Shown here: in pieces, positions 1 to 64,000 of the stretch
How the letters are laid out: every line of letters starts with the position of its first letter
How positions within the stretch are numbered: position 1 is the stretch's first letter
Source of the DNA: an uncultured Methanobrevibacter sp.
GTDB taxonomy: Archaea > Methanobacteriota > Methanobacteria > Methanobacteriales > Methanobacteriaceae
DNA length: 64,000 bases
Direction: 5' to 3'
Assembly (NCBI RefSeq): GCF_902784195.1
Contig: NZ_CACZTX010000002.1
Span: forward strand, 62,001-126,000
Program-made: the position numbers and the translations under genes
Notes under the pieces: model-generated
The model's database searches: none
What the model was told of the DNA's origin: nothing
Seen by the model: the letters and a program-made list of their open reading frames with translations, nothing else

Positions 1-504
1 GCTATCGATCTTGTTTCTACCGATAACATGGCTTAATCCTAATTCATCTGCCTTGCCAACATGTGCTAAGGCCTCTTCAACAGTTGCGCTTCTACCGTAT
101 TTTGAAGCTATTTTCCTGCTTGCAGGGCCAATGAAAATACAACCGAAGTCTTGCGGGTAATCCTCACAATTTGCAGAAGTTCTGCAAAGGCATTTGTGCA
201 TAATGACAATATCTTCAGCTTCTTTTATAACTTCCTTGATTATTTGGCTCGGCACAAATTCAGAGTCATCTTTTTGGAAGCTTTGGTTGACTTCAATGTT
301 TGTAGTGATGGTCTTATTGACGGCATTTTTGTTTGGAAGGACATAAACTTCATCATCTTCGAAAAGGATTTTATCAATGATTTTTTTAAATATCCTTGAT
401 CTTCTTGTCATTCTAGAAAGGAAAAATCGTGTATGGAATGTGTGCCCAACTAAAAATGTAGTTATATCTTCGTAATATCCTTTTCGTCTGTCTTTATCGT
501 CCAT
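1..504 (-). CDS. Cysteine-containing (probable Fe-S) protein, C-terminus outside window
   Basis: An open minus-strand frame starts at the ATG at 504-502 and runs off the left edge, giving 168 residues. It contains a cysteine-rich segment (CLCRTSANC, then a further Cys before IFIGPA, about residues 105-125) that could bind an Fe-S cluster. I recall similar cysteine-rich proteins in methanogens but cannot name the family with certainty. The C-terminal half, where ferredoxin-type motifs might lie, is not in the window. Confidence 0.6.
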   Translation of the reverse strand, partial: MDDKDRRKGYYEDITTFLVGHTFHTRFFLSRMTRRSRIFKKIIDKILFEDDEVYVLPNKNAVNKTITTNIEVNQSFQKDDSEFVPSQIIKEVIKEAEDIVIMHKCLCRTSANCEDYPQDFGCIFIGPASRKIASKYGRSATVEEALAHVGKADELGLSHVIGRNKIDS

Positions 505-607
505 AGTTCAGTCCCTTGAATTTTATTATTTATATAAGTCTATATAGATATAATTTTTTAATATTTAAATATTTTTTGATAAGTTTTTAAAGTATAAGGT
601 TTTTTGA

Positions 608-1402
608 TTATTCCTCATTGTTTTCTTCTTCTATCTTTTTATTCAATCGTCTTAAAATGCCTTTTAATGTATGTGCCTCTCTTCCAGTAATGAAAGCCCG
701 ATTGATAATGTTCTTGAACACTTTCAATCCGTTTTTCTTTTTATGGTCAGGAATGGATAATGTGCTGATTAGTTTCTCCATATCGCTTAACAGATATTCC
801 TTTTCAAGTGCAGTGCTTTCTTCCAATCCTTCAACAGGGTAATTGTTTCTGTTTTTAAAGATTTCATAGAGAATGACTGCTGCTGCATGTGAAATGTTCA
901 TTATAGGGTAACTTGGGTCAGTTGGAATGCTTACAGTTATGTCACACATTTCTATTTCTGCATTGGTCAATCCGTTTCCTTCTCTACCAAAAAGGATAGC
1001 TATCTTATCGTTGTAGTTCATTGACTTTCCAAGTTCTTCAGGTTTGATTGGAATCCTTGATAGGTTATAGCTTCCTCCAGGGGCTCCTGTTGAACCGACA
1101 ATAAAGTCAATTTCATTGTCTTTTACAAAGTCTTCAACTGTATCATAAACCAATGCATTTTCAACGGTTTCCCTTGCATGCATAGCCTGATAATAAGCTT
1201 CATCCTTAAGGGTGCATGGGTTGATTAGAACTAATTTATGGAGTCCGAAGTTACCCATGGTTCTTGCTAAAAATCCAACATTTCCAGGAGATTCGCATTC
1301 TACAAAAACAACATAGATGTTTTCCTTAAGTCTGATAGTCTCTTCATCCTCAACTATTTCCTTAACTTTGCCTCTATCGCTTGATTTGTTTTTGTTTTTC
1401 AT
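608..1402 (-). CDS. TrmJ/TrmH-family RNA 2'-O-methyltransferase
   Basis: The 264-residue protein has the SPOUT (TrmH/TrmJ) signature. The N-terminal segment carries ECESPGNVGFLARTMGNFG near residue 35, followed by LVLINPC, VGSTGA, the LFGREGNGLTNAE motif near 140 and PIMNISHAAAVILYE near 165. In this family these motifs form the trefoil knot that binds S-adenosylmethionine, and the enzymes 2'-O-methylate tRNA or rRNA. The charged C-terminal extension is typical of TrmJ. The gene ends 25 bp after tfrB on the same strand, so the two may be co-transcribed. Target nucleotide unknown. Confidence 0.85.
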   Translation of the reverse strand: MKNKNKSSDRGKVKEIVEDEETIRLKENIYVVFVECESPGNVGFLARTMGNFGLHKLVLINPCTLKDEAYYQAMHARETVENALVYDTVEDFVKDNEIDFIVGSTGAPGGSYNLSRIPIKPEELGKSMNYNDKIAILFGREGNGLTNAEIEMCDITVSIPTDPSYPIMNISHAAAVILYEIFKNRNNYPVEGLEESTALEKEYLLSDMEKLISTLSIPDHKKKNGLKVFKNIINRAFITGREAHTLKGILRRLNKKIEEENNEE

Positions 1403-1427
1403 GATAATCTTCTGTTGATTTTATTGC

Positions 1428-2939
1428 CTATTCGTCATAAGCCATTTTAAGCAATTGAATAAGATTTAATATTTTTACGTTTTCAAGACCAATTTCGTTC
1501 AAACCGTCTTGGATGTTGATTTGACAGAATGGACAGATTGTAGTTACATAATCTGCACCTGTTGCTTTAACCATCTCTGCTTTGTCTTTAGCGAGCCCTA
1601 AAGCGATTTCAGGTTTTCCAGATTTGATTCCTCCACCTGCACCACAGCATTGGTTAGGAAGTTCAAGCTCTTCAAATTCAACTCCTGGAATCATTTCAAT
1701 GATTTTTCTTGGCTCTTCTCTGATGCCTTGGCCTCTTGACAAATGGCAAGGGTCATGCCAGGTTACTTTAGTATTGACCTCTTTCATTTTGCTTGCATCT
1801 AATTTGTCAACCAAGAACTCACTTATGTCTTGCACATTAAGGTTAGACCCATATTTTGGATGGTCATTTTTGAGGGTTGCTCCACAACCTGCACAGATAG
1901 TGATTACCTTATCGTAATCCTTGAAGATTTCCTTGTTTTTGTCTACAAGCTCTTGAACTACGTCAACTTGACCTGTTCTTAAAAGAGGGGAACCGCAACA
2001 TACTTGTCCTTCTGGAATGTCTATCTCGATGTTATTTGCCTTCAATACATCAAGTAGTGCATATCCTACTTCTTGGGCTCTGTAATCCACCATACATCCT
2101 GTGAATAATGCAACTTTTTCCTTATCTTCATTATCATCAGTATAATATTTGCCTTCTTCATCCCATTTCTTATGAATGGTTTCAATGAATGGCTCTTCAG
2201 GTTTGCTCACGCTTCTTCCGCTTGCTACAACATTGTCCTTAAAGACCTTATGGGCATCAAGAGGTCCGAGATTTCCAGCATAAGCCATTGCTCTGAGTTT
2301 TTCGATTGCATCCCCAAAGCTGTTGATGTTTTTAGGACAGATTTCTCCACATTTTCCACAGCTTGTACATGAATACATTCCGCTGTCAAGAGCTTCTATC
2401 AATCTGTCATATTCATCTCTTGGATCAAAGTCAAACTTGGAGATGTATCTTAAGTAGTAAGGTCCGAGGAATTCTTCATTGAAGTGCTTTACCACCGGAC
2501 AACTGGATAAACAGGTATAACATTCAATGCAGCTTCTAACCTTTTTGGTATCCTTGATGTCTTCAGGCTTAAGCTTTTCATGGGAAGTTTCGCTGTCACA
2601 ATCCAAGCTTAACTGCAATTGCTTTACCTTTTCATCAGCTGAACTTCTATCCACAATCAAATCCTTTATGACTGGGAAATCCAATGGTTCAATCAATACA
2701 TTATCACTAATTTCTGCCTTACATGCAAGTGCACCGTTTCCATTGATTTTCACTCCGCAGGAACCGCATTGTCCTGCAAGGCATGAGCTTCTAAAGCTTA
2801 TGTCAGCATCATATTTTCTGTTGATCTCTTCCAATGCATCAAGCACTTTCATTCCAGGATATTCTTCAATTTCATAAGATTCAATATGAGCTTCCTCATC
2901 AGTTTCTCTGTTGAATCTTTTTACATAAACGGTAATCAT
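1428..2939 (-). CDS. tfrB: CoM/CoB-dependent fumarate reductase (thiol:fumarate reductase) subunit B
   Basis: The 503-residue protein has the TfrB order of domains. An N-terminal plant-type [2Fe-2S] ferredoxin has Cys53, 58, 61 and 73. Two [4Fe-4S] motifs follow (CIECYTCLSSCP near 137, CTSCGKCGEICP near 190). Two C-terminal CCG domains, as in HdrB, carry CCGSPLLR and CCGAGGGIKSG. In the known enzyme, subunit B oxidises CoM-SH and CoB-SH to the heterodisulfide and passes electrons to the flavoprotein TfrA, which reduces fumarate to succinate for biosynthesis. No tfrA is visible here; the two subunits are often unlinked in Methanobacteriales. Confidence 0.93.
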   Translation of the reverse strand: MITVYVKRFNRETDEEAHIESYEIEEYPGMKVLDALEEINRKYDADISFRSSCLAGQCGSCGVKINGNGALACKAEISDNVLIEPLDFPVIKDLIVDRSSADEKVKQLQLSLDCDSETSHEKLKPEDIKDTKKVRSCIECYTCLSSCPVVKHFNEEFLGPYYLRYISKFDFDPRDEYDRLIEALDSGMYSCTSCGKCGEICPKNINSFGDAIEKLRAMAYAGNLGPLDAHKVFKDNVVASGRSVSKPEEPFIETIHKKWDEEGKYYTDDNEDKEKVALFTGCMVDYRAQEVGYALLDVLKANNIEIDIPEGQVCCGSPLLRTGQVDVVQELVDKNKEIFKDYDKVITICAGCGATLKNDHPKYGSNLNVQDISEFLVDKLDASKMKEVNTKVTWHDPCHLSRGQGIREEPRKIIEMIPGVEFEELELPNQCCGAGGGIKSGKPEIALGLAKDKAEMVKATGADYVTTICPFCQINIQDGLNEIGLENVKILNLIQLLKMAYDE

Positions 2940-3376
2940 AGCAATCCCTTTTTAAAACTATCAAATAATTATTTTATCAATATGATTTTTAAATTGATTT
3001 TATATTTTTCCTTAAATTGCATTTATTTATTTTTATATAATAAAATAATAAATCATTTTATATATTTTTATTTATTTAATTATAAAGTTTAGTATTTTTT
3101 AATCTCACATTTTTTATGTCACAATTCTTTTATATAATCCTTAGCAACCACTCTAAAATTTCTTAAAAATGCCATGTATTAAATATATAAAGAAACTAAT
3201 ATCTTATTATGATAATTTATGAAATTTTATAAAATTTTATGATATTTTAGCGAATTTTAATTATTATCTTATATTTACAATTTAATTAAAACTTTAGAGA
3301 TTAATCGATTTATGATTTTTCATCGTTATTTTAGAGAATGATATTAATTGATTGGTCTCGTGTGTGGTGAATTTAT
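2940..3376. other. AT-rich divergent spacer between tfrB and iorA
   Basis: This 437-bp spacer separates divergent genes, so it must carry both promoters. It is almost entirely A/T. The iorA start is preceded by a GGTGA SD site at about 3366-3370. No small gene or clear palindrome was seen. Confidence 0.5.
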
Positions 3377-5368
3377 ATGGCTTATGATCAATTAGTAACT
3401 AGTGAAAAAGGAGATAAACTATTCCTTTTAGGTAATGAAGCTGCTGTTAGAGGAGCTATTGAAGCGGGCGTATCAGTTGCAGCAACTTACCCTGGAACTC
3501 CTTCATCTGAAATAGGTAACATATTATCAGTTGTTGCTAAAAATGCAGAAATGTACTTTGAATTTTCTGCAAATGAAAAGGTGGCTATGGAGGTGGCAGC
3601 TACTGCAGCTGCAAGTGGCCTCAGGTCATTTACTTTCATGAAGCATGTAGGTTTGAATGTAGCTGCGGACTCATTCATGACAACTGCTTACTCTGGTGTT
3701 AAGGGAGGAATGATTGTTCTTGTAGCAGATGACCCTTCACTCTTCTCTTCACAGAATGAACAGGATACAAGAAACTATTCAAGGCTTTCTTCCATTCCGA
3801 TTTTAGAACCATCTTCCCCTCAGGAAATCAAGGACATGATGGTTTACGGGTTTGACTTATCTGAACAGTTTGGAATTCCAGTAATTCTTAGGACAAGCAC
3901 CCGTGTATCCCATATGAGAGGAATTGTGGAATGCGGGAGACAAGAAAAACCTAAATCCACTACCAAGGAAACAGAATCAGATGGACATTGGTTAAGAGGA
4001 TACTTCGTTAAAAATCCAAGGGAATTTGTACCTGTTCCTGCAAATGCTCTTGCAATGCATGAAAGACTTGCAGAAAAAATGGAAAGAATGGAAGAGACAG
4101 CTAATGAATGTCCAGTAAATGAGGTTTATTCTTTTGAAAACGGTTCACTTCAAGGAGAATATGGTGTTATTTCATCTGGCGGTGCCTTCAATTATGCTTA
4201 TGATGTTGTTTCTCAAGAGAATTTAGGAATGGATATTCTTAAAATCGCATTGTCTTATCCTACTCCAAAAGATTTGATTTATGACTTCTGCAAAAACTTG
4301 GAAGGAGTATTCATAGTAGAGGAAGTGGATCCTGTACTTGAAAGGGATGTTCTTGCTGTTCTTGGTGAAAACAATTTGGATTGTCCTGTTTACGGTAAGT
4401 TCGATGGAACTTTCCCAATGGTTCATGAATTTAATCCAGACATTGTAAAGGAATCCATCAATAAGGTCGTTTCTGATTTAACTGATGATGCTGAGTTTAA
4501 GGAAGAGTACAAATCAGAAAATGGCAAAGAGCTTGAAGGAGATTTAATTGAAATCGTAGACAAGATGGAATTTACAGATGGATTGAATGACTTGATTGAA
4601 AACATTCCAACAAGAGCTCCAACATTATGTGCAGGATGTTCCCATAGGTCTGCTTATTATGCTGCTGTAAAGGCTTACGAAGAACTTGGATATGCTAAGG
4701 AAGATATGATTTTTGCATCTGACATTGGATGTTACACTTTAGGAATTTCCCCTCCTTATGAAACTGCAGACTATTTGCTTGCAATGGGGTCATCTGTTGG
4801 TGACGGTTGCGGTTTCTCAATTGCAACCAATCAGCATGTAATGAGCTTCATTGGAGATTCCACATTTTTCCACAGTGGACTCTCTCCACTTGTTAATGCA
4901 GTTCACAATAAGAACAAGTTCGTTCTTACAATTTTAGATAACAGAATAACTGCAATGACTGGTGGTCAGCCAAATCCAGGCATTCCTGTTGATGGAATGG
5001 GGGATGAAGCTCCAGCTGTTTCAATTGAAGATATTGTAGAGGCAATCGGTGTCAAGTTTATGAAGATTGTAAATCCTCACAACATCAAAAAGACTGTTGA
5101 CATTTACAAGGAAGCACTTGAATACGATGGGGTTGCTGTTGTAATTGCAAGATACCCATGTACATTGATTAAGGGACAAAAGAAAAAGGCCACTATGGTC
5201 ATCAAGGACAATTGTGTAAAATGCTTGACTTGTGTAAAGACTCTTGCATGTCCTGCAATCTCTTATCTAAATGATGAGGTAGTTGTTGATGAAGCATTAT
5301 GTAAATCATGTACCGTTTGTATACAAGTCTGTCCGAACAAAGCTATTGGAGTAAAGAAAGGTGATTAA
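3377..5368 (+). CDS. iorA: Indolepyruvate:ferredoxin oxidoreductase, alpha subunit
   Basis: The 663-residue protein has the IorA architecture. The N-terminal pyrimidine-type domain contains GNEAAVRGAIEAGV and YPGTPSSEIG. The thiamine-diphosphate domain has CAGCSHRSAYYA near 416 and SDIGCYTLGI near 450. The C-terminus carries two [4Fe-4S] motifs (CVKCLTCVKTLACP, CKSCTVCIQVCP). In archaea, IorAB oxidatively decarboxylates aryl pyruvates with CoA and ferredoxin; in methanogens it likely works reductively with aryl acids for amino-acid synthesis. iorB follows after one base. Confidence 0.95.
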   Translation: MAYDQLVTSEKGDKLFLLGNEAAVRGAIEAGVSVAATYPGTPSSEIGNILSVVAKNAEMYFEFSANEKVAMEVAATAAASGLRSFTFMKHVGLNVAADSFMTTAYSGVKGGMIVLVADDPSLFSSQNEQDTRNYSRLSSIPILEPSSPQEIKDMMVYGFDLSEQFGIPVILRTSTRVSHMRGIVECGRQEKPKSTTKETESDGHWLRGYFVKNPREFVPVPANALAMHERLAEKMERMEETANECPVNEVYSFENGSLQGEYGVISSGGAFNYAYDVVSQENLGMDILKIALSYPTPKDLIYDFCKNLEGVFIVEEVDPVLERDVLAVLGENNLDCPVYGKFDGTFPMVHEFNPDIVKESINKVVSDLTDDAEFKEEYKSENGKELEGDLIEIVDKMEFTDGLNDLIENIPTRAPTLCAGCSHRSAYYAAVKAYEELGYAKEDMIFASDIGCYTLGISPPYETADYLLAMGSSVGDGCGFSIATNQHVMSFIGDSTFFHSGLSPLVNAVHNKNKFVLTILDNRITAMTGGQPNPGIPVDGMGDEAPAVSIEDIVEAIGVKFMKIVNPHNIKKTVDIYKEALEYDGVAVVIARYPCTLIKGQKKKATMVIKDNCVKCLTCVKTLACPAISYLNDEVVVDEALCKSCTVCIQVCPNKAIGVKKGD

Positions 5369-5369
5369 G

Positions 5370-5981
5370 ATGGCGAGTAATGATAATAACAATTACAGTA
5401 TTTACATTTCTGGTGTAGGTGGTCAAGGAATTATTAAGACATCTGTAATCATTGGAGAAGCTGCAATGCTTGAAGGTTATGATGTTGTAATGAGCGAGAT
5501 TCATGGGATGAGTCAAAGAGGAGGATCCGTGTCAACTGAACTTAAGATAGGTAATTTCAAATCCTCAATTGTAGAGGAATCCAAGGCAGACCTGATTCTT
5601 GCTTTTGAACCTATTGAAGTCTTAAGAGGATTGAATAAGGCAAACAAGGACACAACCTTAATATTCAATACTTTCCCTATTGTGCCTTCAACATTGACTC
5701 AAACTGGAGAGACCTATCCTGAAATTGATGATATAATAGCTAATTTAAAAGATAATTTCAAATCTGTTTATCCGTTAGAAGCAAATGGTTTGGCTAAGGA
5801 TGCAGGCAGTATCTTATCTTTAAATATGGTGCTTTTAGGTGCATGTGTTGCAAATGATGATTTCCCACTTTCTAAGGAAACCGTTGAAACTGCAATGAAA
5901 AACAATTTAGCTCCTAAATTCCATGAAATGAATTTAAAAGCTATTGAAAACGGTTATAATGCAATTAAAGATTTATTATAA
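5370..5981 (+). CDS. iorB: Indolepyruvate:ferredoxin oxidoreductase, beta subunit
   Basis: This is the gamma-type domain of 2-oxoacid:ferredoxin oxidoreductases, with GVGGQGIIKTSVIIGEAA near the N-terminus and SEIHGMSQRGGSVSTE near residue 45, the usual IorB motifs. The start is taken as the ATG at 5370, one base after the iorA stop, because GGTGAT at 5360-5365 is a good SD site for it. A GTG at 5361 would lie inside that SD. The two subunits form the enzyme together. Confidence 0.94.
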   Translation: MASNDNNNYSIYISGVGGQGIIKTSVIIGEAAMLEGYDVVMSEIHGMSQRGGSVSTELKIGNFKSSIVEESKADLILAFEPIEVLRGLNKANKDTTLIFNTFPIVPSTLTQTGETYPEIDDIIANLKDNFKSVYPLEANGLAKDAGSILSLNMVLLGACVANDDFPLSKETVETAMKNNLAPKFHEMNLKAIENGYNAIKDLL

Positions 5982-6029
5982 TCTTTAATTCTTCTTTTTT
6001 TCTTTCTTTAATTAATTTTTTGAAACTAT

Positions 6030-6635
6030 TTATTTTCCATGCAATTTTATACCACAGATTTTGCATATTGTATCTTCTTCCTTAACCCTATTCCCGCATT
6101 GAGGGCAATATTTAGGAAGCTCTGGTTTGGTTGACTTGACTTTCTGATTAAGGAAAATATCTTCTCTGATTTTCCTGTTTTGAATAAGGCAAGCTCTATC
6201 CCAATCATGTTCCATCAGTGTCTTCTTAACAAAATAAGCTTCAACCATACTGTCATATTGACCGTAATTCTCTTCCCCTCTTATTACACAGAACTTACGT
6301 TCCTTATGGTTGAATACGATTTCCCCTTCCAAATCTTTTTTGAATTTCAGGTTTCCTTCAATACGTCCCCTCGGACGGCTTTCTGGAAATGGGGGAAGAT
6401 CCATATTCTCATACTTGTTCGGCAAGTCGCATTCCACAAGAAGATCATAGTCAAACTTGCAGTAAAACAGGCAATCCCTTTCATAGAGAGCGTCGGATAG
6501 TTTACTGAATTCGCCATAATCTTTGTTATTGTATTTAATACGATATTTCTTACCGGACTTTACAATATTTCTGTAAAAATATCTTATATTATTAGTCTCT
6601 ATCCTAACACCTCCATTCAAGTCGATTAGATGCAA
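6030..6635 (-). CDS. Zinc-ribbon protein with two short repeat domains
   Basis: The protein (up to 201 residues) ends in a zinc ribbon (CPQCGNRV about 20 residues from CKICG). Before it are two similar segments of about 50 residues, IRYFYRNIVKSGKKYRIKYN and a second one near GEIVFNHKERKFCVIRGEEN, each followed by YG and an acidic or aromatic helix. They resemble small AP2-like beta-sheet repeats. The start is uncertain: the TTG at 6635 has no SD, while a strong GGAGGTG lies inside the frame five bases before an in-frame ATA at 6602-6600. Function unknown. Confidence 0.65.
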   Translation of the reverse strand: MHLIDLNGGVRIETNNIRYFYRNIVKSGKKYRIKYNNKDYGEFSKLSDALYERDCLFYCKFDYDLLVECDLPNKYENMDLPPFPESRPRGRIEGNLKFKKDLEGEIVFNHKERKFCVIRGEENYGQYDSMVEAYFVKKTLMEHDWDRACLIQNRKIREDIFLNQKVKSTKPELPKYCPQCGNRVKEEDTICKICGIKLHGK

Positions 6636-6950
6636 TTGCCAAATTAGTGGTTTATAAAATTTTTTAAAAAAATAAGAAAAAATAATTAAATTTTATAGTA
6701 ATATTAGTATGTTTTAATAATATATTAAATTTTTTAAATCAATTTTTAAATCATTTTTTTAAAATATTTTTTTTAAAATATTTTCAGTATCCTATTTTTG
6801 CATTTCAGCACAATATTTCTGCATCTTGTTAATTTGGATAAGTATTCATTTATATAGGAATAATCTAAGTAATATTATCTAAAAACAAATGGAATTTCAT
6901 TAATCATTTTAGAAAAACAAAAAAATTAAATTATAATTAAGTGTGATTAT
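6636..6950. other. AT-rich spacer
   Basis: The 315-bp stretch is divergent promoter DNA between the zinc-ribbon gene and the 2TM gene. It holds A/T runs and a GTGTGAT SD site just before 6951. I see no gene or repeat. Confidence 0.45.
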
Positions 6951-7226
6951 ATGTCTGAAAGTGAATTATATAGTAGAGCAGAAAAAAGAGTGGATGAAAA
7001 GATGAGTTTTTATCATCATTTATACAGTTTCATTGCAGTAAACATAATTCTTATCATTATTAATGTCTTGTTTTCACGTGGTGAATGGTGGTTTTATTGG
7101 GTAACCCTTTTCTGGGGAATCGGCTTAGTATCCCATTATCTTAAGACCTTCGTTTTCTTTGAGAAATTTGATGAGAAATACAGAGATCAAATGATTGAAA
7201 AGGAAATGGAAAAGATGAGAAAATAA
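6951..7226 (+). CDS. 2TM-domain membrane protein
   Basis: The 91-residue protein has a charged amphipathic N-terminus (SRAEKRVDEKMSFYHHLYSF), two membrane segments (about residues 24-42 and 48-66) separated by SRGEWWFYW, and a basic C-terminal helix. This is the pattern of the 2TM domain family, small membrane proteins often found near LytTR regulators or sensor kinases in Bacteria. The neighbouring LytTR/DUF3021 pair fits that setting. No enzymatic function is known. Confidence 0.8.
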   Translation: MSESELYSRAEKRVDEKMSFYHHLYSFIAVNIILIIINVLFSRGEWWFYWVTLFWGIGLVSHYLKTFVFFEKFDEKYRDQMIEKEMEKMRK

Positions 7227-7254
7227 GCATTATTTTAAAAATGTTTATTTTATT

Positions 7255-7359
7255 AAAAAACAATATTTTTAATTGATTATTATTTATTTAGAAAAAATTG
7301 TTTGGCAGTAAAAACAATATTTTTAATTGATTATATTTTATTTAGAAAAAATTGTTTGG
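7255..7359. repeat. Direct duplication of a ~50-bp promoter segment
   Basis: Copies at 7255-7305 and 7310-7359 are nearly identical. Each begins with AAAAACAATATTTTTAATTG and ends with GAAAAAATTGTTTGG. The second copy ends eight bases before the LytTR start codon, so the duplication sits in its promoter and leader. LytTR proteins typically bind pairs of direct repeats, so the copies could be operator sites; this is inference. Confidence 0.85.
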
Positions 7360-7366
7360 TAATTTT

Positions 7367-7834
7367 ATGAAAGTGAATTTGTTTGTTTCAAAAGATCTGG
7401 AAGAGCCTTATGCAGAAATCTATACTGATGCATTGACTGACAATATTCAAAAGGCAATGGTTCTTTTGGAGAATGAAACTGAAGCTGAAACTGAAGAAGG
7501 AATGAATGACAATTCAATATTGGCTGTTAAAAAGGGACAGGATATTGTTCTTTTGGACTTTGAAGATATCTTCATGATTAGAGTTGAGGAAAAGCAGACT
7601 AAAGTCTATACAGAAAATAAGGATTATTTGGTAAAAAAGCCTCTTTATCAGATTGAAGAGAATCTTGACGCTAATTTCGTAAGGGTCTCAAAGGCAACTA
7701 TTGTCAATTTGAGAAAGATAAAAAGGGTAGCTCCTTCTTTAAGGGGAATGATGTTTATTGAGCTTAAGAACGGATTGAAGGATAACATTTCAAGAAAATA
7801 CCTATCCGATTTTAAGGAAGCTCTTGACTTATGA
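7367..7834 (+). CDS. LytTR-family DNA-binding regulator
   Basis: The C-terminal ~100 residues form a LytTR DNA-binding domain: ILAVKKGQDIVLLDFEDIFMI, then YLVKKPLYQIEENLDANFVRVSKATIVNLRKIKRV, ending in the beta-strand region that reads GLKDNISRKYL. There is no response-regulator receiver domain; the N-terminal 50 residues are short and acidic. This arrangement, followed by a DUF3021 membrane protein, is common in Firmicutes. I chose the ATG at 7367 over an in-frame TTG at 7352 because it begins the conserved MKVNLFVSKD segment. Likely autoregulated. Confidence 0.85.
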   Translation: MKVNLFVSKDLEEPYAEIYTDALTDNIQKAMVLLENETEAETEEGMNDNSILAVKKGQDIVLLDFEDIFMIRVEEKQTKVYTENKDYLVKKPLYQIEENLDANFVRVSKATIVNLRKIKRVAPSLRGMMFIELKNGLKDNISRKYLSDFKEALDL

Positions 7835-7870
7835 TATTTATTGATTATGCTTATTTGTAAAGGTGGTTAT

Positions 7871-8308
7871 ATGAAATTGGATTTAATAGAAAGATTATCA
7901 ATGGGAGCATTTGTAGGATGCTTCGTTGTAATGCTTGTAATGGTGTTGGGATCTTATATTGCAGGTCCTGAAAATGTATCATTTAGTGGTGCGGAAATAA
8001 TCGGTGCATTCTTTGGATCAATAGTTGTTGGATGGGGATTTAGTTTAAGCGGACTCATTTATGAAAAGGAAGAAGTTCCATTTCCACTTCAAGTCATATT
8101 CCAAATGGTAATTGGTATGGGTGTATTGTTTGCTGTGGCAGTTTACTTGCAATGGATGCCAATCAGCTTAGGAATCGGTCCAATAATTACTTGGGTTGCA
8201 ATAGCTTGCATCTTCGCTGCAGTGTTCTGGGCAGGATTTTATGTCTATTTCACTCTTCAAGCAAGGGATATAAATAAGAAATTGGAATCATTCAACAAGC
8301 TTTTTTAG
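7871..8308 (+). CDS. DUF3021-type four-helix membrane protein, LytTR partner
   Basis: The 145-residue protein has four hydrophobic helices (about residues 10-30, 43-62, 73-93 and 104-130) and a charged C-terminal tail, as in DUF3021 proteins that are paired with standalone LytTR regulators. The start is the ATG at 7871 after the SD AGGTGG; the frame could extend upstream to 7841 but without an SD. DUF3021 proteins are thought to modulate the partner regulator from the membrane. Confidence 0.8.
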   Translation: MKLDLIERLSMGAFVGCFVVMLVMVLGSYIAGPENVSFSGAEIIGAFFGSIVVGWGFSLSGLIYEKEEVPFPLQVIFQMVIGMGVLFAVAVYLQWMPISLGIGPIITWVAIACIFAAVFWAGFYVYFTLQARDINKKLESFNKLF

Positions 8309-8323
8309 TCTTCGACTAAAAAA
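8301..8323 (+). terminator. Hairpin overlapping the DUF3021 stop codon
   Basis: Perfect 10-bp arms TTTTTTAGTC and GACTAAAAAA enclose a three-base loop, and the TAG stop codon lies in the first arm. A second small hairpin (GAGTC-TTT-GACTC, 8351-8363) is followed by a T-rich run. Together they look like a transcript end. Confidence 0.6.
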
Positions 8324-8543
8324 CCTTGACCAAAATATTTTTTTTAGAATGAGTCTTTGACTCTTAATTTTCTTATTTAAATTATTTTAATTTTTTTATT
8401 ATTTTAATATTTTTTCAGTATTTTTTTAATATTATAGTTTTTTTATTATTTTAGTATCTTTTACAGTTTTTTTAATATTTTAAATTTTTAATTATTATAA
8501 TAATATTTAACTGTTTTTTCAAAAAAGTTTTTAATCAAGGTGT

Positions 8544-8608
8544 TTGATGTGAGTAATGGGGCAAGTGATTAAAATGGGATAAATTATTTTTTTCATTACT
8601 CACATCAA
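8544..8608. repeat. 15-bp perfect inverted repeat with 35-bp spacer
   Basis: TTGATGTGAGTAATG at 8544-8558 is exactly inverted at 8594-8608. A separate 17-bp palindrome, ATTTTGCA-A-TGCAAAAT, follows at 8613-8629. The region lies between convergent genes. It may be a structured 3' end or a small non-coding RNA; no ORF is present. Confidence 0.7.
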
Positions 8609-8653
8609 TACTATTTTGCAATGCAAAATAAGAAGGTTGACAAAAATGGGTGG

Positions 8654-8688
8654 TGATAATTAAATATGGTAAATATATTTAATTATCA
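8654..8688 (-). terminator. Probable terminator hairpin after the nifH-like gene
   Basis: Perfect 14-bp arms (TGATAATTAAATAT and its inverse) enclose a seven-base loop, 11 bases downstream of the minus-strand stop codon at 8700. This matches a terminator or RNA 3'-end stabiliser for the nitrogenase-like operon. Confidence 0.6.
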
Positions 8689-8699
8689 TGTTTTTAAGA

Positions 8700-9572
8700 C
8701 TAAATTCCAGATGCTCCGTCTTGAATATTGTCTATTTCAACTTTTCTGTTTAATAATAATTGATTAATCCAACCAGAAGCCCAATCAGATAAATCATCAT
8801 TATCAAATGGGGTTGGCAAGTATTTGTCCTTATTATTAATTACTTTTCTAGCAAGTTCTCTGTAAACTTCAGCTTGTTTGGAATCAGGTGCTCCTTCGAT
8901 AGTTGTCACTCCATCCAATTCACATCTGGTTACTGTAGGAGATCTTGGAACAAACTGAATTACATCACTGTTTGTCCGTTCTGTGAAATCTTTTATCATA
9001 TCCTCTTGGAGGGATGATTTTATGGAGTTTCCGATAACTCCTCCGAGTAAAGCGCCTCCATTGTTGGAGTATTTTAAAATTCCTTTAAATAGATTATTCA
9101 CAGCATAAATCGCCATGTAATCAGATGAAGTTACAGTATACACTTGATCTGCAATTCCTTTACGTATAGGCATTGCAAAACCACCGCACACTACATCTCC
9201 CAATACATCATAAATAATGATATCTGGGTCATATTCATCTATGATTCCATTATTGTTTAGTAATTCGATAGCTGCAATAATTCCTCTTCCTGCACAGCCA
9301 ACACCTGGTTCCGGACCTCCCGCTTCAACACAGTAAATTCCATTATATCCTTCATGTACAAGATTATCCAAATCGCTTGATCTTTGCCTTACAGTATCCA
9401 ATACAGTAGGGATGGATTTACCTTTTCTTAATGTTGTGGTTGAATCGTTTTTAGGGTCACAGCCTATTTGCATTACACTATAACCTAAATCCGATAATGC
9501 TGCAGATAAATTTGAAGTTGTGGTGGATTTACCTATTCCACCTTTTCCATAAATTGCTATTTGTTTTGGCAT
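8700..9572 (-). CDS. NifH-like nitrogenase-superfamily reductase (Fe protein)
   Basis: This 290-residue P-loop ATPase has the NifH features: Walker [10 protein letters not shown] (residues 9-17), CDPKNDST, the [4Fe-4S] ligands Cys93 (GVGCAGRG) and Cys129 (DVVCGG), and Arg96 at the position ADP-ribosylated in true NifH. It would deliver ATP-driven electrons to the D/K-like complex upstream. The ATG at 9572 follows the SD AAGGTGAT; the longer frame begins inside that SD. Methanogens also carry CfbC, a NifH homologue for F430 synthesis, but the partnership with two separate component genes argues against CfbC here. Confidence 0.85.
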
Positions 9573-9647
9573 GAATATCACCTTTTAGTATGATTATTGA
9601 TTTGGCTTAAACAAATCCGTTTTTTTATTTGAGATTTAGGTCCCCAT

Positions 9648-11018
9648 TTATAAAGGACCTACAAATCCGCTTACTACATCTTCCACCACTGTCAATCCAC
9701 CGTCATATCCACTATAATGTTTTGCAAGAACTGACCTATTATAAATTGGATAGGAAATCGGAATATGCAAAGCATTATAATCTTCTATTGAGGTTGGTGC
9801 TTCGATTGAACTTGAAAACAGGAATAGGAATGGCCTGTTTTCCAAGTTTTTTCTAATTTTATAAGTGTCTGCTTCAAATATGATATCCGGTTGGACAACA
9901 GTGTCTAAATTCTCTCTAATTTCTCTTATAATTTCTTCTCTAACTTCAAGCGGTGGATTATCAGTTATTTGGATAATATCCGGCAAATAACCAAGCTCAT
10001 TTGCTAAGAATTTTGTAAATGCAATTGCATAACTGCTTTCAGCAGCTACTGCATAAAATGAATTTGGGCGCACTAAAATAATTGCATCACCAGGATATTC
10101 CATTAACCTGTAATACCAGTCTTCTTTTTCTGCTATGTAGTTCTCCACAGTTTCACTAGGTATGGATAATTTTTCACCAACTATTCTTAAAAATTCCGCT
10201 GTTTGCTTTGCACCAACTGGAACATTTGGGAATTTAATGAATGGGGTGCCGTATTTCTCCTCTAGCTTTTCCACTGCTCTTACTCCTAGCCATGGATTTA
10301 CAACTATATTGTATTCCGCTTGAGGTATTTTTTTAATATGGTCCAATCCATTTTTTTCCGTAAATATTATATTGGTTTTAATGCCAATTGATTCCAACAA
10401 AATTTTAATGGTTAATAAATCTCCTTTCCAGTAAACATGATTGTATGGAACTACTCCAAAGATATTTACTGTTTTTTCTTCTGTTTCAAAAGTTTCATCA
10501 GGTAATAATTGGTCAATTATTGCATCCCAAAATAAATTGTACCCCTCAGGGGAGTTTGCTTTAAATCCGGGTGCATTTACATGGATTATTGCTGCTTGAT
10601 CTCTAAATTCATCAACCACTTGGTCCACATCGTCACCAATCAATGAAGGCACACATCCTGAAGTCACTACAAATAATTCATCATTTGCTATTTCTATTGT
10701 GGATTCGATTAAATTTCTAAGCTTTTCTTCTCCACCTAAAATCACATGTTCTTCTACAAGGCAAGAACAGGGAGTACTTGTTCCACCTTCGTTTCCACCA
10801 GCAGATTCTCCTCCAGCGTATAATGTTCCAAATAATTGGCCTACGCCACATCCAGCACCGGAGTGGAGAATTGGTATTCCGCCACGAATTCCCAATGTGG
10901 TCCCATAGACTCCTGCAAGTGCACAGCTATATCTTGGAGCTTCCACTGATTCCTTTTCAAAATTATTTATTCCAGTATCAATTCCTGACTGATTTTCTAT
11001 AGTGTTTTTGCTAGACAA
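9648..11018 (-). CDS. NifK-like component of a nitrogenase-superfamily enzyme
   Basis: The 456-residue protein is a NifD/K/E/N-fold subunit. Three cysteines match the P-cluster ligands: Cys32 (YSCALAG), Cys57 (GAGCGVG) and Cys122 (TSGCVPSLIGDD). Two more cysteines, 84 and 86, lie in a glycine-rich loop. It lacks an obvious cofactor cysteine and histidine, as expected of a beta subunit. The start is TTG with the SD GGAGGGGATGA, 16 bases after the D-like gene. It probably pairs with that gene product to form a heterotetramer reduced by the NifH-like protein. Confidence 0.82.
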   Translation of the reverse strand: MSSKNTIENQSGIDTGINNFEKESVEAPRYSCALAGVYGTTLGIRGGIPILHSGAGCGVGQLFGTLYAGGESAGGNEGGTSTPCSCLVEEHVILGGEEKLRNLIESTIEIANDELFVVTSGCVPSLIGDDVDQVVDEFRDQAAIIHVNAPGFKANSPEGYNLFWDAIIDQLLPDETFETEEKTVNIFGVVPYNHVYWKGDLLTIKILLESIGIKTNIIFTEKNGLDHIKKIPQAEYNIVVNPWLGVRAVEKLEEKYGTPFIKFPNVPVGAKQTAEFLRIVGEKLSIPSETVENYIAEKEDWYYRLMEYPGDAIILVRPNSFYAVAAESSYAIAFTKFLANELGYLPDIIQITDNPPLEVREEIIREIRENLDTVVQPDIIFEADTYKIRKNLENRPFLFLFSSSIEAPTSIEDYNALHIPISYPIYNRSVLAKHYSGYDGGLTVVEDVVSGFVGPL

Positions 11019-11034
11019 ATCATCCCCTCCTTAA

Positions 11035-12594
11035 TCATTTGCTTTCATTTAAATAATACAATGGATTATCCTGTTCGTACCACCAATCTTTATAACTTTT
11101 TTCAGTTTTTTCTGATAAAGTTTTATGATAAGACCTATTTTTAAATGCATGCAACAGGAAATTACCAAATGCAACCGCTCCAGCATATCCTGCTTGAGCA
11201 CTTGTTGGTTCCGGGTCTCCCCTTAATGAATGAATTCTAGTAACATTATTGTCTCTTTCCCAGGTACCTCCTTGGAATGGACAGGTCAATGTTAAATCAG
11301 GGTCCAAATTAGTTGTTACATTTGCTTGTTCTGCAGCTTGGAAGGTGTTAACCATCAATTGGAAGTCTCCGCTCTTTTCAATGATTTCCTCAAGTTCATC
11401 AATTAGTAAATCATCAAAATCCTGAGCCATTGCTGCAGGTGTTGCAAGGCCTAATTCATCAAAGTAAGGCATTTGAGAAACTAATCTTCCTTGACCTAAT
11501 GACCCTAATACAGTTGGTTTTTTACCATTTTTCCTTAAACTTACAAATTCCTGTTTAATTGCATTAAGCTTCGGTTCCCAAATCTTATGCTCTTCCTCGA
11601 TTAATTTTTCAACTTCATCTTCTTTTCCTGTGTATTTTGCAATATTTCTTAACCATTCATCAGTGCTTGATAATCCAACAGGGGATGGGTATAAGAAGTA
11701 TGGAACTCCATATTTTTGTTCTAATCCCCTTGAAAGGTAATCAGTATATGTTGGACAGATTGGTGCTGTAACCGCTGCTTCGGATAATTGTTCGAAATCA
11801 GAAACAGTTGCAAATTCTGGAATGAAATTCACTCTCAAACCTAATTTTCCAAGCAATCTTTTGATTTCAAGTCTATCCTGCCAAGTGTATGACAGCATGC
11901 TTGCAACATTTACAAGATCTTTCTGTTTTTTCTCAGGCTCTTTTACCAAATATTTTAATATTGCATGCCAAAATGCATCATAACCGGTTTGCACAAGTCT
12001 ACTTCTAATTCCTTCACAGTGAATTGGAACGATTTTTGCATTTACTTCTGATTGCACTTCATCGACAGTCCCTTCAATGTCTTCACCAATAATGCCTGTA
12101 GTACATGAAGTCAATATGAATATTGCCTGTGGATGGTACCTTTCTTCAGCTTTTAAGATTGCATCTCTTAATTTTTCTGAAGCACCATAAATCACATCTT
12201 CCTGTTGTAAATTGGTAGTTAACCAAGCATTGTTATATTCGTTTGTTCTTCCTAATGATTCTGGCACTCCTCTATATAATTCACGATAACCAAGTGAACC
12301 TGCTGAACATCCTACAGGTGCATTGAATATTGTAACAGCATCTCTGATTGTTGTTACTCTGTTAGATAAATAGAAGTTTAATACACAACCTCCTGATTGT
12401 TGGAATTTCCTATCGGGGATATTTATATTCCCCTCTTTTGCATCTTGTAACAATTGAGATGCCTTTCCATAGTAAACATTAGTACCATTAGCTCTTTGTT
12501 CCCTATTTGGGCAAGTGTCTTTATCTAAATCGAGTATTCTTTTAATTTTGTTTTTTCTACATGATCCCCTATGAGGTCCATTGCATTGAACCAT
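11035..12594 (-). CDS. NifD-like catalytic component of a nitrogenase-superfamily enzyme
   Basis: The 519-residue protein keeps the P-cluster cysteines Cys70 (SGGCVLNF), Cys96 (PVGCSAGS) and Cys164 (TSCTTGIIGED). Cys280 (PICPTYTDYLSRGLEQKYGVP) aligns with the cofactor ligand Cys275 of NifD, and His455 (TRIHSLRGD) with His442. Retaining both ligands suggests a bound complex metallocluster, unlike CfbD. Candidates are methylthio-alkane reductase (MarD-like) or an unnamed nitrogenase-like group; bona fide NifD is unlikely because the His/Trp substrate motifs differ. The ATG at 12594 follows the SD GAGGTGAT. Confidence 0.82.
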   Translation of the reverse strand: MVQCNGPHRGSCRKNKIKRILDLDKDTCPNREQRANGTNVYYGKASQLLQDAKEGNINIPDRKFQQSGGCVLNFYLSNRVTTIRDAVTIFNAPVGCSAGSLGYRELYRGVPESLGRTNEYNNAWLTTNLQQEDVIYGASEKLRDAILKAEERYHPQAIFILTSCTTGIIGEDIEGTVDEVQSEVNAKIVPIHCEGIRSRLVQTGYDAFWHAILKYLVKEPEKKQKDLVNVASMLSYTWQDRLEIKRLLGKLGLRVNFIPEFATVSDFEQLSEAAVTAPICPTYTDYLSRGLEQKYGVPYFLYPSPVGLSSTDEWLRNIAKYTGKEDEVEKLIEEEHKIWEPKLNAIKQEFVSLRKNGKKPTVLGSLGQGRLVSQMPYFDELGLATPAAMAQDFDDLLIDELEEIIEKSGDFQLMVNTFQAAEQANVTTNLDPDLTLTCPFQGGTWERDNNVTRIHSLRGDPEPTSAQAGYAGAVAFGNFLLHAFKNRSYHKTLSEKTEKSYKDWWYEQDNPLYYLNESK

Positions 12595-12614
12595 AAAATC
12601 ACCTCTTATTAAAT

Positions 12615-12630
12615 TATAACAATTGTTATA
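12615..12630. promoter_or_regulatory. Operator palindrome 1 (TATAACAATTGTTATA)
   Basis: This perfect 16-bp palindrome lies 20 bp upstream of the D-like start codon, downstream of the TATA-like segment at about 12660. Its position inside the 5' leader would suit a repressor. Its centre is 55 bp from the centre of copy 2. Confidence 0.75.
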
Positions 12631-12669
12631 TTTTTTGAATAGGTAATTAGGATATTCAAAATATAATAT

Positions 12670-12685
12670 TATAACAATTGTTATA
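12670..12685. promoter_or_regulatory. Operator palindrome 2 (TATAACAATTGTTATA)
   Basis: A second identical palindrome abuts the upstream edge of the probable TATA box (minus strand, TATTATATTT near 12660). The pair brackets the promoter, consistent with cooperative binding or a small loop. Confidence 0.75.
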
Positions 12686-13006
12686 TCAAAACTCGTTCGT
12701 ATAATCAATTGGGTTTAAATTTTTAATTGTTAAATAATAAGGAATCATCAACAATTGTCTTTTGATAATAATTGCTGAATTATGAGGGTGTAATTATTTT
12801 TAACAATTAATATCTATTAAAAAAATTTTCTAATAGTTTAAAAAATTGCCCTAAACTTTTTTAATAATTTTTCATTTTTTTAAATAAATTAATTTTTAGG
12901 GGCTTTAACAAAGTCATAAAAAATATTACAAAAATTTGATTGTTAATGTTTCCATTATGATTTAATAATGAGCAACATTATTGAAAATCTTAAATTTTTA
13001 ATTTTT

Positions 13007-13022
13007 TATAACAATTGTTATA
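13007..13022. promoter_or_regulatory. Operator palindrome 3 (TATAACAATTGTTATA)
   Basis: A third perfect copy lies 413 bp upstream of the D-like start and 247 bp upstream of the amidohydrolase start. It could act on either gene or as a distal site. Confidence 0.65.
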
Positions 13023-13268
13023 AAAGTAGTCTGGTAATCCTAATTAGATTTAACTAGTATTTAAACTTTACTGTTCATACTTTTAGCTTAAAATATATTA
13101 TTTTTAATTAGCAAGCAGTTTTACATTATTTAATAAATAAGTATTATATAAATGACTTTAGATATTTTTATACTTTTTTTATATTTTTATTATATGCTTT
13201 TATAATTTATTTAAAAAGATAAATTCTTTAAATACTTATAAATAAAACTTATTTTAAAATTATTAATA

Positions 13269-14411
13269 ATGAAAACTATAGCAAATGGATTAATCCTAAA
13301 AGGCATTGATTTAAGTCCTGTAAAGGAGAACATTGTCATTGATGATGAAAATAACATCATTGAAATCTCCAAGGATGCTAAAGAAGGAGAAATCATTGAT
13401 GCATCAAATAAGATTGTATGCCCAAGGTTCATCAATGCACATACACATATTGGGGATTCCATCATTAAGGATGAAGGAGATGGCTTAAGTCTTGATGAGG
13501 TTGTAAAGCCACCTCATGGAATTAAGCATCTTGCATTGGAATCTGCAAGTGATGATGAGCTCATTGAAGCCATGAGAGAGTCAATGTGGGACATGCACAA
13601 TCTTGGAATCAGCCATTTCATTGATTATCGTGAAGGTGGCCTTGAAGGAGTCAAGCTTCTCAAGGAAGCATCTAAGAATATTCCAATCACTCCAATCATT
13701 CTTGGAAGAGACAGCTCATTCTATGGCGAAGACCCTAACTATCATCAAGTGAAAGTGGCTATCAGGAAGCTTCTAAAGCATGCTGATGGTATTGGATTAA
13801 GTGGTTTTGGTGAAATTGATACAACAGTTGCTGAAATAATCTGTGAAAAATGTGAATCTGCAGGAAAGATATCCTCAATCCATGTGGCTGAAAATGAAAA
13901 TAACCAATATGTGTCTTTGGAAAAGACAAATAAAACCGAACCTCAAAGGGCATTTGAAGCAGGTTTCAATCAGGTTGTTCATATGACCAATCCAAAAAAT
14001 GATGACATCAATCTTCTTTCCAAATCAAATAGCTCTCTCACCATTTGTCCAAGATCAAATGGTGCATTAAGTGTTGGAATAATTCCACTTTTTGAAGTGT
14101 TGAAAACTGGAGTTAATCCATTGATTGGAAGTGACAATATAATGATAAATAGGCCTAATCTTTTTAGAGAAATGGAATTTACATTAAAGATAATGAAAGG
14201 TTTCTCTAAGAATTACATAGCTCCTGTTGAAGTATTGAAAATGGCAACAACAAATGTATGTGTAGACAGTTCATTATCTTCAAAAATCAATAAATCATAT
14301 GTTGGTGAAGGTCAAAATGCTGAATTCATGATCATAAATCAAAAGTCAAACAATCCATATCTAAGTTTGATAAACAGAACTGAAGTAAATGATATTGTAA
14401 AGATACTTTAA
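13269..14411 (+). CDS. Amidohydrolase-family protein (deaminase-like)
   Basis: The 380-residue protein has the metal-site pattern of the amidohydrolase superfamily: H58-T-H60 (NAHTHIGD), His205 (SIHVAE), His238 (VVHMT) and Asp289 (GSDN). This spacing is closest to chlorohydrolase/deaminase members such as cytosine or adenosyl-nucleoside deaminases. The substrate cannot be read from sequence. The ATG has no SD and lies shortly after a TATA-like box, suggesting leaderless or near-leaderless translation. Confidence 0.8.
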   Translation: MKTIANGLILKGIDLSPVKENIVIDDENNIIEISKDAKEGEIIDASNKIVCPRFINAHTHIGDSIIKDEGDGLSLDEVVKPPHGIKHLALESASDDELIEAMRESMWDMHNLGISHFIDYREGGLEGVKLLKEASKNIPITPIILGRDSSFYGEDPNYHQVKVAIRKLLKHADGIGLSGFGEIDTTVAEIICEKCESAGKISSIHVAENENNQYVSLEKTNKTEPQRAFEAGFNQVVHMTNPKNDDINLLSKSNSSLTICPRSNGALSVGIIPLFEVLKTGVNPLIGSDNIMINRPNLFREMEFTLKIMKGFSKNYIAPVEVLKMATTNVCVDSSLSSKINKSYVGEGQNAEFMIINQKSNNPYLSLINRTEVNDIVKIL

Positions 14412-14495
14412 TAAAAGAAATGTAATTTAGATGTTTTGATTAAACTTAATATTTATTTGATTAATTTAATTTTTAATAACTAAGCTTGTGATAAA

Positions 14496-14939
14496 ATGAG
14501 TGAACAATTATATAAAAAAATATTATTGCCAACAGATGGCTCAAAATACTCAGACATATCTGAAAAGCATGCATTATCAATTGCAGCTACAAACAATGCT
14601 GAAATAATCGCTTTAAGCGTAATTGAAAACTCTTTTTCAATAGGTCTTCCAGATACCGATACTATCTCTGAAGTGAACAGATTGCTTAAGGAAGAGAATG
14701 AAAAGAACCTTAAGAAGGTGGAAAGGCTTAGGGATGAATGTGGAGTGGATGTGAAGATTAGAACATTGGTTAAGGAAGGTTCTCCTGCAAGGGTAATTCT
14801 CGAAACCATTGATGAGGAAGACATTGACCTTGTTGTTATGGGGAGTTCAGGAAAGAGCGGAATTGACAAGTTCTTGATGGGCAGTGTAGCGGAAAAGGTC
14901 GTCAAGTCTGCAAAATGTTCTGTCTTAGTTGTTCATTGA
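14496..14939 (+). CDS. Universal stress protein (UspA family)
   Basis: The 147-residue protein has the Usp fold sequence. The N-terminus is KKILLPTDGSKYSDISEKHALSIA, and the C-terminus has the nucleotide-binding signature VVMGSSGKSGIDKFLMGSVA followed by CSVLVVH. The glycines match the ATP-binding Usp subtype. It lies 23 bp before the CAT-like gene and is probably co-transcribed with it. Confidence 0.9.
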   Translation: MSEQLYKKILLPTDGSKYSDISEKHALSIAATNNAEIIALSVIENSFSIGLPDTDTISEVNRLLKEENEKNLKKVERLRDECGVDVKIRTLVKEGSPARVILETIDEEDIDLVVMGSSGKSGIDKFLMGSVAEKVVKSAKCSVLVVH

Positions 14940-14961
14940 TTGCATTTAATAGGCGTTTTAA

Positions 14962-15588
14962 ATGAAGGAAATAGAATTTGATTTGGAAAACAACCCATTC
15001 ATAAACTTCCTGTCCTCAAGGTACACCATGTCTGCAAGGGTAAATGTTGAAAACTTGTGGATTAAATCAAAGGAGCAGGATTTATCCTTTTTTGTCATGT
15101 CACTTGGAGCTTTGATGAATGCATTGAATGATGTTCCTGAGATGAGAAGAAGAATCATTGACGGCAAGGTCATTGAATTCGAATCCTTGGATGCAGTTTG
15201 CCCAATAATGGATAAAGAGGAGACAGTCTTTAAGGAAATAAGGATAGAAGGTCCTCAAAGATTCTATAACATTCTAAAATGGCATGATTATGTTGTGGAT
15301 TATCAGCTTAATGTTTTGGAAGGAGTTGATAAGGCATTTGATGTGGATACAATGGAAAGGGATAAGATAAACATTGCTAATTTTTCATGCATCCCTTGGG
15401 TTGATTTCGATTCAATCACCAATGCAACTGCTGCGGGAAATGCAATCCAACCTTTAATCACTTGGGGAAAGGTCAATGAGAATTATGAGATGACTGTATC
15501 CATAACAGTTAGCCATATCTTTGTAAATGGGTTGGAACTGGCTAAGTTCTATAAGAATGCTCAAGAGAACTTTGACAGTTTGCTTTAA
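14962..15588 (+). CDS. Chloramphenicol-acetyltransferase-like protein
   Basis: The 208-residue length and the motifs RYTMSARVNVENL, FFVMSLGALMNALN and the C-terminal VSHIFVNGLELAKFY match the type A CAT family. In CAT the last motif reads HHxxxDG; here the catalytic His is kept, the preceding His is Ser, and the structural Asp is Asn. Many genomic CatA-like proteins are not resistance genes, and these changes make drug acetylation uncertain. An acyl-CoA-dependent transferase role is possible. Confidence 0.75.
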   Translation: MKEIEFDLENNPFINFLSSRYTMSARVNVENLWIKSKEQDLSFFVMSLGALMNALNDVPEMRRRIIDGKVIEFESLDAVCPIMDKEETVFKEIRIEGPQRFYNILKWHDYVVDYQLNVLEGVDKAFDVDTMERDKINIANFSCIPWVDFDSITNATAAGNAIQPLITWGKVNENYEMTVSITVSHIFVNGLELAKFYKNAQENFDSLL

Positions 15589-16402
15589 TTTTTGCATCAT
15601 TTTTGAGATTTTCATATGGATTTTTTCTTTTTTCTTTTTTCTTATCTGTTCATTATTTTTTTATTTAATTCATTCTTGCATATTTCTTGATTTTTACAAA
15701 ATTTACATAGTATTTTTTGCTTCCTCAATATGCTTATTTTCTAATAAAACTCATTAATTCTTCTTTATTTTATTTCTAGAGTGCTAATATTAATTTTAAA
15801 TAATTCTAGTTTCCCATTAGTTTTTGAAACTTGCCCTGCTGAATTATGAGTTTTTTAATGAATATATAAAAAACTATAAATCTTGCTTTTTTTAATTAAA
15901 TTGGTATGATTTATGCATATTTTTATTTAAAACTTGTAATTTATTTATTTTTGATTAAAATAATTATATTTTGGCCTTATTTTATCTAATAAACCAATAT
16001 TCTATCTTTTTTATCTTTAATTGTTAAAAATCATTTATTTTTTGTTTAACTTGAATTTTTGTATTATTTACATTAATGAAATATTTTTCAATGGATGATT
16101 TTATTTTTAACAAATATCCTACTTTTTTATTTGATTTAAATGAATATATGTCCTTTAAAATTTGGATTTAAAATGAAAAGATTTATATAAGATTAACCAG
16201 TTAATTTTAATCAACATTAAAAAAGAAATACTGATGCTTTAGTCAAATAAAGCCCAAATTTTAATTTTTAATGATTAAATTATATTAAAAAGAAATTTGT
16301 TTGTAAGATAATAATTAAGAATTTAATTATTTTTTAAAAACCATTATTGACATATTTTTTCATATGTTGATTCTTACTTTTTTAATGTATTGAGGTGAAA
16401 CA
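15589..16402. promoter_or_regulatory. Long AT-rich spacer and leader of the surface protein gene
   Basis: This 814-bp region is rich in T runs. A clear TATA box, ATTTATATAAG, lies at about 16180-16190, followed by the inverted repeat TTAAC-CA-GTTAA at 16193-16204. Transcription from it would leave a leader of nearly 190 bases. A GAGGTGA SD site lies at 16392-16398. No credible gene was seen. Confidence 0.55.
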
Positions 16403-19400
16403 ATTTCGGTAAAAAGCAAGACGTTATTTGCAGTGCTTATAAGCTTGTTCATAATTTCTATAGCAAGTGTTTCTGCAACTGACGTCAGTGATATTAGTGA
16501 TAATCAAGATTCAAATATTCTAAATGATGTAGATTCTGGCAGTGGGATTTCCACTTCCGATGATTTTGTTGAAAATGGTACTGGCTCTGTTGGTTCTAGT
16601 ATTTCATCTAGTTCTGATAGTCTCAGCAGTTCAACAGGTGTTGATGTTTCTGATTATGATGGGAATTCAATTGATTCAATCGGTTCAACCGGTTCAGATA
16701 GTAATTCTTGCGAGATCAGTTCAAAAGATGAAATCTCTTCAACAAATGAATTGTGTTCATCTACAGAAGGAAATGCAGAAGCAAATGTCTCAAGTGATGT
16801 CTTATGCTCTTCTGAAGATGGTGAAAAGGATTCAGGTAGTGCTTTAGCTTCTTCAGCAAGTGAAAAAAATTCTTCAGTTATAGAATCTTCAAGCACTTCC
16901 GTTGCAAGAGGAGATTATTACAATGTCACTTTAAAAGATGGAAATTCCGGCAATCCATTGGCTGGAAAAACAATAACATTTAAATTAAATGGAAACAAGT
17001 ATACAAAAACTACAAATTCAAAGGGAGTCGCTAGCATATTGTTAAATGCAAGTCCAGGTACTTATGTGATTTATTACTCATATGATGGTGATTCCAATTA
17101 TGGGAACTATTCTAATTCCCAAAGCATAAAAATCGTAAAGACTCCAACAGCACTAGTTAATTCAGGCAGTTCTGTCGTAAATGGAAAAGCTTATTACATT
17201 ACCTTAAAGGATTCTTATGGAAATGTATTGTCAGGCAAAACCTTAAGTTTGACATTTAATGGAAAAACATATAAGAAAACTACAAACTCTAATGGTAAAG
17301 TTAGCTTAACCATCAGCGGTACAGTTGCAAAGACTTACAAATTAACCTACAAGTATGCTGGAGATGCAAACTACAGTTCCATTGCTGGCTCAGCAAGCAT
17401 CAAAATAAAGATGCCTACTGCTTTATCCGGTTCTGGATCTACAATAATTAAAGGAAAATATTATTACATTACTTTAAAAAACGGCAATGGGAAAGTCTTA
17501 TCAGGCAAATCTGTAGTCTTCACAGTAAATGGTAAGAATTATACTAAAACTACTAATTCCAAAGGGGTTGCAAGTTTAAAGATTAACTTAAAATCTAATA
17601 GAACTTATGCTTTAACGTATAAATATGCTGGCAGTTCCTATTATGGAAGTTCCTCTAAAACGGTTTCATTATTTGTCAAGACACCTACCCAATTTGTAAA
17701 TTCAGGTAGTTCAATTGCAAAGGGTAAAACCTATTACATTACTTTAAAGGATTCTGATGGGAATGTATTGGCTGGCAAAACCGTAAAGATAACATATCGT
17801 GGAAAAACTTATACCAAAACTACAAATTCAAAGGGTAAAGTAGGATTGAAAATCAGTTCAGCTATAGGTTATGCCTATAATCTTTCCTATAAGTATGCTG
17901 GAAATAGCAATTATGGTGCGATTTCCGGGTCTGTTAATTTAAAGGTTAAGAAAGGCACAAGTTTGGCTGGTTCCAGTTCCACTACAATTATCAAAGGAAA
18001 CAAATACTCTGTCACATTGAAGGATTCAAGTGGAAATGTCTTGTCAAGCAAAAAAGTCACTTTCACTTTCAATGGTAAAAATTATACTAAGACTACCAAT
18101 TCAAAAGGTGTAGCTAGTTTAACCATAAATGCAGCTGCAGGAAAAACCTATAGTTTTTCTTACAGCTATGCTGGAAGTTCATATTATGCAGCTTCCTCAT
18201 CAGGCACTATCAAATTGGCAGTCAAGCTTAAAAGTGTAATTTCAAACTCTGGAAGTTCCATAATGAATGGAAGTAACTACAAGATTACATTGAAGGATTC
18301 AAGCGGAAATCTTTTAGTTGGCAAGAATATTACCTTCACTTTCAATGGAAAAACATATTCCAAAACCACAGGGGCTACCGGTGTTGCAAGTTTAAGCATT
18401 GATGTAAGCACTCCTAAAACCTATGCATTAACTTATAAATTTGGAGGGGATAGCAACTACACTTCATCTTCCGGATCTGTAAGCTTGAATGTAAAGTCAA
18501 AAACTGCATTCACTGTTGCGCATATAGTTTCTGCATCCTCATCATTGAAATCCTATGTTGAGAAATATGGAAAGGTTCCATCTACAGTTTCTGTAAATGG
18601 AATATCCTTGAATCTAAGCAGTTTCACTTATTTGATGGGTAAAGCTGTTGCAAGCATTAATTCAGGGAAGACTTCTGCGGTTATTACTTTAGTAAATATC
18701 AGTTCAAGCTATTCTAATGGAGGAAGTTCATCCATTAACGGCAATTTGTCTAAAGCCAAGTATGTTTCATTGGCAAACAGCTTAGTGTCTTATGTTAATT
18801 CCAATGGCAAACTTCCGAATTACATTAATACTAGCTTAGGATTGGTTTCACCAAAGCTTTATAGTTTTGGTCTTTCCAAAGTTTTAGTATTCTATTCATC
18901 TAATAAGAGATTGCCTAACACTTTATCTCTTGTTTCAAGTGATGTTGACGGGGCAAGCAGTTCTGCAAGCAGTTCTTCTACCGCTTATTCTTCAGTTACC
19001 AAAAAGGGTAATGCTTCCCAATATAAAACTGGATTGAATGAAGTTGCAAATCTTACTGCTGCTCAGTTGAAAGCTTATTTAACCTCTTCCGGAAACGATG
19101 CCCTTAACTCCGCTATAAAGAGTTTGGCAAGTAAACTTGTTTCTGGAAAGACTACAACATGGGCGAAAGCGGTGGCAATCTATAACTATGTTAGAGACAA
19201 TATTTCATACAGTTTCTATTCCAACAGTAAAAAGGCCGCAAGCGGTACTTTAAGCAGTAAGTCTGCTAACTGTTGTGATCAAGCGAATTTGGTAGTTGCT
19301 CTTTGTAGAGCAGCCAACATACCTGCAAGATTTTCACATGCTAAAGGTTGTACATTTTCCAGCGGTTTGGTAACTGGACATGTATGGGCTCAGATTTATG

Positions 19401-19519
19401 TGGATGGAGTATGGTATTCTGCTGATGCAACAAGTAGCAGAAACAGTTTAGGAAACATTAAGAATTGGAATGTAAAGTCCTTTTCTAGCTTAAAACAATA
19501 TGCGCATTTGTCTTTCTGA
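16403..19519 (+). CDS. Secreted adhesin-like protein with Ig-like repeats, pseudomurein-binding repeats and C71/transglutaminase-like domain
   Basis: The ~1038-residue protein begins with a signal peptide (SVKSKTLFAVLISLF, cleavage after SVSA), complete only if translation starts at ATT 16403, five bases after the SD. A Ser-rich stretch follows, then about six Ig-like repeats (each with GKTYYITLKD, SGKTVxFTxNGKxYTKTTNSKG, YKYAG; residues ~170-695). Two pseudomurein-binding repeats come next (~700-755, ~782-843). The C-terminal cysteine-peptidase domain has Cys958, His993 and Asp1008. It likely sits on the pseudomurein wall and may cut or remodel it. Confidence 0.88.
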   Translation: MSVKSKTLFAVLISLFIISIASVSATDVSDISDNQDSNILNDVDSGSGISTSDDFVENGTGSVGSSISSSSDSLSSSTGVDVSDYDGNSIDSIGSTGSDSNSCEISSKDEISSTNELCSSTEGNAEANVSSDVLCSSEDGEKDSGSALASSASEKNSSVIESSSTSVARGDYYNVTLKDGNSGNPLAGKTITFKLNGNKYTKTTNSKGVASILLNASPGTYVIYYSYDGDSNYGNYSNSQSIKIVKTPTALVNSGSSVVNGKAYYITLKDSYGNVLSGKTLSLTFNGKTYKKTTNSNGKVSLTISGTVAKTYKLTYKYAGDANYSSIAGSASIKIKMPTALSGSGSTIIKGKYYYITLKNGNGKVLSGKSVVFTVNGKNYTKTTNSKGVASLKINLKSNRTYALTYKYAGSSYYGSSSKTVSLFVKTPTQFVNSGSSIAKGKTYYITLKDSDGNVLAGKTVKITYRGKTYTKTTNSKGKVGLKISSAIGYAYNLSYKYAGNSNYGAISGSVNLKVKKGTSLAGSSSTTIIKGNKYSVTLKDSSGNVLSSKKVTFTFNGKNYTKTTNSKGVASLTINAAAGKTYSFSYSYAGSSYYAASSSGTIKLAVKLKSVISNSGSSIMNGSNYKITLKDSSGNLLVGKNITFTFNGKTYSKTTGATGVASLSIDVSTPKTYALTYKFGGDSNYTSSSGSVSLNVKSKTAFTVAHIVSASSSLKSYVEKYGKVPSTVSVNGISLNLSSFTYLMGKAVASINSGKTSAVITLVNISSSYSNGGSSSINGNLSKAKYVSLANSLVSYVNSNGKLPNYINTSLGLVSPKLYSFGLSKVLVFYSSNKRLPNTLSLVSSDVDGASSSASSSSTAYSSVTKKGNASQYKTGLNEVANLTAAQLKAYLTSSGNDALNSAIKSLASKLVSGKTTTWAKAVAIYNYVRDNISYSFYSNSKKAASGTLSSKSANCCDQANLVVALCRAANIPARFSHAKGCTFSSGLVTGHVWAQIYVDGVWYSADATSSRNSLGNIKNWNVKSFSSLKQYAHLSF

Positions 19520-19601
19520 TGGGTGTGTATTTTATATGGTATCTGGTTAAAATATGCATTTGTCTTTCTGATGGGTGTGTATTTTTTATCTGATATCTAA
19601 T
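19497..19601. repeat. Tandem duplication of the 3' end of the surface-protein gene
   Basis: A ~52-bp unit containing CATTTGTCTTTCTGATGGG and GTGTGTATTTT occurs at 19497-19549 and again at 19551-19601. The first copy holds the last codons and stop of the gene; the second is a non-coding copy just downstream. Confidence 0.85.
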
Positions 19602-19634
19602 CAATGCTCATTGCTTTTTCTCTGAGCATTTAGT

Positions 19635-19656
19635 TCATGTTCGATTATGAACATGA
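19635..19656 (+). terminator. Terminator hairpin downstream of the surface-protein gene
   Basis: Arms TCATGTTC and GAACATGA (8 bp, six-base loop) are followed by a T run. A second hairpin, ATGCTCA...TGAGCAT at 19604-19629, lies just before it. Confidence 0.6.
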
Positions 19657-19778
19657 TTTTTAATGAAATAAATTGAATAGACAAATTAATAAATTAAATT
19701 CTTGTAATAAATGATTGAAGAATTGGTTTGCACTGGTTCTTCTTTTATTTATAATTCTTTTCCTCTTTTTTATTTTTT

Positions 19779-19869
19779 TATTTTTGCTATTGCGTATTCA
19801 GATAGTTTGTTTTTTGTTAATTTTTATTTTTGCTATTGCGTATTCAGATAGTTTGTTTTTAGTTAATTT
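19779..19869. repeat. Perfect tandem duplication of ~45 bp
   Basis: TATTTTTGCTATTGCGTATT and the sequence after it (CAGATAGTTTGTTTTT) appear at 19779-19824 and 19825-19869 with one small difference. No function is apparent. Confidence 0.8.
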
Positions 19870-20176
19870 ATTAATTCCATTGCTCACTTTTCAAATATTT
19901 TTTACAATAATTACTAATTTTTTCATTAAATTATTTGATAATCAACTAAGTTAATTTTATTTTTCACTAATTTTTTTAAAATTATACTAAAATTATTTAA
20001 ATGATAAACAATATATTATCAAATGTATAATAAGAATACTACTTTTTGTTAAAAAATTATAACAAAAGTTATGTTGGTATGTGATGATTAGGTGTGAAAA
20101 GATAAGAAAATAAATGAATTTGAAATTATCACAATACTTGTTTTAATCTTATTTAAAAATCAATTAGGTGTTACTT

Positions 20177-21013
20177 ATGAAAGTAAAAGATGTAGCTTCT
20201 ACAGATGTTATTCATGTAACTGTTCCAGGAAGCAGAGAAGATGCTCTAAGAATCATGAAAAAAGAGGATGTATCTGTAGTGCCTGTTATTAAAAATGATA
20301 CTAACAAATTAGTCGGGATATTAACTCGTTCTGATATGATCACCAATCCTGATGAAGAACAAATTGCAATGTTGATGACTAGAGATTTAATCACAGCAAA
20401 AATGGATGATGACTTAAAAACCGTTGCAGAAAAGATGGTGGAAAACAACATCAGAAGAATTCCTGTTGTAGATGATAATGATGAATTAGTGGGAATTGTA
20501 ACTTCTTTTGATATTGTTGCTTTAGCTATTGCTGATATGGGAATCAAGGAACCTGTAGAAGATTACATGATTAAGACCATTCCTGCAACTTGGGATGAAA
20601 CTCCATTGAATGTTGCATTTGAAGTAATGAAATTCTTTGGATTGAAATCTGTAATCGGATTAAACTCCAACAACAGAATGACCGGTATCTTAACTGAAAC
20701 CGATTTCATTGCTGAAAGTGAAATCATCTCTGAAAGAACTGAACACAGCTCTTCTGTAGGTACTGAAGGAGACAAATGGTCTTGGGACAGTACTTCTGTA
20801 TTGTACATTGAGAAAAACCATCTCAAATTCACAGACAAAGTGTTCAAGGATGTTGCAATCAAGGATGTTGTAACTGCAAACACAAAAACTAAAGTCTCTG
20901 TATGTGCTGAAAAAATGAGATCCCTTGATGTAGAGCAATTACCTGTTTTAGGAATTGAAGGAGAGCTCGTTGGACTCGTCAGAGCTAGTGACTTAATTAA
21001 AACTTTATTATAA
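20177..21013 (+). CDS. Protein of four CBS domains
   Basis: The 278-residue protein consists of two CBS pairs. Motifs such as VVPVIKNDTNKLVGILTRSDM, RRIPVVDDNDELVGIVTSFDI, TGILTETDFI and QLPVLGIEGELVGLVRASDL mark the four domains in order. CBS pairs bind adenosine nucleotides or S-adenosylmethionine as energy or metabolite sensors. There is no enzymatic domain, so a regulatory partner is expected. The ATG at 20177 follows the SD TTAGGTG; a GTG at 20168 is less likely. Confidence 0.88.
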   Translation: MKVKDVASTDVIHVTVPGSREDALRIMKKEDVSVVPVIKNDTNKLVGILTRSDMITNPDEEQIAMLMTRDLITAKMDDDLKTVAEKMVENNIRRIPVVDDNDELVGIVTSFDIVALAIADMGIKEPVEDYMIKTIPATWDETPLNVAFEVMKFFGLKSVIGLNSNNRMTGILTETDFIAESEIISERTEHSSSVGTEGDKWSWDSTSVLYIEKNHLKFTDKVFKDVAIKDVVTANTKTKVSVCAEKMRSLDVEQLPVLGIEGELVGLVRASDLIKTLL

Positions 21014-21233
21014 GTTTTAATTTTTTCTTTTTTCTTTTTTTATTCTTTTTTTAATTTTTATATTATTTTTCACTATTTTTTTCATATTGTAATTTATATA
21101 GGATATTTTTTGTTCCATAAATTGCTTTAATTTTAATATAAGATTATAATTATATTGTAAATTGATTTTAAATTATAAAATTGCTTTAATTTTATAATTA
21201 GAGCATTTTTAGAAAGTTTTATTAATTTTAAAG
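21014..21233. other. T-rich gene end and AT-rich spacer
   Basis: A run of C/T-rich oligo-T directly after the CBS stop codon is a typical archaeal terminator. The rest is AT-rich upstream DNA of the small-peptide locus. Confidence 0.5.
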
Positions 21234-21244
21234 TCTAAAATATC

Positions 21245-21264
21245 TTTAGGTTTCGCCACCTAAA
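21245..21264 (+). promoter_or_regulatory. Conserved hairpin/operator upstream of small peptide A
   Basis: TTTAGGT and ACCTAAA form a perfect 7-bp stem with the loop TTCGCC. The same element lies upstream of peptide B with one G-U-compatible change, which suggests an RNA stem or a protein-binding inverted repeat near the transcript start. Confidence 0.65.
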
Positions 21265-21301
21265 AAATTTACAGGCAAGTCAAATTTTAGGAGGTGGTTT
21301 T

Positions 21302-21376
21302 ATGGAATTGACATTAAAATTTTTGCTGTTATTGATCAGTGCAATAATTAGCTTTGTTTTAATTTTCCTTGAATAA
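21302..21376 (+). CDS. 24-residue hydrophobic peptide A
   Basis: A strong SD (TTTTAGGAGGTGG) lies before an ATG that opens a 24-codon frame. The peptide starts MELTLKF, has a continuous aliphatic stretch and ends LIFLE, so it is a single membrane helix. A second locus 6.3 kb away encodes a 24-residue peptide with 10 identical positions and mostly conservative changes, which supports translation of both. Flanking RNA-like elements are also conserved. It resembles type I toxin peptides or regulatory membrane peptides; function unknown. Confidence 0.7.
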   Translation: MELTLKFLLLLISAIISFVLIFLE

Positions 21377-21404
21377 TCATATCCTAATAATAAGCGTCCA
21401 TGGT

Positions 21405-21443
21405 AAAAAAGTTAGGTTAAGATTTTCCTTGGTGGACTTTTCC
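21405..21443 (+). ncRNA. Conserved 3' block of small-peptide locus A
   Basis: The block AAAAAAGTTAGGTTAAG, then ATTTTCCTTGGTGGACTTTT, is shared almost exactly with locus B about the same distance after the peptide stop. Its conservation outside coding sequence points to an RNA element or an adjacent small RNA. Confidence 0.55.
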
Positions 21444-21563
21444 TTTTTAATATTATTTCAAGTTCTTCTAAATATTATTCTGAGATAAATTTTATATACA
21501 AAAAAATCTATATTATATTCATGGATTATTATTAGTCCTAAAATTGACTTGTTTGGTGTTATT

Positions 21564-21583
21564 TGAATTCTTTTTAGAATTCA
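21564..21583 (+). terminator. Conserved terminator hairpin of locus A
   Basis: TGAATTCT and AGAATTCA form an 8-bp stem, preceded in both loci by TTGTTATTT or a near match and followed by TTAACATT and a T run. The matching element in locus B is at 27873-27890. Confidence 0.65.
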
Positions 21584-21696
21584 CTTAACATTTTTTAAGC
21601 TATTTTTCTAATTTTTTTAAGATTTAAAATATTTATATTAGTTTAAATAAATGTTTTAGTATTCATTTTTTTATCATTTTTAATTTGAGAGATAAC

Positions 21697-22212
21697 ATGT
21701 CATCTAAGCCTATTTTAGTAATAAAGGATAATGATTCAACAATTGGAATCAGAGCAAGGGTTGGAGAGGAATTCTCTGAACATGAAATCCAATTGAATGT
21801 CATGCTTGCATATTATTGGGACAATGATCTTCCAGTTATAGAAAGCTTGATAGACCTTTTTGAATCAGCTGTCAAGAGGACAATAAATGAAGTCCTTCCA
21901 CATGAAAACCTCTTATTGAAATATGATCTTATCACAGATGACGAGATAGATAAAGCAAGCAGATTTGAGATTCATCTGATTGAAGTGAAAGCAGACGGTA
22001 CCGGTTTAAGATTGGATGGAAAAATACTTGCCTTAAAGGGCATTTCATCAAAAGAAGAGTATTCACAAGGAATTTTAGGTTTAAAATTTAAAAAAGAAGA
22101 TGACTCAAATGATGGAATAATAGTTAAATCTGTTGAAAAGAACATTCCAACTGAAAAGAAGATTTCCTTTAAGGAGTTTGCAAGGCAGCAACGATTAAAA
22201 AATAATAATTAA
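21697..22212 (+). CDS. Uncharacterised acidic protein
   Basis: I do not recognise this 171-residue protein. It has an N-terminal beta-rich segment (KPILVIKDNDSTIGIRARVGEEF), a long helix around the two sequences LIDLFESAVKRTINEVL and HENLLLKYD, and a lysine-rich tail. There are no membrane segments or metal motifs. The ATG at 21697 was chosen over a TTG at 21685, as the purine-rich GAGAGAT lies just before it. It ends 67 bp from the convergent larE-like gene. Confidence 0.6.
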   Translation: MSSKPILVIKDNDSTIGIRARVGEEFSEHEIQLNVMLAYYWDNDLPVIESLIDLFESAVKRTINEVLPHENLLLKYDLITDDEIDKASRFEIHLIEVKADGTGLRLDGKILALKGISSKEEYSQGILGLKFKKEDDSNDGIIVKSVEKNIPTEKKISFKEFARQQRLKNNN

Positions 22213-22278
22213 AAAAAAAATTGAAAAATAGGATTTTTAAAATTAATAATTAATTAAAAAAAAGTAAATGAAGAAGAA

Positions 22279-23346
22279 CTATACAGTTCTTCTAATAAAT
22301 GGCAATATCTTTACTAAAGATTCTTTTGCATCTTCCTTGTTTTCATTGTTTTCAATGCTTATCTTACCATCTCTAAATATCTTAGACTCTTTTCCATCAA
22401 TATTCAATTTGATGTATCCAATTTCATCAATAGTCTCAATATTGCTTATATGCTCATTTCCTCTACTTTTAAGAATCTTATCGGTTTCTGAAATATCAAT
22501 ACCAAATGGCAATCTCTTTCTAAGTCTAAGATTATTTGCTCCTTTTTCAAGTTCATCGTCTAGGATAAGCTCATCATCACTTTCGATTGCTTTAAGATTC
22601 AATAGGATCTTGTCATATTGTGATAATTTCAATTCTTCAACAATTGAATCTATCTTTTCATTGTCTAAAATAGCATCCAAATCACTTAATTCGATTGTAG
22701 CCACATTTTTCTCTTCTCTAAGCTTGACTACATCAGAACCTGTGATTTCTTTCACATATGCTTCACAATGGTCTATCCTATTCACCTTATCGATTGTTAC
22801 GGTTTCATTAGTCTTGACCCTTGTTGCAAGACATGTTGTGGAATTTGAGTATTCAATATTATTTTCATCAAGGAACTTATGAATTTCAGGGGTTTCAAGT
22901 TCAGCTTCAATGAATGGACTTTCAATCTCATACTTGAATTTCATCAATATCCCAGGCCTATCATGAGTAAGGTCTGTTATATTGTTTCCATCTATGATAA
23001 TTTCATATCCTTCTTCATTAGCCTTTTGTTTAATTGCACCATACATTAAGTTTCTGCATAGTAAACATCTTTTTGGACTATTTTCAACAAACTCATCTAC
23101 ATCTAGGAAGTTACCATCTATGATTTTGTGTCTTATTCCAAGTTCAGATGTTCTTCTTTTTGCAAATTCCAAAAATCCAGTTGGAAAAATCTGGTTGTCA
23201 TAAGTGATTGCAAGCACATCTGCACCCGCTTCCTTTGCAAGGTATGCAAGCAATGTGCTGTCTGCTCCACCAGAAAAAGCTAAAGCTACTTTGCCATAGT
23301 CTTTAAATATTTCTTTTACTTTATTTATTTTGATATTTGTATTCAT
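22279..23346 (-). CDS. larE: LarE-like ATP-dependent sulfur transferase (PP-loop)
   Basis: The 355-residue protein has the PP-loop SGGADS near residue 25, then AITYDNQIFP, the pair CLLC near 98, DGNNITDL, and STTCLATR near 170. The LarE family inserts sulfur into the nickel-pincer precursor. Members with three cysteines of this type use a [4Fe-4S] cluster that carries the transferred sulfur rather than sacrificing a protein cysteine. A ~100-residue C-terminal extension is present. No larB or larC lies nearby, so the substrate here may differ. Confidence 0.8.
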   Translation of the reverse strand: MNTNIKINKVKEIFKDYGKVALAFSGGADSTLLAYLAKEAGADVLAITYDNQIFPTGFLEFAKRRTSELGIRHKIIDGNFLDVDEFVENSPKRCLLCRNLMYGAIKQKANEEGYEIIIDGNNITDLTHDRPGILMKFKYEIESPFIEAELETPEIHKFLDENNIEYSNSTTCLATRVKTNETVTIDKVNRIDHCEAYVKEITGSDVVKLREEKNVATIELSDLDAILDNEKIDSIVEELKLSQYDKILLNLKAIESDDELILDDELEKGANNLRLRKRLPFGIDISETDKILKSRGNEHISNIETIDEIGYIKLNIDGKESKIFRDGKISIENNENKEDAKESLVKILPFIRRTV

Positions 23347-23444
23347 ATTTGGCCTCGTTGACTTAATAATAAATTCATTTATTATTAGTTTAATTTGATT
23401 AATCGCCCGAGTTCAATATCATATCAAATATAAAAAAATAATAA

Positions 23445-23460
23445 ATTAACTATTGTTATA
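23445..23460. promoter_or_regulatory. Degenerate operator-like palindrome upstream of larE-like gene
   Basis: ATTAACTATTGTTATA differs at three positions from the motif found at the nitrogenase-like operon. It lies ~100 bp upstream of the larE-like start, just upstream of a TATA-like TTTTTATATTTG (minus strand). Confidence 0.4.
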
Positions 23461-23512
23461 TTATTTATTGCTTTTAAAATTTTCTATATCAACGTTATAT
23501 TCTAAAATGAGT

Positions 23513-24145
23513 TTATTCCAAGTTCTTAATGTATTCCAAGACTTCAATTGCATCCAAGTATTTGATGTCCTTTTCCTTCAATATGAAATCGATAAGCTTG
23601 GTTTTCTTTTCATCTTCCATTTCCACTTTTGAGAATATGTTCTGATAGGAACGTTTAGGGTAATAGATCTCTTTGGCAATATTGTGGATGTAATCCTTTT
23701 CCTCATCAGTGATTATTCCTTCCTCAACTGCCAAGTCCAATTTGTAGTCAACATTTACAAGAGCTTCAGATAATGGAACTTGATTGACGGGGTCAAAACT
23801 TAAAGCCACATCATCATCTGAAGTAATCTCTCCAGACCTGTATGCCTTGTAGACATAACCGATTCCAATCATGCCTAAATCATCAAGCTCTGATGCTCTT
23901 AAAGCGCCCATACTGCTTCCTCCAACTACAGTTATTCCCTTATCCAATGCCTTCATGATTTCCTTATGGGCAACTGCAGGAGTGTGGTGGAAAGCGCCAT
24001 CAATGATTCCTATTATGTCTGGCTTTTCAGATATTGCCTTTAGGATGTCCCCTCTTTTTACTGGAGGCCTGTAATCGGCATCAAGTATTGTTTTTGCTTC
24101 ATCCTCTAAAATGGACAATCCGAGGTAAACTATTATCTTTTTCAT
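23513..24145 (-). CDS. tfuA: TfuA-type McrA-glycine thioamidation protein
   Basis: The 210-residue protein matches TfuA-like partners of YcaO: IVYLGLSILEDEAKTIL, DGAFHHTPAVAHKEIM near 50, and the strongly conserved GGSSMGALRASEL near 78. In methanogens TfuA with YcaO converts a glycine of McrA, the methyl-coenzyme M reductase alpha subunit, to thioglycine, probably by supplying sulfide. The start overlaps the ycaO stop (ATGA), so the two are translationally coupled. Confidence 0.93.
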   Translation of the reverse strand: MKKIIVYLGLSILEDEAKTILDADYRPPVKRGDILKAISEKPDIIGIIDGAFHHTPAVAHKEIMKALDKGITVVGGSSMGALRASELDDLGMIGIGYVYKAYRSGEITSDDDVALSFDPVNQVPLSEALVNVDYKLDLAVEEGIITDEEKDYIHNIAKEIYYPKRSYQNIFSKVEMEDEKKTKLIDFILKEKDIKYLDAIEVLEYIKNLE

Positions 24146-25398
24146 CAGACTAACCCTCTTCTTGCTTTTCTATCATATTCCAAAGCACGGTTACCTAATC
24201 TTTCCTCATCCAATGAATAAAGCTCTGCTTTTGGAATGATTACCCTTGCAACATTGATTCCGATTTCATTTCTTGTAAGGTCAGTGTATAATACTTGATT
24301 GAATCCAACTTTCTGAACCTCTTCAATACTTGTTTCAATGTCCTTTTTGATTGAATTTGAACTTTTGTCTTCAATGTCTGATAAGTTGATGGTTTCCTCT
24401 TCCCTTTGGAAGTAATGCTTGTTCATTCTCTTCATGTGTTCATAGCCTGATTTCCTCATGAAGTCTGCTCTTATTGTATCTTCACGGGTTCCATGAATCT
24501 GGGTTGCTCTGCTTTGTGCAACTTCAGTAAGCGCTCTAATCACTGCAACTTCAGGGTTCAAGTGGGTCCCAACACCTAAAGTGAGGAGCGCTGGATCTTT
24601 CAGTACAGTATCATCAGCGCTTGCAGCTATTGTGGTTATCTTCAAGTCCGCTGTAATGTCCATAAGCTTAATTTCAATTCCTTGGCTATTGAACTTGTCT
24701 AAAAGTTCATTGATAATCTCGTTATCAATGCTTTCTTGGCTTATTTCTTTTTTATTTCTTTTGGTAAGTTCAAAAATGCTCCATGCATCCCTTTCAACCA
24801 CTTCAAAGATTCCATGCAAGACAGATTCCTCTATGATGTTTCCGGATGCAAGACCATTTGTGTTTCCTTTAAAAATAGCTATTGGACTAGGGTTCACGTC
24901 CCTTGTTGGAATGTAAGGATGGAAAACTGCATTTGATGGAACATAGACTGTTTCTTCGCTTATGATGTCTTCTGCTTCTATCCATTCTAACCTTGAATTT
25001 TCAACATTTTCATTGCTATAATTCTTTGGCAATAGAAGGTCTTTTGGGTCGAGAACATTCTTATCATTTTTAATGTTGTTGTAAGTGTCTACGAATGTTC
25101 TTTCTCCATCGATATCCTGCCTTTCTGCAGAATACCTTTCGAATCCTTCCATCATTGCAGATGCCTTTGCCTGCTCTCTGGTAGCGCCCTTTCCAGCATA
25201 GACACTTACACTTCCAGACTGTGCAGTTGGACGGATAGCGGAGAATACTGGAATCTTGACTCTATCCAAGTCGGTAATGTCGGTCAATCTGGTTATTCCA
25301 GCAGTTCTAAGTTTTTTCTCATTTATCTCAATTGTTTCCCTTGGGTCTCTCACTCTATGAGTTCCCTTAAAGAATTTTATTGGAATATCTTCAAACAT
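24145..25398 (-). CDS. ycaO: YcaO-type McrA-glycine thioamidation protein
   Basis: The 417-residue protein is a standalone YcaO enzyme. It has KGATREQAKASAMMEGFERYS near 75, TNGLASGNIIEESVLHGIFEVVERDAW near 180-205 and ALTEVAQSRATQIHG near 290. These hold the ATP/Mg sites by which YcaO phosphorylates a backbone amide so that sulfide can replace oxygen. Its partner tfuA follows directly. The product modifies McrA in the cytoplasm. Confidence 0.95.
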   Translation of the reverse strand: MFEDIPIKFFKGTHRVRDPRETIEINEKKLRTAGITRLTDITDLDRVKIPVFSAIRPTAQSGSVSVYAGKGATREQAKASAMMEGFERYSAERQDIDGERTFVDTYNNIKNDKNVLDPKDLLLPKNYSNENVENSRLEWIEAEDIISEETVYVPSNAVFHPYIPTRDVNPSPIAIFKGNTNGLASGNIIEESVLHGIFEVVERDAWSIFELTKRNKKEISQESIDNEIINELLDKFNSQGIEIKLMDITADLKITTIAASADDTVLKDPALLTLGVGTHLNPEVAVIRALTEVAQSRATQIHGTREDTIRADFMRKSGYEHMKRMNKHYFQREEETINLSDIEDKSSNSIKKDIETSIEEVQKVGFNQVLYTDLTRNEIGINVARVIIPKAELYSLDEERLGNRALEYDRKARRGLV

Positions 25399-25485
25399 GT
25401 TTTTTATCCTTAGCTATTTTTAAAATATTTTGAAATTGTTTAAAATTTTAAATTTTATAATATTTATATTATGTAATTGATTATT

Positions 25486-25501
25486 TATAATAATTGTTAT
25501 A
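25486..25501. promoter_or_regulatory. Operator-like palindrome in the ycaO/M24 divergent spacer
   Basis: TATAATAATTGTTATA matches 15 of 16 positions of the motif at the nitrogenase-like operon. It lies 88 bp upstream of ycaO and 90 bp upstream of the M24 gene, so either could be controlled. Confidence 0.5.
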
Positions 25502-25590
25502 GGATAATTTCAATCATTCGTTTAATTTTTAAATAATAAGTGATATAAGAAAGTATAGGAGAAAATTAATTATTCAATCGAGGCTTTCAA

Positions 25591-26634
25591 ATGCAAATTA
25601 AGGATAATGACATTCATAATTTTCACATAAAAAACATCTTGAAAAAATTGGAAGAGAAAGACTTGGATGCCATGCTTGTGGCTAATTTCAATAATATCTA
25701 TTACTTGTCAGGATACTTGTCAACAAGCTTTGCATTCATGATAATCAAGGAAAATCCAATTATATTTGTTTCTGGAATGGATATGGAAAATGCAGGAAAC
25801 ACTTCTTCCATTGATATTGTGAAGTATGAGTCCTTTGATAAGATGATTGAATATCTAAAAGAAGAGGGAATCAAGAGTTTAGCCATTGAATCAGACTTGA
25901 CTGCAAACGTTTATGAAAAGTTCAAGGACTTCAATCTTACAATATCCAATGCAATATCCACTGAAAGGATGATAAAGTCTGATGAGGAAATCGAAAAGAT
26001 GCTTAAGGCAACGGATATTGCACATGAGTCACTCATTGAATTGGATGTCCGCTCCAAGCAGGAAAAGGGGGCAGAGGAGTGGGAATGTGCATATGAATTA
26101 GGCTATCTGATGAGAAAGAACGGAGCAACCGTTGAATCATTTGACACAATATTTGCATCAGGTTCTGTATCCTCATTGCCACATTCAACTCCAAGACAGC
26201 ATGTTCTTGACACTCCTGTTTTAGTTGATTACGGCTGCAAGTTTGAGGGATATTGCTCTGATACAACAAGAACTTTCATCTACACAGAAAGGCAAGAGGA
26301 AATATCTGATATAGTGCTTGAAGCTCATGACAAGGCAATTGATGCAGTTAAGGCAGGAGTAAAGGCCTGTGAAGTGGATAAGGTGGCAAGAGACATCATA
26401 AGTGAATATGGATATGGGGATAATTACATTCACAGCACTGGCCATAGCTTAGGTTTGGACATTCATGAAAACCCTTCAGTTTCCCTAAAGGATCATACTG
26501 TTTTAGAGAACAATATGATTATAACAATTGAACCTGGAATCTATCTTGAAGGCGAGTTTGGAATAAGGATAGAGGATATGGTCTTAGTTGATAAAAAGGG
26601 TAAATTGATTGGTAATTTGCCTCAAATATTATAA
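25591..26634 (+). CDS. M24-family metallopeptidase (Xaa-Pro aminopeptidase-like)
   Basis: The 347-residue protein has an N-terminal creatinase-like domain (NFNNIYYLSGYLSTSFAFMI) and a C-terminal pita-bread domain. The metal ligands are all visible: Asp in LVDYGCKF, Asp in CSDTTRTF, His in STGHSLGLDIHE, Glu in TIEPGIY and Glu in IRIEDMV. It would release N-terminal residues before proline in the cytoplasm. Confidence 0.93.
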   Translation: MQIKDNDIHNFHIKNILKKLEEKDLDAMLVANFNNIYYLSGYLSTSFAFMIIKENPIIFVSGMDMENAGNTSSIDIVKYESFDKMIEYLKEEGIKSLAIESDLTANVYEKFKDFNLTISNAISTERMIKSDEEIEKMLKATDIAHESLIELDVRSKQEKGAEEWECAYELGYLMRKNGATVESFDTIFASGSVSSLPHSTPRQHVLDTPVLVDYGCKFEGYCSDTTRTFIYTERQEEISDIVLEAHDKAIDAVKAGVKACEVDKVARDIISEYGYGDNYIHSTGHSLGLDIHENPSVSLKDHTVLENNMIITIEPGIYLEGEFGIRIEDMVLVDKKGKLIGNLPQIL

Positions 26635-26773
26635 TTTTTCTTTTTTATTTTCATTTTTTATTTACACACTACTTTTTCAAGATATTTCTTATTTTTTCAC
26701 CATACCTTTTAATTTTTTAATTTAAGAGGTAAAAAATATATATGCCTTTTAATATAATATTTTAATAGGTGAT

Positions 26774-27013
26774 ATGATGGTTAATGTGGGTACCACTAGG
26801 ATTTATAAAAACAACCAAACTACCATTCCATCTAAAATCAGAAAGCTATTTGACGTTTCTGAAGATACAGTGATGGATTGGGATTTGAATTCTGATAATG
26901 TCATAACTATAACTTTTAAAAGCAAAAAGTCTTCAATTCATGATTTGGCAGGATTAGGCAAAAGCAAAGAGACTACTAATGCAGTGGAATTAAAGAGGAG
27001 CTTGTATAAATGA
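26774..27013 (+). CDS. vapB: VapB-like AbrB-fold antitoxin
   Basis: The 79-residue protein starts with an AbrB/SpoVT-like swapped-hairpin domain (TRIYKNNQTTIPSKIRKLFD), followed by a flexible toxin-binding tail. The SD AGGTGAT suits the ATG at 26774 or 26777. The stop overlaps the vapC start by four bases, the usual antitoxin-toxin coupling. Confidence 0.85.
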   Translation: MMVNVGTTRIYKNNQTTIPSKIRKLFDVSEDTVMDWDLNSDNVITITFKSKKSSIHDLAGLGKSKETTNAVELKRSLYK

Positions 27014-27408
27014 AGATTTTCGTAGATTCCTCTTTTTTAATTGCATTAGTGAATGAAAATGACTCATTGCATGAAAAATCGTTGGAATATATTGACTTGA
27101 TTGAGAAAAATGGCTGCTATATAAGCAATCTAGTCATTAATGAAGTCATAACTGTAATTGGAAATAAGATAGATTTGGAAACTGCCATTTCTGCATTTGA
27201 TCTCATTAATGACATTTTCCATGTAATAAATGAGTATGAAATCAAGGATTTCAATTCAACCACTATGTTGATATATGAAAAGCATAACACTAAATTGAGT
27301 TTCACTGATTGCAGCATAATTGTGGATATGCATTATCACAAAATTGAAAATCTTTTAAGCTTTGACAAGGAATTTAAAAAAGCTGAAGGGATAAATTTAA
27401 TTTTATAA
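27010..27408 (+). CDS. vapC: VapC-like PIN-domain ribonuclease toxin
   Basis: The 132-residue PIN protein has the acidic active-site residues Asp6 (IFVDSSFLIAL), Glu45 (INEVIT), Asp100 (SFTDCSI) and Asp119 (SFDKEF). VapC toxins cut tRNA or rRNA when released from VapB. All catalytic positions are intact, so the pair looks functional. Confidence 0.9.
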   Translation: MKIFVDSSFLIALVNENDSLHEKSLEYIDLIEKNGCYISNLVINEVITVIGNKIDLETAISAFDLINDIFHVINEYEIKDFNSTTMLIYEKHNTKLSFTDCSIIVDMHYHKIENLLSFDKEFKKAEGINLIL

Positions 27409-27560
27409 TTTTTTTAATCTAATTTTAATTTTTTAATCTCATTATAATTTTACTAAATCGCTTAATTTTTACTTATTTTTAGTTTTTTTTCATAAAAATA
27501 TGATAATGATTCTATTTTGAAATTCAAAGGGTTTAAAATCGTTATATTTAAGTATAAATC
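27409..27560. other. T-rich end of vapBC and AT-rich upstream region of locus B
   Basis: Oligo-T after the vapC stop looks like a terminator. A TATA-like TATAAATC near 27553 may be the promoter of the small-peptide locus that follows. Confidence 0.45.
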
Positions 27561-27574
27561 CTAAAATATCTATT

Positions 27575-27594
27575 TTTAGGTTTCACCATCTAAA
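27575..27594 (+). promoter_or_regulatory. Conserved hairpin/operator upstream of small peptide B
   Basis: TTTAGGT pairs with ATCTAAA (one G-U pair) around the loop TTCACC. It matches the element of locus A in stem, loop length and distance to the peptide start. Confidence 0.65.
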
Positions 27595-27632
27595 AAAATC
27601 AAAGGTTCTAAAGAAATTAAGGAGGTGATGAT

Positions 27633-27707
27633 TTGGAAATGGATCTTAGGACAATTTTATTGTTTATTGAAGTTCTAATAAAATTATTTCTAATCTTTAT
27701 CCAATAG
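27633..27707 (+). CDS. 24-residue hydrophobic peptide B
   Basis: After the SD AAGGAGGTGAT, a TTG start opens a 24-codon frame (MEMDLRT..., ending LIFIQ). It matches peptide A in length, Met-Glu start, Lys/Arg at position 6, aliphatic core and LIF near the end, with 10 identities. It is a predicted single membrane helix. An ATG at 27639 and an out-of-frame ATG at 27628 are alternatives, but only this frame is shared with locus A. Confidence 0.65.
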   Translation: MEMDLRTILLFIEVLIKLFLIFIQ

Positions 27708-27730
27708 TTATCTCTGTCTTATAATACCAT

Positions 27731-27770
27731 GAAAAAAGTTAGGTTAGATTTTTCCTTGATGGGCTTTTCC
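27731..27770 (+). ncRNA. Conserved 3' block of small-peptide locus B
   Basis: GAAAAAAGTTAGGTTAG followed by ATTTTTCCTTGATGGGCTTT matches the block of locus A with a few substitutions, while the sequence around it has diverged. It is probably a functional RNA element. Confidence 0.55.
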
Positions 27771-27872
27771 TATTTTTGAATGTTAATGAAAACTTTTAAA
27801 TATCATTTTTATTATATTATTATTATGGATTTATAGACAGATCCAAAAATTTCTTTAGAACCTGTTGTTATT

Positions 27873-27890
27873 TGAATTCTTTAGAATTCA
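27873..27890 (+). terminator. Conserved terminator hairpin of locus B
   Basis: TGAATTCT and AGAATTCA repeat the hairpin found at the end of locus A, again preceded by TTGTTATT and followed by TTAACATT. Confidence 0.65.
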
Positions 27891-28074
27891 TTTAACATTC
27901 ATTGACTTTTTTTACCCAATTTAATTTTCAAATCTAATTTTAATTTTATTAAATCACTTTAATTTTACAACATCATTGTAATTTTACTTATTTTTTATTA
28001 TATTCTTATTAAAAAGTTTTTTTAAGTCTATAAATAAGTTAAATTTATTAATAACTTATACAAATCTATTATCA

Positions 28075-29007
28075 ATGTTTATTGAAGATTTAATAATCAA
28101 TTTATCGAATATGATTGAAAATAAAATCAACCAATCTATTTTAATTGCCTTTCAGGAGTACTTGCTTAAGGCAGGAATATTTACACTTGCATCCCAGATT
28201 TTAGCAATTATTCTAATGGTTTATATTGCATTCATAATTCTATTTTCATTAGTCTCATTATTGTTATCATTTAATGTTGCAATTGCTTTAATTTTAGCTA
28301 TTTTCATTCCAACAATTGCATTCATTTTGATCTTATTTTTAAAAATAGAAAAAAGGGCAAGTGAGATAGAAAACTCAATTCCAGACTTCTTAAGGCAATT
28401 GTCATCTATGCTGAAGGTTGGCTTAAGTTTGGAAAATGCTTTGGTTGATATGTCTGAGAATGGAAAAGGGCCATTGTATGATGAATTAAGGAGAGTTGTT
28501 GTAGAGATAAGGATGGGGAAATCCCTTGACGAATCATTTAACAATATGGCAATGAGATTGAATTCAAAGGACCTTGAGAGAAGCTTTAAGATAATACTCA
28601 ATGCCCACAAAAGCGGGGGATCTCTATCTGATGTCATTCTTGATGTAAGTGATGACTTAAGAGCTATGCTTATATTGAAAAGGGAACGTAAGGCAAGCGT
28701 TATGATGTCAATCATGTTTTTAATCATTGCTTCAACAATAGCCGCTCCCTTTGCACTTGGGATGGTTGGAGTCTATTCCTCTTTCATGATTGAACTTGGG
28801 AAAGGTGGTGCAATATGTGAAGTTGCACCGCTCGCTGCAGAAATCTATCTAATCATTCATTCAATTTTAGCTGGCTTTCTAATAGCTTTGATAATGTATG
28901 GAGACTTGAAAAAGGGGATTAGGTATTCCATTCCAATAACCTGCTCTGCCTTTGCAGTATTCTATTTAATCAACAACTTTGGGGCGGGATTCTTTGGATT
29001 GGTCTAA
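28075..29007 (+). CDS. tadC: TadC-like type II/IV secretion membrane platform protein
   Basis: The 310-residue protein has the T2SSF core: FLRQLSSMLKVGLSLENALVDM and DELRRVVVEIRMGKSLDESF, then LERSFKIILNAHKSGGSLSDV. It has two N-terminal membrane helices (~40-85) and two or three C-terminal ones. It would be the inner-membrane platform of an archaeal type IV pilus-like machine, with the pilin-like gene next to it. No ATPase gene is adjacent. Confidence 0.85.
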   Translation: MFIEDLIINLSNMIENKINQSILIAFQEYLLKAGIFTLASQILAIILMVYIAFIILFSLVSLLLSFNVAIALILAIFIPTIAFILILFLKIEKRASEIENSIPDFLRQLSSMLKVGLSLENALVDMSENGKGPLYDELRRVVVEIRMGKSLDESFNNMAMRLNSKDLERSFKIILNAHKSGGSLSDVILDVSDDLRAMLILKRERKASVMMSIMFLIIASTIAAPFALGMVGVYSSFMIELGKGGAICEVAPLAAEIYLIIHSILAGFLIALIMYGDLKKGIRYSIPITCSAFAVFYLINNFGAGFFGLV

Positions 29008-29021
29008 TTGGTGTGAGTGTA

Positions 29022-29243
29022 ATGAAGGAAAAGAATTTGAATATTACAAATGGTTTCATTCAGGATAATAAAGGCCAAGGGGCTGTTGAATTGATATTGA
29101 TAATTGGAGGAATAATCGTAATAATTCTTCTTGTTGTTTCAATGTATAAATCATATTTGGTTGATTTGGGCAATGAAATTGATTCAAACGAGATTAATAC
29201 TTTAAACACTTCCTTTAGTGATATTACTTCTAAATTTGAATAG
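29022..29243 (+). CDS. Class III signal peptide (pilin-like) protein
   Basis: The ~73-residue protein has a short charged leader ending in NKGQ before GAVELILIIGGIIVIILLVV. That is the archaeal class III signature: a QGAVE-type junction with Glu at +5 and a hydrophobic helix. Such proteins are cleaved by an EppA-like peptidase and build thin pili. The ATG at 29022 follows GGTG; a GTG at 29013 is possible. It is 14 bp after tadC and probably in the same operon. Confidence 0.8.
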   Translation: MKEKNLNITNGFIQDNKGQGAVELILIIGGIIVIILLVVSMYKSYLVDLGNEIDSNEINTLNTSFSDITSKFE

Positions 29244-29356
29244 TTATATTTTACCAAAATTTATTATTGAATAAAACAAATAATTTATTAATTGTTTAAA
29301 AATTCAGAGTTCAAAAGAAATATTTAAAATAAAAAATAAGTTTAGGAGTCAAAATC

Positions 29357-30772
29357 ATGAAATTCTTAATTAATGGTGAATTTATAGATAAATCAGACCA
29401 TTATGATGTAATCAATCCATACAATGGTGAAGTTGTGGATACTGTTCCAATTGCATATAGAAGTGATGTGGATAATGCTGTTGAAGCTGCAAATAATGCA
29501 AAGAAGGCATTGAATGACTTATCTGCAAAGGAAGTTTCAATAAACCTTCAAAATGCTTGTGAAGAGCTTGAAAAGGAAAGCAGGAACATAGCAAAACTGA
29601 TTGTTGCTGAAGCTGGAAAGCCATATAAGCAAGCTATTGTAGAGCTTCAAAGATCTGTGGAAACACTTCAATTTGCAGCTGAAGAGGCCAAAAGGATTTA
29701 TGGGGAATCTGTGCCTATTGATGCTACAGGGCCAACTGAAGCAAGATTCCTTGCCTTTACAAAGAAAGTTCCACTTGGTGTTGTTGGAGCAATCACTCCA
29801 TTCAATTATCCAGTGAATTTGGCACTTCATAAGATAGCTCCAGCTATTGCAGCTAAAAACACTGTTGTCATGAAACCGTCTATGGAAGCACCTCTTTCCG
29901 CTTTAAGATTGGCTGAAATAATCAATAATCATTTCCCAAATGGTGTGATTAATTCTGTAACAGGTTATGGAAGTGAAGTTGGAGATGCAATGGTGGTTTC
30001 AACTGGAGTAGACAAGATATCATTTACAGGAAGTGTAGCAACAGGATTGTTCATCTCCTCAAGAGCAGGAATGAAGAAATTGACAATGGAGCTTGGTGGA
30101 AACGATCCTTTAGTCATACTAGAAGATGCAGACATTGAAAAGGCAGTAAGTGCAGCGGTATCAGGTGCATTCCTATTCTCTGGTCAAGTCTGCATTGGTG
30201 TAAAGAGATTGATTCTTGACAATAGGATTGCAGATGAATTCATAGACATGTTTGTAAAGGAGGCAAGCAAGTTAAAAATGGGTAATCCTATGGATGAATC
30301 AATTGATATAGGTCCTGTAATCAATGAAAGCTCCGCCCTTAATATTGAAACCTCTGTCAATAGGGCAATTGAGGATGGTGCAGAACTCTTGCTTGGTGGA
30401 AACAGAAAAGAGTGCTTCTATGAACCAACCATTTTAGACAATGTAACTATGGATATGGATATTGTAGCGAATGAGACCTTTGGTCCAATTGCACCTATAA
30501 TCAGAGTGGATGGCCTTGATGAAGCAATCAAAGAGGCAAATAATACCCAATATGGCCTTCAGGCAGGAGTCTTTACAGAAAGTATCCATAGTGCCTTAAG
30601 ATGTGCAAATGAAATTGATGCAGGTTCAGTTTTTATCAATAAGGAATCCACATTCAGAACCGATGCAATGCCATTTGGAGGATTCAAGTCAAGCGGTATG
30701 GGCAAGGAAGGAATCAAGTATGCAGTTGAGGATATGTGCAAGACCAAATTGATTGCATTCAATTGCAGATAA
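29357..30772 (+). CDS. NAD(P)-dependent aldehyde dehydrogenase, lactaldehyde dehydrogenase-like
   Basis: The 471-residue ALDH has PFNYPVNLALHKIAPAIAA, FTGSVATG, the catalytic Glu in MELGGNDPL (~248) and Cys in SGQVCIGVKR (~282), and PFGGFKSSGMGKEG. Length and sequence style match the methanogen lactaldehyde dehydrogenase CofA, which makes lactate for coenzyme F420. Non-phosphorylating glyceraldehyde-3-phosphate dehydrogenases are close relatives, so the substrate is not certain. Confidence 0.85.
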   Translation: MKFLINGEFIDKSDHYDVINPYNGEVVDTVPIAYRSDVDNAVEAANNAKKALNDLSAKEVSINLQNACEELEKESRNIAKLIVAEAGKPYKQAIVELQRSVETLQFAAEEAKRIYGESVPIDATGPTEARFLAFTKKVPLGVVGAITPFNYPVNLALHKIAPAIAAKNTVVMKPSMEAPLSALRLAEIINNHFPNGVINSVTGYGSEVGDAMVVSTGVDKISFTGSVATGLFISSRAGMKKLTMELGGNDPLVILEDADIEKAVSAAVSGAFLFSGQVCIGVKRLILDNRIADEFIDMFVKEASKLKMGNPMDESIDIGPVINESSALNIETSVNRAIEDGAELLLGGNRKECFYEPTILDNVTMDMDIVANETFGPIAPIIRVDGLDEAIKEANNTQYGLQAGVFTESIHSALRCANEIDAGSVFINKESTFRTDAMPFGGFKSSGMGKEGIKYAVEDMCKTKLIAFNCR

Positions 30773-30881
30773 TTTCCAATATTTTGATAAAGTATTAATT
30801 TAAAGAGGAATAAATTATTATTCAAGAAAAAATTAAAGTTTAAATTAATTTTTAAAATTTTTATGATTATCAAGTGATATT

Positions 30882-31607
30882 ATGTGGGATACTGCTAAAG
30901 ATTATAGAATTTTAATAGCTATGCATGCTCGTGAATTATTCCTAAGAACTGTTCAAACAGGAAGTTTTAGAGGAAATTGGAATAAGAAAGGAGCTATTGA
31001 AGAAACCAAAAGGATGGAGCCGGACTTAAAGTCATTGCTTTACTGCTATCTTGAAGGAGATACATTGGCTAATTGTGAAGATGTTGATAAGCTTGAAGAA
31101 AAGGCTCATAGAATCATTGATTTCCTTGGTGGTGAAGATTGGGCTCATAAGTTTATGAATGGAGCTCAAAAGGATGAAAGGGAAAAGACTGAGGAAAACA
31201 TTGCTAAGGTCAGATTCTTCCTAGACACCATTTTAGGTCTTAGAAACAGATTCAAATTTGGACCAATTGATGATCCAATCATTGGAATTGATGTAAAGGT
31301 TGGTGAAATCATGAGTGTCAGCAAGCACCCTAATGCTGATTCCCTAATGATCTGTAATGTAAATCTTGGAAAAAGAGCTTTGAAAGTTGTTACCAATGAC
31401 TTGAATGTAAAGGAAGGTAATAGAGTAGGCGTTTCATTGCTTCCTCCTGCTACATTTATGGAAATTGTTTCTGAAGGAATGTTTTTAGGAATGAATGGCA
31501 GCATCTTAAAGGATGTTCAAGGGGAATTGGGCCAAATGCCTAATGGAATACCTATGGAATCATTGAATGAAACCAAAAACATGATTACAAACTTTTTAGA
31601 CAGTTAA
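30882..31607 (+). CDS. tRNA-binding (EMAP/OB-fold) domain protein
   Basis: The 241-residue protein has a helical N-terminal part and a C-terminal tRNA_bind OB fold (residues ~130-235): GIDVKVGEIMSVSKHPNADS, LMICNVNLG, VVTNDLNVKEG, then VGVSLLPPATFMEIVSEGMF. Homologous domains occur in MetRS, PheRS beta and Arc1p and bind tRNA elbows. It may be a freestanding tRNA chaperone; its partner is unknown. Confidence 0.85.
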   Translation: MWDTAKDYRILIAMHARELFLRTVQTGSFRGNWNKKGAIEETKRMEPDLKSLLYCYLEGDTLANCEDVDKLEEKAHRIIDFLGGEDWAHKFMNGAQKDEREKTEENIAKVRFFLDTILGLRNRFKFGPIDDPIIGIDVKVGEIMSVSKHPNADSLMICNVNLGKRALKVVTNDLNVKEGNRVGVSLLPPATFMEIVSEGMFLGMNGSILKDVQGELGQMPNGIPMESLNETKNMITNFLDS

Positions 31608-32305
31608 TAAAACGTTTAGACAAACTTTTAGACAAACTTTTAGACAAACTTTTAGACAAACTTTTAGAAAAAGTTTGATCAAAATTTTTTCACTTTTTTA
31701 TTTTATTTTATTTTTTCATTTTTTCTTTTTTTCAGCAGTTTTTTCAATGATTTTTATCCATATCTTTTAATTTTTTTTATTAATATTTTCTTAAATTTTT
31801 TTCATTGGCCTAACGAAATTACTTAATGATATTAACATGACATTAACATTTTTTTGAAATTTCATGAAATTTTCAATGATATTATCATGATATTATCATT
31901 TTTTGGAAAATTTTGAATTTTTTCTCTAAAATTTTACTTATTTTTTCGTTTTAATATTGAAATTTTTCTATTTTTTAATTTTTAGATAATTTTTATTATT
32001 ATTTTTAATTTTTATTTCAATTTTAGCAATTTTTTTAAATTTTAATACTTATTTTTGACTTAAAAAACATAAAGTATTTATATAAGCAAATAGACATATA
32101 TTATATAATAGGCTTATTTGATGTTTAATTGTTAAATTTCATATGAATTTCTTAATAAAATCTAAAATTAAAAAATTCATATCTTTAATTATTAATTCAT
32201 TATCCATAGGCTAAAATTTTTAAAAATTAAAGGATTTTGCAATGTTTTAAGTGCATTGACAACAAACATTTTTATTTGATTTATTGAGTTATAATGGTGA
32301 AAAAA
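31608..32305. other. Long spacer with tandem repeats and a PRC-barrel gene promoter
   Basis: This 698-bp spacer starts with a 12-bp tandem repeat array and hairpin, then oligo-T. It continues with a 30-bp duplication (31825-31855 and 31875-31904, three mismatches) and a TATA box TATTTATATAAGC at about 32073, ~230 bp before the next start codon. That implies a long leader. No gene was seen. Confidence 0.55.
31621..31677 (+). terminator. Four tandem 12-bp repeats ending in a hairpin terminator
   Basis: The unit CAAACTTTTAGA is repeated four times (31621-31668). The last unit pairs with AAAAGTTTG to give a 9-bp stem and three-base loop (31657-31677), followed by a T-rich run. The repeats resemble the last codons of the gene before them (ACAAACTTTTTAGACAG), from which they may have expanded. 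Confidence 0.75.
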
Positions 32306-32716
32306 ATGGTAGAAGTTTCAACTCTTTACGATTTGGATATATATACATTAGCAGGACAGTATGTAGGTCAAGTACATGACGTAGTTTTAAATATCAGATA
32401 CGGAACTATCTCTAGACTTCAAGTAAAAGCTTTAGAACCTGAAAGAAAAAGTGCAGGGTTCAGAGATATCTTTAGAGGCGGATTCCAGTTCGTACCTGAA
32501 GAAGAAGTAGGCAGAACCTTCCAAGAAGGCTTACTTAACATTGAGTTTGACAGAGTAACTGCTATTGGCGACATTATGTTAATTGATCCTCAAGACTTAA
32601 AAAGACCAAAACCTCCAGTAGTTGGAGAAGAAATGTCTATTCGCCCAAGACCAGAGCCTGTTAGAGCAGCTCCGGCAGAAGCTCCTGTAGAAGTTCCTAT
32701 ACCAAAAGCACAATAG
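32306..32716 (+). CDS. PRC-barrel domain protein
   Basis: The 136-residue protein is a PRC barrel (residues ~1-95: TLYDLDIYTLAGQYVGQVHD, VVLNIRYGTISRLQV, FVPEEEV, VTAIGDIMLI) with a Pro/Ala/Glu-rich tail. Archaeal PRC-barrel proteins of this size include CdpB, which joins the SepF-FtsZ division machinery, so a division role is possible. The start is the second ATG (32306), as GGTGA lies between the two ATGs. Confidence 0.85.
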   Translation: MVEVSTLYDLDIYTLAGQYVGQVHDVVLNIRYGTISRLQVKALEPERKSAGFRDIFRGGFQFVPEEEVGRTFQEGLLNIEFDRVTAIGDIMLIDPQDLKRPKPPVVGEEMSIRPRPEPVRAAPAEAPVEVPIPKAQ

Positions 32717-33118
32717 TTCTTTAACTAAATATGTTTTTAATCTTTGAGATTTTTACCATATCCTTTGATTATTAGCCTATTTTTTCTAAATGTAGTTTCA
32801 GATTAATTAACATATTTATTTAATTTTCTCTTTTTTTATTTTATTTTTCATGAAGTGAATTTCATCATTTTTTTCTGTTATTATCAATGTTATTAACAAT
32901 TTATAATAAATGGTTTAAATTTTTCTAGTTTTTATTATAGATCAAAATAACACTTAACTATATTCAATAAGATAAGTTTTTTATTTAATAAAAATTAATT
33001 ATTATTAAGGAAAAATTAATTATTGTTAGGAGAATTTACATGGATTAATATTTGCTTAATTCAAGAATGATTAATTCAAAAAAATTTTAAATTAATTTTC
33101 ATTATTTGAGGTGAACTG
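32717..33118. other. AT-rich spacer with a start-stop element before nadX
   Basis: This 402-bp spacer contains a short direct repeat (AAAAATTAATTATT twice, 32992-33024). An SD TTAGGAG is followed by ATG-GAT-TAA at 33040-33048, a minimal two-codon frame. A normal SD GAGGTGA precedes nadX. Confidence 0.45.
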
Positions 33119-33880
33119 ATGATAGTAGGTATTGTAGGATGTGGAGCTATAGCTAACACTATAGTGAATGAATTCATATCCGATAGTGGAATACAAATAA
33201 AATATTTCTATGACACAGACATAGAAAGGGCTGAAAATCTTGCACAGATTGCAAATGGTGTTGCTGTTTTAAGATTAGAGGATATGCTAGATGATGTGGA
33301 TTTGATTTTGGAATCCGCTTCTCCAATTGCTTTAAAGGTCATTGCATTGGACATCCTAGAAAGAGGCATTGATCTTATGGTTATGAGTGTTGGTGCTTTG
33401 ATGGATAAGGAATTCAGAAACAAGGTTAGAAAAACCGCTGAAGAACATAATGCGAAAGTATATGCTCCTTCTGGTGCTATTGTCGGTTTGGATGGTATTA
33501 AGGCAGCATCCATTGGTAAGATTTCAGAAGCTTCATTGACTACAAGGAAAGCACCTAAATCATTAGGAAGGGAAGTTGAAGAGGAAGAAATCCTATTTGA
33601 AGGAAAAGCTTCAGAAGCTGTTGAGAAATTCCCAGTAAATATCAATGTTGCGGCATCCTTAAGTATTGCTTGCAATATGGATATTGATGTAAAGATAATA
33701 GTGGATCCAAAAGTGGATAGGAACGTTCATGAGGTTGTAGTTAAAGGTGACTTCGGTGAATTCAGAACAAGTTCTGAAAACTATCCATTCGCTGCAAATC
33801 CAAAAACAAGCATGTTAGCTGCATTTTCAGCTATTAAACTCTTAAAGAGTTTTGGTGAATGTTTCTCAGTAGGAACATAA
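33119..33880 (+). CDS. nadX: L-aspartate dehydrogenase
   Basis: The 253-residue protein has a Rossmann start [16 protein letters not shown], the segment [12 protein letters not shown], and the NadX motif [17 protein letters not shown] near residue 119. The C-terminal half has [14 protein letters not shown] and [16 protein letters not shown]. It oxidises aspartate to iminoaspartate for NAD synthesis with quinolinate synthase, which is not in the window. Confidence 0.93.
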
Positions 33881-33970
33881 TTTAAATTTAATATATTTTT
33901 AATTAAAATCAATTTAATTTTTCAAATATGTATTTTGCATAATTGAATTAACTAGAATTTAGGTGATTAG

Positions 33971-34732
33971 ATGAAGGATTATGAGATTTATTCAACTATG
34001 AAGGTTCCAAAGAACTCAAATATCATCATACGTTTAGATGGGCGCAAGTTTCATAGTTTATCTAAGGCATTAAATCTTGTAAAGCCTTATGATGAGAATT
34101 TCTATAAGATAATAGAAAATGTTTGCCTCGATATTTTCAATCAGTTTGCACCTAAATTCATTTATGCATTTTCAGATGAAATCAGCATACTTCTGGATGA
34201 GATTCCATTTTCAGGCAGGGTTGAGAAGATCAATTCAGTATTCGCTTCACTGGCTTCAAGTTCCTTTACATATAATCTATTAAACGATTATTCTAATGAA
34301 TTTGATTTAGACAACTTATCAGATAATGAAAGGAATATTATATTTCCTATATCCTTTGATTCAAGAATCATTCCAATCGATGATGCATCTATATCTGACT
34401 ACTTCAAATGGAGACAAGATGAATGTTGGAGAAATTGCATCAATGGATATGGCATCTGGGCACTGAAAAAGGAATATGATAAGGAAGAAGCTAATGAAAA
34501 GATAAAGGGATTGAAATCAAATGAAATCCATGACATGCTATTTGAGAAAGGAATTAATCTCAATGATGTAGACACTTGGAAAAAGAGAGGAATCGGTGTT
34601 TATAAGAAATCATGGGAAATAGAAGGATTCAATCCGAAAAAACAGGAAAAAACAGTATCTACAAGGTCTGAAGTTTTTGCTGATTATGAATTGGACATTT
34701 TTAGTAAGGAATTTTTTGATAATTTGAGATAA
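33971..34732 (+). CDS. thg1: tRNA(His) guanylyltransferase (Thg1 family)
   Basis: The 253-residue protein has the Thg1 motifs IIRLDGRKFHSLSK near 21-34, FIYAFSDEISILL near 65-78, and WRQDECWRNCINGYGIW near 150. The Asp residues of RLDG and SDE coordinate the two metals used for 3'-5' nucleotide addition. Archaeal members add G-1 to tRNAHis in a templated way or repair 5'-truncated tRNAs. Confidence 0.93.
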   Translation: MKDYEIYSTMKVPKNSNIIIRLDGRKFHSLSKALNLVKPYDENFYKIIENVCLDIFNQFAPKFIYAFSDEISILLDEIPFSGRVEKINSVFASLASSSFTYNLLNDYSNEFDLDNLSDNERNIIFPISFDSRIIPIDDASISDYFKWRQDECWRNCINGYGIWALKKEYDKEEANEKIKGLKSNEIHDMLFEKGINLNDVDTWKKRGIGVYKKSWEIEGFNPKKQEKTVSTRSEVFADYELDIFSKEFFDNLR

Positions 34733-34818
34733 TTTTCTTAAAATGAATTTTTAAAATTAAAATTATTTTTTTTATTAATCTTTTATAATATGTTTAAACT
34801 TGGCTAAGAGGTGAAATT

Positions 34819-35604
34819 ATGGGATTTGAAGATTTGGTATCTAAAATGAATGAAAGGAATCAATTCAGGAAGGTCTGTGTAGACCAAGGTGTGATTGATT
34901 CTGTAGTGTTCTATTCTAAAAAATCATATCCCAATGAATTTTTAGCCATGCTAGACGGACACGTTAAGGATAATGTTTTATATATCACTGGTTTATTGTT
35001 CTTGCCAGGTGAAAGGTCTCATACAAGCGCAAGCTTTAATGATTGGATGATTCCACCTAATCAGAAAAAATGGGGTTCTGTACATTCACATCCCGGCAAC
35101 AATGCAAATCCGTCACATGCAGATTTAATGACATTTTCAAAGCATGGTCCATTTCACATGATTGTATGTGAACCATACAGTTTAGAGACTATGAAAGCAT
35201 ATAACGCTTATGGAGAGCCAGTTGCCTTTGAAGTTGGTAACTTTCCAGATGAGAATAAGGATTTGATGCTTGAGGATTTAAAGCAAATCAAGGAAGAGAT
35301 TGATGAAATGGATGGGGAAGAACTTAGTCCATCATTCTTTGATTTGGATAAGGATTTGTCCTACTTTGATGATGATAAGGAAAAGACCAATAAGTATTCC
35401 CATGAATTTGATGAAAGCTATAACCCATATAACATTTCAGATGAGGATTTGGGATCTATTGACTTGAATCCGACTGTTGTTGAAATAGGTGGAGAGAGAA
35501 TCAATGGTCAAAGTCCTAAATTAGGTCTTGTCATTGAATTTAGAGATGGAAAGCCTATTTTAAAAGGAGTTTCAAATAAATTCCTCGAAGAGGATGATGA
35601 GTAA
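34819..35604 (+). CDS. JAB/MPN (JAMM) metalloprotease-like protein
   Basis: The 261-residue protein has an intact JAMM motif: His89-x-His91 (SVHSHPG), Ser99 and Asp102 (PSHADL), with Glu40 likely the upstream catalytic residue. JAMM proteases remove ubiquitin-like proteins such as SAMP in archaea. The acidic middle (~160-210) and the C-terminal GLVIEFRDGKPILKG segment are extra. Substrate unknown. Confidence 0.88.
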   Translation: MGFEDLVSKMNERNQFRKVCVDQGVIDSVVFYSKKSYPNEFLAMLDGHVKDNVLYITGLLFLPGERSHTSASFNDWMIPPNQKKWGSVHSHPGNNANPSHADLMTFSKHGPFHMIVCEPYSLETMKAYNAYGEPVAFEVGNFPDENKDLMLEDLKQIKEEIDEMDGEELSPSFFDLDKDLSYFDDDKEKTNKYSHEFDESYNPYNISDEDLGSIDLNPTVVEIGGERINGQSPKLGLVIEFRDGKPILKGVSNKFLEEDDE

Positions 35605-35734
35605 TTACAAGTAAAAAAAGATTTTTTAATCTAAACTATTATAATCTTCACTATTTTAAATTTTTATAAAAAGAAAATAAGATTTAATTGCTATTTTTAA
35701 AATTATGAATAAATAAAGAAAAAAGAAAAAAAGA

Positions 35735-35755
35735 TTAGAATTCAATGAATTCTAA
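35735..35755 (-). terminator. Terminator hairpin of serA
   Basis: TTAGAATTC and GAATTCTAA form a 9-bp stem with a three-base loop, 25 bp after the serA stop. On the minus strand it is followed by a long T-rich run. Confidence 0.7.
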
Positions 35756-35779
35756 TTAAACTATTTTTATAATATTTGC

Positions 35780-37354
35780 TTAAAGAATTAAGCTGGTTGC
35801 GTCATAAACGTTTTCTAATTGTTTAATCTCTTCAACAGATTCTTTAGTAGCAGGTTCATCTAATGTGAGAATCATGATTGCTTCTCCACCAGAAGAGTCT
35901 CTTCCAACTTGCATGATACCGATGTTGATGTTCTGTTCACCAAATTTAGTACCGATTGCACCGATACTTCCAGGAATGTCTTTGTATTTTGCAATGAACA
36001 TGTTTCCTTCAGGTTTTACATCTACCCAGTAGCCGTTGACCTTAATGATCTTAGGTTCGTGCAAGTATGTACCGTCTGCAGACATTTGACCTGCTTTGGT
36101 TTTTGCAGTAACCTTAATCATGGTTTCGTAACCTTCGCTGTCATCGCTTACAGCTTCAGTGATGCTGATTCCTCTTGCTTTTGCAACAGCGGTTGCGTTT
36201 ACAGCATTTACTGCAGTTTCAGTGATTGGGTTTAAGATACCTTGCAAGATGGTTCTTGTGAACAATTCCCTATTTGGAAGTTTAGCGATTTCACCTTTGT
36301 AAGTTATTTCCAATTTCTTGATAGGGCTGCTTGCAGATTGTGAAATGAAACTTCCTAATTTTTCACAAAGCTCTAAGTAATTGTTGGTTTCTTCAAATTC
36401 TGCATTGTTCATACGAGGCATGTTGATTACGTTTTTAGGCATGTCTCCTTTGAATAAGGTAATTACTTCATTTGCTACGATGATAGCTGCATCCCTTTGA
36501 GCCTCTTTAGTGGATGCTGCAATGTGAGGAGTACATACGATATTATCTAATTCGAATAATTTGTTTTCTTTTGCAGGTTCCTCTTCATATACGTCAAGAC
36601 CTGCACCGAGGATTTCTCCATTTGCCAATGCATCATATAATGCATCCTCGTCAATGATTCCGCCACGTGCACAGTTGAAGATAAGTGCAGTGTCTTTCAT
36701 CATCTTGAATTGTTCAGTTGAAATTGAGTGTTCAGTTTCAGGAGTGAGTGGAACGTGAATGGTAATCACATCTGCTCTGGTCAATACGTCTTCAATGTTT
36801 TCGTATAATTCCACACCCATGTTTTTAGCCACTTCAGGTGGTAAATATGGGTCGTATGCAATTGCATCCATTTCAAATGCCTTACATCTGTTTACAACTT
36901 GGGATCCGATTCTTCCCATACCTATTACACCAAGGGTCTTGTTTCTAAGTTCCATACCCATAAATGCCTTTTTCTCCCATTTTCCTGCTTTGGTTGACTT
37001 GTCAGCAATAGCTATTTTACGGATAGTGCTTAAGATGAGTCCCATTGTGTGTTCTGCTACAGTGATTGAAGTAGATTCAGGTGCATTAACTACCATAATA
37101 CCTTTTTGGGTAGCTGCATTTACGTCAACGTTGTCTACACCTACACCTGCTCTTGCAATGATTTTAAGATTGTCTGCCTTTTCAATGACTTCAGCAGGCA
37201 ATTTGGTTCTGCTTCTTATGAGAATTGCATCATATTCCCCAATGGTTTCAAGTAACTCTTCAGGGGTAATGCTAGTATCCACTACAACTTCACAAACTTC
37301 TTTTAAGTTTTCAATACCTTTTTCATTTATTGCATCTGCGACTAATGCTTTCAT
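35780..37354 (-). CDS. serA: D-3-phosphoglycerate dehydrogenase
   Basis: The 524-residue protein is a full-length SerA. It has [13 protein letters not shown] near 70, the NAD motif [13 protein letters not shown] near 140, [24 protein letters not shown] near 228, and the catalytic His in CTPHIAAST near 280. An ASB domain and a C-terminal ACT domain ([20 protein letters not shown]) follow, the latter for serine feedback. It makes the first step of serine synthesis. Confidence 0.97.
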
Positions 37355-37655
37355 TATTTCACCGTTTTTTATTTGAAATAAATTATGTAATTTTAATATA
37401 TTGATTGAGATTAAAATTAATGATAATTATAAAGGTACTTCGTATATAGTAAATCTAGTTTTTGGATAATTTATTTTATAGGAATTCATACGAAGTACCT
37501 TATAATATATTATGTATTGTTTACATAATATTTAAAATATTTGTTGAATAATGAATATTTTTTAAAATAAACTTTATATACTTTATAGCCCTATATAAAA
37601 CTAATTAACTTATGTTAATTTAAAATTCACTAGAAAAATAATGTGAGGTATTAAA
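37355..37655. promoter_or_regulatory. Divergent promoter region of serA
   Basis: This 301-bp spacer holds a TATA-like CTATAAAATAAATT for serA (minus strand, ~37468-37481) flanked by an inverted repeat described separately. A TATA-like TTTATATAC lies near 37570 for the rightward gene, which also has the SD GAGGT. Confidence 0.6.
37432..37501. promoter_or_regulatory. 14-bp inverted repeat bracketing the serA promoter
   Basis: AAGGTACTTCGTAT (37432-37445) is exactly inverted at 37488-37501 with a 42-bp spacer that contains the serA TATA-like box. The arm centres are 56 bp apart, close to the 55 bp of the palindromes at the nitrogenase-like promoter. The G/C-containing arms stand out in AT-rich DNA. 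It is likely a regulator site. Confidence 0.7.
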
Positions 37656-37997
37656 ATGGTAAGTATTGAAGAATTTCCAATTGCAAGTTCAGATCATATT
37701 CCGGGATACAAGATTGTAGAAGAAAAAGGATTCGTATACGGTTTGACTGTACGTGCACGTGGTATTGGTGGAGACATTGGTGCAGGATTAAAAGGATTGC
37801 TCGGTGGAGAAATCAAGCAATACGTTTCAATGATGGAAGAATCCAGAGATGAATCAATTAAACGTTGCATTGATCATGCTAAGGAATTAGGTGCAAATGC
37901 AATCATTACCATGAGAATGGATTCAGACAGCATTTCCCAAAACATGCAAGAAGTTTTAGCATACGGTACTGCTGTTGTAATTGAAAAAGAGGATTAA
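37656..37997 (+). CDS. YbjQ/UPF0145-type protein
   Basis: The 113-residue protein has the YbjQ-family sequence: GYKIVEEKGFVYGLTVRARG, DIGAGLKGLLGGEIKQYVSM near 45, SRDESIKRCIDHAKELGANAII and YGTAVVI. The family forms a pentameric beta/alpha fold sometimes called heavy-metal-binding; its role is unknown. Confidence 0.88.
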   Translation: MVSIEEFPIASSDHIPGYKIVEEKGFVYGLTVRARGIGGDIGAGLKGLLGGEIKQYVSMMEESRDESIKRCIDHAKELGANAIITMRMDSDSISQNMQEVLAYGTAVVIEKED

Positions 37998-38106
37998 TTC
38001 TCTTTTCATCTTTTTTATTTTTTATAATTCTTTAACTATTTTTCATAGTCTCTTAAACTTTTTTTCAAATCATTAAATTTATATGTAATCATTTCAAAAT
38101 ATATAA

Positions 38107-38120
38107 CTACCGAACGGTAG
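38107..38120. promoter_or_regulatory. TetR-type operator (CTACCGAACGGTAG)
   Basis: CTACCG and CGGTAG flank a two-base centre immediately after the TATA box AAAATATATAAC and 11 bp before the TetR-family start codon. This is the classic TetR-family operator shape and position for autorepression. Confidence 0.75.
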
Positions 38121-38130
38121 GTAGGTAAAT

Positions 38131-38757
38131 ATGAACACTAAAGAAAAGATATTTGATGTGTCTTTAGACCTGTTTTCAAAAAAAGGTTATGATTCTGTTT
38201 CACTTAGGGAGATTGCAGAAGAGGTGGGAATTAAAAAGAGCTCAATATATAGTCATTACTCATCTAAAGAAGCAATATTAATGGACATATTTGAATACTT
38301 GACAAATCTTTTTGAATATGATGAGTTGCTCAACAATAATGAATTGGATTTAAGTGAAGATAATGAAATATTGCTTGAAAACCCTGAACTGTTTTATCAT
38401 ATGGGGTCTGAAGCTATTAGGATAATGTTTTCTGAAGAGAAAAATCTCAAAATTTGGAAATTGATCTTTATCCAGATGAATCATAACGAAACAATAAGGT
38501 TGTTTTTCCAGGATGAGATACTAGTTAAGCCATTGAGATTTTGGAGAGGATTCTTTAGTATTCTAAAGGAAAATGGAATTATCCGACAAGACTGTAACCC
38601 TGAGCTATTGGCTAAGGAATACTATAGCTTTCCAATTTATTTGCTTTTGGAAATATGTGCAAAATATGATGACATTCCAGAAAGCACTTTGGATAATTTC
38701 TTCAAGGAAGCAGAAGAGCATGCCAATTTCCTATTGGATTGCATAAAGGTGAAATGA
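38131..38757 (+). CDS. TetR/AcrR-family transcriptional regulator
   Basis: The 208-residue protein has a TetR HTH at residues ~5-50 (IFDVSLDLFSKKGYDSVSLR, EIAEEVGIKKSSIYSHYSSK) and a helical ligand domain. It overlaps the downstream radical SAM gene, so both are probably controlled by the operator at 38107. The effector is unknown. Confidence 0.92.
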   Translation: MNTKEKIFDVSLDLFSKKGYDSVSLREIAEEVGIKKSSIYSHYSSKEAILMDIFEYLTNLFEYDELLNNNELDLSEDNEILLENPELFYHMGSEAIRIMFSEEKNLKIWKLIFIQMNHNETIRLFFQDEILVKPLRFWRGFFSILKENGIIRQDCNPELLAKEYYSFPIYLLLEICAKYDDIPESTLDNFFKEAEEHANFLLDCIKVK

Positions 38758-39851
38758 TGGATGATGAAAATTTTAATTTACAGGATTATCTTGCAGAAGG
38801 GGCTGAAATAATTGTAAAGGATGCAATTAAGGCATCTCTTAAGAATCCTAAAGAGAGTCTGTTCTTGGCCAAATTTGCAAAGCATACAAGAAAAGCGAGC
38901 AAAATTAGACAAGAGTATGAGAAAAAAGGTCAAAATATTCCAATTTTTTTGATAGCAAGCATTACAAGCAGTTGCAATTTGCATTGCACCGGATGCTATT
39001 CAAGAGCGAATGATGCATGCCATGACAATGAACCTATCAATCAATTAAGTGGAGAAGAATGGGAAAATATCTTCACTCAAGCAAAAGAACTTGGAATAAG
39101 TTTCATCGTGCTTGCTGGGGGTGAGCCTATGATTAGGGAAGATGTTATCAATAAAGCAAGTAATCATCCAGAGATTCTATTCCCAATCTTTACAAACGGG
39201 ACCCTATTGAATAATGATTATCTAAGATTGTTTGATGAAAACAGAAATCTTGTTCCCATATTTTCCATTGAAGGGGATGAAGAGGTAACTGATTTAAGAA
39301 GAGGAGAAGGAGTCTATAATCAGCTATTGAATTCAATGGATTTGATGAGAAAGAACAATATTATATTCGGAGCTTCTCTTACATTTACAAAAGGCAATCT
39401 CTCCAATTTGCTTTCAAGGGAATACATCAATCAATTAAGGGATTTTGGATGCAAAGTGATATTTTTCATTGAATACGTTCCAGTAAATGAGGAAACAATA
39501 GAACTTGCTCCTGGTGATGATGAAAGGGATTTGCTTTTAGATGAGCTTGAACTTCTCAGAAAAGAGTATGATGATATGCTGTTCTTATCATTCCCTGGAG
39601 ATGAAAAGACCTCTGGAGGCTGTTTAGCAGCAGGAAGAGGATTTTTCCATATCAATTCCTATGGTGGTGCTGAACCTTGTCCTGCTTCACCGTATTCTGA
39701 TATTAATGTTAGAGATTCATCTCTTCTTGAAGCATTGGATTCAAAATTGTTCAGGTCTCTTCGTGATGGAGGCATCCTTTTGGATGACCATGAAGGAGGC
39801 TGTGTATTGTTTGAACACAAGGATGAAGTGGAAAGAATATTAAATGAATGA
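38757..39851 (+). CDS. Radical SAM protein with SPASM-like C-terminus
   Basis: The 364-residue protein has the radical SAM motif Cys73-x3-Cys77-x2-Cys80 (SSCNLHCTGCYSRAN), the glycine-rich AGGEPMIRED and a cysteine-containing C-terminus (SGGCLAAGRG, AEPCPASPY, GGCVLFEH) like SPASM domains. The ATG at 38757 was chosen because AAGGTGA at 38746-38752 is well spaced; an ATG at 38754 overlaps the tetR stop. Substrate unknown; TetR control suggests a response to a small molecule. Confidence 0.87.
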   Translation: MDDENFNLQDYLAEGAEIIVKDAIKASLKNPKESLFLAKFAKHTRKASKIRQEYEKKGQNIPIFLIASITSSCNLHCTGCYSRANDACHDNEPINQLSGEEWENIFTQAKELGISFIVLAGGEPMIREDVINKASNHPEILFPIFTNGTLLNNDYLRLFDENRNLVPIFSIEGDEEVTDLRRGEGVYNQLLNSMDLMRKNNIIFGASLTFTKGNLSNLLSREYINQLRDFGCKVIFFIEYVPVNEETIELAPGDDERDLLLDELELLRKEYDDMLFLSFPGDEKTSGGCLAAGRGFFHINSYGGAEPCPASPYSDINVRDSSLLEALDSKLFRSLRDGGILLDDHEGGCVLFEHKDEVERILNE

Positions 39852-40017
39852 TTTTTTAAATTTTTAATATCTTTTCTTTTTTTATTTTTTTAATTATCTT
39901 TTTTAGCTATTTTTTCGATAAATATAATAATTATTTTAATTAAATTTTTATTTAGATTTATATTATTAAAAATTATTTTATGTTAAAATCATTATCAATT
40001 TCAATTAGGTTGTGTTT

Positions 40018-40827
40018 ATTATATTTAATCAAGATTTAGAATTTAAAGGAAAATCAATCCCTCGTGTAGTTTTGGGAAATGCACCGTTTCTTGCAGATGC
40101 CTATTTTGGCCATAGGACTCGTTTGTATAATTTAGACTTGCTTAGAAACCCAAACAATGTTAGCAAGATAATCGAAAAGTCATATGAATGTGGAGTAAGG
40201 TCCATCAACTTGGCAAACAAGGAAAATCTATTGAAGGCATTCAAAATAGCTTGTGACAATGGAGTTGAAATGCAATCTGTTTCCACAATAGGAAAGACAG
40301 AAATGGATTATGTTTTCCCAAATTATGAACAGGCAAAGATGGAAGCTACCTGGAAGGAAGACATTGAAAATTTGGCACAGTTTGATAACTCTGTAATGCT
40401 TGTAGATGAGTTCCTTATAGACACATATGATTGGGATTTCATAACTGAGATATTGGATGAGATTAATGGTGCAGGTGTTCCAGCAGGAATAATCACATCT
40501 TTCCCATTCAAAACAAGTGAAGAAATAATTGATTCCCCTATTCTTGAAGATAAAAGCCTCTTTGACTTTTACATGATTCCAGTAAACAAGCTTGGATACA
40601 TGATGGACATTCCAGATTTCAGGTCTGATAAGCAGGATGAACTGAAAGGAATGCTTGATAAAATTGGTAAGAAGGTCATAATCAATAAGATTTTGGCAGT
40701 TGGTATTCAAAGACCAGAGGAAGCTTTCAATTTCTTGAATACTTTGGATTTTGCTGATATGGTTTCTGTTGGAATTGCAAGTGAAAGAGAGGCAGAGGAA
40801 ACATTCAAAATTTTAAATGAAATTTAA
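40018..40827 (+). CDS. Aldo/keto-reductase-like or TIM-barrel protein
   Basis: I do not firmly recognise this ~269-residue protein. RVVLGNAPFLADAYFGHRTR, then YECGVRSINLANKENLLKAF and later VMLVDEFLIDTYDWDFI, look like alternating strands and helices of a TIM barrel, faintly like aldo/keto reductases. No catalytic set is clear. The start is uncertain: GTG at 40012, or ATT at 40018, which is better spaced from AGGT and follows TTT as in other apparent ATT starts here. Confidence 0.55.
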   Translation: MIFNQDLEFKGKSIPRVVLGNAPFLADAYFGHRTRLYNLDLLRNPNNVSKIIEKSYECGVRSINLANKENLLKAFKIACDNGVEMQSVSTIGKTEMDYVFPNYEQAKMEATWKEDIENLAQFDNSVMLVDEFLIDTYDWDFITEILDEINGAGVPAGIITSFPFKTSEEIIDSPILEDKSLFDFYMIPVNKLGYMMDIPDFRSDKQDELKGMLDKIGKKVIINKILAVGIQRPEEAFNFLNTLDFADMVSVGIASEREAEETFKILNEI

Positions 40828-40841
40828 TATAAATTTATAAA

Positions 40842-40857
40842 TATAACTATTGTTATA
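40842..40857. promoter_or_regulatory. Operator-like palindrome upstream of fdhD
   Basis: TATAACTATTGTTATA matches the nitrogenase-operon palindrome at 15 of 16 positions. It directly precedes a TATA-like AAATTATATTG and lies 73 bp before the fdhD start. Confidence 0.6.
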
Positions 40858-40929
40858 AATTATATTGTAGATTATAATAATATTGAAATTAAGATAATTA
40901 TTTATTTTTATTAGTTTAAGGTGAAGAAT

Positions 40930-41760
40930 ATGGAGTTCATTAAGAAAATCCCTGCAATCAGATGGGAAAATGGAAAATATGAGCATGTTGAGGAAGAAAC
41001 TGTTGAGGATGAAAACATTTATTTCTATATAGACTTCCTCCAGCCACGTAAATTTTCCACATATCCTGCAGATTTGGATGATTTCGCCATCGGATATTGC
41101 TTAGGTGATGGATTGGTAAAATCTGTTGATGAGATTGAGAGCATTGAAGTGGATGACAAGAAGGTTATCATCAAAACTGTTCACATGCACACTCCAGAAA
41201 TTGACCTTGAAAGTGATGATCTGGTTCAGGAAAAGGAAGGCGGAGCTAAACATGCTTGTGCCTGCAGACTTTTGGAATATCAGGGAGTGATGTCTGATAG
41301 TGCAGGAGGATGGAGAACTGAACTCAAATCAATTGAACCAGTTGAATCTGACTTGGTAGTAAATGCAACTGAAATTATTGAAAACATGAAAAGGCTCACA
41401 GCTAAGGCGGAAATATGGCAAGAGACTGGTAGTGTCCATGTTGCACAATTGGTTTATGGAGACCAGTTCATTACCCGTGAGGATGTTAGCCGTCATGTAG
41501 CAGTTGATAAGGTAATCGGTGCAGCAGCTAAGGCAGGATTTGACTTATCCAAATGTTATGTATGCTATAGTGGAAGAATGCCTGCAGATATGCTAATAAA
41601 AGTCGTTAGAGTAGGAATTCCTATATTGGTTTCAAATGCGGCTCCTGCAGGATCTGGTTATGATATTGCAGAAAAGGGAAACATCACCATGGTCGGTTTT
41701 GTACGTGGTGACAGATTTAACCTTTATACCGCAACAGAAAGAATCAATTTGGATAAATGA
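40930..41760 (+). CDS. fdhD: FdhD-type sulfurtransferase for formate dehydrogenase
   Basis: The 276-residue protein matches FdhD: FAIGYCLGDGLV, a Cys pair (HACACRL, CxC rather than the CxxC of E. coli), AEIWQETGSVHVA, EDVSRHVAVDKVIGAA, SGRMPADMLIKVVRVGIPIL and SNAAPAGSGYDIAE. FdhD passes sulfur from a cysteine desulfurase to the Mo/W-bis-pterin cofactor of formate dehydrogenase. The ATG at 40930 follows AAGGTGA. Formate dehydrogenase genes are not in the window. Confidence 0.92.
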   Translation: MEFIKKIPAIRWENGKYEHVEEETVEDENIYFYIDFLQPRKFSTYPADLDDFAIGYCLGDGLVKSVDEIESIEVDDKKVIIKTVHMHTPEIDLESDDLVQEKEGGAKHACACRLLEYQGVMSDSAGGWRTELKSIEPVESDLVVNATEIIENMKRLTAKAEIWQETGSVHVAQLVYGDQFITREDVSRHVAVDKVIGAAAKAGFDLSKCYVCYSGRMPADMLIKVVRVGIPILVSNAAPAGSGYDIAEKGNITMVGFVRGDRFNLYTATERINLDK

Positions 41761-41787
41761 TTCTTTTTATATTTTTTTAATCTATAA

Positions 41788-41803
41788 TATAACTATTGTT
41801 ATA
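41788..41803. promoter_or_regulatory. Operator-like palindrome upstream of TIR-like gene
   Basis: TATAACTATTGTTATA, identical to the site upstream of fdhD, lies between fdhD and the TIR-like gene, 75 bp before the latter's start. Confidence 0.55.
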
Positions 41804-41878
41804 ATAATATTTTTAGAATTTATTTTAAATTTTTTAAATTTTTTATATTTTTTTTATTTAATTCAATGAAGTGATTGT

Positions 41879-42307
41879 ATGTCAAGTGAAAATCAAAATA
41901 AGGTTTATAATCTTCTTATAAGCAAAGGGATTGATTCCTATAATGAATATGAATTCTACAAGGAAAGGATAAACAGCCAAAAGGAGTTCAAATGGAATGA
42001 ATACAATACTCAAGATGATGAGTTGAACGATGAATTATTCGAAAAAATAGATGTAATTGTATTGCTTTATGGTCTTTATCATCAAAATGAGGAAATTTGT
42101 GATGAGTTAATTGATAAATCACAGGAATATGATATTCCATTGCTTTTTGTTCGCTCATTTGGGGTGGAATATGTTGTGGAAGAAATAGTTGAAAAGGCAG
42201 ATGCTGTAGTTGGCTGGAATCCACATTGCATTATAGATGCAATTCAAACCTTGGTAAAGGGTGAAGAAGAGTGGATCAAGCCATGTGACATTGAAGAGGA
42301 ATCATAA
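41879..42307 (+). CDS. TIR-like (MTH538/ThsB-type) domain protein, tentative
   Basis: The 142-residue protein has a flavodoxin-like alternation: NLLISKGIDSYNEYEFYKER, IDVIVLLYGLYHQNEEICDE, DIPLLFVRSFG and KADAVVGWNPHCIIDAIQTL. That matches the TIR-like DUF1863 group, which includes MTH538 and the Thoeris ThsB family. No NADase glutamate can be assigned and no defence partner is adjacent. A nucleotide- or phosphate-binding role is equally possible. Confidence 0.55.
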   Translation: MSSENQNKVYNLLISKGIDSYNEYEFYKERINSQKEFKWNEYNTQDDELNDELFEKIDVIVLLYGLYHQNEEICDELIDKSQEYDIPLLFVRSFGVEYVVEEIVEKADAVVGWNPHCIIDAIQTLVKGEEEWIKPCDIEEES

Positions 42308-42337
42308 ATTCCTCAATTTATTCTTTTTTTAAAATAT

Positions 42338-42505
42338 TTATTTTCTAATCTTTTCTACATAGATATTGATTAGAATTACGATAATTGCGAGTATTCCTAA
42401 TCCTAAAATGATCGGATTGACAATTCCCACATAAAAGGTCAATATAATCGCCAATATCAATGCAATAATAAGAATGATCATTCCTCTATTTTTTTGAAAA
42501 TCCAT
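42338..42505 (-). CDS. Small two-helix membrane protein (55 residues)
   Basis: An ATG with the SD AGGTGA opens a 55-codon frame starting MDFQKNRG. It has two hydrophobic segments (about residues 9-26 and 29-48) and ends in the basic EKIRK. It lies 44 bp after the HTH regulator gene on the same strand, so it is probably co-transcribed. Function unknown. Confidence 0.72.
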   Translation of the reverse strand: MDFQKNRGMIILIIALILAIILTFYVGIVNPIILGLGILAIIVILINIYVEKIRK

Positions 42506-42549
42506 ATTTTCACCTGTAATTTGATAATTTTAATTCAAATAAAAATTTA

Positions 42550-43533
42550 TTAATTGTTTCTTCTTTCCCTAATCAACCTTAAGAACTCTTTTGAATTCTC
42601 AACCTCTTTCATTTCCCATGACTTGATTACTGGAATTCCATCAATGGAATCCTTGATCTTATCATCCTTAAGCACGAAGAATGGATCTGAAGATGTTACA
42701 AGGGAAAGGTCCTTTAAGCTGATTGCCATTTTCTTCAATGTTTTTGTATTCTGCTCATCCTGAACATTAAGATTTGCTATAAGTGGAGTTTGCTCTTTCT
42801 TTCTGGTAGCTATTTCAGCTTTAGCAAGTGCATCAAATGGACTTTTATTGGTTGAAACCACACCAAAACCTAATTTTGCCAAGTTTTGAGCATTTGTTCC
42901 TTGAGTTTGATTTAGGCTGCTTGTATCTGCCTTTAGCTTAATGTCTTCCTGATAAGGTTCAAAAAGGTCGATGTCAAGGGTAATCTTTGTATTCAAGATT
43001 TCTTCAAGGAGCATTGCAGTTTCAGTGTTTGCTCTCACCATTCCATTTTCATACTTGTACATTGTAGCTCTTGAAACATGTGCCAAATCAGCTAAATCCT
43101 TCAAGGATAAGTTGTACTCTTCTCTGTATTCCTTCAGAACATTTCCATTGATTTGAACGTAATATCCTCCACGGTCTGCAAGAATTTCCGGATATTCGTC
43201 ATAGACAATCATGTTCTTCAAGGTTTCAAGGCCAATTGCAGGAAGCCCATGCCTTTCGTAGACAACATCCTCTTCCAAAATATGATTTTTGGATTTGACT
43301 CCTACAATGATTGGACTAGCTAAGAAAACGTTGGAGATTTGCCTAATCTCCTCTACATGAGATTCATTTATACTATCGATATTCACGAGGACTTTTAAAA
43401 GTAGAATTAGCAATTTCTTACGAGCCACTATATCAAAGCAGCTTTGTTCATAAATGTTTGATGTTTCAAAGCCCTCTTTGTTTAGCAGTTGATAAACTTC
43501 TCGTATTAATTGATTCCTATTTGTTATTGCCAT
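42550..43533 (-). CDS. Archaeal HTH (XRE-type) transcriptional regulator
   Basis: The 327-residue protein belongs to the archaeal putative HTH-type regulator family. The N-terminal domain (~1-120) is restriction-endonuclease-like (SCFDIVARKKLLILLLKVLV). An XRE HTH follows at ~130-187 (REEYNLSLKDLADLAHVSRA, TMYKYENG). The C-terminal domain is unique to the family. Targets unknown; it is near fdhD and the TIR-like gene. Confidence 0.85.
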   Translation of the reverse strand: MAITNRNQLIREVYQLLNKEGFETSNIYEQSCFDIVARKKLLILLLKVLVNIDSINESHVEEIRQISNVFLASPIIVGVKSKNHILEEDVVYERHGLPAIGLETLKNMIVYDEYPEILADRGGYYVQINGNVLKEYREEYNLSLKDLADLAHVSRATMYKYENGMVRANTETAMLLEEILNTKITLDIDLFEPYQEDIKLKADTSSLNQTQGTNAQNLAKLGFGVVSTNKSPFDALAKAEIATRKKEQTPLIANLNVQDEQNTKTLKKMAISLKDLSLVTSSDPFFVLKDDKIKDSIDGIPVIKSWEMKEVENSKEFLRLIRERRNN

Positions 43534-43752
43534 AGGATTGCCTCGTATAAATTCATTGATTTTTGATAATTTTTTGATAGTATTTTTAGATAGAATTTAT
43601 TAATTAGTTTCAATAAATTTTAATAATATTATTATCTTTTAAGATTAATATAAAATTGACTATTTAATTTTCTAGATTTTTGATTATTAATAGTTAATCT
43701 TTAATCGCTTAACTAAATTTTAATTAATCATAGTGGAATTTCAGTGATTTAT

Positions 43753-45003
43753 ATGGATTATTTATATATTGGAATTGATGATACAGACTCTCCAGATGGG
43801 ATGTGCACAACATTTCTTGCATCAACTATCCTAAACGAATTCAAGGACAATGGCATAGAGATTATTGGCCATCCAAGATTGATTCGCCTAAACCCTTTTG
43901 CAAGATTCAAGACAAGGGGAAATGGGGGAGTGTCATTCAAATTAACTCTAGATCAAAACATTGATTTGGCAAAGGAAATTGTCCTTAAGTATGTATCAGA
44001 GCTTTCAATGTTTGATTGTGACAATACCAATCCTGGAGTTGTATTCTATCAAGGTGAAATCACTGATGAGATGATTGATTACGCATTTAAGGCAATTTAC
44101 TCAATAATCACTATTGAAGAAGCGGAAGAGTTTGCAAACCATATCGGTGCTGAAATCCATAAGTTCAAGAAAGGAAGAGGGATAATCGGTTCTATCGCAG
44201 CTATTTCATGTCCTCTTGAAGATTATACCTATGAGCTATTGGCATATAGGCATCCGTCAAGATATGGAACTGTAAGAAACATTGATTATGATTCTGTTGT
44301 TAAAATGGACAAGGAGACATATCCTGAAACCTTTGAAAACATTGATGGCAAGTATTTGGCTATTGAACCTAAAACTCCATGCCCTGTTTTGTATGGAATC
44401 AGATCCAACAGCCCAGAAGTTCTGGAGACTGCAAGGGATATTGTCATTCCAAATGAGGAAATTGCCGATTCATGCATTTTCAAAACCAATCAGCACACTG
44501 ACATGCACATTCAAAATGCAAATTCAATTGCTGAGCTTAAACAGTATTCCTGCTATAGGATAAAAGGATTTGTCAAGGAAAAGCCTCACATAATTGAAGG
44601 GGGGCACATGTTTTTCACACTCTATGATGAAAGCGGTGAAATTGAGTGCGGAGCATATGAACCAACCAAGAACTTTAGAAAAGTTGTAGCCAAATTGAGA
44701 GCAGGAGATGAGATTGAGCTTTATGGAGGAATAGGTGAACAGAACACTTTCAACATTGAAAAGTTCCAAGTCATAAAGCTAAATGAATTCATTTTTAGAA
44801 ATCCTATTTGTGAATGTGGCAAGAGGATGACATCCGCTGGAAAAGGAAAAGGATTCAAGTGCAAAAGCTGTGGTAATAAGATTGAGTCAGATGAAAAGGT
44901 TCCTGAAAAGATAGAAAGAACTTTAATCAATGGCAAATTCTACGAAACTCCAGTTTCAGCTAGACGTCATTTATCTAAGCCTTTGATTCGCATGAATCTT
45001 TAA
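43753..45003 (+). CDS. tiaS: tRNA(Ile2) 2-agmatinylcytidine synthetase
   Basis: The 416-residue protein has the TiaS start YIGIDDTDSPDGMCTTFLA, GNGGVSFKL, KKGRGIIGSIAA and HPSRYGTVRNID, then an OB-fold (~270-340) and a zinc ribbon (CECGKRM, CKSCG). TiaS uses ATP to attach agmatine to C34 of tRNAIle so that it reads AUA. The ATG at 43753 follows AGTGAT. Confidence 0.95.
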   Translation: MDYLYIGIDDTDSPDGMCTTFLASTILNEFKDNGIEIIGHPRLIRLNPFARFKTRGNGGVSFKLTLDQNIDLAKEIVLKYVSELSMFDCDNTNPGVVFYQGEITDEMIDYAFKAIYSIITIEEAEEFANHIGAEIHKFKKGRGIIGSIAAISCPLEDYTYELLAYRHPSRYGTVRNIDYDSVVKMDKETYPETFENIDGKYLAIEPKTPCPVLYGIRSNSPEVLETARDIVIPNEEIADSCIFKTNQHTDMHIQNANSIAELKQYSCYRIKGFVKEKPHIIEGGHMFFTLYDESGEIECGAYEPTKNFRKVVAKLRAGDEIELYGGIGEQNTFNIEKFQVIKLNEFIFRNPICECGKRMTSAGKGKGFKCKSCGNKIESDEKVPEKIERTLINGKFYETPVSARRHLSKPLIRMNL

Positions 45004-45303
45004 TAAACTTTTTTTTTTTAATTGACATGTTTAAAACATTAATTACCTAATTAATTCTCATTCTCATTTTTTTAACTTCAAATAGATTAATTTATAAATA
45101 ATAAATATAAAACTAAAATATATGTGATTTAATATTTAATTTATATGTTTGGTTGATTTTTTTTGAAATTCTAATAAATTGAATTAATTATTTATTCATT
45201 TTGTTCAATCTTTTTCTTATCATTAATATGGATTAAATATAATTCTTGTCTACAAATATTTCTTAATAAAATATAAATTCACTCATTTTAGGGGGGGGAT
45301 TTT
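45004..45303. promoter_or_regulatory. Promoter spacer of DUF3100 gene 1
   Basis: An element AATAGATTAATTTATAAATA at 45081-45100 (continuing ATAAATA) is shared with the upstream regions of the two following paralogues and contains the TATA box. An unusual G8 run (45291-45298) serves as the SD of gene 1. Confidence 0.6.
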
Positions 45304-46806
45304 ATTTCAAATGATGATTTAGAAGATATGCAAGATATTCATATGCAAGAGCAGCGTATCCAATATGAGCATATGCATGAACAGCATCTGCAAGATTTGC
45401 ATATGCAAGAACAGAAATTGCAAAAGGAACACTTGCATAATAAAAAAAGATTTAAACCGAATAGATTAAGAAGGCGGGCGGATAGGGCATTAAAAAGAAG
45501 CCCTCCGTGGAGAGAGTATAATCTAACCTTTGTTGTATTGATTTTAGTTGTTATTTCAATGGCTATTGGAGTTATAGAGATTAAAATCACTGATACCATC
45601 AGTTTTTTATTGCTGCCTTTAATATATTCCTTAGTAATGGGATTAATTCTTTATTTGGCAAAGCCTTTTAAATACATAGACCTTGAGCAAGCAAAAGTAG
45701 CTGAAGGGATCATGGTTTTGCTCATTGGTGTCTTAATTTCAAAATTGGCTATTTCAAGCGGCCAATCCATTGATGTAGTTTTTCATGTAGGTCCTGCTTT
45801 GGTTTTACAGCTCTTTGGTGATTTAGGTACTCTTATAGCATTGCCTGTTGCTTTGCTTTTAGGTTTTAGAAGAGAAGTTATCGGTATGGCAAGTTCCATT
45901 TGTCGTGAACCTAACTTGGGAGTCATTATTGATAAATATGGTTTCGGATCTCCTGAAGCACGTGGGGTTTTAGCTGTTTTCGTTATAGGATCAATCATTG
46001 GTACTCCTTATATCAGCTTCTTATCAAGCATTTGCGTTTCACTCATACCATTGCATCCATATGCATATGCTATGGCATCTGGTATAGGAAGTGCAAGTAT
46101 GAATGCTGCAGCATTGGTTCCATTAGTGCATACCTATCCATCTATGGCTACCCAATTGGAAGCTTTTGCAGGATGCAGTAATATCCTTTCATTCTGTTTA
46201 GGTATTTACATGTGTATGTTTGTTTCCTTGCCTATTGCAGAAAAATTGTATGAATGGCTATCTCCAAGGTTAGGAAAAGGTAATGCACAGCTTGATGATG
46301 ACGGATATATTCCTGATGAAGTTCATGATGATGAAGAGGAAATAGATAACTTAAACTTAGGTAAAATTGAAAGATGGGGTGCATTGCTTTTTGCGTTTTC
46401 AGTCATTGTAACTGTTGGAAATTATGTAGGTTATCACACTCCAATAGTTGATACCTTCATTGGAATGCTTATAATTTCAATCATTACATTTATAGGTATG
46501 GCTCTTGAACGGATCAGTCCGGGTCATATCCAATCAATTATTTTCATAAGTATAATTGGTTTGATAGTGGCTATTCCAGGTGTTCCGACTGCTGATTTCG
46601 TAGCTCGTTACGTTTCTCAAGTTGAATTGACTACAATCTGTACTGCATTCTTGGCTTATGTCGGTATTGCAATCGGTAAGGATTGGGAAGAGTTTAAGAG
46701 AATCGGTTTTAAAGGTGTAATTGTTGCTTTGATTGTAATTACTGGAACTTACCTAGGTTCTGCGTGTATTGCAAATTTAACTTTATTTTTAACTGGAATG
46801 ATTTAA
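45304..46806 (+). CDS. DUF3100 membrane protein 1 with His/Met/Gln-rich N-terminus
   Basis: The ~500-residue protein has about ten membrane segments and the DUF3100 signature MASSICREPNLGVIIDKYGF near 200. Only this paralogue carries a ~45-residue N-terminal extension of repeats such as HMQEQRIQYEHMHEQHLQD. The apparent start is ATT 45304, three bases after the SD; the first ATG in frame (45328) is too far from it. DUF3100 proteins are probably carboxylate transporters, judged from context only. Confidence 0.8.
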   Translation: MSNDDLEDMQDIHMQEQRIQYEHMHEQHLQDLHMQEQKLQKEHLHNKKRFKPNRLRRRADRALKRSPPWREYNLTFVVLILVVISMAIGVIEIKITDTISFLLLPLIYSLVMGLILYLAKPFKYIDLEQAKVAEGIMVLLIGVLISKLAISSGQSIDVVFHVGPALVLQLFGDLGTLIALPVALLLGFRREVIGMASSICREPNLGVIIDKYGFGSPEARGVLAVFVIGSIIGTPYISFLSSICVSLIPLHPYAYAMASGIGSASMNAAALVPLVHTYPSMATQLEAFAGCSNILSFCLGIYMCMFVSLPIAEKLYEWLSPRLGKGNAQLDDDGYIPDEVHDDEEEIDNLNLGKIERWGALLFAFSVIVTVGNYVGYHTPIVDTFIGMLIISIITFIGMALERISPGHIQSIIFISIIGLIVAIPGVPTADFVARYVSQVELTTICTAFLAYVGIAIGKDWEEFKRIGFKGVIVALIVITGTYLGSACIANLTLFLTGMI

Positions 46807-47131
46807 ATTTTTTTCATCCAGTTATTTCTTTTTTTATTTTTCACTTATTCGAACATGTTTGACTTTTTTATTTTATTTAAATAATTTTCATTAATCTTTT
46901 ACATTTTTTTTAAATAATATTGCTTATTGTACTTATTTAACCAAGTTACATAATATTTGTCTTTATTTAACCTAGTTATGTTCTATTTGTCATTATTTAT
47001 CACTATTAATCACTATTTGTCATTTTTGAGGAAAAAATAGATTAGTTTATAAATAATAAACTAAAAACTTAAATTTAAGAGTGTATTTTTTATTTTTGAA
47101 AAATTTTCATATTATAATTAGGAGTGATTTT
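46807..47131. promoter_or_regulatory. Promoter spacer of DUF3100 gene 2
   Basis: The 27-bp element AATAGATTAGTTTATAAATA, then ATAAACT (47036-47062), includes the 7-bp inverted repeat AGTTTAT-AAATA-ATAAACT over the TATA box. SD GGAGTGAT is at 47121-47128. Oligo-T follows gene 1. Confidence 0.6.
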
Positions 47132-48499
47132 ATTACTGATCAATCTTCACATCCATTTAGGGAAAAAACTGATAGGGCGATAAAGAAGAGACCTCCATGG
47201 AAGGAGTATAATTTACATATTGTCGTGTTTATTTTAGTTATTATTTCAATGTTCATTGGAGTAAAAGAGATTAAGATAACAGATACTATCAGTGTTTTAC
47301 TATTGCCATTGATCTATGCATTAGTTATGGGATTAGGTCTTTATTTGGCAAAACCTATTAAGTTTGTAGGCAGTAAGCAATCTAAGGTTGCTGAAGGGGC
47401 TATGGTTTTATTCATTGGTGTTCTAATTGCTAAATTAGCTATTTCAAGTGGACAATCCATTAATATTATTTTTCAGGTAGGTCCTGCATTGATTTTACAG
47501 CTTTTAGGTGATTTAGGTACTCTTATTGCATTGCCTGTTGCTTTGCTTTTAGGTTTCAGAAGAGAAGTTATCGGTATGTCAAGTTCAATTTGCCGTGAAC
47601 CTAACTTGGGAGTTATCATTGACAAATACGGTTTCAAATCCCCAGAGACTCGTGGAGTTTTGGCTATTTTCGTAATTGGATCAATTATTGGTACTCCGTA
47701 TATCAGTTTCCTTTCAAGCATATGTGTTTCACTCATACCATTCCATCCATATGCATTTGCTATGGCATCTGGTATAGGTAGTGCAAGTATGAATGCTGCA
47801 GCATTGGTTCCATTAGTGCATACTTATCCAGCTATGGCTACTCAATTGGAAGCTTTTGCAGGATGCAGTAATATTCTTTCATTCTGTTTAGGAATTTACA
47901 TGTGTATTTTCATTTCATTGCCTATTGCAGAAAGATTGTATAAATGGCTTTCTCCAATTTTAGGTAAAGATGATGAGATTACTATTGATGATGAATACGC
48001 CATTGAAGGGGTAAAGGATGATAAGTATGCTGCTTCAGAAGATTTAAGTTCAGGTAAGCTTAAAAGATGGGCTACATTCCTTGTAATATTTTCATTTATT
48101 GTTGCTATTGGTAATTTCGTAGGTTATAAAACACCAATAAGCGATGTGTTCATTGGAATGCTTTTGATTTCACTTATTACAATTATAGGAATGTCTCTTG
48201 AAAGGATTATTCCATGGAATATCCAATCTATCATTTATATAAGCTTAATCGGTATCATAGTTGCTATTCCAGGTGTTCCAACTGCGGAATTTATAGTTCA
48301 TTATGTTTCCCAAGTTGAATTGACTACAATCTGTACTGCATTCTTGGCTTATGTTGGTATTGCAATAGGTAACGATTGGGAAGAGTTCAAGAAGATCGGT
48401 TGGAAAGGAATCATCATTGCTATGATTGTAATTACTGGAACTTACCTTGGTTCTGCAAGCATTGCAAATGTAGTTTTACTCTTAACCGGTATGATTTAA
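47132..48499 (+). CDS. DUF3100 membrane protein 2
   Basis: The ~455-residue paralogue is closely similar to genes 1 and 3 (shared KKRPPWKEYNLHIVVFILVI, SICREPNLGVIIDKYGFKSP, MASGIGSASMNAAALVPL). It lacks the His-rich extension. Translation probably starts at ATT 47132, preceded by SD GGAGTGAT with the same spacing that nifD-like uses for ATG. About ten membrane helices. Confidence 0.82.
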   Translation: MTDQSSHPFREKTDRAIKKRPPWKEYNLHIVVFILVIISMFIGVKEIKITDTISVLLLPLIYALVMGLGLYLAKPIKFVGSKQSKVAEGAMVLFIGVLIAKLAISSGQSINIIFQVGPALILQLLGDLGTLIALPVALLLGFRREVIGMSSSICREPNLGVIIDKYGFKSPETRGVLAIFVIGSIIGTPYISFLSSICVSLIPFHPYAFAMASGIGSASMNAAALVPLVHTYPAMATQLEAFAGCSNILSFCLGIYMCIFISLPIAERLYKWLSPILGKDDEITIDDEYAIEGVKDDKYAASEDLSSGKLKRWATFLVIFSFIVAIGNFVGYKTPISDVFIGMLLISLITIIGMSLERIIPWNIQSIIYISLIGIIVAIPGVPTAEFIVHYVSQVELTTICTAFLAYVGIAIGNDWEEFKKIGWKGIIIAMIVITGTYLGSASIANVVLLLTGMI

Positions 48500-48760
48500 A
48501 GAATCTATTTTCTCTTTTTTTTAATTATTTTTCTAATATTTTCAAATATTTTCTTATCTTTATAAGTTTTTTCATAAATTTTTTAATTAACTGATTATTT
48601 TTCAATTATTCAAATCAAATTTAGCAATAATTTGTCATGATTTATAATTTTTAGAAATTAAATAGATTAGTTTATAAATAATAAACTTATAATCTTTAAT
48701 CATAAACTTATATAACTATGTAAAGTTTTAAATGTATACATTAGATTTAGGCGGGATTTT
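48500..48760. promoter_or_regulatory. Promoter spacer of DUF3100 gene 3
   Basis: The shared element AATAGATTAGTTTATAAATA, then ATAAACT (48660-48686), again overlaps the TATA box with its inverted repeat. The SD is GGCGGGAT at 48750-48757. Confidence 0.6.
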
Positions 48761-50131
48761 ATTACTGACGGTCAACAACACCCTTTTAGGGAAAAAACTG
48801 ATAGGGCAATTAAGAAGAGACCTCCATGGAAGGAGTATAACTTACACATTGTTGTGTTTGTATTGGTTATAATCTCAATGTTCATTGGAGTTAAGGAGAT
48901 AAAAATAACAGAAACTATCAGTGTTTTATTGTTGCCTTTAATATATGCGCTTGTTTTAGGATTGGCTCTTTATCTCGCAAAACCTATTAAGTTTGTTGGG
49001 CCTAAGCAATCTAAAGTGGCTGAAGGTGCTATGGTTTTATTCATAGGTGTCTTAATCACTAAATTGGCTATTTCAAGTGGGCAGGCAATATCCAGTATTT
49101 TTCAGGTAGGTCCTGCATTGATTTTACAGCAAATAGGTAATTTAGGAACTCTATTGGCATTGCCTATTGCACTGCTTTTCGGTTTCAGAAGGGAAGTTAT
49201 CGGTATGACCAGTTCAATTTGCCGTGAACCTAACTTAGGTGTCATTATCGATAAATATGGCTTCAAATCCCCAGAGACTCGTGGAGTTTTAGCTGTTTTT
49301 GTTATTGGATCAATTCTTGGTACTCCATTCATCAGTTTCTTATCAAGTATCAGCGCTTCACTCATTCCTATGCATCCATATGCTTACGCTATGGCCTCAG
49401 GTGTAGGTAGTGCAAGTATGAATGCTGCGGCTCTTGCTCCATTGATGCATATGTTCCCATCAATGGCCACTCAATTGGAGGCTTTTGCAGGGTGCAGTAA
49501 CCTTCTTTCATTCTGTTTCGGTATTTATATGTGCATATTTGTTTCAATTCCGCTTGCAGAAAGAATGTATGATTGGCTAGCTCCCCATATCTTAGGTCAT
49601 GATGAGATAATAAGCATTGATGATGATTATGCCATTGAAGAGGTAAAGCATGATAAGTATGCAACTACTGATGACTTGACTTTAGGTAAGCTTGAGAGAT
49701 GGGCTACCTTCCTTGTAATATTCTCATTTATTGTGGCAGTGGGAAATTATATAGGATTCAATACTTCAATAATTGATGCATTCATTGGAATGCTTTTGAT
49801 TTCACTCATTACAATCATTGGGATGTCTCTTGAAAGGATCATCCCATGGAACATTCAAGCAATCATTTATATAAGCTTAATCGGTATTTTTGTAGCAATT
49901 CCAGGTGTTCCAACATCTGACTTCCTGGTTCATTACGTTTCCCAGATTGATTTGACTACAATATGTACTGCATTCCTGGCTTATGTTGGTATTGCAATCG
50001 GTAATGATTGGGAAGAGTTTAAGAAGATCGGTTGGAAAGGAATCATCATTGCTTTAATTGTGATTTCAGGTACTTACCTTTGTTCTGCAGCTATTGCTCA
50101 TATAACTTTAGTTGCTACAGGAATGGTATAA
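48761..50131 (+). CDS. DUF3100 membrane protein 3
   Basis: The third paralogue has ~456 residues and the same signature (TSSICREPNLGVIIDKYGF). It is the most diverged in membrane segments (GNLGTLLALPIALLFGFRRE). The in-frame ATT at 48761 after GGGATTTT gives the N-terminus TDGQQHPFREKTDRAIKKRP, matching paralogue 2; the first in-frame GTG (48854) would remove it. It leads into the enzyme genes. Confidence 0.82.
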   Translation: MTDGQQHPFREKTDRAIKKRPPWKEYNLHIVVFVLVIISMFIGVKEIKITETISVLLLPLIYALVLGLALYLAKPIKFVGPKQSKVAEGAMVLFIGVLITKLAISSGQAISSIFQVGPALILQQIGNLGTLLALPIALLFGFRREVIGMTSSICREPNLGVIIDKYGFKSPETRGVLAVFVIGSILGTPFISFLSSISASLIPMHPYAYAMASGVGSASMNAAALAPLMHMFPSMATQLEAFAGCSNLLSFCFGIYMCIFVSIPLAERMYDWLAPHILGHDEIISIDDDYAIEEVKHDKYATTDDLTLGKLERWATFLVIFSFIVAVGNYIGFNTSIIDAFIGMLLISLITIIGMSLERIIPWNIQAIIYISLIGIFVAIPGVPTSDFLVHYVSQIDLTTICTAFLAYVGIAIGNDWEEFKKIGWKGIIIALIVISGTYLCSAAIAHITLVATGMV

Positions 50132-50279
50132 TTAAATTCTTTTTTTTAATATTCTTTAATTTTCAATTTTAACTTTTTTTAAAATTTTTAAAATGTCCAT
50201 TTGGAAAATTCTTTTTTTCATTGGATTAATTTTTTTTTATTGTATCAATTTATTATATAGTAATAATAAAAATAAGATT

Positions 50280-51707
50280 ATGATTATTAATCAATTGTCT
50301 GAATATTTGATTCATTTAAGATATGAGGATATTCCTAAGGATGCTATTGAAAAGGCTAAATCATGTTTCATTGACTATTTGGCAGTTTATTTAAGAGGTT
50401 TAGAGAGTGATAATGCTCAAATAGCCATAAAAACCATTTATGAATTATATGGCAATGATTTTAATTCCTTAAATAAAGGATTCATCAATGGAATTGCTTC
50501 ACATAGCTTGGATTTGGATGATGGCCATAGATGGGCACAATTGCATCCTGGTTCAGTTGTCTTTTCAACAGTTTTGGCATTGATATCAGATGGGAATTTG
50601 GACTTGGACATCACATCTGAAGAGTTCCTTGAAGCGGTTATAGGAGGATATGAAATAGCTATTGCTCTTGGAATGCTCGTCAATCCAGATCATAGAAATC
50701 AAGGGTTCCATAGCACTGGAACAATAGGCACATTTGCTGCTGGAGCAGTAGCATCAAAGCTTTTAAAATTGAATAAGGAGAAAACAGAACATTGTTTTGG
50801 TTTATGTGCAACTCAGTCTTCAGGACTTCTTGAAGCAGATCATGCAGGAACAATGGGAAAATCAGTGCATGTTGGAAATGCAGTTTACAATGGAATACTG
50901 TCAGCATATCTTGCTAAAAATGGATTTACTGGTGGTGAATCATTAATTGATGGAAAAGAGGGATTCATTAAAACCATGGCTTCAGATCTATTTGATAGGC
51001 ATTGTGATGATAATGGCAATTTAGATGATTCAAAATTATCCCAGTTCATTGATATGAATTTAAACAAATTCCATATAAACAATGTCTATTTAAAGAAATA
51101 TCCATTCTGCAGACATATTCATTCGGCAATTGATTCAACTTTAGCTTTAAAGAATGATTTGAAAGATTTGAAAGATTCAAATAATTTGAAAATTGACTGT
51201 TCAGACATCTCTTCAATTGATATAGAAACATATAAGATTGCAAGTGAGCATGACAATTATACTCCTAAAAATGAACAGGACTTAAAGCAATCATTGCCTT
51301 ATGCAGTAGCTATTGCATTGGTTTTAGATGATTTGAGCTTGGATTCAATTGATGAATTGATTGACAATGGTCTTTTTGATGAAAAATCATCTGATAAGGA
51401 CATTTTGAAGATAAAAGAAATTGTAAGCAAGATTAATATTGATAACAATGATGAATTGAATCAAATGACTCCAGAAAAAAGACCATCTAAAGTAACAATA
51501 AAGTTCAGTGATGATTCATATGAAATCTTGGAGGAAACCACTTATTATCCATTGGGAGAAGTGGAAAATCCTTTGAAAGAAGAGGATGTTCTAGAGAAAT
51601 TCAAACTTTTAAATCCTAAGTTTAATATGAATAAGTTACAAATAATTAAACATATGGAAGATTATTCAATTCAAGAAGTTTTTGAAGAATTGGATTTATT
51701 AGATTAA
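50280..51707 (+). CDS. MmgE/PrpD-family protein
   Basis: The ~475-residue protein has the MmgE/PrpD sequence: NQLSEYLIHLRYEDIPKDAI, GIASHSLDLDDGHRWAQLHP, GYEIAIALG, FHSTGTIGTFAAGAVASKLL and KSVHVGNAVYNGILSAYLA. The family includes 2-methylcitrate dehydratase, cis-aconitate decarboxylase and iminodisuccinate epimerase. The ATG at 50280 begins the family's N-terminus; an upstream start at 50193 would add an unexpected hydrophobic helix. Substrate unknown. Confidence 0.85.
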   Translation: MIINQLSEYLIHLRYEDIPKDAIEKAKSCFIDYLAVYLRGLESDNAQIAIKTIYELYGNDFNSLNKGFINGIASHSLDLDDGHRWAQLHPGSVVFSTVLALISDGNLDLDITSEEFLEAVIGGYEIAIALGMLVNPDHRNQGFHSTGTIGTFAAGAVASKLLKLNKEKTEHCFGLCATQSSGLLEADHAGTMGKSVHVGNAVYNGILSAYLAKNGFTGGESLIDGKEGFIKTMASDLFDRHCDDNGNLDDSKLSQFIDMNLNKFHINNVYLKKYPFCRHIHSAIDSTLALKNDLKDLKDSNNLKIDCSDISSIDIETYKIASEHDNYTPKNEQDLKQSLPYAVAIALVLDDLSLDSIDELIDNGLFDEKSSDKDILKIKEIVSKINIDNNDELNQMTPEKRPSKVTIKFSDDSYEILEETTYYPLGEVENPLKEEDVLEKFKLLNPKFNMNKLQIIKHMEDYSIQEVFEELDLLD

Positions 51708-51774
51708 AATTCTTTGATTTAAAAATGATATTAATTAAATATTATCAAATAATTAATTATAAAAAGTGATTTTT

Positions 51775-52653
51775 ATGATGGATGAAACTAAAAAATCATT
51801 GGAGAAGTTAGGAATTAATGAATTACATGATGATTATGTATCTAAAAAGAGATTTGAAGATGGGGGACAATATAGATTTGAAGTTCCAGGAATACAAGGT
51901 CCTTCTGCACTTGAATCTCTTTTAGAGGCTTCCAATGATTATGACTTAACAATTCATAGAGCCACTCAAACCAAAGGAATCATGTTTTTATTGGATGATG
52001 AAATAAGCAAAATGGTTGATTTGGCTCAAGATGCAAATATGCAATTGTTTTTAGCTGTTGGTCCAAGGGCTCCCTATGATACAAGCGCTACTGTCCAAAC
52101 TGAAGAGGGAAAACGTATAGGATACAGGTTAAGAGGTTACAATAACCTTGTTTATGCCATTGAAGATGTTAAAAGAGCAGTTGATTTGGGAGTTAGAGGC
52201 ATCTTATTATATGATGAAGGATTGCTTTATGCTCTTTCTAAAATGAGAGATGCAGGAGAACTTCCTAAAGACTTGCTGTTTAAGTTGTCTGCTCATGCAG
52301 GCTGTTCCAATCCTGCTTCAGCAAAGCTATTTGAATCAATTGGATTGAACTCACTTAATCCTGTAAGAGACCTTCAGATTCCAATGTTGGCATCATTGCG
52401 TGATGCAATAGATATTCCAATTGACATCCATACTGAAAATCCAAAGTCAACAGGAGGATTCATACGCCATTATGAAGTTCCTGAAATGATTAAGGTGGCA
52501 AGTCCAGTCTATTTAAAGACAGGAGGATCCGTTGCAAAGCATCATAGTTGGGATACAACTGAAAAGGAAGCTCGCCAAAGAGCAAAACAAGTTGCTTTAA
52601 TTAGGGATTTGATTGAAAGACATTATCCTGATGCTATAATGAGTAAATTATAA
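51775..52653 (+). CDS. TIM-barrel protein of carboxylic-acid cluster
   Basis: The ~292-residue protein has alternating strands and helices (LESLLEASNDYDLTIHRATQ, MQLFLAVGPRAPYDTSA, RGILLYDEGLLYALSKM, SAHAGCSNPASAKLFESIGL, DIPIDIHTENPKSTGGF, SPVYLKTGG), typical of a TIM barrel. I associate it with peptidase U32-like proteins but cannot confirm catalytic residues. Its place between PrpD and fumarase suggests a role in the same pathway. The start is ambiguous among ATG codons at 51775 and 51778. Confidence 0.6.
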   Translation: MMDETKKSLEKLGINELHDDYVSKKRFEDGGQYRFEVPGIQGPSALESLLEASNDYDLTIHRATQTKGIMFLLDDEISKMVDLAQDANMQLFLAVGPRAPYDTSATVQTEEGKRIGYRLRGYNNLVYAIEDVKRAVDLGVRGILLYDEGLLYALSKMRDAGELPKDLLFKLSAHAGCSNPASAKLFESIGLNSLNPVRDLQIPMLASLRDAIDIPIDIHTENPKSTGGFIRHYEVPEMIKVASPVYLKTGGSVAKHHSWDTTEKEARQRAKQVALIRDLIERHYPDAIMSKL

Positions 52654-52735
52654 TGAAAATAAATGAAAATAAATAAGAATAAATAAAAATAATTGTTTTT
52701 ATTCGTTTTTTCTAATTAAGATTATTGTTGATATT

Positions 52736-53620
52736 ATGGATTTGATTGAAAAGGTTCAGGATGCAGTTGTAAATGCAGGCAGTTCATATAGTGAAGACAG
52801 ATTAGCTGCTTATGAAAATGCTCTAAAATTGGAAAAGGAGCTAAATAATGAAAATGCAGTTTGGGCCTTGGAACAGATAATTGAAAACTTTAAGGTAGCT
52901 AATGAAAAGAAGCTTCCATTATGTGATGATACTGGAATTCCACATGTCTTGATTGAAATAGGAGAGAAAAGGGAAATTCCTAAAGGATTTTTCAATGAAA
53001 TCAATATAGGTATTGCACAAGGACTTGATAAACTACCCGGAAGGCCAATGGCAGTTAAAGGAAATGATATTGAACGCATTGAGCAATCACAAGGTTTATA
53101 CAATGAGTCCCATATGATGAAGCCCGCATCCTTTTTGATTGAAGAGAAAGATGAATCCTCTTATGGAAGACTGATTGGTGTGGATGAAGATAAGATAAGA
53201 ATCACAATTCTATTGGAAGGTGGAGGTCCTGAAATAAGGGCAAAGACATATAGGGTTTTCCATAAAAGAGACTCAAAAATAGTTTTCGGTGAAGCTTTGG
53301 ATTGGCTAAAGGAATCATTGGCTATGTTAGGCTGCACTCCATCAATTCCAGCTATTGGAGTTGGAAGAACCCACTTTGAGGCAAATGCATTAATGCTAAG
53401 AGCAATGGCTCATGGTAATTTAGGCTATCAATCAGATATTGAAAAATACATTGCAGAAGAGTTGAATAAGACAAATATAGGTCCTTTAGGGCTTGGTGGT
53501 AAAACAACAGTGCTCGGCTCTTTTGTCAACATTGGCTCTCAAAGGGCAAGTGGAGTGAGAATTGTAGCAGCAAGGCCTGCATGTTTTGTTGAGCCAAGAG
53601 TTTCAAGCTTTGAATTCTAG
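52736..53620 (+). CDS. Class I fumarate hydratase alpha-type subunit
   Basis: The 294-residue protein has the class I fumarase/tartrate dehydratase alpha motifs KLPLCDDTGIPHVLIEIGE near 60, GGGPEIRAKTYRVF, LAMLGCTPSIPAIGVGRTHF near 195, LGLGGKTTVLG and ARPACFVEPR. Cysteines in these motifs bind the catalytic [4Fe-4S] cluster. A separate beta subunit would be needed and is not in the window. It may act on fumarate or on a related dicarboxylate. Confidence 0.9.
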   Translation: MDLIEKVQDAVVNAGSSYSEDRLAAYENALKLEKELNNENAVWALEQIIENFKVANEKKLPLCDDTGIPHVLIEIGEKREIPKGFFNEINIGIAQGLDKLPGRPMAVKGNDIERIEQSQGLYNESHMMKPASFLIEEKDESSYGRLIGVDEDKIRITILLEGGGPEIRAKTYRVFHKRDSKIVFGEALDWLKESLAMLGCTPSIPAIGVGRTHFEANALMLRAMAHGNLGYQSDIEKYIAEELNKTNIGPLGLGGKTTVLGSFVNIGSQRASGVRIVAARPACFVEPRVSSFEF

Positions 53621-53697
53621 TTATTCAAGTTAACTAAAATAGGATTAAATATTAGAAAAAATTATATTATATCAAGTTTAATTAAGATTATTGATTA

Positions 53698-53757
53698 TTA
53701 GACTTTAAATATTAGACTTTAAATATTAGACTTTAATATTAGACTTTAATATTAGAC
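53698..53757. repeat. Tandem 13-14-bp repeats upstream of the citrate-synthase-like gene
   Basis: TTAGACTTTAAATA occurs twice, then TTAGACTTTAATA twice, then a partial copy. The array lies just before a TATA-like ATATATAGATTATATAC and the SD AAGGAG of the next gene. Confidence 0.8.
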
Positions 53758-53805
53758 TAATTATTAGAATATATAGATTATATACGATTATTTAAGGAGA
53801 ATATT

Positions 53806-54654
53806 ATGAACGATAATCCAAAACCTGGTAAGAATGGTTTTAAATTTCCTGAACACAGCATAAAAACTAAGATTACTGATGTTAAGCCTAATGAATTGGT
53901 TACTAGAGGCTATAATCAGGAAGATTTAATAACAAATCTTAGCTTTGCAGAAATGGTATTCTTGCTTCTTAGGGAAAGATTGCCTGATGAGAGGGAATCC
54001 AAGATTTTTAACCATATTCTTGTTTCATTTTGCGATCATGGTGTAACCCCTCCAAGCACACAGTCTGCAAGGTTGATAGCATCATCCGGTGCAAACATCA
54101 ATAATGCTGTTGCAGGAGGATTGCTGTCCTTTGGTAAAAACCATGCAGGAGCTATTGAGAAGGCTATGGAATTGTTCCAGGAATCAATCAGTTCATTGAA
54201 CCTTGAGGAAACTGCAGATGAGGATGTAAACAGGAAAATAGCAGCTAAGGCTATTGAAATTGTTGATAAGTATCAATCCGAATCCAAAAGAGTGCCTGGC
54301 TATGGCCATAGGTATCATGAGAAGGATCCTCGTGCAGTGAAATTGCTTGATTTGGCCATTATGGAATCATCAATTGGTCCACATACAAAATTGGCACTTG
54401 TAATCGAGAGCATACTTTCTGACAGGAAAGGAATTTGCTTAAATGTGGATGGAGTCAATGCAGGATTGCTTTCTGATTTGGGCTTTGACAGCTCTTTAGG
54501 TTTAGGAATTTTCATGATTGGAAGACTTCCTGGACTTATAGCTCATGCATATGAAGAGATGGAAGAGGAAGAGAAATTCAGACGCTTCTGTGATTTGGAA
54601 GATATCGTTTATGAAGGATTTAAAAATAGAGACATTAATGAAGATTCAGAATAA
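53806..54654 (+). CDS. Short citrate-synthase-family enzyme (citryl-CoA lyase-like)
   Basis: The 282-residue protein keeps the citrate synthase triad: His113 (KNHAGAIE), His168 (VPGYGHRYH) and Asp215 (LNVDGVNAG). It is much shorter than citrate synthase (~370-430) and lacks the N-terminal part, as do citryl-CoA lyases and related short enzymes. It likely cleaves or condenses an acyl-CoA with an oxoacid. Context suggests a tricarboxylate or methylcitrate-like substrate. Confidence 0.83.
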   Translation: MNDNPKPGKNGFKFPEHSIKTKITDVKPNELVTRGYNQEDLITNLSFAEMVFLLLRERLPDERESKIFNHILVSFCDHGVTPPSTQSARLIASSGANINNAVAGGLLSFGKNHAGAIEKAMELFQESISSLNLEETADEDVNRKIAAKAIEIVDKYQSESKRVPGYGHRYHEKDPRAVKLLDLAIMESSIGPHTKLALVIESILSDRKGICLNVDGVNAGLLSDLGFDSSLGLGIFMIGRLPGLIAHAYEEMEEEEKFRRFCDLEDIVYEGFKNRDINEDSE

Positions 54655-54734
54655 GAAATATATTCTAATGAAATAATATTCATAATGAGAATAATAATTA
54701 TTTTATCATTTATTTATTCTAAGGAGTAATTTAG

Positions 54735-55241
54735 ATGGAATTTTTTGATGTAATTGAACAAAGATACAGTATGAGAGGCTTTGAAGATAAGGAAGTAGAG
54801 CAAGAAAAATTAGACATGATATTAAAAGCTGCTCAACTTGCTCCAACTGGAGTTAACTTCCAGCCTTTTAAGGTAATTGTAATTGACACTAAAAAGTATA
54901 AGGAAGAATTGAAAGGAATCTACAGTCCTGATTGGTTTACACAAGCACCAATTGTCCTTTGTGTAGTTGCCTCTAAGGAAAAGGCTTGGACTAGGAAGTA
55001 TGATGATAAGAACATTGCAGACATTGATGCAACCATTGTCATGACCCACATGATCCTTGCAGCTGAAGATGTTGGTTTGAACACTTGTTTCATTGCTGCA
55101 TTCAAGCCTGATAAGGCAAGGGAATTCTTGGATTTAGATGATGAATGGGAACCTGTATTGTTCACTCCTTTAGGTTATGGAAATGCAGAGCCAAGAGACA
55201 CTCCTAGAAAAGCTATTGAGGAATTGGTCATTTACAAATAA
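54735..55241 (+). CDS. Nitroreductase-family flavoprotein
   Basis: The 168-residue protein starts with IEQRYSMRGFEDKEVEQEKL and LAPTGVNFQPF, and ends with LFTPLGYGNAEP, PRKAIEELV, the FMN-binding pattern of small nitroreductases. These reduce nitro groups, quinones or flavin with NAD(P)H; the physiological substrate is unknown. Confidence 0.92.
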   Translation: MEFFDVIEQRYSMRGFEDKEVEQEKLDMILKAAQLAPTGVNFQPFKVIVIDTKKYKEELKGIYSPDWFTQAPIVLCVVASKEKAWTRKYDDKNIADIDATIVMTHMILAAEDVGLNTCFIAAFKPDKAREFLDLDDEWEPVLFTPLGYGNAEPRDTPRKAIEELVIYK

Positions 55242-55272
55242 TTATTAGTTAAAAACGATTTAAGAGGATACT

Positions 55273-55620
55273 ATGAGATTTACAAAAAAATCAATTATTT
55301 TACTTGCATTTTCAGTTATCCTAATGGTTTTAGGATTATGGAATTATGTTGATGCAAACCCTGTCACTTATGATGTCATTGCTTCAAGTGTTGTGCTTAT
55401 TGTAGTTGGATGGACACTTGCAATGTCTGTATTTGAACCTAGCTGGACTAAGGCAGCTATTCTCATTGATGGGTTAATCTTTGTTTTGGTAGGTATTACT
55501 TTCCTCTTGATGCCATATAATCTCATTTTCATTATATTTGGTATTGTTTTGCTTGCAATCGCAGTTGCAGCATATCTTGGAAAATTACCTAAATCTTTCT
55601 TAAGATTATTCCATAAATAA
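55273..55620 (+). CDS. Small four-helix membrane protein (DUF308/HdeD-like)
   Basis: The 115-residue protein has four hydrophobic segments (about 8-25, 35-52, 61-79, 84-103) with short loops and a basic end. The pattern GLIFVLVGITFLLMPY resembles the HdeD/DUF308 repeats. It follows nitroreductase by 31 bp and may share its transcript. Function unknown. Confidence 0.7.
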   Translation: MRFTKKSIILLAFSVILMVLGLWNYVDANPVTYDVIASSVVLIVVGWTLAMSVFEPSWTKAAILIDGLIFVLVGITFLLMPYNLIFIIFGIVLLAIAVAAYLGKLPKSFLRLFHK

Positions 55621-56030
55621 TTCAATTTTCATTTCTATTTTTTAACTTTTTTTTCATTATTTTTTCATTATTTTTTTATTATTATTTCATCATTTTTTTA
55701 ATGATTCATAAATTGTTTTTATTTTGTTTTTAAATTTCACTATTTTTCTTTCATGAAATTTCAAGATTTTTTCATGAAATCTAATTTTTTATTTTTCTTA
55801 TCTTAATTTTAATACTTTTATTTGGGATTTTATTAATTCTAATCAATTTAATTTTTTATTAGATCTTTTTAATTTTTTCAAAATATTTATTCGAATTTCA
55901 TCTTAATTTTTTAAAGAAATTTAAATTTATAATGCTGTTATAATTTCCTTATTATATAATAATATTACAATATTTTAATAAAATATATATATTAACAAAA
56001 ATAAAAATAAAATTACCATGGTGATTTATT
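55621..56030. promoter_or_regulatory. Promoter spacer of the ATP synthase operon
   Basis: This 410-bp spacer begins with oligo-T after the previous gene and is otherwise AT-rich. A TATA box AAATATATATATTAAC lies at ~55980-55995. GGTGATTTATT is the SD before ahaH at 56031. Confidence 0.6.
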
Positions 56031-56345
56031 ATGGCAGGGATATCAGAAGCTATTACCCAAATAAAAAAAGCTGAAAGCGATGCTGATTCCTTAGTAGAAC
56101 AATCAACAGTCGATGCGAAAGCAATGATTGATGAGGCTACTGTTAAAGCTAATGAAATGATTGAACTTGCTAAGAATGAAGCTAGCGAAGAAGCTCAATC
56201 TACTGTTTTTAATGCAGAAGAAAATGCAAAGAAAGAAGCTGAATCTATTACTTCTCAAGCTGAAAAAGATGTTGAAAGCATCAAAAATGACGCAAGAAAA
56301 AATATAGATGAAGCTGCTTCAATTATTGTTAAAAATATTTTATAG
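56031..56345 (+). CDS. ahaH: A1AO ATP synthase subunit H
   Basis: The 104-residue protein is an Ala/Glu/Lys-rich coiled coil (ITQIKKAESDADSLVEQSTV and onwards), as expected for the peripheral-stalk subunit H that pairs with subunit E. It opens the ATP synthase operon. Confidence 0.93.
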   Translation: MAGISEAITQIKKAESDADSLVEQSTVDAKAMIDEATVKANEMIELAKNEASEEAQSTVFNAEENAKKEAESITSQAEKDVESIKNDARKNIDEAASIIVKNIL

Positions 56346-56354
56346 TGTGAGATA

Positions 56355-58361
56355 ATGTTTAGAACTGCGAGAATGCGTAAGCTTAATGTTATAACTTTGG
56401 ACAAATACGCTAGTCCTACGGTCAGTGCACTTCACGACGAGGGTATTGTTCAAATAAATGATATTTCTGAACGTATTCAGCAAGATCCTAAGCTAGCAGA
56501 ACTTTTGAAACCTTCAAAAGTTACACCCCACACCGGTAAGCTATCTTCACTTCTCATGAAGACAAGCGGTATTTCCGACTTGCTTGGAGATGCCTTGTCT
56601 GAGGATAGAAGCATGAAGGAACTGATAATGTCATTTATCAGTCCTGACCTTCCAGTTCCAAAAGAAGTCGAGGATGTTGATACTGAAAGCTTGATAGCTT
56701 ATGCAGAATCAACATTAAGCCAGGTTGAAGGTGAAACAAAAGGTATTGAAAATAAGTTAGCCGCACTAGACAGTGAAGAGAGTAAACTTGAATCAAATAA
56801 GGACTTGGCCGAAAAGCTAAAACCTTTAGACATGGACTTAGGCCTATTAAGCGATTCCAAGTACACTTCTACCATTGTTGGTAGGATCACTGCTGAGTCA
56901 GCTCAGAAATTCAAAGATGAATACAGTAAGATTACAGATGATCTCTTCTATGAATTAGTTCCAGACGAAGAAAAAGAAAGTTTTATCATGGTTGTCGTCG
57001 TTGCTAATGAGTATAAGGATGATATCTATACCTTACTTAGGAAAAATGAATTCGAGAAGTTTGAAACTGAAGGTTTAGAAGGAAGACCTGATAGTCTTAT
57101 TTCCTCTTCTGAATCCAGACTCCAAGCTATCGAAAGTGAAAGATCCCAAGCTAAAGCTGAATTGAAAGTTGTAGCGGAAAAATGGGATGATGAAGTTCTT
57201 GCTTTAAAAGAACAATTAGAAAATGAGAAAGATAAGAATGAGGTTTTCGCTGGTTTTGCTGAAACTGACAAAACTTATGTCTTTGAGGCATGGGTACCTG
57301 AAAAAGATGTGGAAAAAGCTCAAGCTATTATTGAGACCGCAACTGAAGGCCATGCAATCATGGAAGTTGAGGAAGTTCCAGACAATGCAGAAGACGTTCC
57401 TGTATTGCAACAAAACAATGCATATGCAAAACCTTATGAATTGTTAGTTGAAATGTATTCCCCATTGAAGTACAATGAAATTGACCCTACTTTATTTGTA
57501 GCACTTACATATCCTTTCTTCTTCGGTTTCTGTTTAACCGATGCAGGTTATGGTCTTTTAGTTGCAATTATAGGTTTCATTTTATACAGAGGAATGGGTA
57601 AAGTCAATAGAACCATGCATGATGGTGGATTAATCATCATAGCAAGTGGTGTATGGGCTATTATTTTAGGTCTGGTTACCAATGGTTTACTTGGGGACCT
57701 ATGGACTAGAATATTAGGTTGGGGCCCTGCTCTCCCTACAGTTATTGATTCCATTAATGCGTTCAAATATCCGGCTACTATCTTAGTGATTGCAATTGTA
57801 ATTGGTATTATTTACACTAACCTCGGTTTCATCTTAGGTGCAATTGACAATTTAAGATACGGCGAGAAAAAAGAGGCAATCGGTTCTCAAATCGTATGGT
57901 TTGTATTTGAACTTGGTATCATTTTATTGATTTTAGGATTCTTGTTCCCAGCAATTGGAATGATTGGTATGGCATTAGGTGCAGTATTCATTGTTGCTGC
58001 TCTTGGTATGCTTATCTGGGGTAACGGTGCTTATGGACTTATGGATGTATTTGGATTCATGGGAGATGTACTTTCATATGCTCGTCTTTTAGCTCTTTGT
58101 TTAGCTACTGGTGGTATTGCAATGACTGTAAACATCTTGACCAATATGGTAAATGACATGATTCCAGTTGTAGGTATTGTTTTAGCTATTATCATCTTTA
58201 TTGGTGGACATATTGCTAACTTCCTTTTCCAAGTATTAGGTGCTGGTGTTAATGCTTTGCGTCTTAACTATGTAGAGTTCTTCTCTCAATTCTATATGGG
58301 TGGAAAACATTCATTTGAAGCTTTTAAAGCTAAAAGACAATTTACTAAAATTAAAAAATAG
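56355..58361 (+). CDS. ahaI: A1AO ATP synthase subunit I (a-type)
   Basis: The 668-residue protein has a soluble coiled-coil N-terminal half (~1-340, peripheral-stalk attachment) and a membrane half with about eight helices (YPFFFGFCLTDAGYGLL, DVLSYARLLALCLATGGIAM). The Arg in the latter motif is the conserved rotor-facing residue of ion translocation. It starts 10 bp after ahaH. Confidence 0.96.
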   Translation: MFRTARMRKLNVITLDKYASPTVSALHDEGIVQINDISERIQQDPKLAELLKPSKVTPHTGKLSSLLMKTSGISDLLGDALSEDRSMKELIMSFISPDLPVPKEVEDVDTESLIAYAESTLSQVEGETKGIENKLAALDSEESKLESNKDLAEKLKPLDMDLGLLSDSKYTSTIVGRITAESAQKFKDEYSKITDDLFYELVPDEEKESFIMVVVVANEYKDDIYTLLRKNEFEKFETEGLEGRPDSLISSSESRLQAIESERSQAKAELKVVAEKWDDEVLALKEQLENEKDKNEVFAGFAETDKTYVFEAWVPEKDVEKAQAIIETATEGHAIMEVEEVPDNAEDVPVLQQNNAYAKPYELLVEMYSPLKYNEIDPTLFVALTYPFFFGFCLTDAGYGLLVAIIGFILYRGMGKVNRTMHDGGLIIIASGVWAIILGLVTNGLLGDLWTRILGWGPALPTVIDSINAFKYPATILVIAIVIGIIYTNLGFILGAIDNLRYGEKKEAIGSQIVWFVFELGIILLILGFLFPAIGMIGMALGAVFIVAALGMLIWGNGAYGLMDVFGFMGDVLSYARLLALCLATGGIAMTVNILTNMVNDMIPVVGIVLAIIIFIGGHIANFLFQVLGAGVNALRLNYVEFFSQFYMGGKHSFEAFKAKRQFTKIKK

Positions 58362-58612
58362 ACAAAAATTTAGATTTATAGTTTTATAATTCAACGCTTA
58401 AAGATGAAATTATTGGAAATGTGATTTTATATTTAAGGCAATTATGAAAATTCATAATTAAGATCAAGAACTTATGCTTATGGAAATGTCGATTAGGACA
58501 ATTCTTATAAAAATGACGTTCTTTTATCAAGAACTTTACGTTCTATTGAAATGTAATGAAAATTATATTTAAACGATTTATTTAAACAATTTAATTTAAG
58601 GAGATATATTAT
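58362..58612 (+). promoter_or_regulatory. Structured 251-bp intra-operon gap before ahaK
   Basis: This gap interrupts an otherwise tight operon. It holds the hairpins AATTATG...CATAATT (58440-58459) and GTTCTT-TTATC-AAGAAC (58515-58531), repeated ACGTTCT and AAGAAC motifs, and the SD AAGGAGAT before ahaK. It could process or stabilise mRNA to raise c-subunit output, or hold an extra promoter. Confidence 0.5.
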
Positions 58613-59098
58613 ATGGTAGAAATTGCTTTAGGTACTGCTTTAGCAGCAATTGGTGCTGGTGTAGCAATTGGTTTTGCTGGTTTAGGTTCCGGTTTAGGAC
58701 AAGGTATGGCAGCAGCTGGATCTGTTGGAGCTGTAGCAGAAGATAACGACATGTTTGCAAGAGGTATTATTTTCTCTGCATTACCAGAAACTCAGGCTAT
58801 TTACGGATTCTTGATTGCTATTTTATTACTTGTATTCTCAGGATTATTAGGTGGAGGCGCAGGTCTTTCCACTACTGCAGGTATTGTAGCTATTGGTGTA
58901 GGTGCATCTATCGGATTTGCAGGTTTAGGTTCCGGTATGGGACAAGGTATGGCAGCAGCTTCCTCTGTTGGTGCTATCGTTGAAGATACTGACATGTTTG
59001 CTAGAGGTATTATCTTCTCTGCATTACCAGAAACTCAAGCTATTTACGGTTTCTTGATTGCTATCTTACTTATGGTATTCGGTGGAATATTAGGTTAA
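58613..59098 (+). CDS. ahaK: A1AO ATP synthase proteolipid subunit K (duplicated c subunit)
   Basis: The 161-residue protein contains two homologous hairpins, each with GFAGLGSGxGQGMAA and SALPETQAIYGFLIAILL. Each repeat has a Gln in helix 1 (Q30, Q111) and a Glu-Thr pair in helix 2 (E59-T60, E140-T141), the ligands typical of sodium-binding rotors. It forms the membrane rotor ring. Both glutamates are retained, unlike some duplicated V-type subunits that lose one. Confidence 0.97.
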   Translation: MVEIALGTALAAIGAGVAIGFAGLGSGLGQGMAAAGSVGAVAEDNDMFARGIIFSALPETQAIYGFLIAILLLVFSGLLGGGAGLSTTAGIVAIGVGASIGFAGLGSGMGQGMAAASSVGAIVEDTDMFARGIIFSALPETQAIYGFLIAILLMVFGGILG

Positions 59099-59111
59099 GG
59101 AGGTCAGTTAT

Positions 59112-59792
59112 ATGAGCTCTGGAGCAGACAAAATTGTCTCTAACATAATGTCTGATGCTCAAGCAAAAGCTGATGTAAATAAAAGTGAAGCTCAAGTGAA
59201 AGTTGATGCTATTTTAGCTGATGGTGAAAAAAGAGCTGAAGCTACTAAAGTTAAAATCTCAGAAGATGCTGCAAAGCAAGCGGAAATGAGATATCAACAA
59301 ATTATTTCTGAAGCTAAAATGAATGCTCGTAGGGCAGAATTAGGGGCAAAAGAAGAAGTAATCGAAGAAGCTTTCAGTAAAGCTACTGAAGATTTAACAA
59401 ATATGGCAAATACCAATGATTCAGAATATGTGGATGCTTTAGTTGAAATGATTAAAGAAGCAGCTGTAGAAATTGGTGGCGGAGATTTAATCGTTTTATT
59501 AAAACAAGAAGACATTCCAAAAGTCCAAGATAAATTGGAAACTATTGTTGGCTTAATCAAGTCTTTAATTAAACGTGAAAAACCTTCTGATCTTAGTGCA
59601 ATCGCTACAGAAGTTTCCCTTGAAACTGATGTTGAAACTACTTTAGAAATTGGCGAACCTATTGACACTATTGGTGGAGCTATATTAAGAACAAGAAATG
59701 GTGAAATTCAAGTTAATAACACTATTGAATCTAGAATGTTAAGATTTAAGAAATCATTACGTTCAGAAGTTGCAAAAACTTTATTTGATTAG
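59112..59792 (+). CDS. ahaE: A1AO ATP synthase subunit E
   Basis: The 226-residue protein has the Ala/Lys/Glu helical N-terminus (DAQAKADVNKSEAQVKVDAI) and a C-terminal globular end with GGAILRTRNGEIQVNNTIES, the subunit E signature. It forms the peripheral stalk with H. Confidence 0.95.
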   Translation: MSSGADKIVSNIMSDAQAKADVNKSEAQVKVDAILADGEKRAEATKVKISEDAAKQAEMRYQQIISEAKMNARRAELGAKEEVIEEAFSKATEDLTNMANTNDSEYVDALVEMIKEAAVEIGGGDLIVLLKQEDIPKVQDKLETIVGLIKSLIKREKPSDLSAIATEVSLETDVETTLEIGEPIDTIGGAILRTRNGEIQVNNTIESRMLRFKKSLRSEVAKTLFD

Positions 59793-59804
59793 GAGAGATG
59801 AATT

Positions 59805-60959
59805 ATGGCTGATGAAATTGCTACAATCATAAGTTCCTTAGGACTTTCTAATGAGGCATTTTTAGCAATAGTTCTTTTAGCATTTGTAGTTATTGGTGCA
59901 ATTATTGTAATTGTTGCAACTAGACCAATTTTAGATGTTTATCCATATCTTCATCCTAATGCGAGAGTAAGAGCAAGAAAAGGAAGATTATTTGATGAGA
60001 AACAAATTTCTGAACTTGTTGAAGCAAACAATGTTGAAGAAATTACCAACTATCTCAGAGGATCTCCTGACTATGCTGAATACTTAGATAATTATACACT
60101 TGAAAAGGCATTAGATATTCAACTTGGTGAAACTTACGATTTAGTTTCAAGAATGGCTCCTAAAGAAATTCAATCTTCATTTAAAGTAATGGCAAAGAAA
60201 TCTGACATTGCTAATATTAAAAGCTTACTCACTGCTAAAGAAGCAGGATTAAGCCAAGAAGCTACTGAAGAACTTTTAGTTCCTACTGGTTCTTTATATG
60301 AAGATTTACAACGTTTAACTGATGTTGACACTGTAACAGATGTTGTTGCAGGATTAGACGGAACTGAGTATGCACCGATTTTAGAAGAAGTGCTTCCTGA
60401 ATATGAAAAAACAGGTATGGTCCTTCCTTTGGAATCTGCATTAGATAAATATTATTTAGATAAATTACTCGCTTCCTCAGAAACACCATCTGATGAGAAC
60501 AAACAAATTCTCTATGCTTACGTTGGAAATCAAGTTGATGTAGCTAATATTAAATTAATATTGAGAGCAAAAGTTGATGGATTAGATTATGATGCTATCA
60601 GTCCATATATGATTGATAGTGGATATCAATTAAGAGAATGGAAGCTTAAAGATCTTATGGAAGCAGAAGATGTAACTGGAGTAATCTCCTCTTTAGAAGG
60701 AACTAAATACTCTGAAGTACTTACCGATGTGCTTCCTGAATACAATGAAACTGGATCTGTAGCTCTCTTTGAGCAAGCTTTAGACAAGTTTTTAGTCGAC
60801 TCTGCAAAATCCTATTCCATGAAAAAACCTTTAGGTATTGGACCTATAATAGGATTCTTGTCCCAAAAAGAAGTTGAAGTTAAAAACTTAAAAGTAATTG
60901 CAAGAGCTAAAAGAGAAGAAGACTTCCCAATATCTAAAATTAGGGAGATGTTAGTATGA
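59805..60959 (+). CDS. ahaC: A1AO ATP synthase subunit C
   Basis: The 384-residue protein is the funnel-like subunit C that links rotor ring to central stalk, with repeated helical segments (LDGTEYAPILEEVLPEYEKT and LEGTKYSEVLTDVLPEYNET). An N-terminal membrane helix (~18-38), seen in Methanobacteriales homologues, is present. It overlaps ahaF by four bases. Confidence 0.94.
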   Translation: MADEIATIISSLGLSNEAFLAIVLLAFVVIGAIIVIVATRPILDVYPYLHPNARVRARKGRLFDEKQISELVEANNVEEITNYLRGSPDYAEYLDNYTLEKALDIQLGETYDLVSRMAPKEIQSSFKVMAKKSDIANIKSLLTAKEAGLSQEATEELLVPTGSLYEDLQRLTDVDTVTDVVAGLDGTEYAPILEEVLPEYEKTGMVLPLESALDKYYLDKLLASSETPSDENKQILYAYVGNQVDVANIKLILRAKVDGLDYDAISPYMIDSGYQLREWKLKDLMEAEDVTGVISSLEGTKYSEVLTDVLPEYNETGSVALFEQALDKFLVDSAKSYSMKKPLGIGPIIGFLSQKEVEVKNLKVIARAKREEDFPISKIREMLV

Positions 60960-61273
60960 GTGATGTCGCTATTATAGGAGATATCGATACTGTCACTGGT
61001 TTTAAACTTGGTGGAGTTAAAAAAGGTATTATTGTAAATAATGATGAAGAAGCTAAAAATGCTCTTGATGAGTTATTAAACGATGAAATTTCAATTATTA
61101 TAATTACACAAAAGATAGCTGATAACATAAGAGAACATATTCATAAACGTCTTGGTTCTGATGTGTTACCAATGGTTATTGAGATACCAGATAAATCTGG
61201 TTCATCTGAAGGCGGTGCCGATCAAATGGCAGCTCTTATTAAGAGAGTTATCGGGGTAGAGATGGTTAAATGA
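60956..61273 (+). CDS. ahaF: A1AO ATP synthase subunit F
   Basis: The 105-residue protein ([51 protein letters not shown]) is the small Rossmann-like subunit of the central stalk. It overlaps both neighbours by ATGA junctions. Confidence 0.95.
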
Positions 61274-63024
61274 TTAATGAAGGAAATATTATTAAAATTG
61301 CAGGTCCTGTTATCGTCGCAGATGGGATGAGAGGAACTCAAATGTATGAAGTGGTAAGAGTAGGTGAAGCTAAGCTTATCGGTGAGATTATTGAGCTAGA
61401 AGGTGACACCGCTACCATTCAAGTTTACGAAGAAACTGCTGGGGTAAAACCTGGTGAGAAAGTGGAAAGTACTGGAGGTCCATTGTCTGTAGAACTTGGA
61501 CCTGGTGTAATGGGTTCCATTTTTGATGGAATTCAAAGACCTTTAGAAGTTATTAAAGGTATTTCTGGTGATTACATCGCTAGAGGTATTGATGTAGATT
61601 CTATTGACAAAGAGAAAAAATGGACTTTCGAACCTGTTGCTAAAGTAGGGGACAAAGTTGTTGGTGGAGACGTACTTGGTCAAGTACAAGAAACATCTGC
61701 TGTTTTACAAAAAATTATGGTTCCACCAATGATTGAAGGTACCATTAAGTCTATTGCTGCAAAAGCAGAATACACAGTACTTGAAACTATTGCTGAAATT
61801 GAGACTGATGAAGGAATTAAAGAAGTTCAAATGCTTCAAAAATGGCCTGTACGTAAAGGTCGTCCATACAAAGAAAAATTGGACCCAGATATTCCACTTA
61901 TTACTGGTCAAAGAGCACAAGACACTTTCTTCTGTTTAGCTAAAGGAGGTGCAGCAGCTATTCCTGGTCCTTTCGGTTCAGGTAAAACTGTTACACAACA
62001 ACAATTAGCTAAATGGGCAGACGCAGATATTGTGGTATATATTGGATGTGGAGAACGTGGAAACGAAATGACTGAAGTACTTACCGAGTTCCCATTCCTT
62101 ACTGACCCAAAAACTGGAAACCCAATTATGGATAGGACTGTTCTTATTGCAAACACTTCCAATATGCCCGTAGCAGCTCGTGAAGCATGTGTATACACTG
62201 GTATTACTATTGCAGAATACTTCCGTGACCAAGGTTACGACGTAGCGCTCATGGCAGACTCAACTTCAAGATGGGCAGAAGCTATGAGAGAAATTTCAGG
62301 AAGATTAGAAGAGATGCCTGGGGAAGAAGGTTACCCAGCATACTTAGCATCCAGACTTGCACAGTTCTACGAAAGAGCTGGAAGAGTAATCACTCTTGGT
62401 CAAGATCCTAAAGAATCTTCCGTAACTGTAGTAGGTGCAGTATCACCTCCGGGTGGGGACTTATCCGAACCTGTTACTCAAAACACCTTACGTATTTGTA
62501 AAGTATTTTGGGCATTGGATGCATCTCTTGCAGATAAACGTCACTTCCCTTCCATCAACTGGTTACAAAGTTATTCATTATACGTAGAAAGTATTACCAA
62601 CTGGTGGCAAGAAAACGCTTCAGAAGAATGGAGAGCAAACAGGGATCAAGCTATGGTTCTCTTACAAAAAGAATCAGAACTTGAAGAAATTGTACAATTA
62701 GTAGGTCCTGATGCATTACCTGATTCTGAACAAGTTGTATTGGAAACTACCCGTATGTTAAGAGAAGACTTCTTGCAACAAAACGCATACGACGATGTAG
62801 ACACTTACTGTTCTCCAGCTAAACAAGCAGGTATGTTAGCAACTATTCTTAAATTCCACGAAGCAGCTAGTGCAGCTGTAGAACGTGGTGCAGATGTAAA
62901 AGAAATTGCAGCTTTAACTGTTAAAGAGGACATTGCTAGAATGAAATACGTCCCAGAAGATGAATTTGAAGCAAGAGTAAAAGAAATTCAAGAAAAAGTT
63001 GTAACACAATGTGCTGAGGTATAA
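61270..63024 (+). CDS. ahaA: A1AO ATP synthase catalytic subunit A
   Basis: The 584-residue catalytic subunit has the archaeal P-loop [12 protein letters not shown] near 230, the catalytic Glu in [14 protein letters not shown], and [20 protein letters not shown]. It hydrolyses or synthesises ATP at the A/B interface. Confidence 0.97.
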
Positions 63025-63026
63025 AA

Positions 63027-64000
63027 ATGAATGCTGATATTAAAACAAGAGAATATACAACAGTTTCTGAAGTTTCTGGTCCTTTGATGGTAGTAGAAGG
63101 TGTTGAAGGTGTAGCTTATAACGAAATCGTAGAAATCGAAGCTCCTACCGGTGAACACAGAAGAGGACAAGTATTAGAAGTAAAAGACGATGTTGCTGTT
63201 GTTCAAGTATTCGAAGGTACTACTGACTTAAACACCTTAAACACTAAAGTAAGATTTACTGGTGAAACTGCTAAAATCGGTGTTTCTAAAGATATGATGG
63301 GTCGTATCTTCGACGGTACTGGAAAACCTATTGACGGTGGTCCAGAAATCATCCCAGAAAAAGAATTAGATATTAACGGTAACCCAATGAACCCTGCATC
63401 AAGAGAATTCCCTGCAGAGTTTATCCAAACCGGTATTTCCACTATTGATGGAATGAACACCCTCGTAAGAGGACAAAAATTACCTATCTTTTCAGGATCT
63501 GGTTTACCACACAACGATTTAGCTGCTCAAATTGCAAGACAAGCTAAAGTAGTAGGTTCCGACGACGACTTCGCAGTAATTTTCGCTGCTATGGGTATTA
63601 CTCACGAAGAAGCAAACTTCTTTATGAGAGATTTCGAAAGAACTGGAGCATTAGAAAAAGTAACTGTATTCATGAACTTAGCAGACGACCCTGCTATTGA
63701 AAGGATTCTTACTCCTAAAATGGCATTAACCACTGCTGAATACATGGCATTCGAACTTGGTATGCACGTATTGGTTATTCTTACTGACTTATCCAACTAC
63801 TGTGAAGCATTAAGGGAAATTTCCGCAGCTAGGGACGAAGTACCTGGTCGTAGAGGTTACCCTGGTTACATGTACACTGACTTAGCTGGTATTTACGAAC
63901 GTGCAGGACGTATTGCAGGTAAAGAAGGTTCTATTACTCAGATGCCTATCTTAGTTATGCCTCAAGACGATATTACTCACCCAATTCCTGACTTAACCGG
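63027..64000 (+). CDS. ahaB: A1AO ATP synthase regulatory subunit B, 3' part outside window
   Basis: The frame from the ATG at 63027 stays open to the edge (324 codons visible). It has the B-subunit features [40 protein letters not shown] (in place of a P-loop), [13 protein letters not shown] and [15 protein letters not shown]. The SD GAGGT lies just before it. It pairs with A in the hexamer but does not hydrolyse ATP. Confidence 0.96.

Follow-up and report, generated by a model that had tools for sequence, protein, structure and literature searches.

Paired peptide and small-RNA genes in Methanobrevibacter are a likely archaeal family of type I toxin-antitoxin modules

As inferred from sequence alone, locus A of an uncultured Methanobrevibacter sp. 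consists of two genes on the same strand rather than one, a peptide gene and a small-RNA (sRNA) gene (Table 1). It lies at positions 21234-21583 of the window, by which we mean the whole 64,000-nucleotide stretch of DNA that was analysed. Locus A is a member of a family, and each locus of this family is likely to be an archaeal type I toxin-antitoxin module. The sequence evidence covers the conservation of the peptide, of the sRNA and of their mutual complementarity, and less firmly a 5'-3' pairing within the toxin mRNA; transcription, translation, repression, membrane targeting and toxicity are inferred.

The first-pass annotation had listed at locus A an inverted repeat, a Shine-Dalgarno sequence (SD), a 24-codon ORF, a downstream block of about 39 bp and a terminator hairpin, and had reported that they recur in the same order at 27561-27890. 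All of these elements are present and the recurrence held, with the second copy, locus B, extending to 27896. It had also claimed two 24-residue peptides with 10 of 24 residues in common and diverged DNA in between, which was likewise confirmed. Its view of the inverted repeat as a conserved element held only in part; the repeat is imperfect in locus B (TTTAGGT..ACCATCTAAA) and lost in some relatives. What had been overlooked is a TATA box and a leader-complementary stretch between the block and the hairpin, and the 3' third of the annotated interval is therefore a second gene. The sRNA unit of locus A was matched by the R1 model at G000:C2:83486-83596 (G000 being this genome).

Table 1. Features of loci A and B in window coordinates; toxin and antitoxin are putative designations throughout
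Feature	Position	Strand	Remarks
Gene 1 (toxin mRNA A)	21245-21449	+	leader, SD, 24-codon hydrophobic ORF and '39-bp block'
Leader element of toxin mRNA A	21245-21264	+	TTTAGGTTTCGCCACCTAAA; TTTAGGT-TTCGCC-ACCTAAA; local 7-bp hairpin
Arms of leader element A	AGG 21248-21250; CCACC 21256-21260	+	alternative pairing with 3' block
Target site in leader A	21272-21292	+	address and first part of SD; complementary to sRNA A; read from sequence
Shine-Dalgarno A	21289-21297	+	AGGAGGTGG; read from sequence
Peptide A ORF	21302-21376	+	24 codons, hydrophobic, putative type I toxin; MELTLKFLLLLISAIISFVLIFLE
3' block of toxin mRNA A	21404-21449	+	T run at end
Pairing motifs of 3' block A	GGTGG 21431-21435; CCT 21442-21444	+	can pair with CCACC and AGG, respectively, in the leader element
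Gene 2 (sRNA unit A)	about 21491-21596	+	TATA box, antisense stretch and terminator hairpin
TATA box of antitoxin sRNA gene A	21491-21498	+	TTTATATA; sequence scan
Antitoxin sRNA A	21520-21598	+	about 80 nt, start inferred from TATA box position; 5' hairpin GGATT..AGTCC, then antisense stretch, then terminator
Antisense stretch of sRNA A	21536-21555	+	TCCTAAAATTGACTTGTTTG; anti-SD plus address
Terminator of sRNA A	21558-21596	+	hairpin 21558-21589 (GTTATTTGAATTC-TTTTTA-GAATTCACTTAAC) and T run
Locus B	27561-27896	+	same element order as locus A
Leader element of toxin mRNA B	27577-27596	+	CCATC (27586-27590) pairs with GATGG (27758-27762)
Target site in leader B	27603-27618	+	AGGTTCTAAAGAAATT; adjoins SD AGGAGGTG (27620-27627)
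Peptide B ORF	27633-27707	+	24 codons, TTG start; LEMDLRTILLFIEVLIKLFLIFIQ
3' block of toxin mRNA B	27731-27777	+
TATA-like box of antitoxin sRNA gene B	27795-27802	+	TTTAAATA; sequence scan
Antisense stretch of sRNA B	27847-27863	+	AAATTTCTTTAGAACCT; 16 nt pair with leader B without a mismatch
Terminator hairpin of sRNA B	27867-27896	+

Loci A and B could be aligned end to end, with highly identical segments alternating with stretches that have diverged. When locus A was used as the query, a DNA search retrieved locus B at E = 5e-18, far beyond what chance would give, and strong relatives elsewhere in the genus reached E values as low as 1e-136. Because genome G005 carries both A-type and B-type loci, we regard locus B as a separate subfamily and not as a recent duplicate of A. 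The leaders of the two loci differ, and their antisense stretches differ correspondingly: in locus A the sRNA segment TCCTAAAATTGACTTG (21536-21551) is complementary to leader segment CAAGTCAAATTTTAGGA with one bulge, and in locus B AATTTCTTTAGAACCT matches its own leader target perfectly. Directly upstream of locus B lies a VapBC-like type II pair, an AbrB/MazE-like antitoxin with a PIN-domain toxin (26774-27408). Elsewhere in the window we noted adjacent TfuA and YcaO genes (23513-25398), probably the thioamide-forming pair of methanogens, and a long, repetitive adhesin-like protein whose C-terminus resembles transglutaminase (16433-19519, read from the ORF).

The family was surveyed twice. 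Two models, a covariance model for the sRNA unit and one for leader plus ORF that used sequence only, were first applied to 19 genomes of the genus and returned many copies; a broader model was then run over 139 genomes of the family Methanobacteriaceae together with a leader pattern, and reached a second genus (g11). The loci are missing from 8 of the 19 genomes of the genus. A locus was retained only if the leader motif was followed by a short hydrophobic ORF, which gave 41 loci with 33 distinct peptides in 21 Methanobrevibacter-related genomes, falling into 11 diverged types (A-K). The leader pattern matched in g11 about as often as its reversed control, and for this reason only the 10 g11 loci with a 24-codon ORF were kept. 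Some sites occupy fixed chromosomal places, beside a CBS-domain gene or an xseA-like gene. In a leader-pattern search of bacterial and archaeal genomes all named relatives were Methanobrevibacter; one match was to an M. olleyae MAG. Matches of the pattern in Polaribacter, Pseudomonas, Legionella and others were rejected as lacking a peptide locus, as was a single match among viral contigs, and R3 matches outside g1 and g11 corresponded to no such locus in those inspected (G122, G127 and G132 of g14; G140 of g15).

The peptide is exactly 24 aa long in 34 of the 41 loci, 23-26 aa in six (types F and J have 25 aa and type H 26 aa) and 40 aa in one. With a mean hydropathy of 1.43 it meets the expectation of a small hydrophobic peptide (<60 aa) for type I systems. 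The single 40-aa peptide, of the I-type locus of this genome (G000:C1:487547), appears to start at ATT, contains an internal repeat and resembles two fused toxin modules. A lack of homologues in other Methanobrevibacter genomes would have counted against the first-pass annotation, as would a 24-codon frame without selection. Neither was the case: homologues were found in many of these genomes, and the frame is under selection, its length being fixed and codon position 2 being the least variable in every type compared. Searches of Pfam and NCBIfam with seven representative peptides gave no match at E<=1, although profile searches are weak for such short peptides; because no family there matches, the label 'toxin' rests on size, hydrophobicity and arrangement. 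An Rfam search of the loci gave no relevant match above the gathering score.

The complementarity between sRNA and leader was assessed by a cognate test, in which the best RNA duplex of each leader (-45 to +4) with its own flanks (-800 to -75, plus 500 nt after the ORF) was compared with that formed with the flanks of every other locus, without imposing positions. For 30 of the 41 loci, none of the roughly 32-41 flanks compared gave a better duplex than the locus's own, and these 30 include at least one locus of each of the 11 types. The cognate ranked below third in 6 of 41: one A-type locus at a contig end, one J-type and weakly scoring K-types. Relatedness within types means that the 41 loci are not independent observations, and it is safer to count the 11 types. 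The positions of the best duplex cluster by type, at about +208 to +217 in A, +182 to +209 in B, +226 in C, +186 to +237 in K, -274 in D and -359 to -328 in E.

Ungapped helix scores had medians of 32 for cognate pairs, 17 for other-type pairs and 18 for same-type non-cognate pairs; the windows were centred on hits of the cognate test, which slightly favours cognates. An uncentred test gave a median of 32 for same-strand pairing, which fell to 22 when the opposite strand was used and to 21 when leaders were shuffled; the 95th percentile of shuffles was exceeded in 30 of 40 loci on the same strand versus 2 of 40 on the opposite strand. The classical cis layout with an antisense RNA on the opposite strand was rejected, as there was no excess complementarity. 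The requirement of an RNA complementary to the toxin mRNA, which defines a type I antitoxin, is met at the level of inference from sequence in all 11 types, and only on the same strand. The suggestion that locus A is a type I toxin-antitoxin or a regulatory membrane-peptide locus, originally made from layout alone and with the antitoxin unseen, is supported by this same-strand antitoxin RNA and by its complementarity to the toxin leader, kept across the 11 types; toxicity has not been shown.

The paired region of the leader spans about -38 to -6, i.e. the SD and the sequence upstream of it. The small RNA combines a constant part, the anti-SD (UCC or CUCC), with a variable part of about 10-20 nt that we term the address. 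Of the 141 positions in cognate helices that are not Watson-Crick pairs, 46 are G-U pairs. This genome carries toxins A, B, D, E and I and an orphan C-type sRNA. The cognate duplexes of its five toxin/sRNA pairs have energies of -25.7 to -33.2 kcal/mol, compared with -9.2 to -23.3 for non-cognate combinations, and the modelled duplex energies predict that the five pairs are mutually orthogonal.

In nine types (A, B, C and F-K) the antisense stretch follows the ORF on the same strand. Types D and E have the swapped order, with the sRNA unit ahead of the toxin gene and its antisense stretch about 230-360 nt upstream of the start codon, before the leader. In 82% of loci, compared with 43% in shuffles, the antisense stretch is preceded by a TATA-like box, the median distance being 54 nt, and in most loci a hairpin follows directly 3' of this stretch; the TATA-like box of the toxin gene could not be distinguished from shuffles in the same scan. 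Orphan sRNA units retain the TATA box and terminator without a toxin nearby. One in this genome (G000:C2:171420-171549) occupies the position at which, in related genomes, a complete type C locus precedes the xseA-like gene, another in G022 stands at the site of locus A, and others were found in G004 (after an adhesin-like gene) and G021. The swapped order in D and E and the existence of orphan RNA genes, together with the TATA box and terminator, argue, without transcript data, that the sRNA is transcribed as a separate unit. G006 has a frameshifted toxin gene next to an intact sRNA; judged by sequence, this locus and the orphans fit loss of the toxin before its antidote. In two loci (G024 and G059) a tandem pair of sRNA units stands beside one toxin, the second sRNA having a diverged antisense stretch.

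The block 3' of the ORF can pair with the leader through two short helices. The main closure helix is CCACC/GGUGG in A, CCAUC/GAUGG in B, GCCACCU/AGGUGGC in C, CUACCU/AGGUAG in D, GAUAUCU/AGAUAUC in E, AUCCUC/GAGGAU in F, ACCAUCUC/GAGAUGGU in H, UUCACUCCA/UGGAGUGAA in I, CUUGCC/GGCAAG in J and CCACU/AGUGG in K, and is absent in type G. Its sequence varies between types while the pairing is kept. When the 3' elements were shuffled among types, the observed total was never reached in 100,000 permutations, with the caveat that the windows were chosen by eye. The energy rank of the closure is strong in C, H, I and most K, mixed in E and J, and weak in A, B and D; because of these last three, we claim closure only as probable. 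That the 3' block of the toxin mRNA pairs back with the 5' leader is likely, rests on prediction only and is less firm than the conservation of peptide and sRNA. A local leader hairpin as a general key element was rejected, being lost in type K.

We propose that gene one is transcribed into a short mRNA encoding a hydrophobic peptide of 24 aa, an inferred membrane-acting toxin, and that gene two, which has the same orientation and carries a TATA box and terminator of its own, would give an sRNA of about 80-100 nt. The central 12-30 nt of this sRNA would pair in trans with the cognate leader and SD and block ribosome binding. Pairing of this extent is enough in principle, since ZorO/OrzO works with 18 nt of complementarity, of which 15 continuous nt suffice (PMC3919570). 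As the anti-SD is constant and the adjoining address varies, several modules could coexist without cross-talk. The toxin mRNA would probably also be shut by pairing of its 3' block with the 5' leader, as in hok or aapA mRNAs. RNase III is not known to be common in archaea. This genome has a gene for it (G000:C1:223589-223975) with the catalytic motif and an apparent double-strand RNA-binding domain, and the enzyme (PF14622) was found in 109 of the 139 genomes of the family, above the cut-off in none of the listed g14 genomes; it could cut the sRNA/mRNA duplex, an involvement that is inferred. A bolder joint reading, in which several orthogonal pairs in one methanogen combine address-plus-anti-SD specificity, closure-locked toxin mRNAs and duplex decay by RNase III, is as likely to fail as to hold.

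Three alternatives were considered. The membrane peptide may serve regulation without being toxic, as a stress-modulated small protein would, with its translation controlled by the neighbouring sRNA through the same RNA mechanism. In its favour, there are no toxicity data, the peptide is strongly conserved, and some sites are inherited at the fixed places beside the CBS-domain and xseA-like genes. However, the orphan sRNAs and the frameshifted peptide gene fit addiction-type modules better, as do up to five orthogonal paralogues per genome and the patchy presence within the genus, and a small hydrophobic peptide whose SD is masked and whose mRNA may be locked has the profile of a type I toxin. 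We consider this alternative unlikely. Less likely still is a single mRNA whose antisense stretch is a 3' UTR pairing with the leader in cis, with no separate sRNA. The downstream, same-strand position in nine types would allow it by read-through, but in D and E the stretch precedes the toxin leader, the orphan units keep both TATA box and terminator with no toxin nearby, and a TATA-like box precedes the stretch in most loci.

CreTA consists of a small toxin gene and a short guide RNA, and occurs in archaea. A CreTA-like system, with a crRNA-like guide and the Cascade complex repressing the toxin promoter, can be all but ruled out. No result here supports it: the complementarity is to the leader and SD and not to the promoter, and the constant part of the RNA is an anti-SD, not a repeat-derived handle, and is followed by a hairpin and T run. 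The G-U pairs in cognate helices also speak against it, a modest argument because the alignment favours them. CRISPR-repeat-like flanks and a promoter target, as CreTA requires, were not found at the loci; the Cas genes and repeats of the genome were outside the scope of this analysis.

The type I reading has its closest known counterparts in ZorO/OrzO of E. coli O157:H7, ShoB/OhsC and TisB/IstR, all of them 'unconventional' type I systems in which the complementarity is short. As in ZorO/OrzO, there is a small hydrophobic peptide (ZorO has 29 aa) and a separate sRNA, there with only 18-21 nt complementary to the toxin mRNA (PMC3919570); a variable region separates paralogous pairs, orphan sRNAs (orz) exist (PMC11264685) and RNase III is available. 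Unlike that group, which is bacterial with divergently encoded sRNAs, the archaeal sRNA lies on the same strand, downstream or upstream of the toxin, and covers the SD itself, and there is no sequence family match. AapA/IsoA of Helicobacter and hok/Sok share the presence of several copies per chromosome, and use 5'-3' long-distance inactivation with metastable 5' hairpins (PMC6733600), whereas closure is only predicted here; theirs are cis-antisense RNAs overlapping the toxin gene, and the Methanobrevibacter RNA is encoded outside it. According to the authors of the 2025 paper on MsoT1/MsoA1 of Microcystis, no phyla other than Proteobacteria, Firmicutes and Tenericutes had been known to carry type I systems before their cyanobacterial one (PMC12390103). 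Like that cyanobacterial pair, the present family is a candidate from outside the classical phyla, but in another domain. The literature searched, with subscription papers and preprints outside its scope, held bacterial reports only and no archaeal type I system. The principle is known; what is new is the archaeal domain, the same-strand tandem layout, the lack of homology to known toxins and the address-plus-anti-SD design. Because no homology to known toxins was found, the archaeal origin is apparently independent.

If the reading is true, this widespread family in Methanobrevibacter, which are rumen and gut methanogens, brings the type I class to a second domain of life. It would then be a source both of ready-made orthogonal RNA switches and of peptides that act on archaeal membranes, and provide a concrete, testable target in climate-relevant methanogens.
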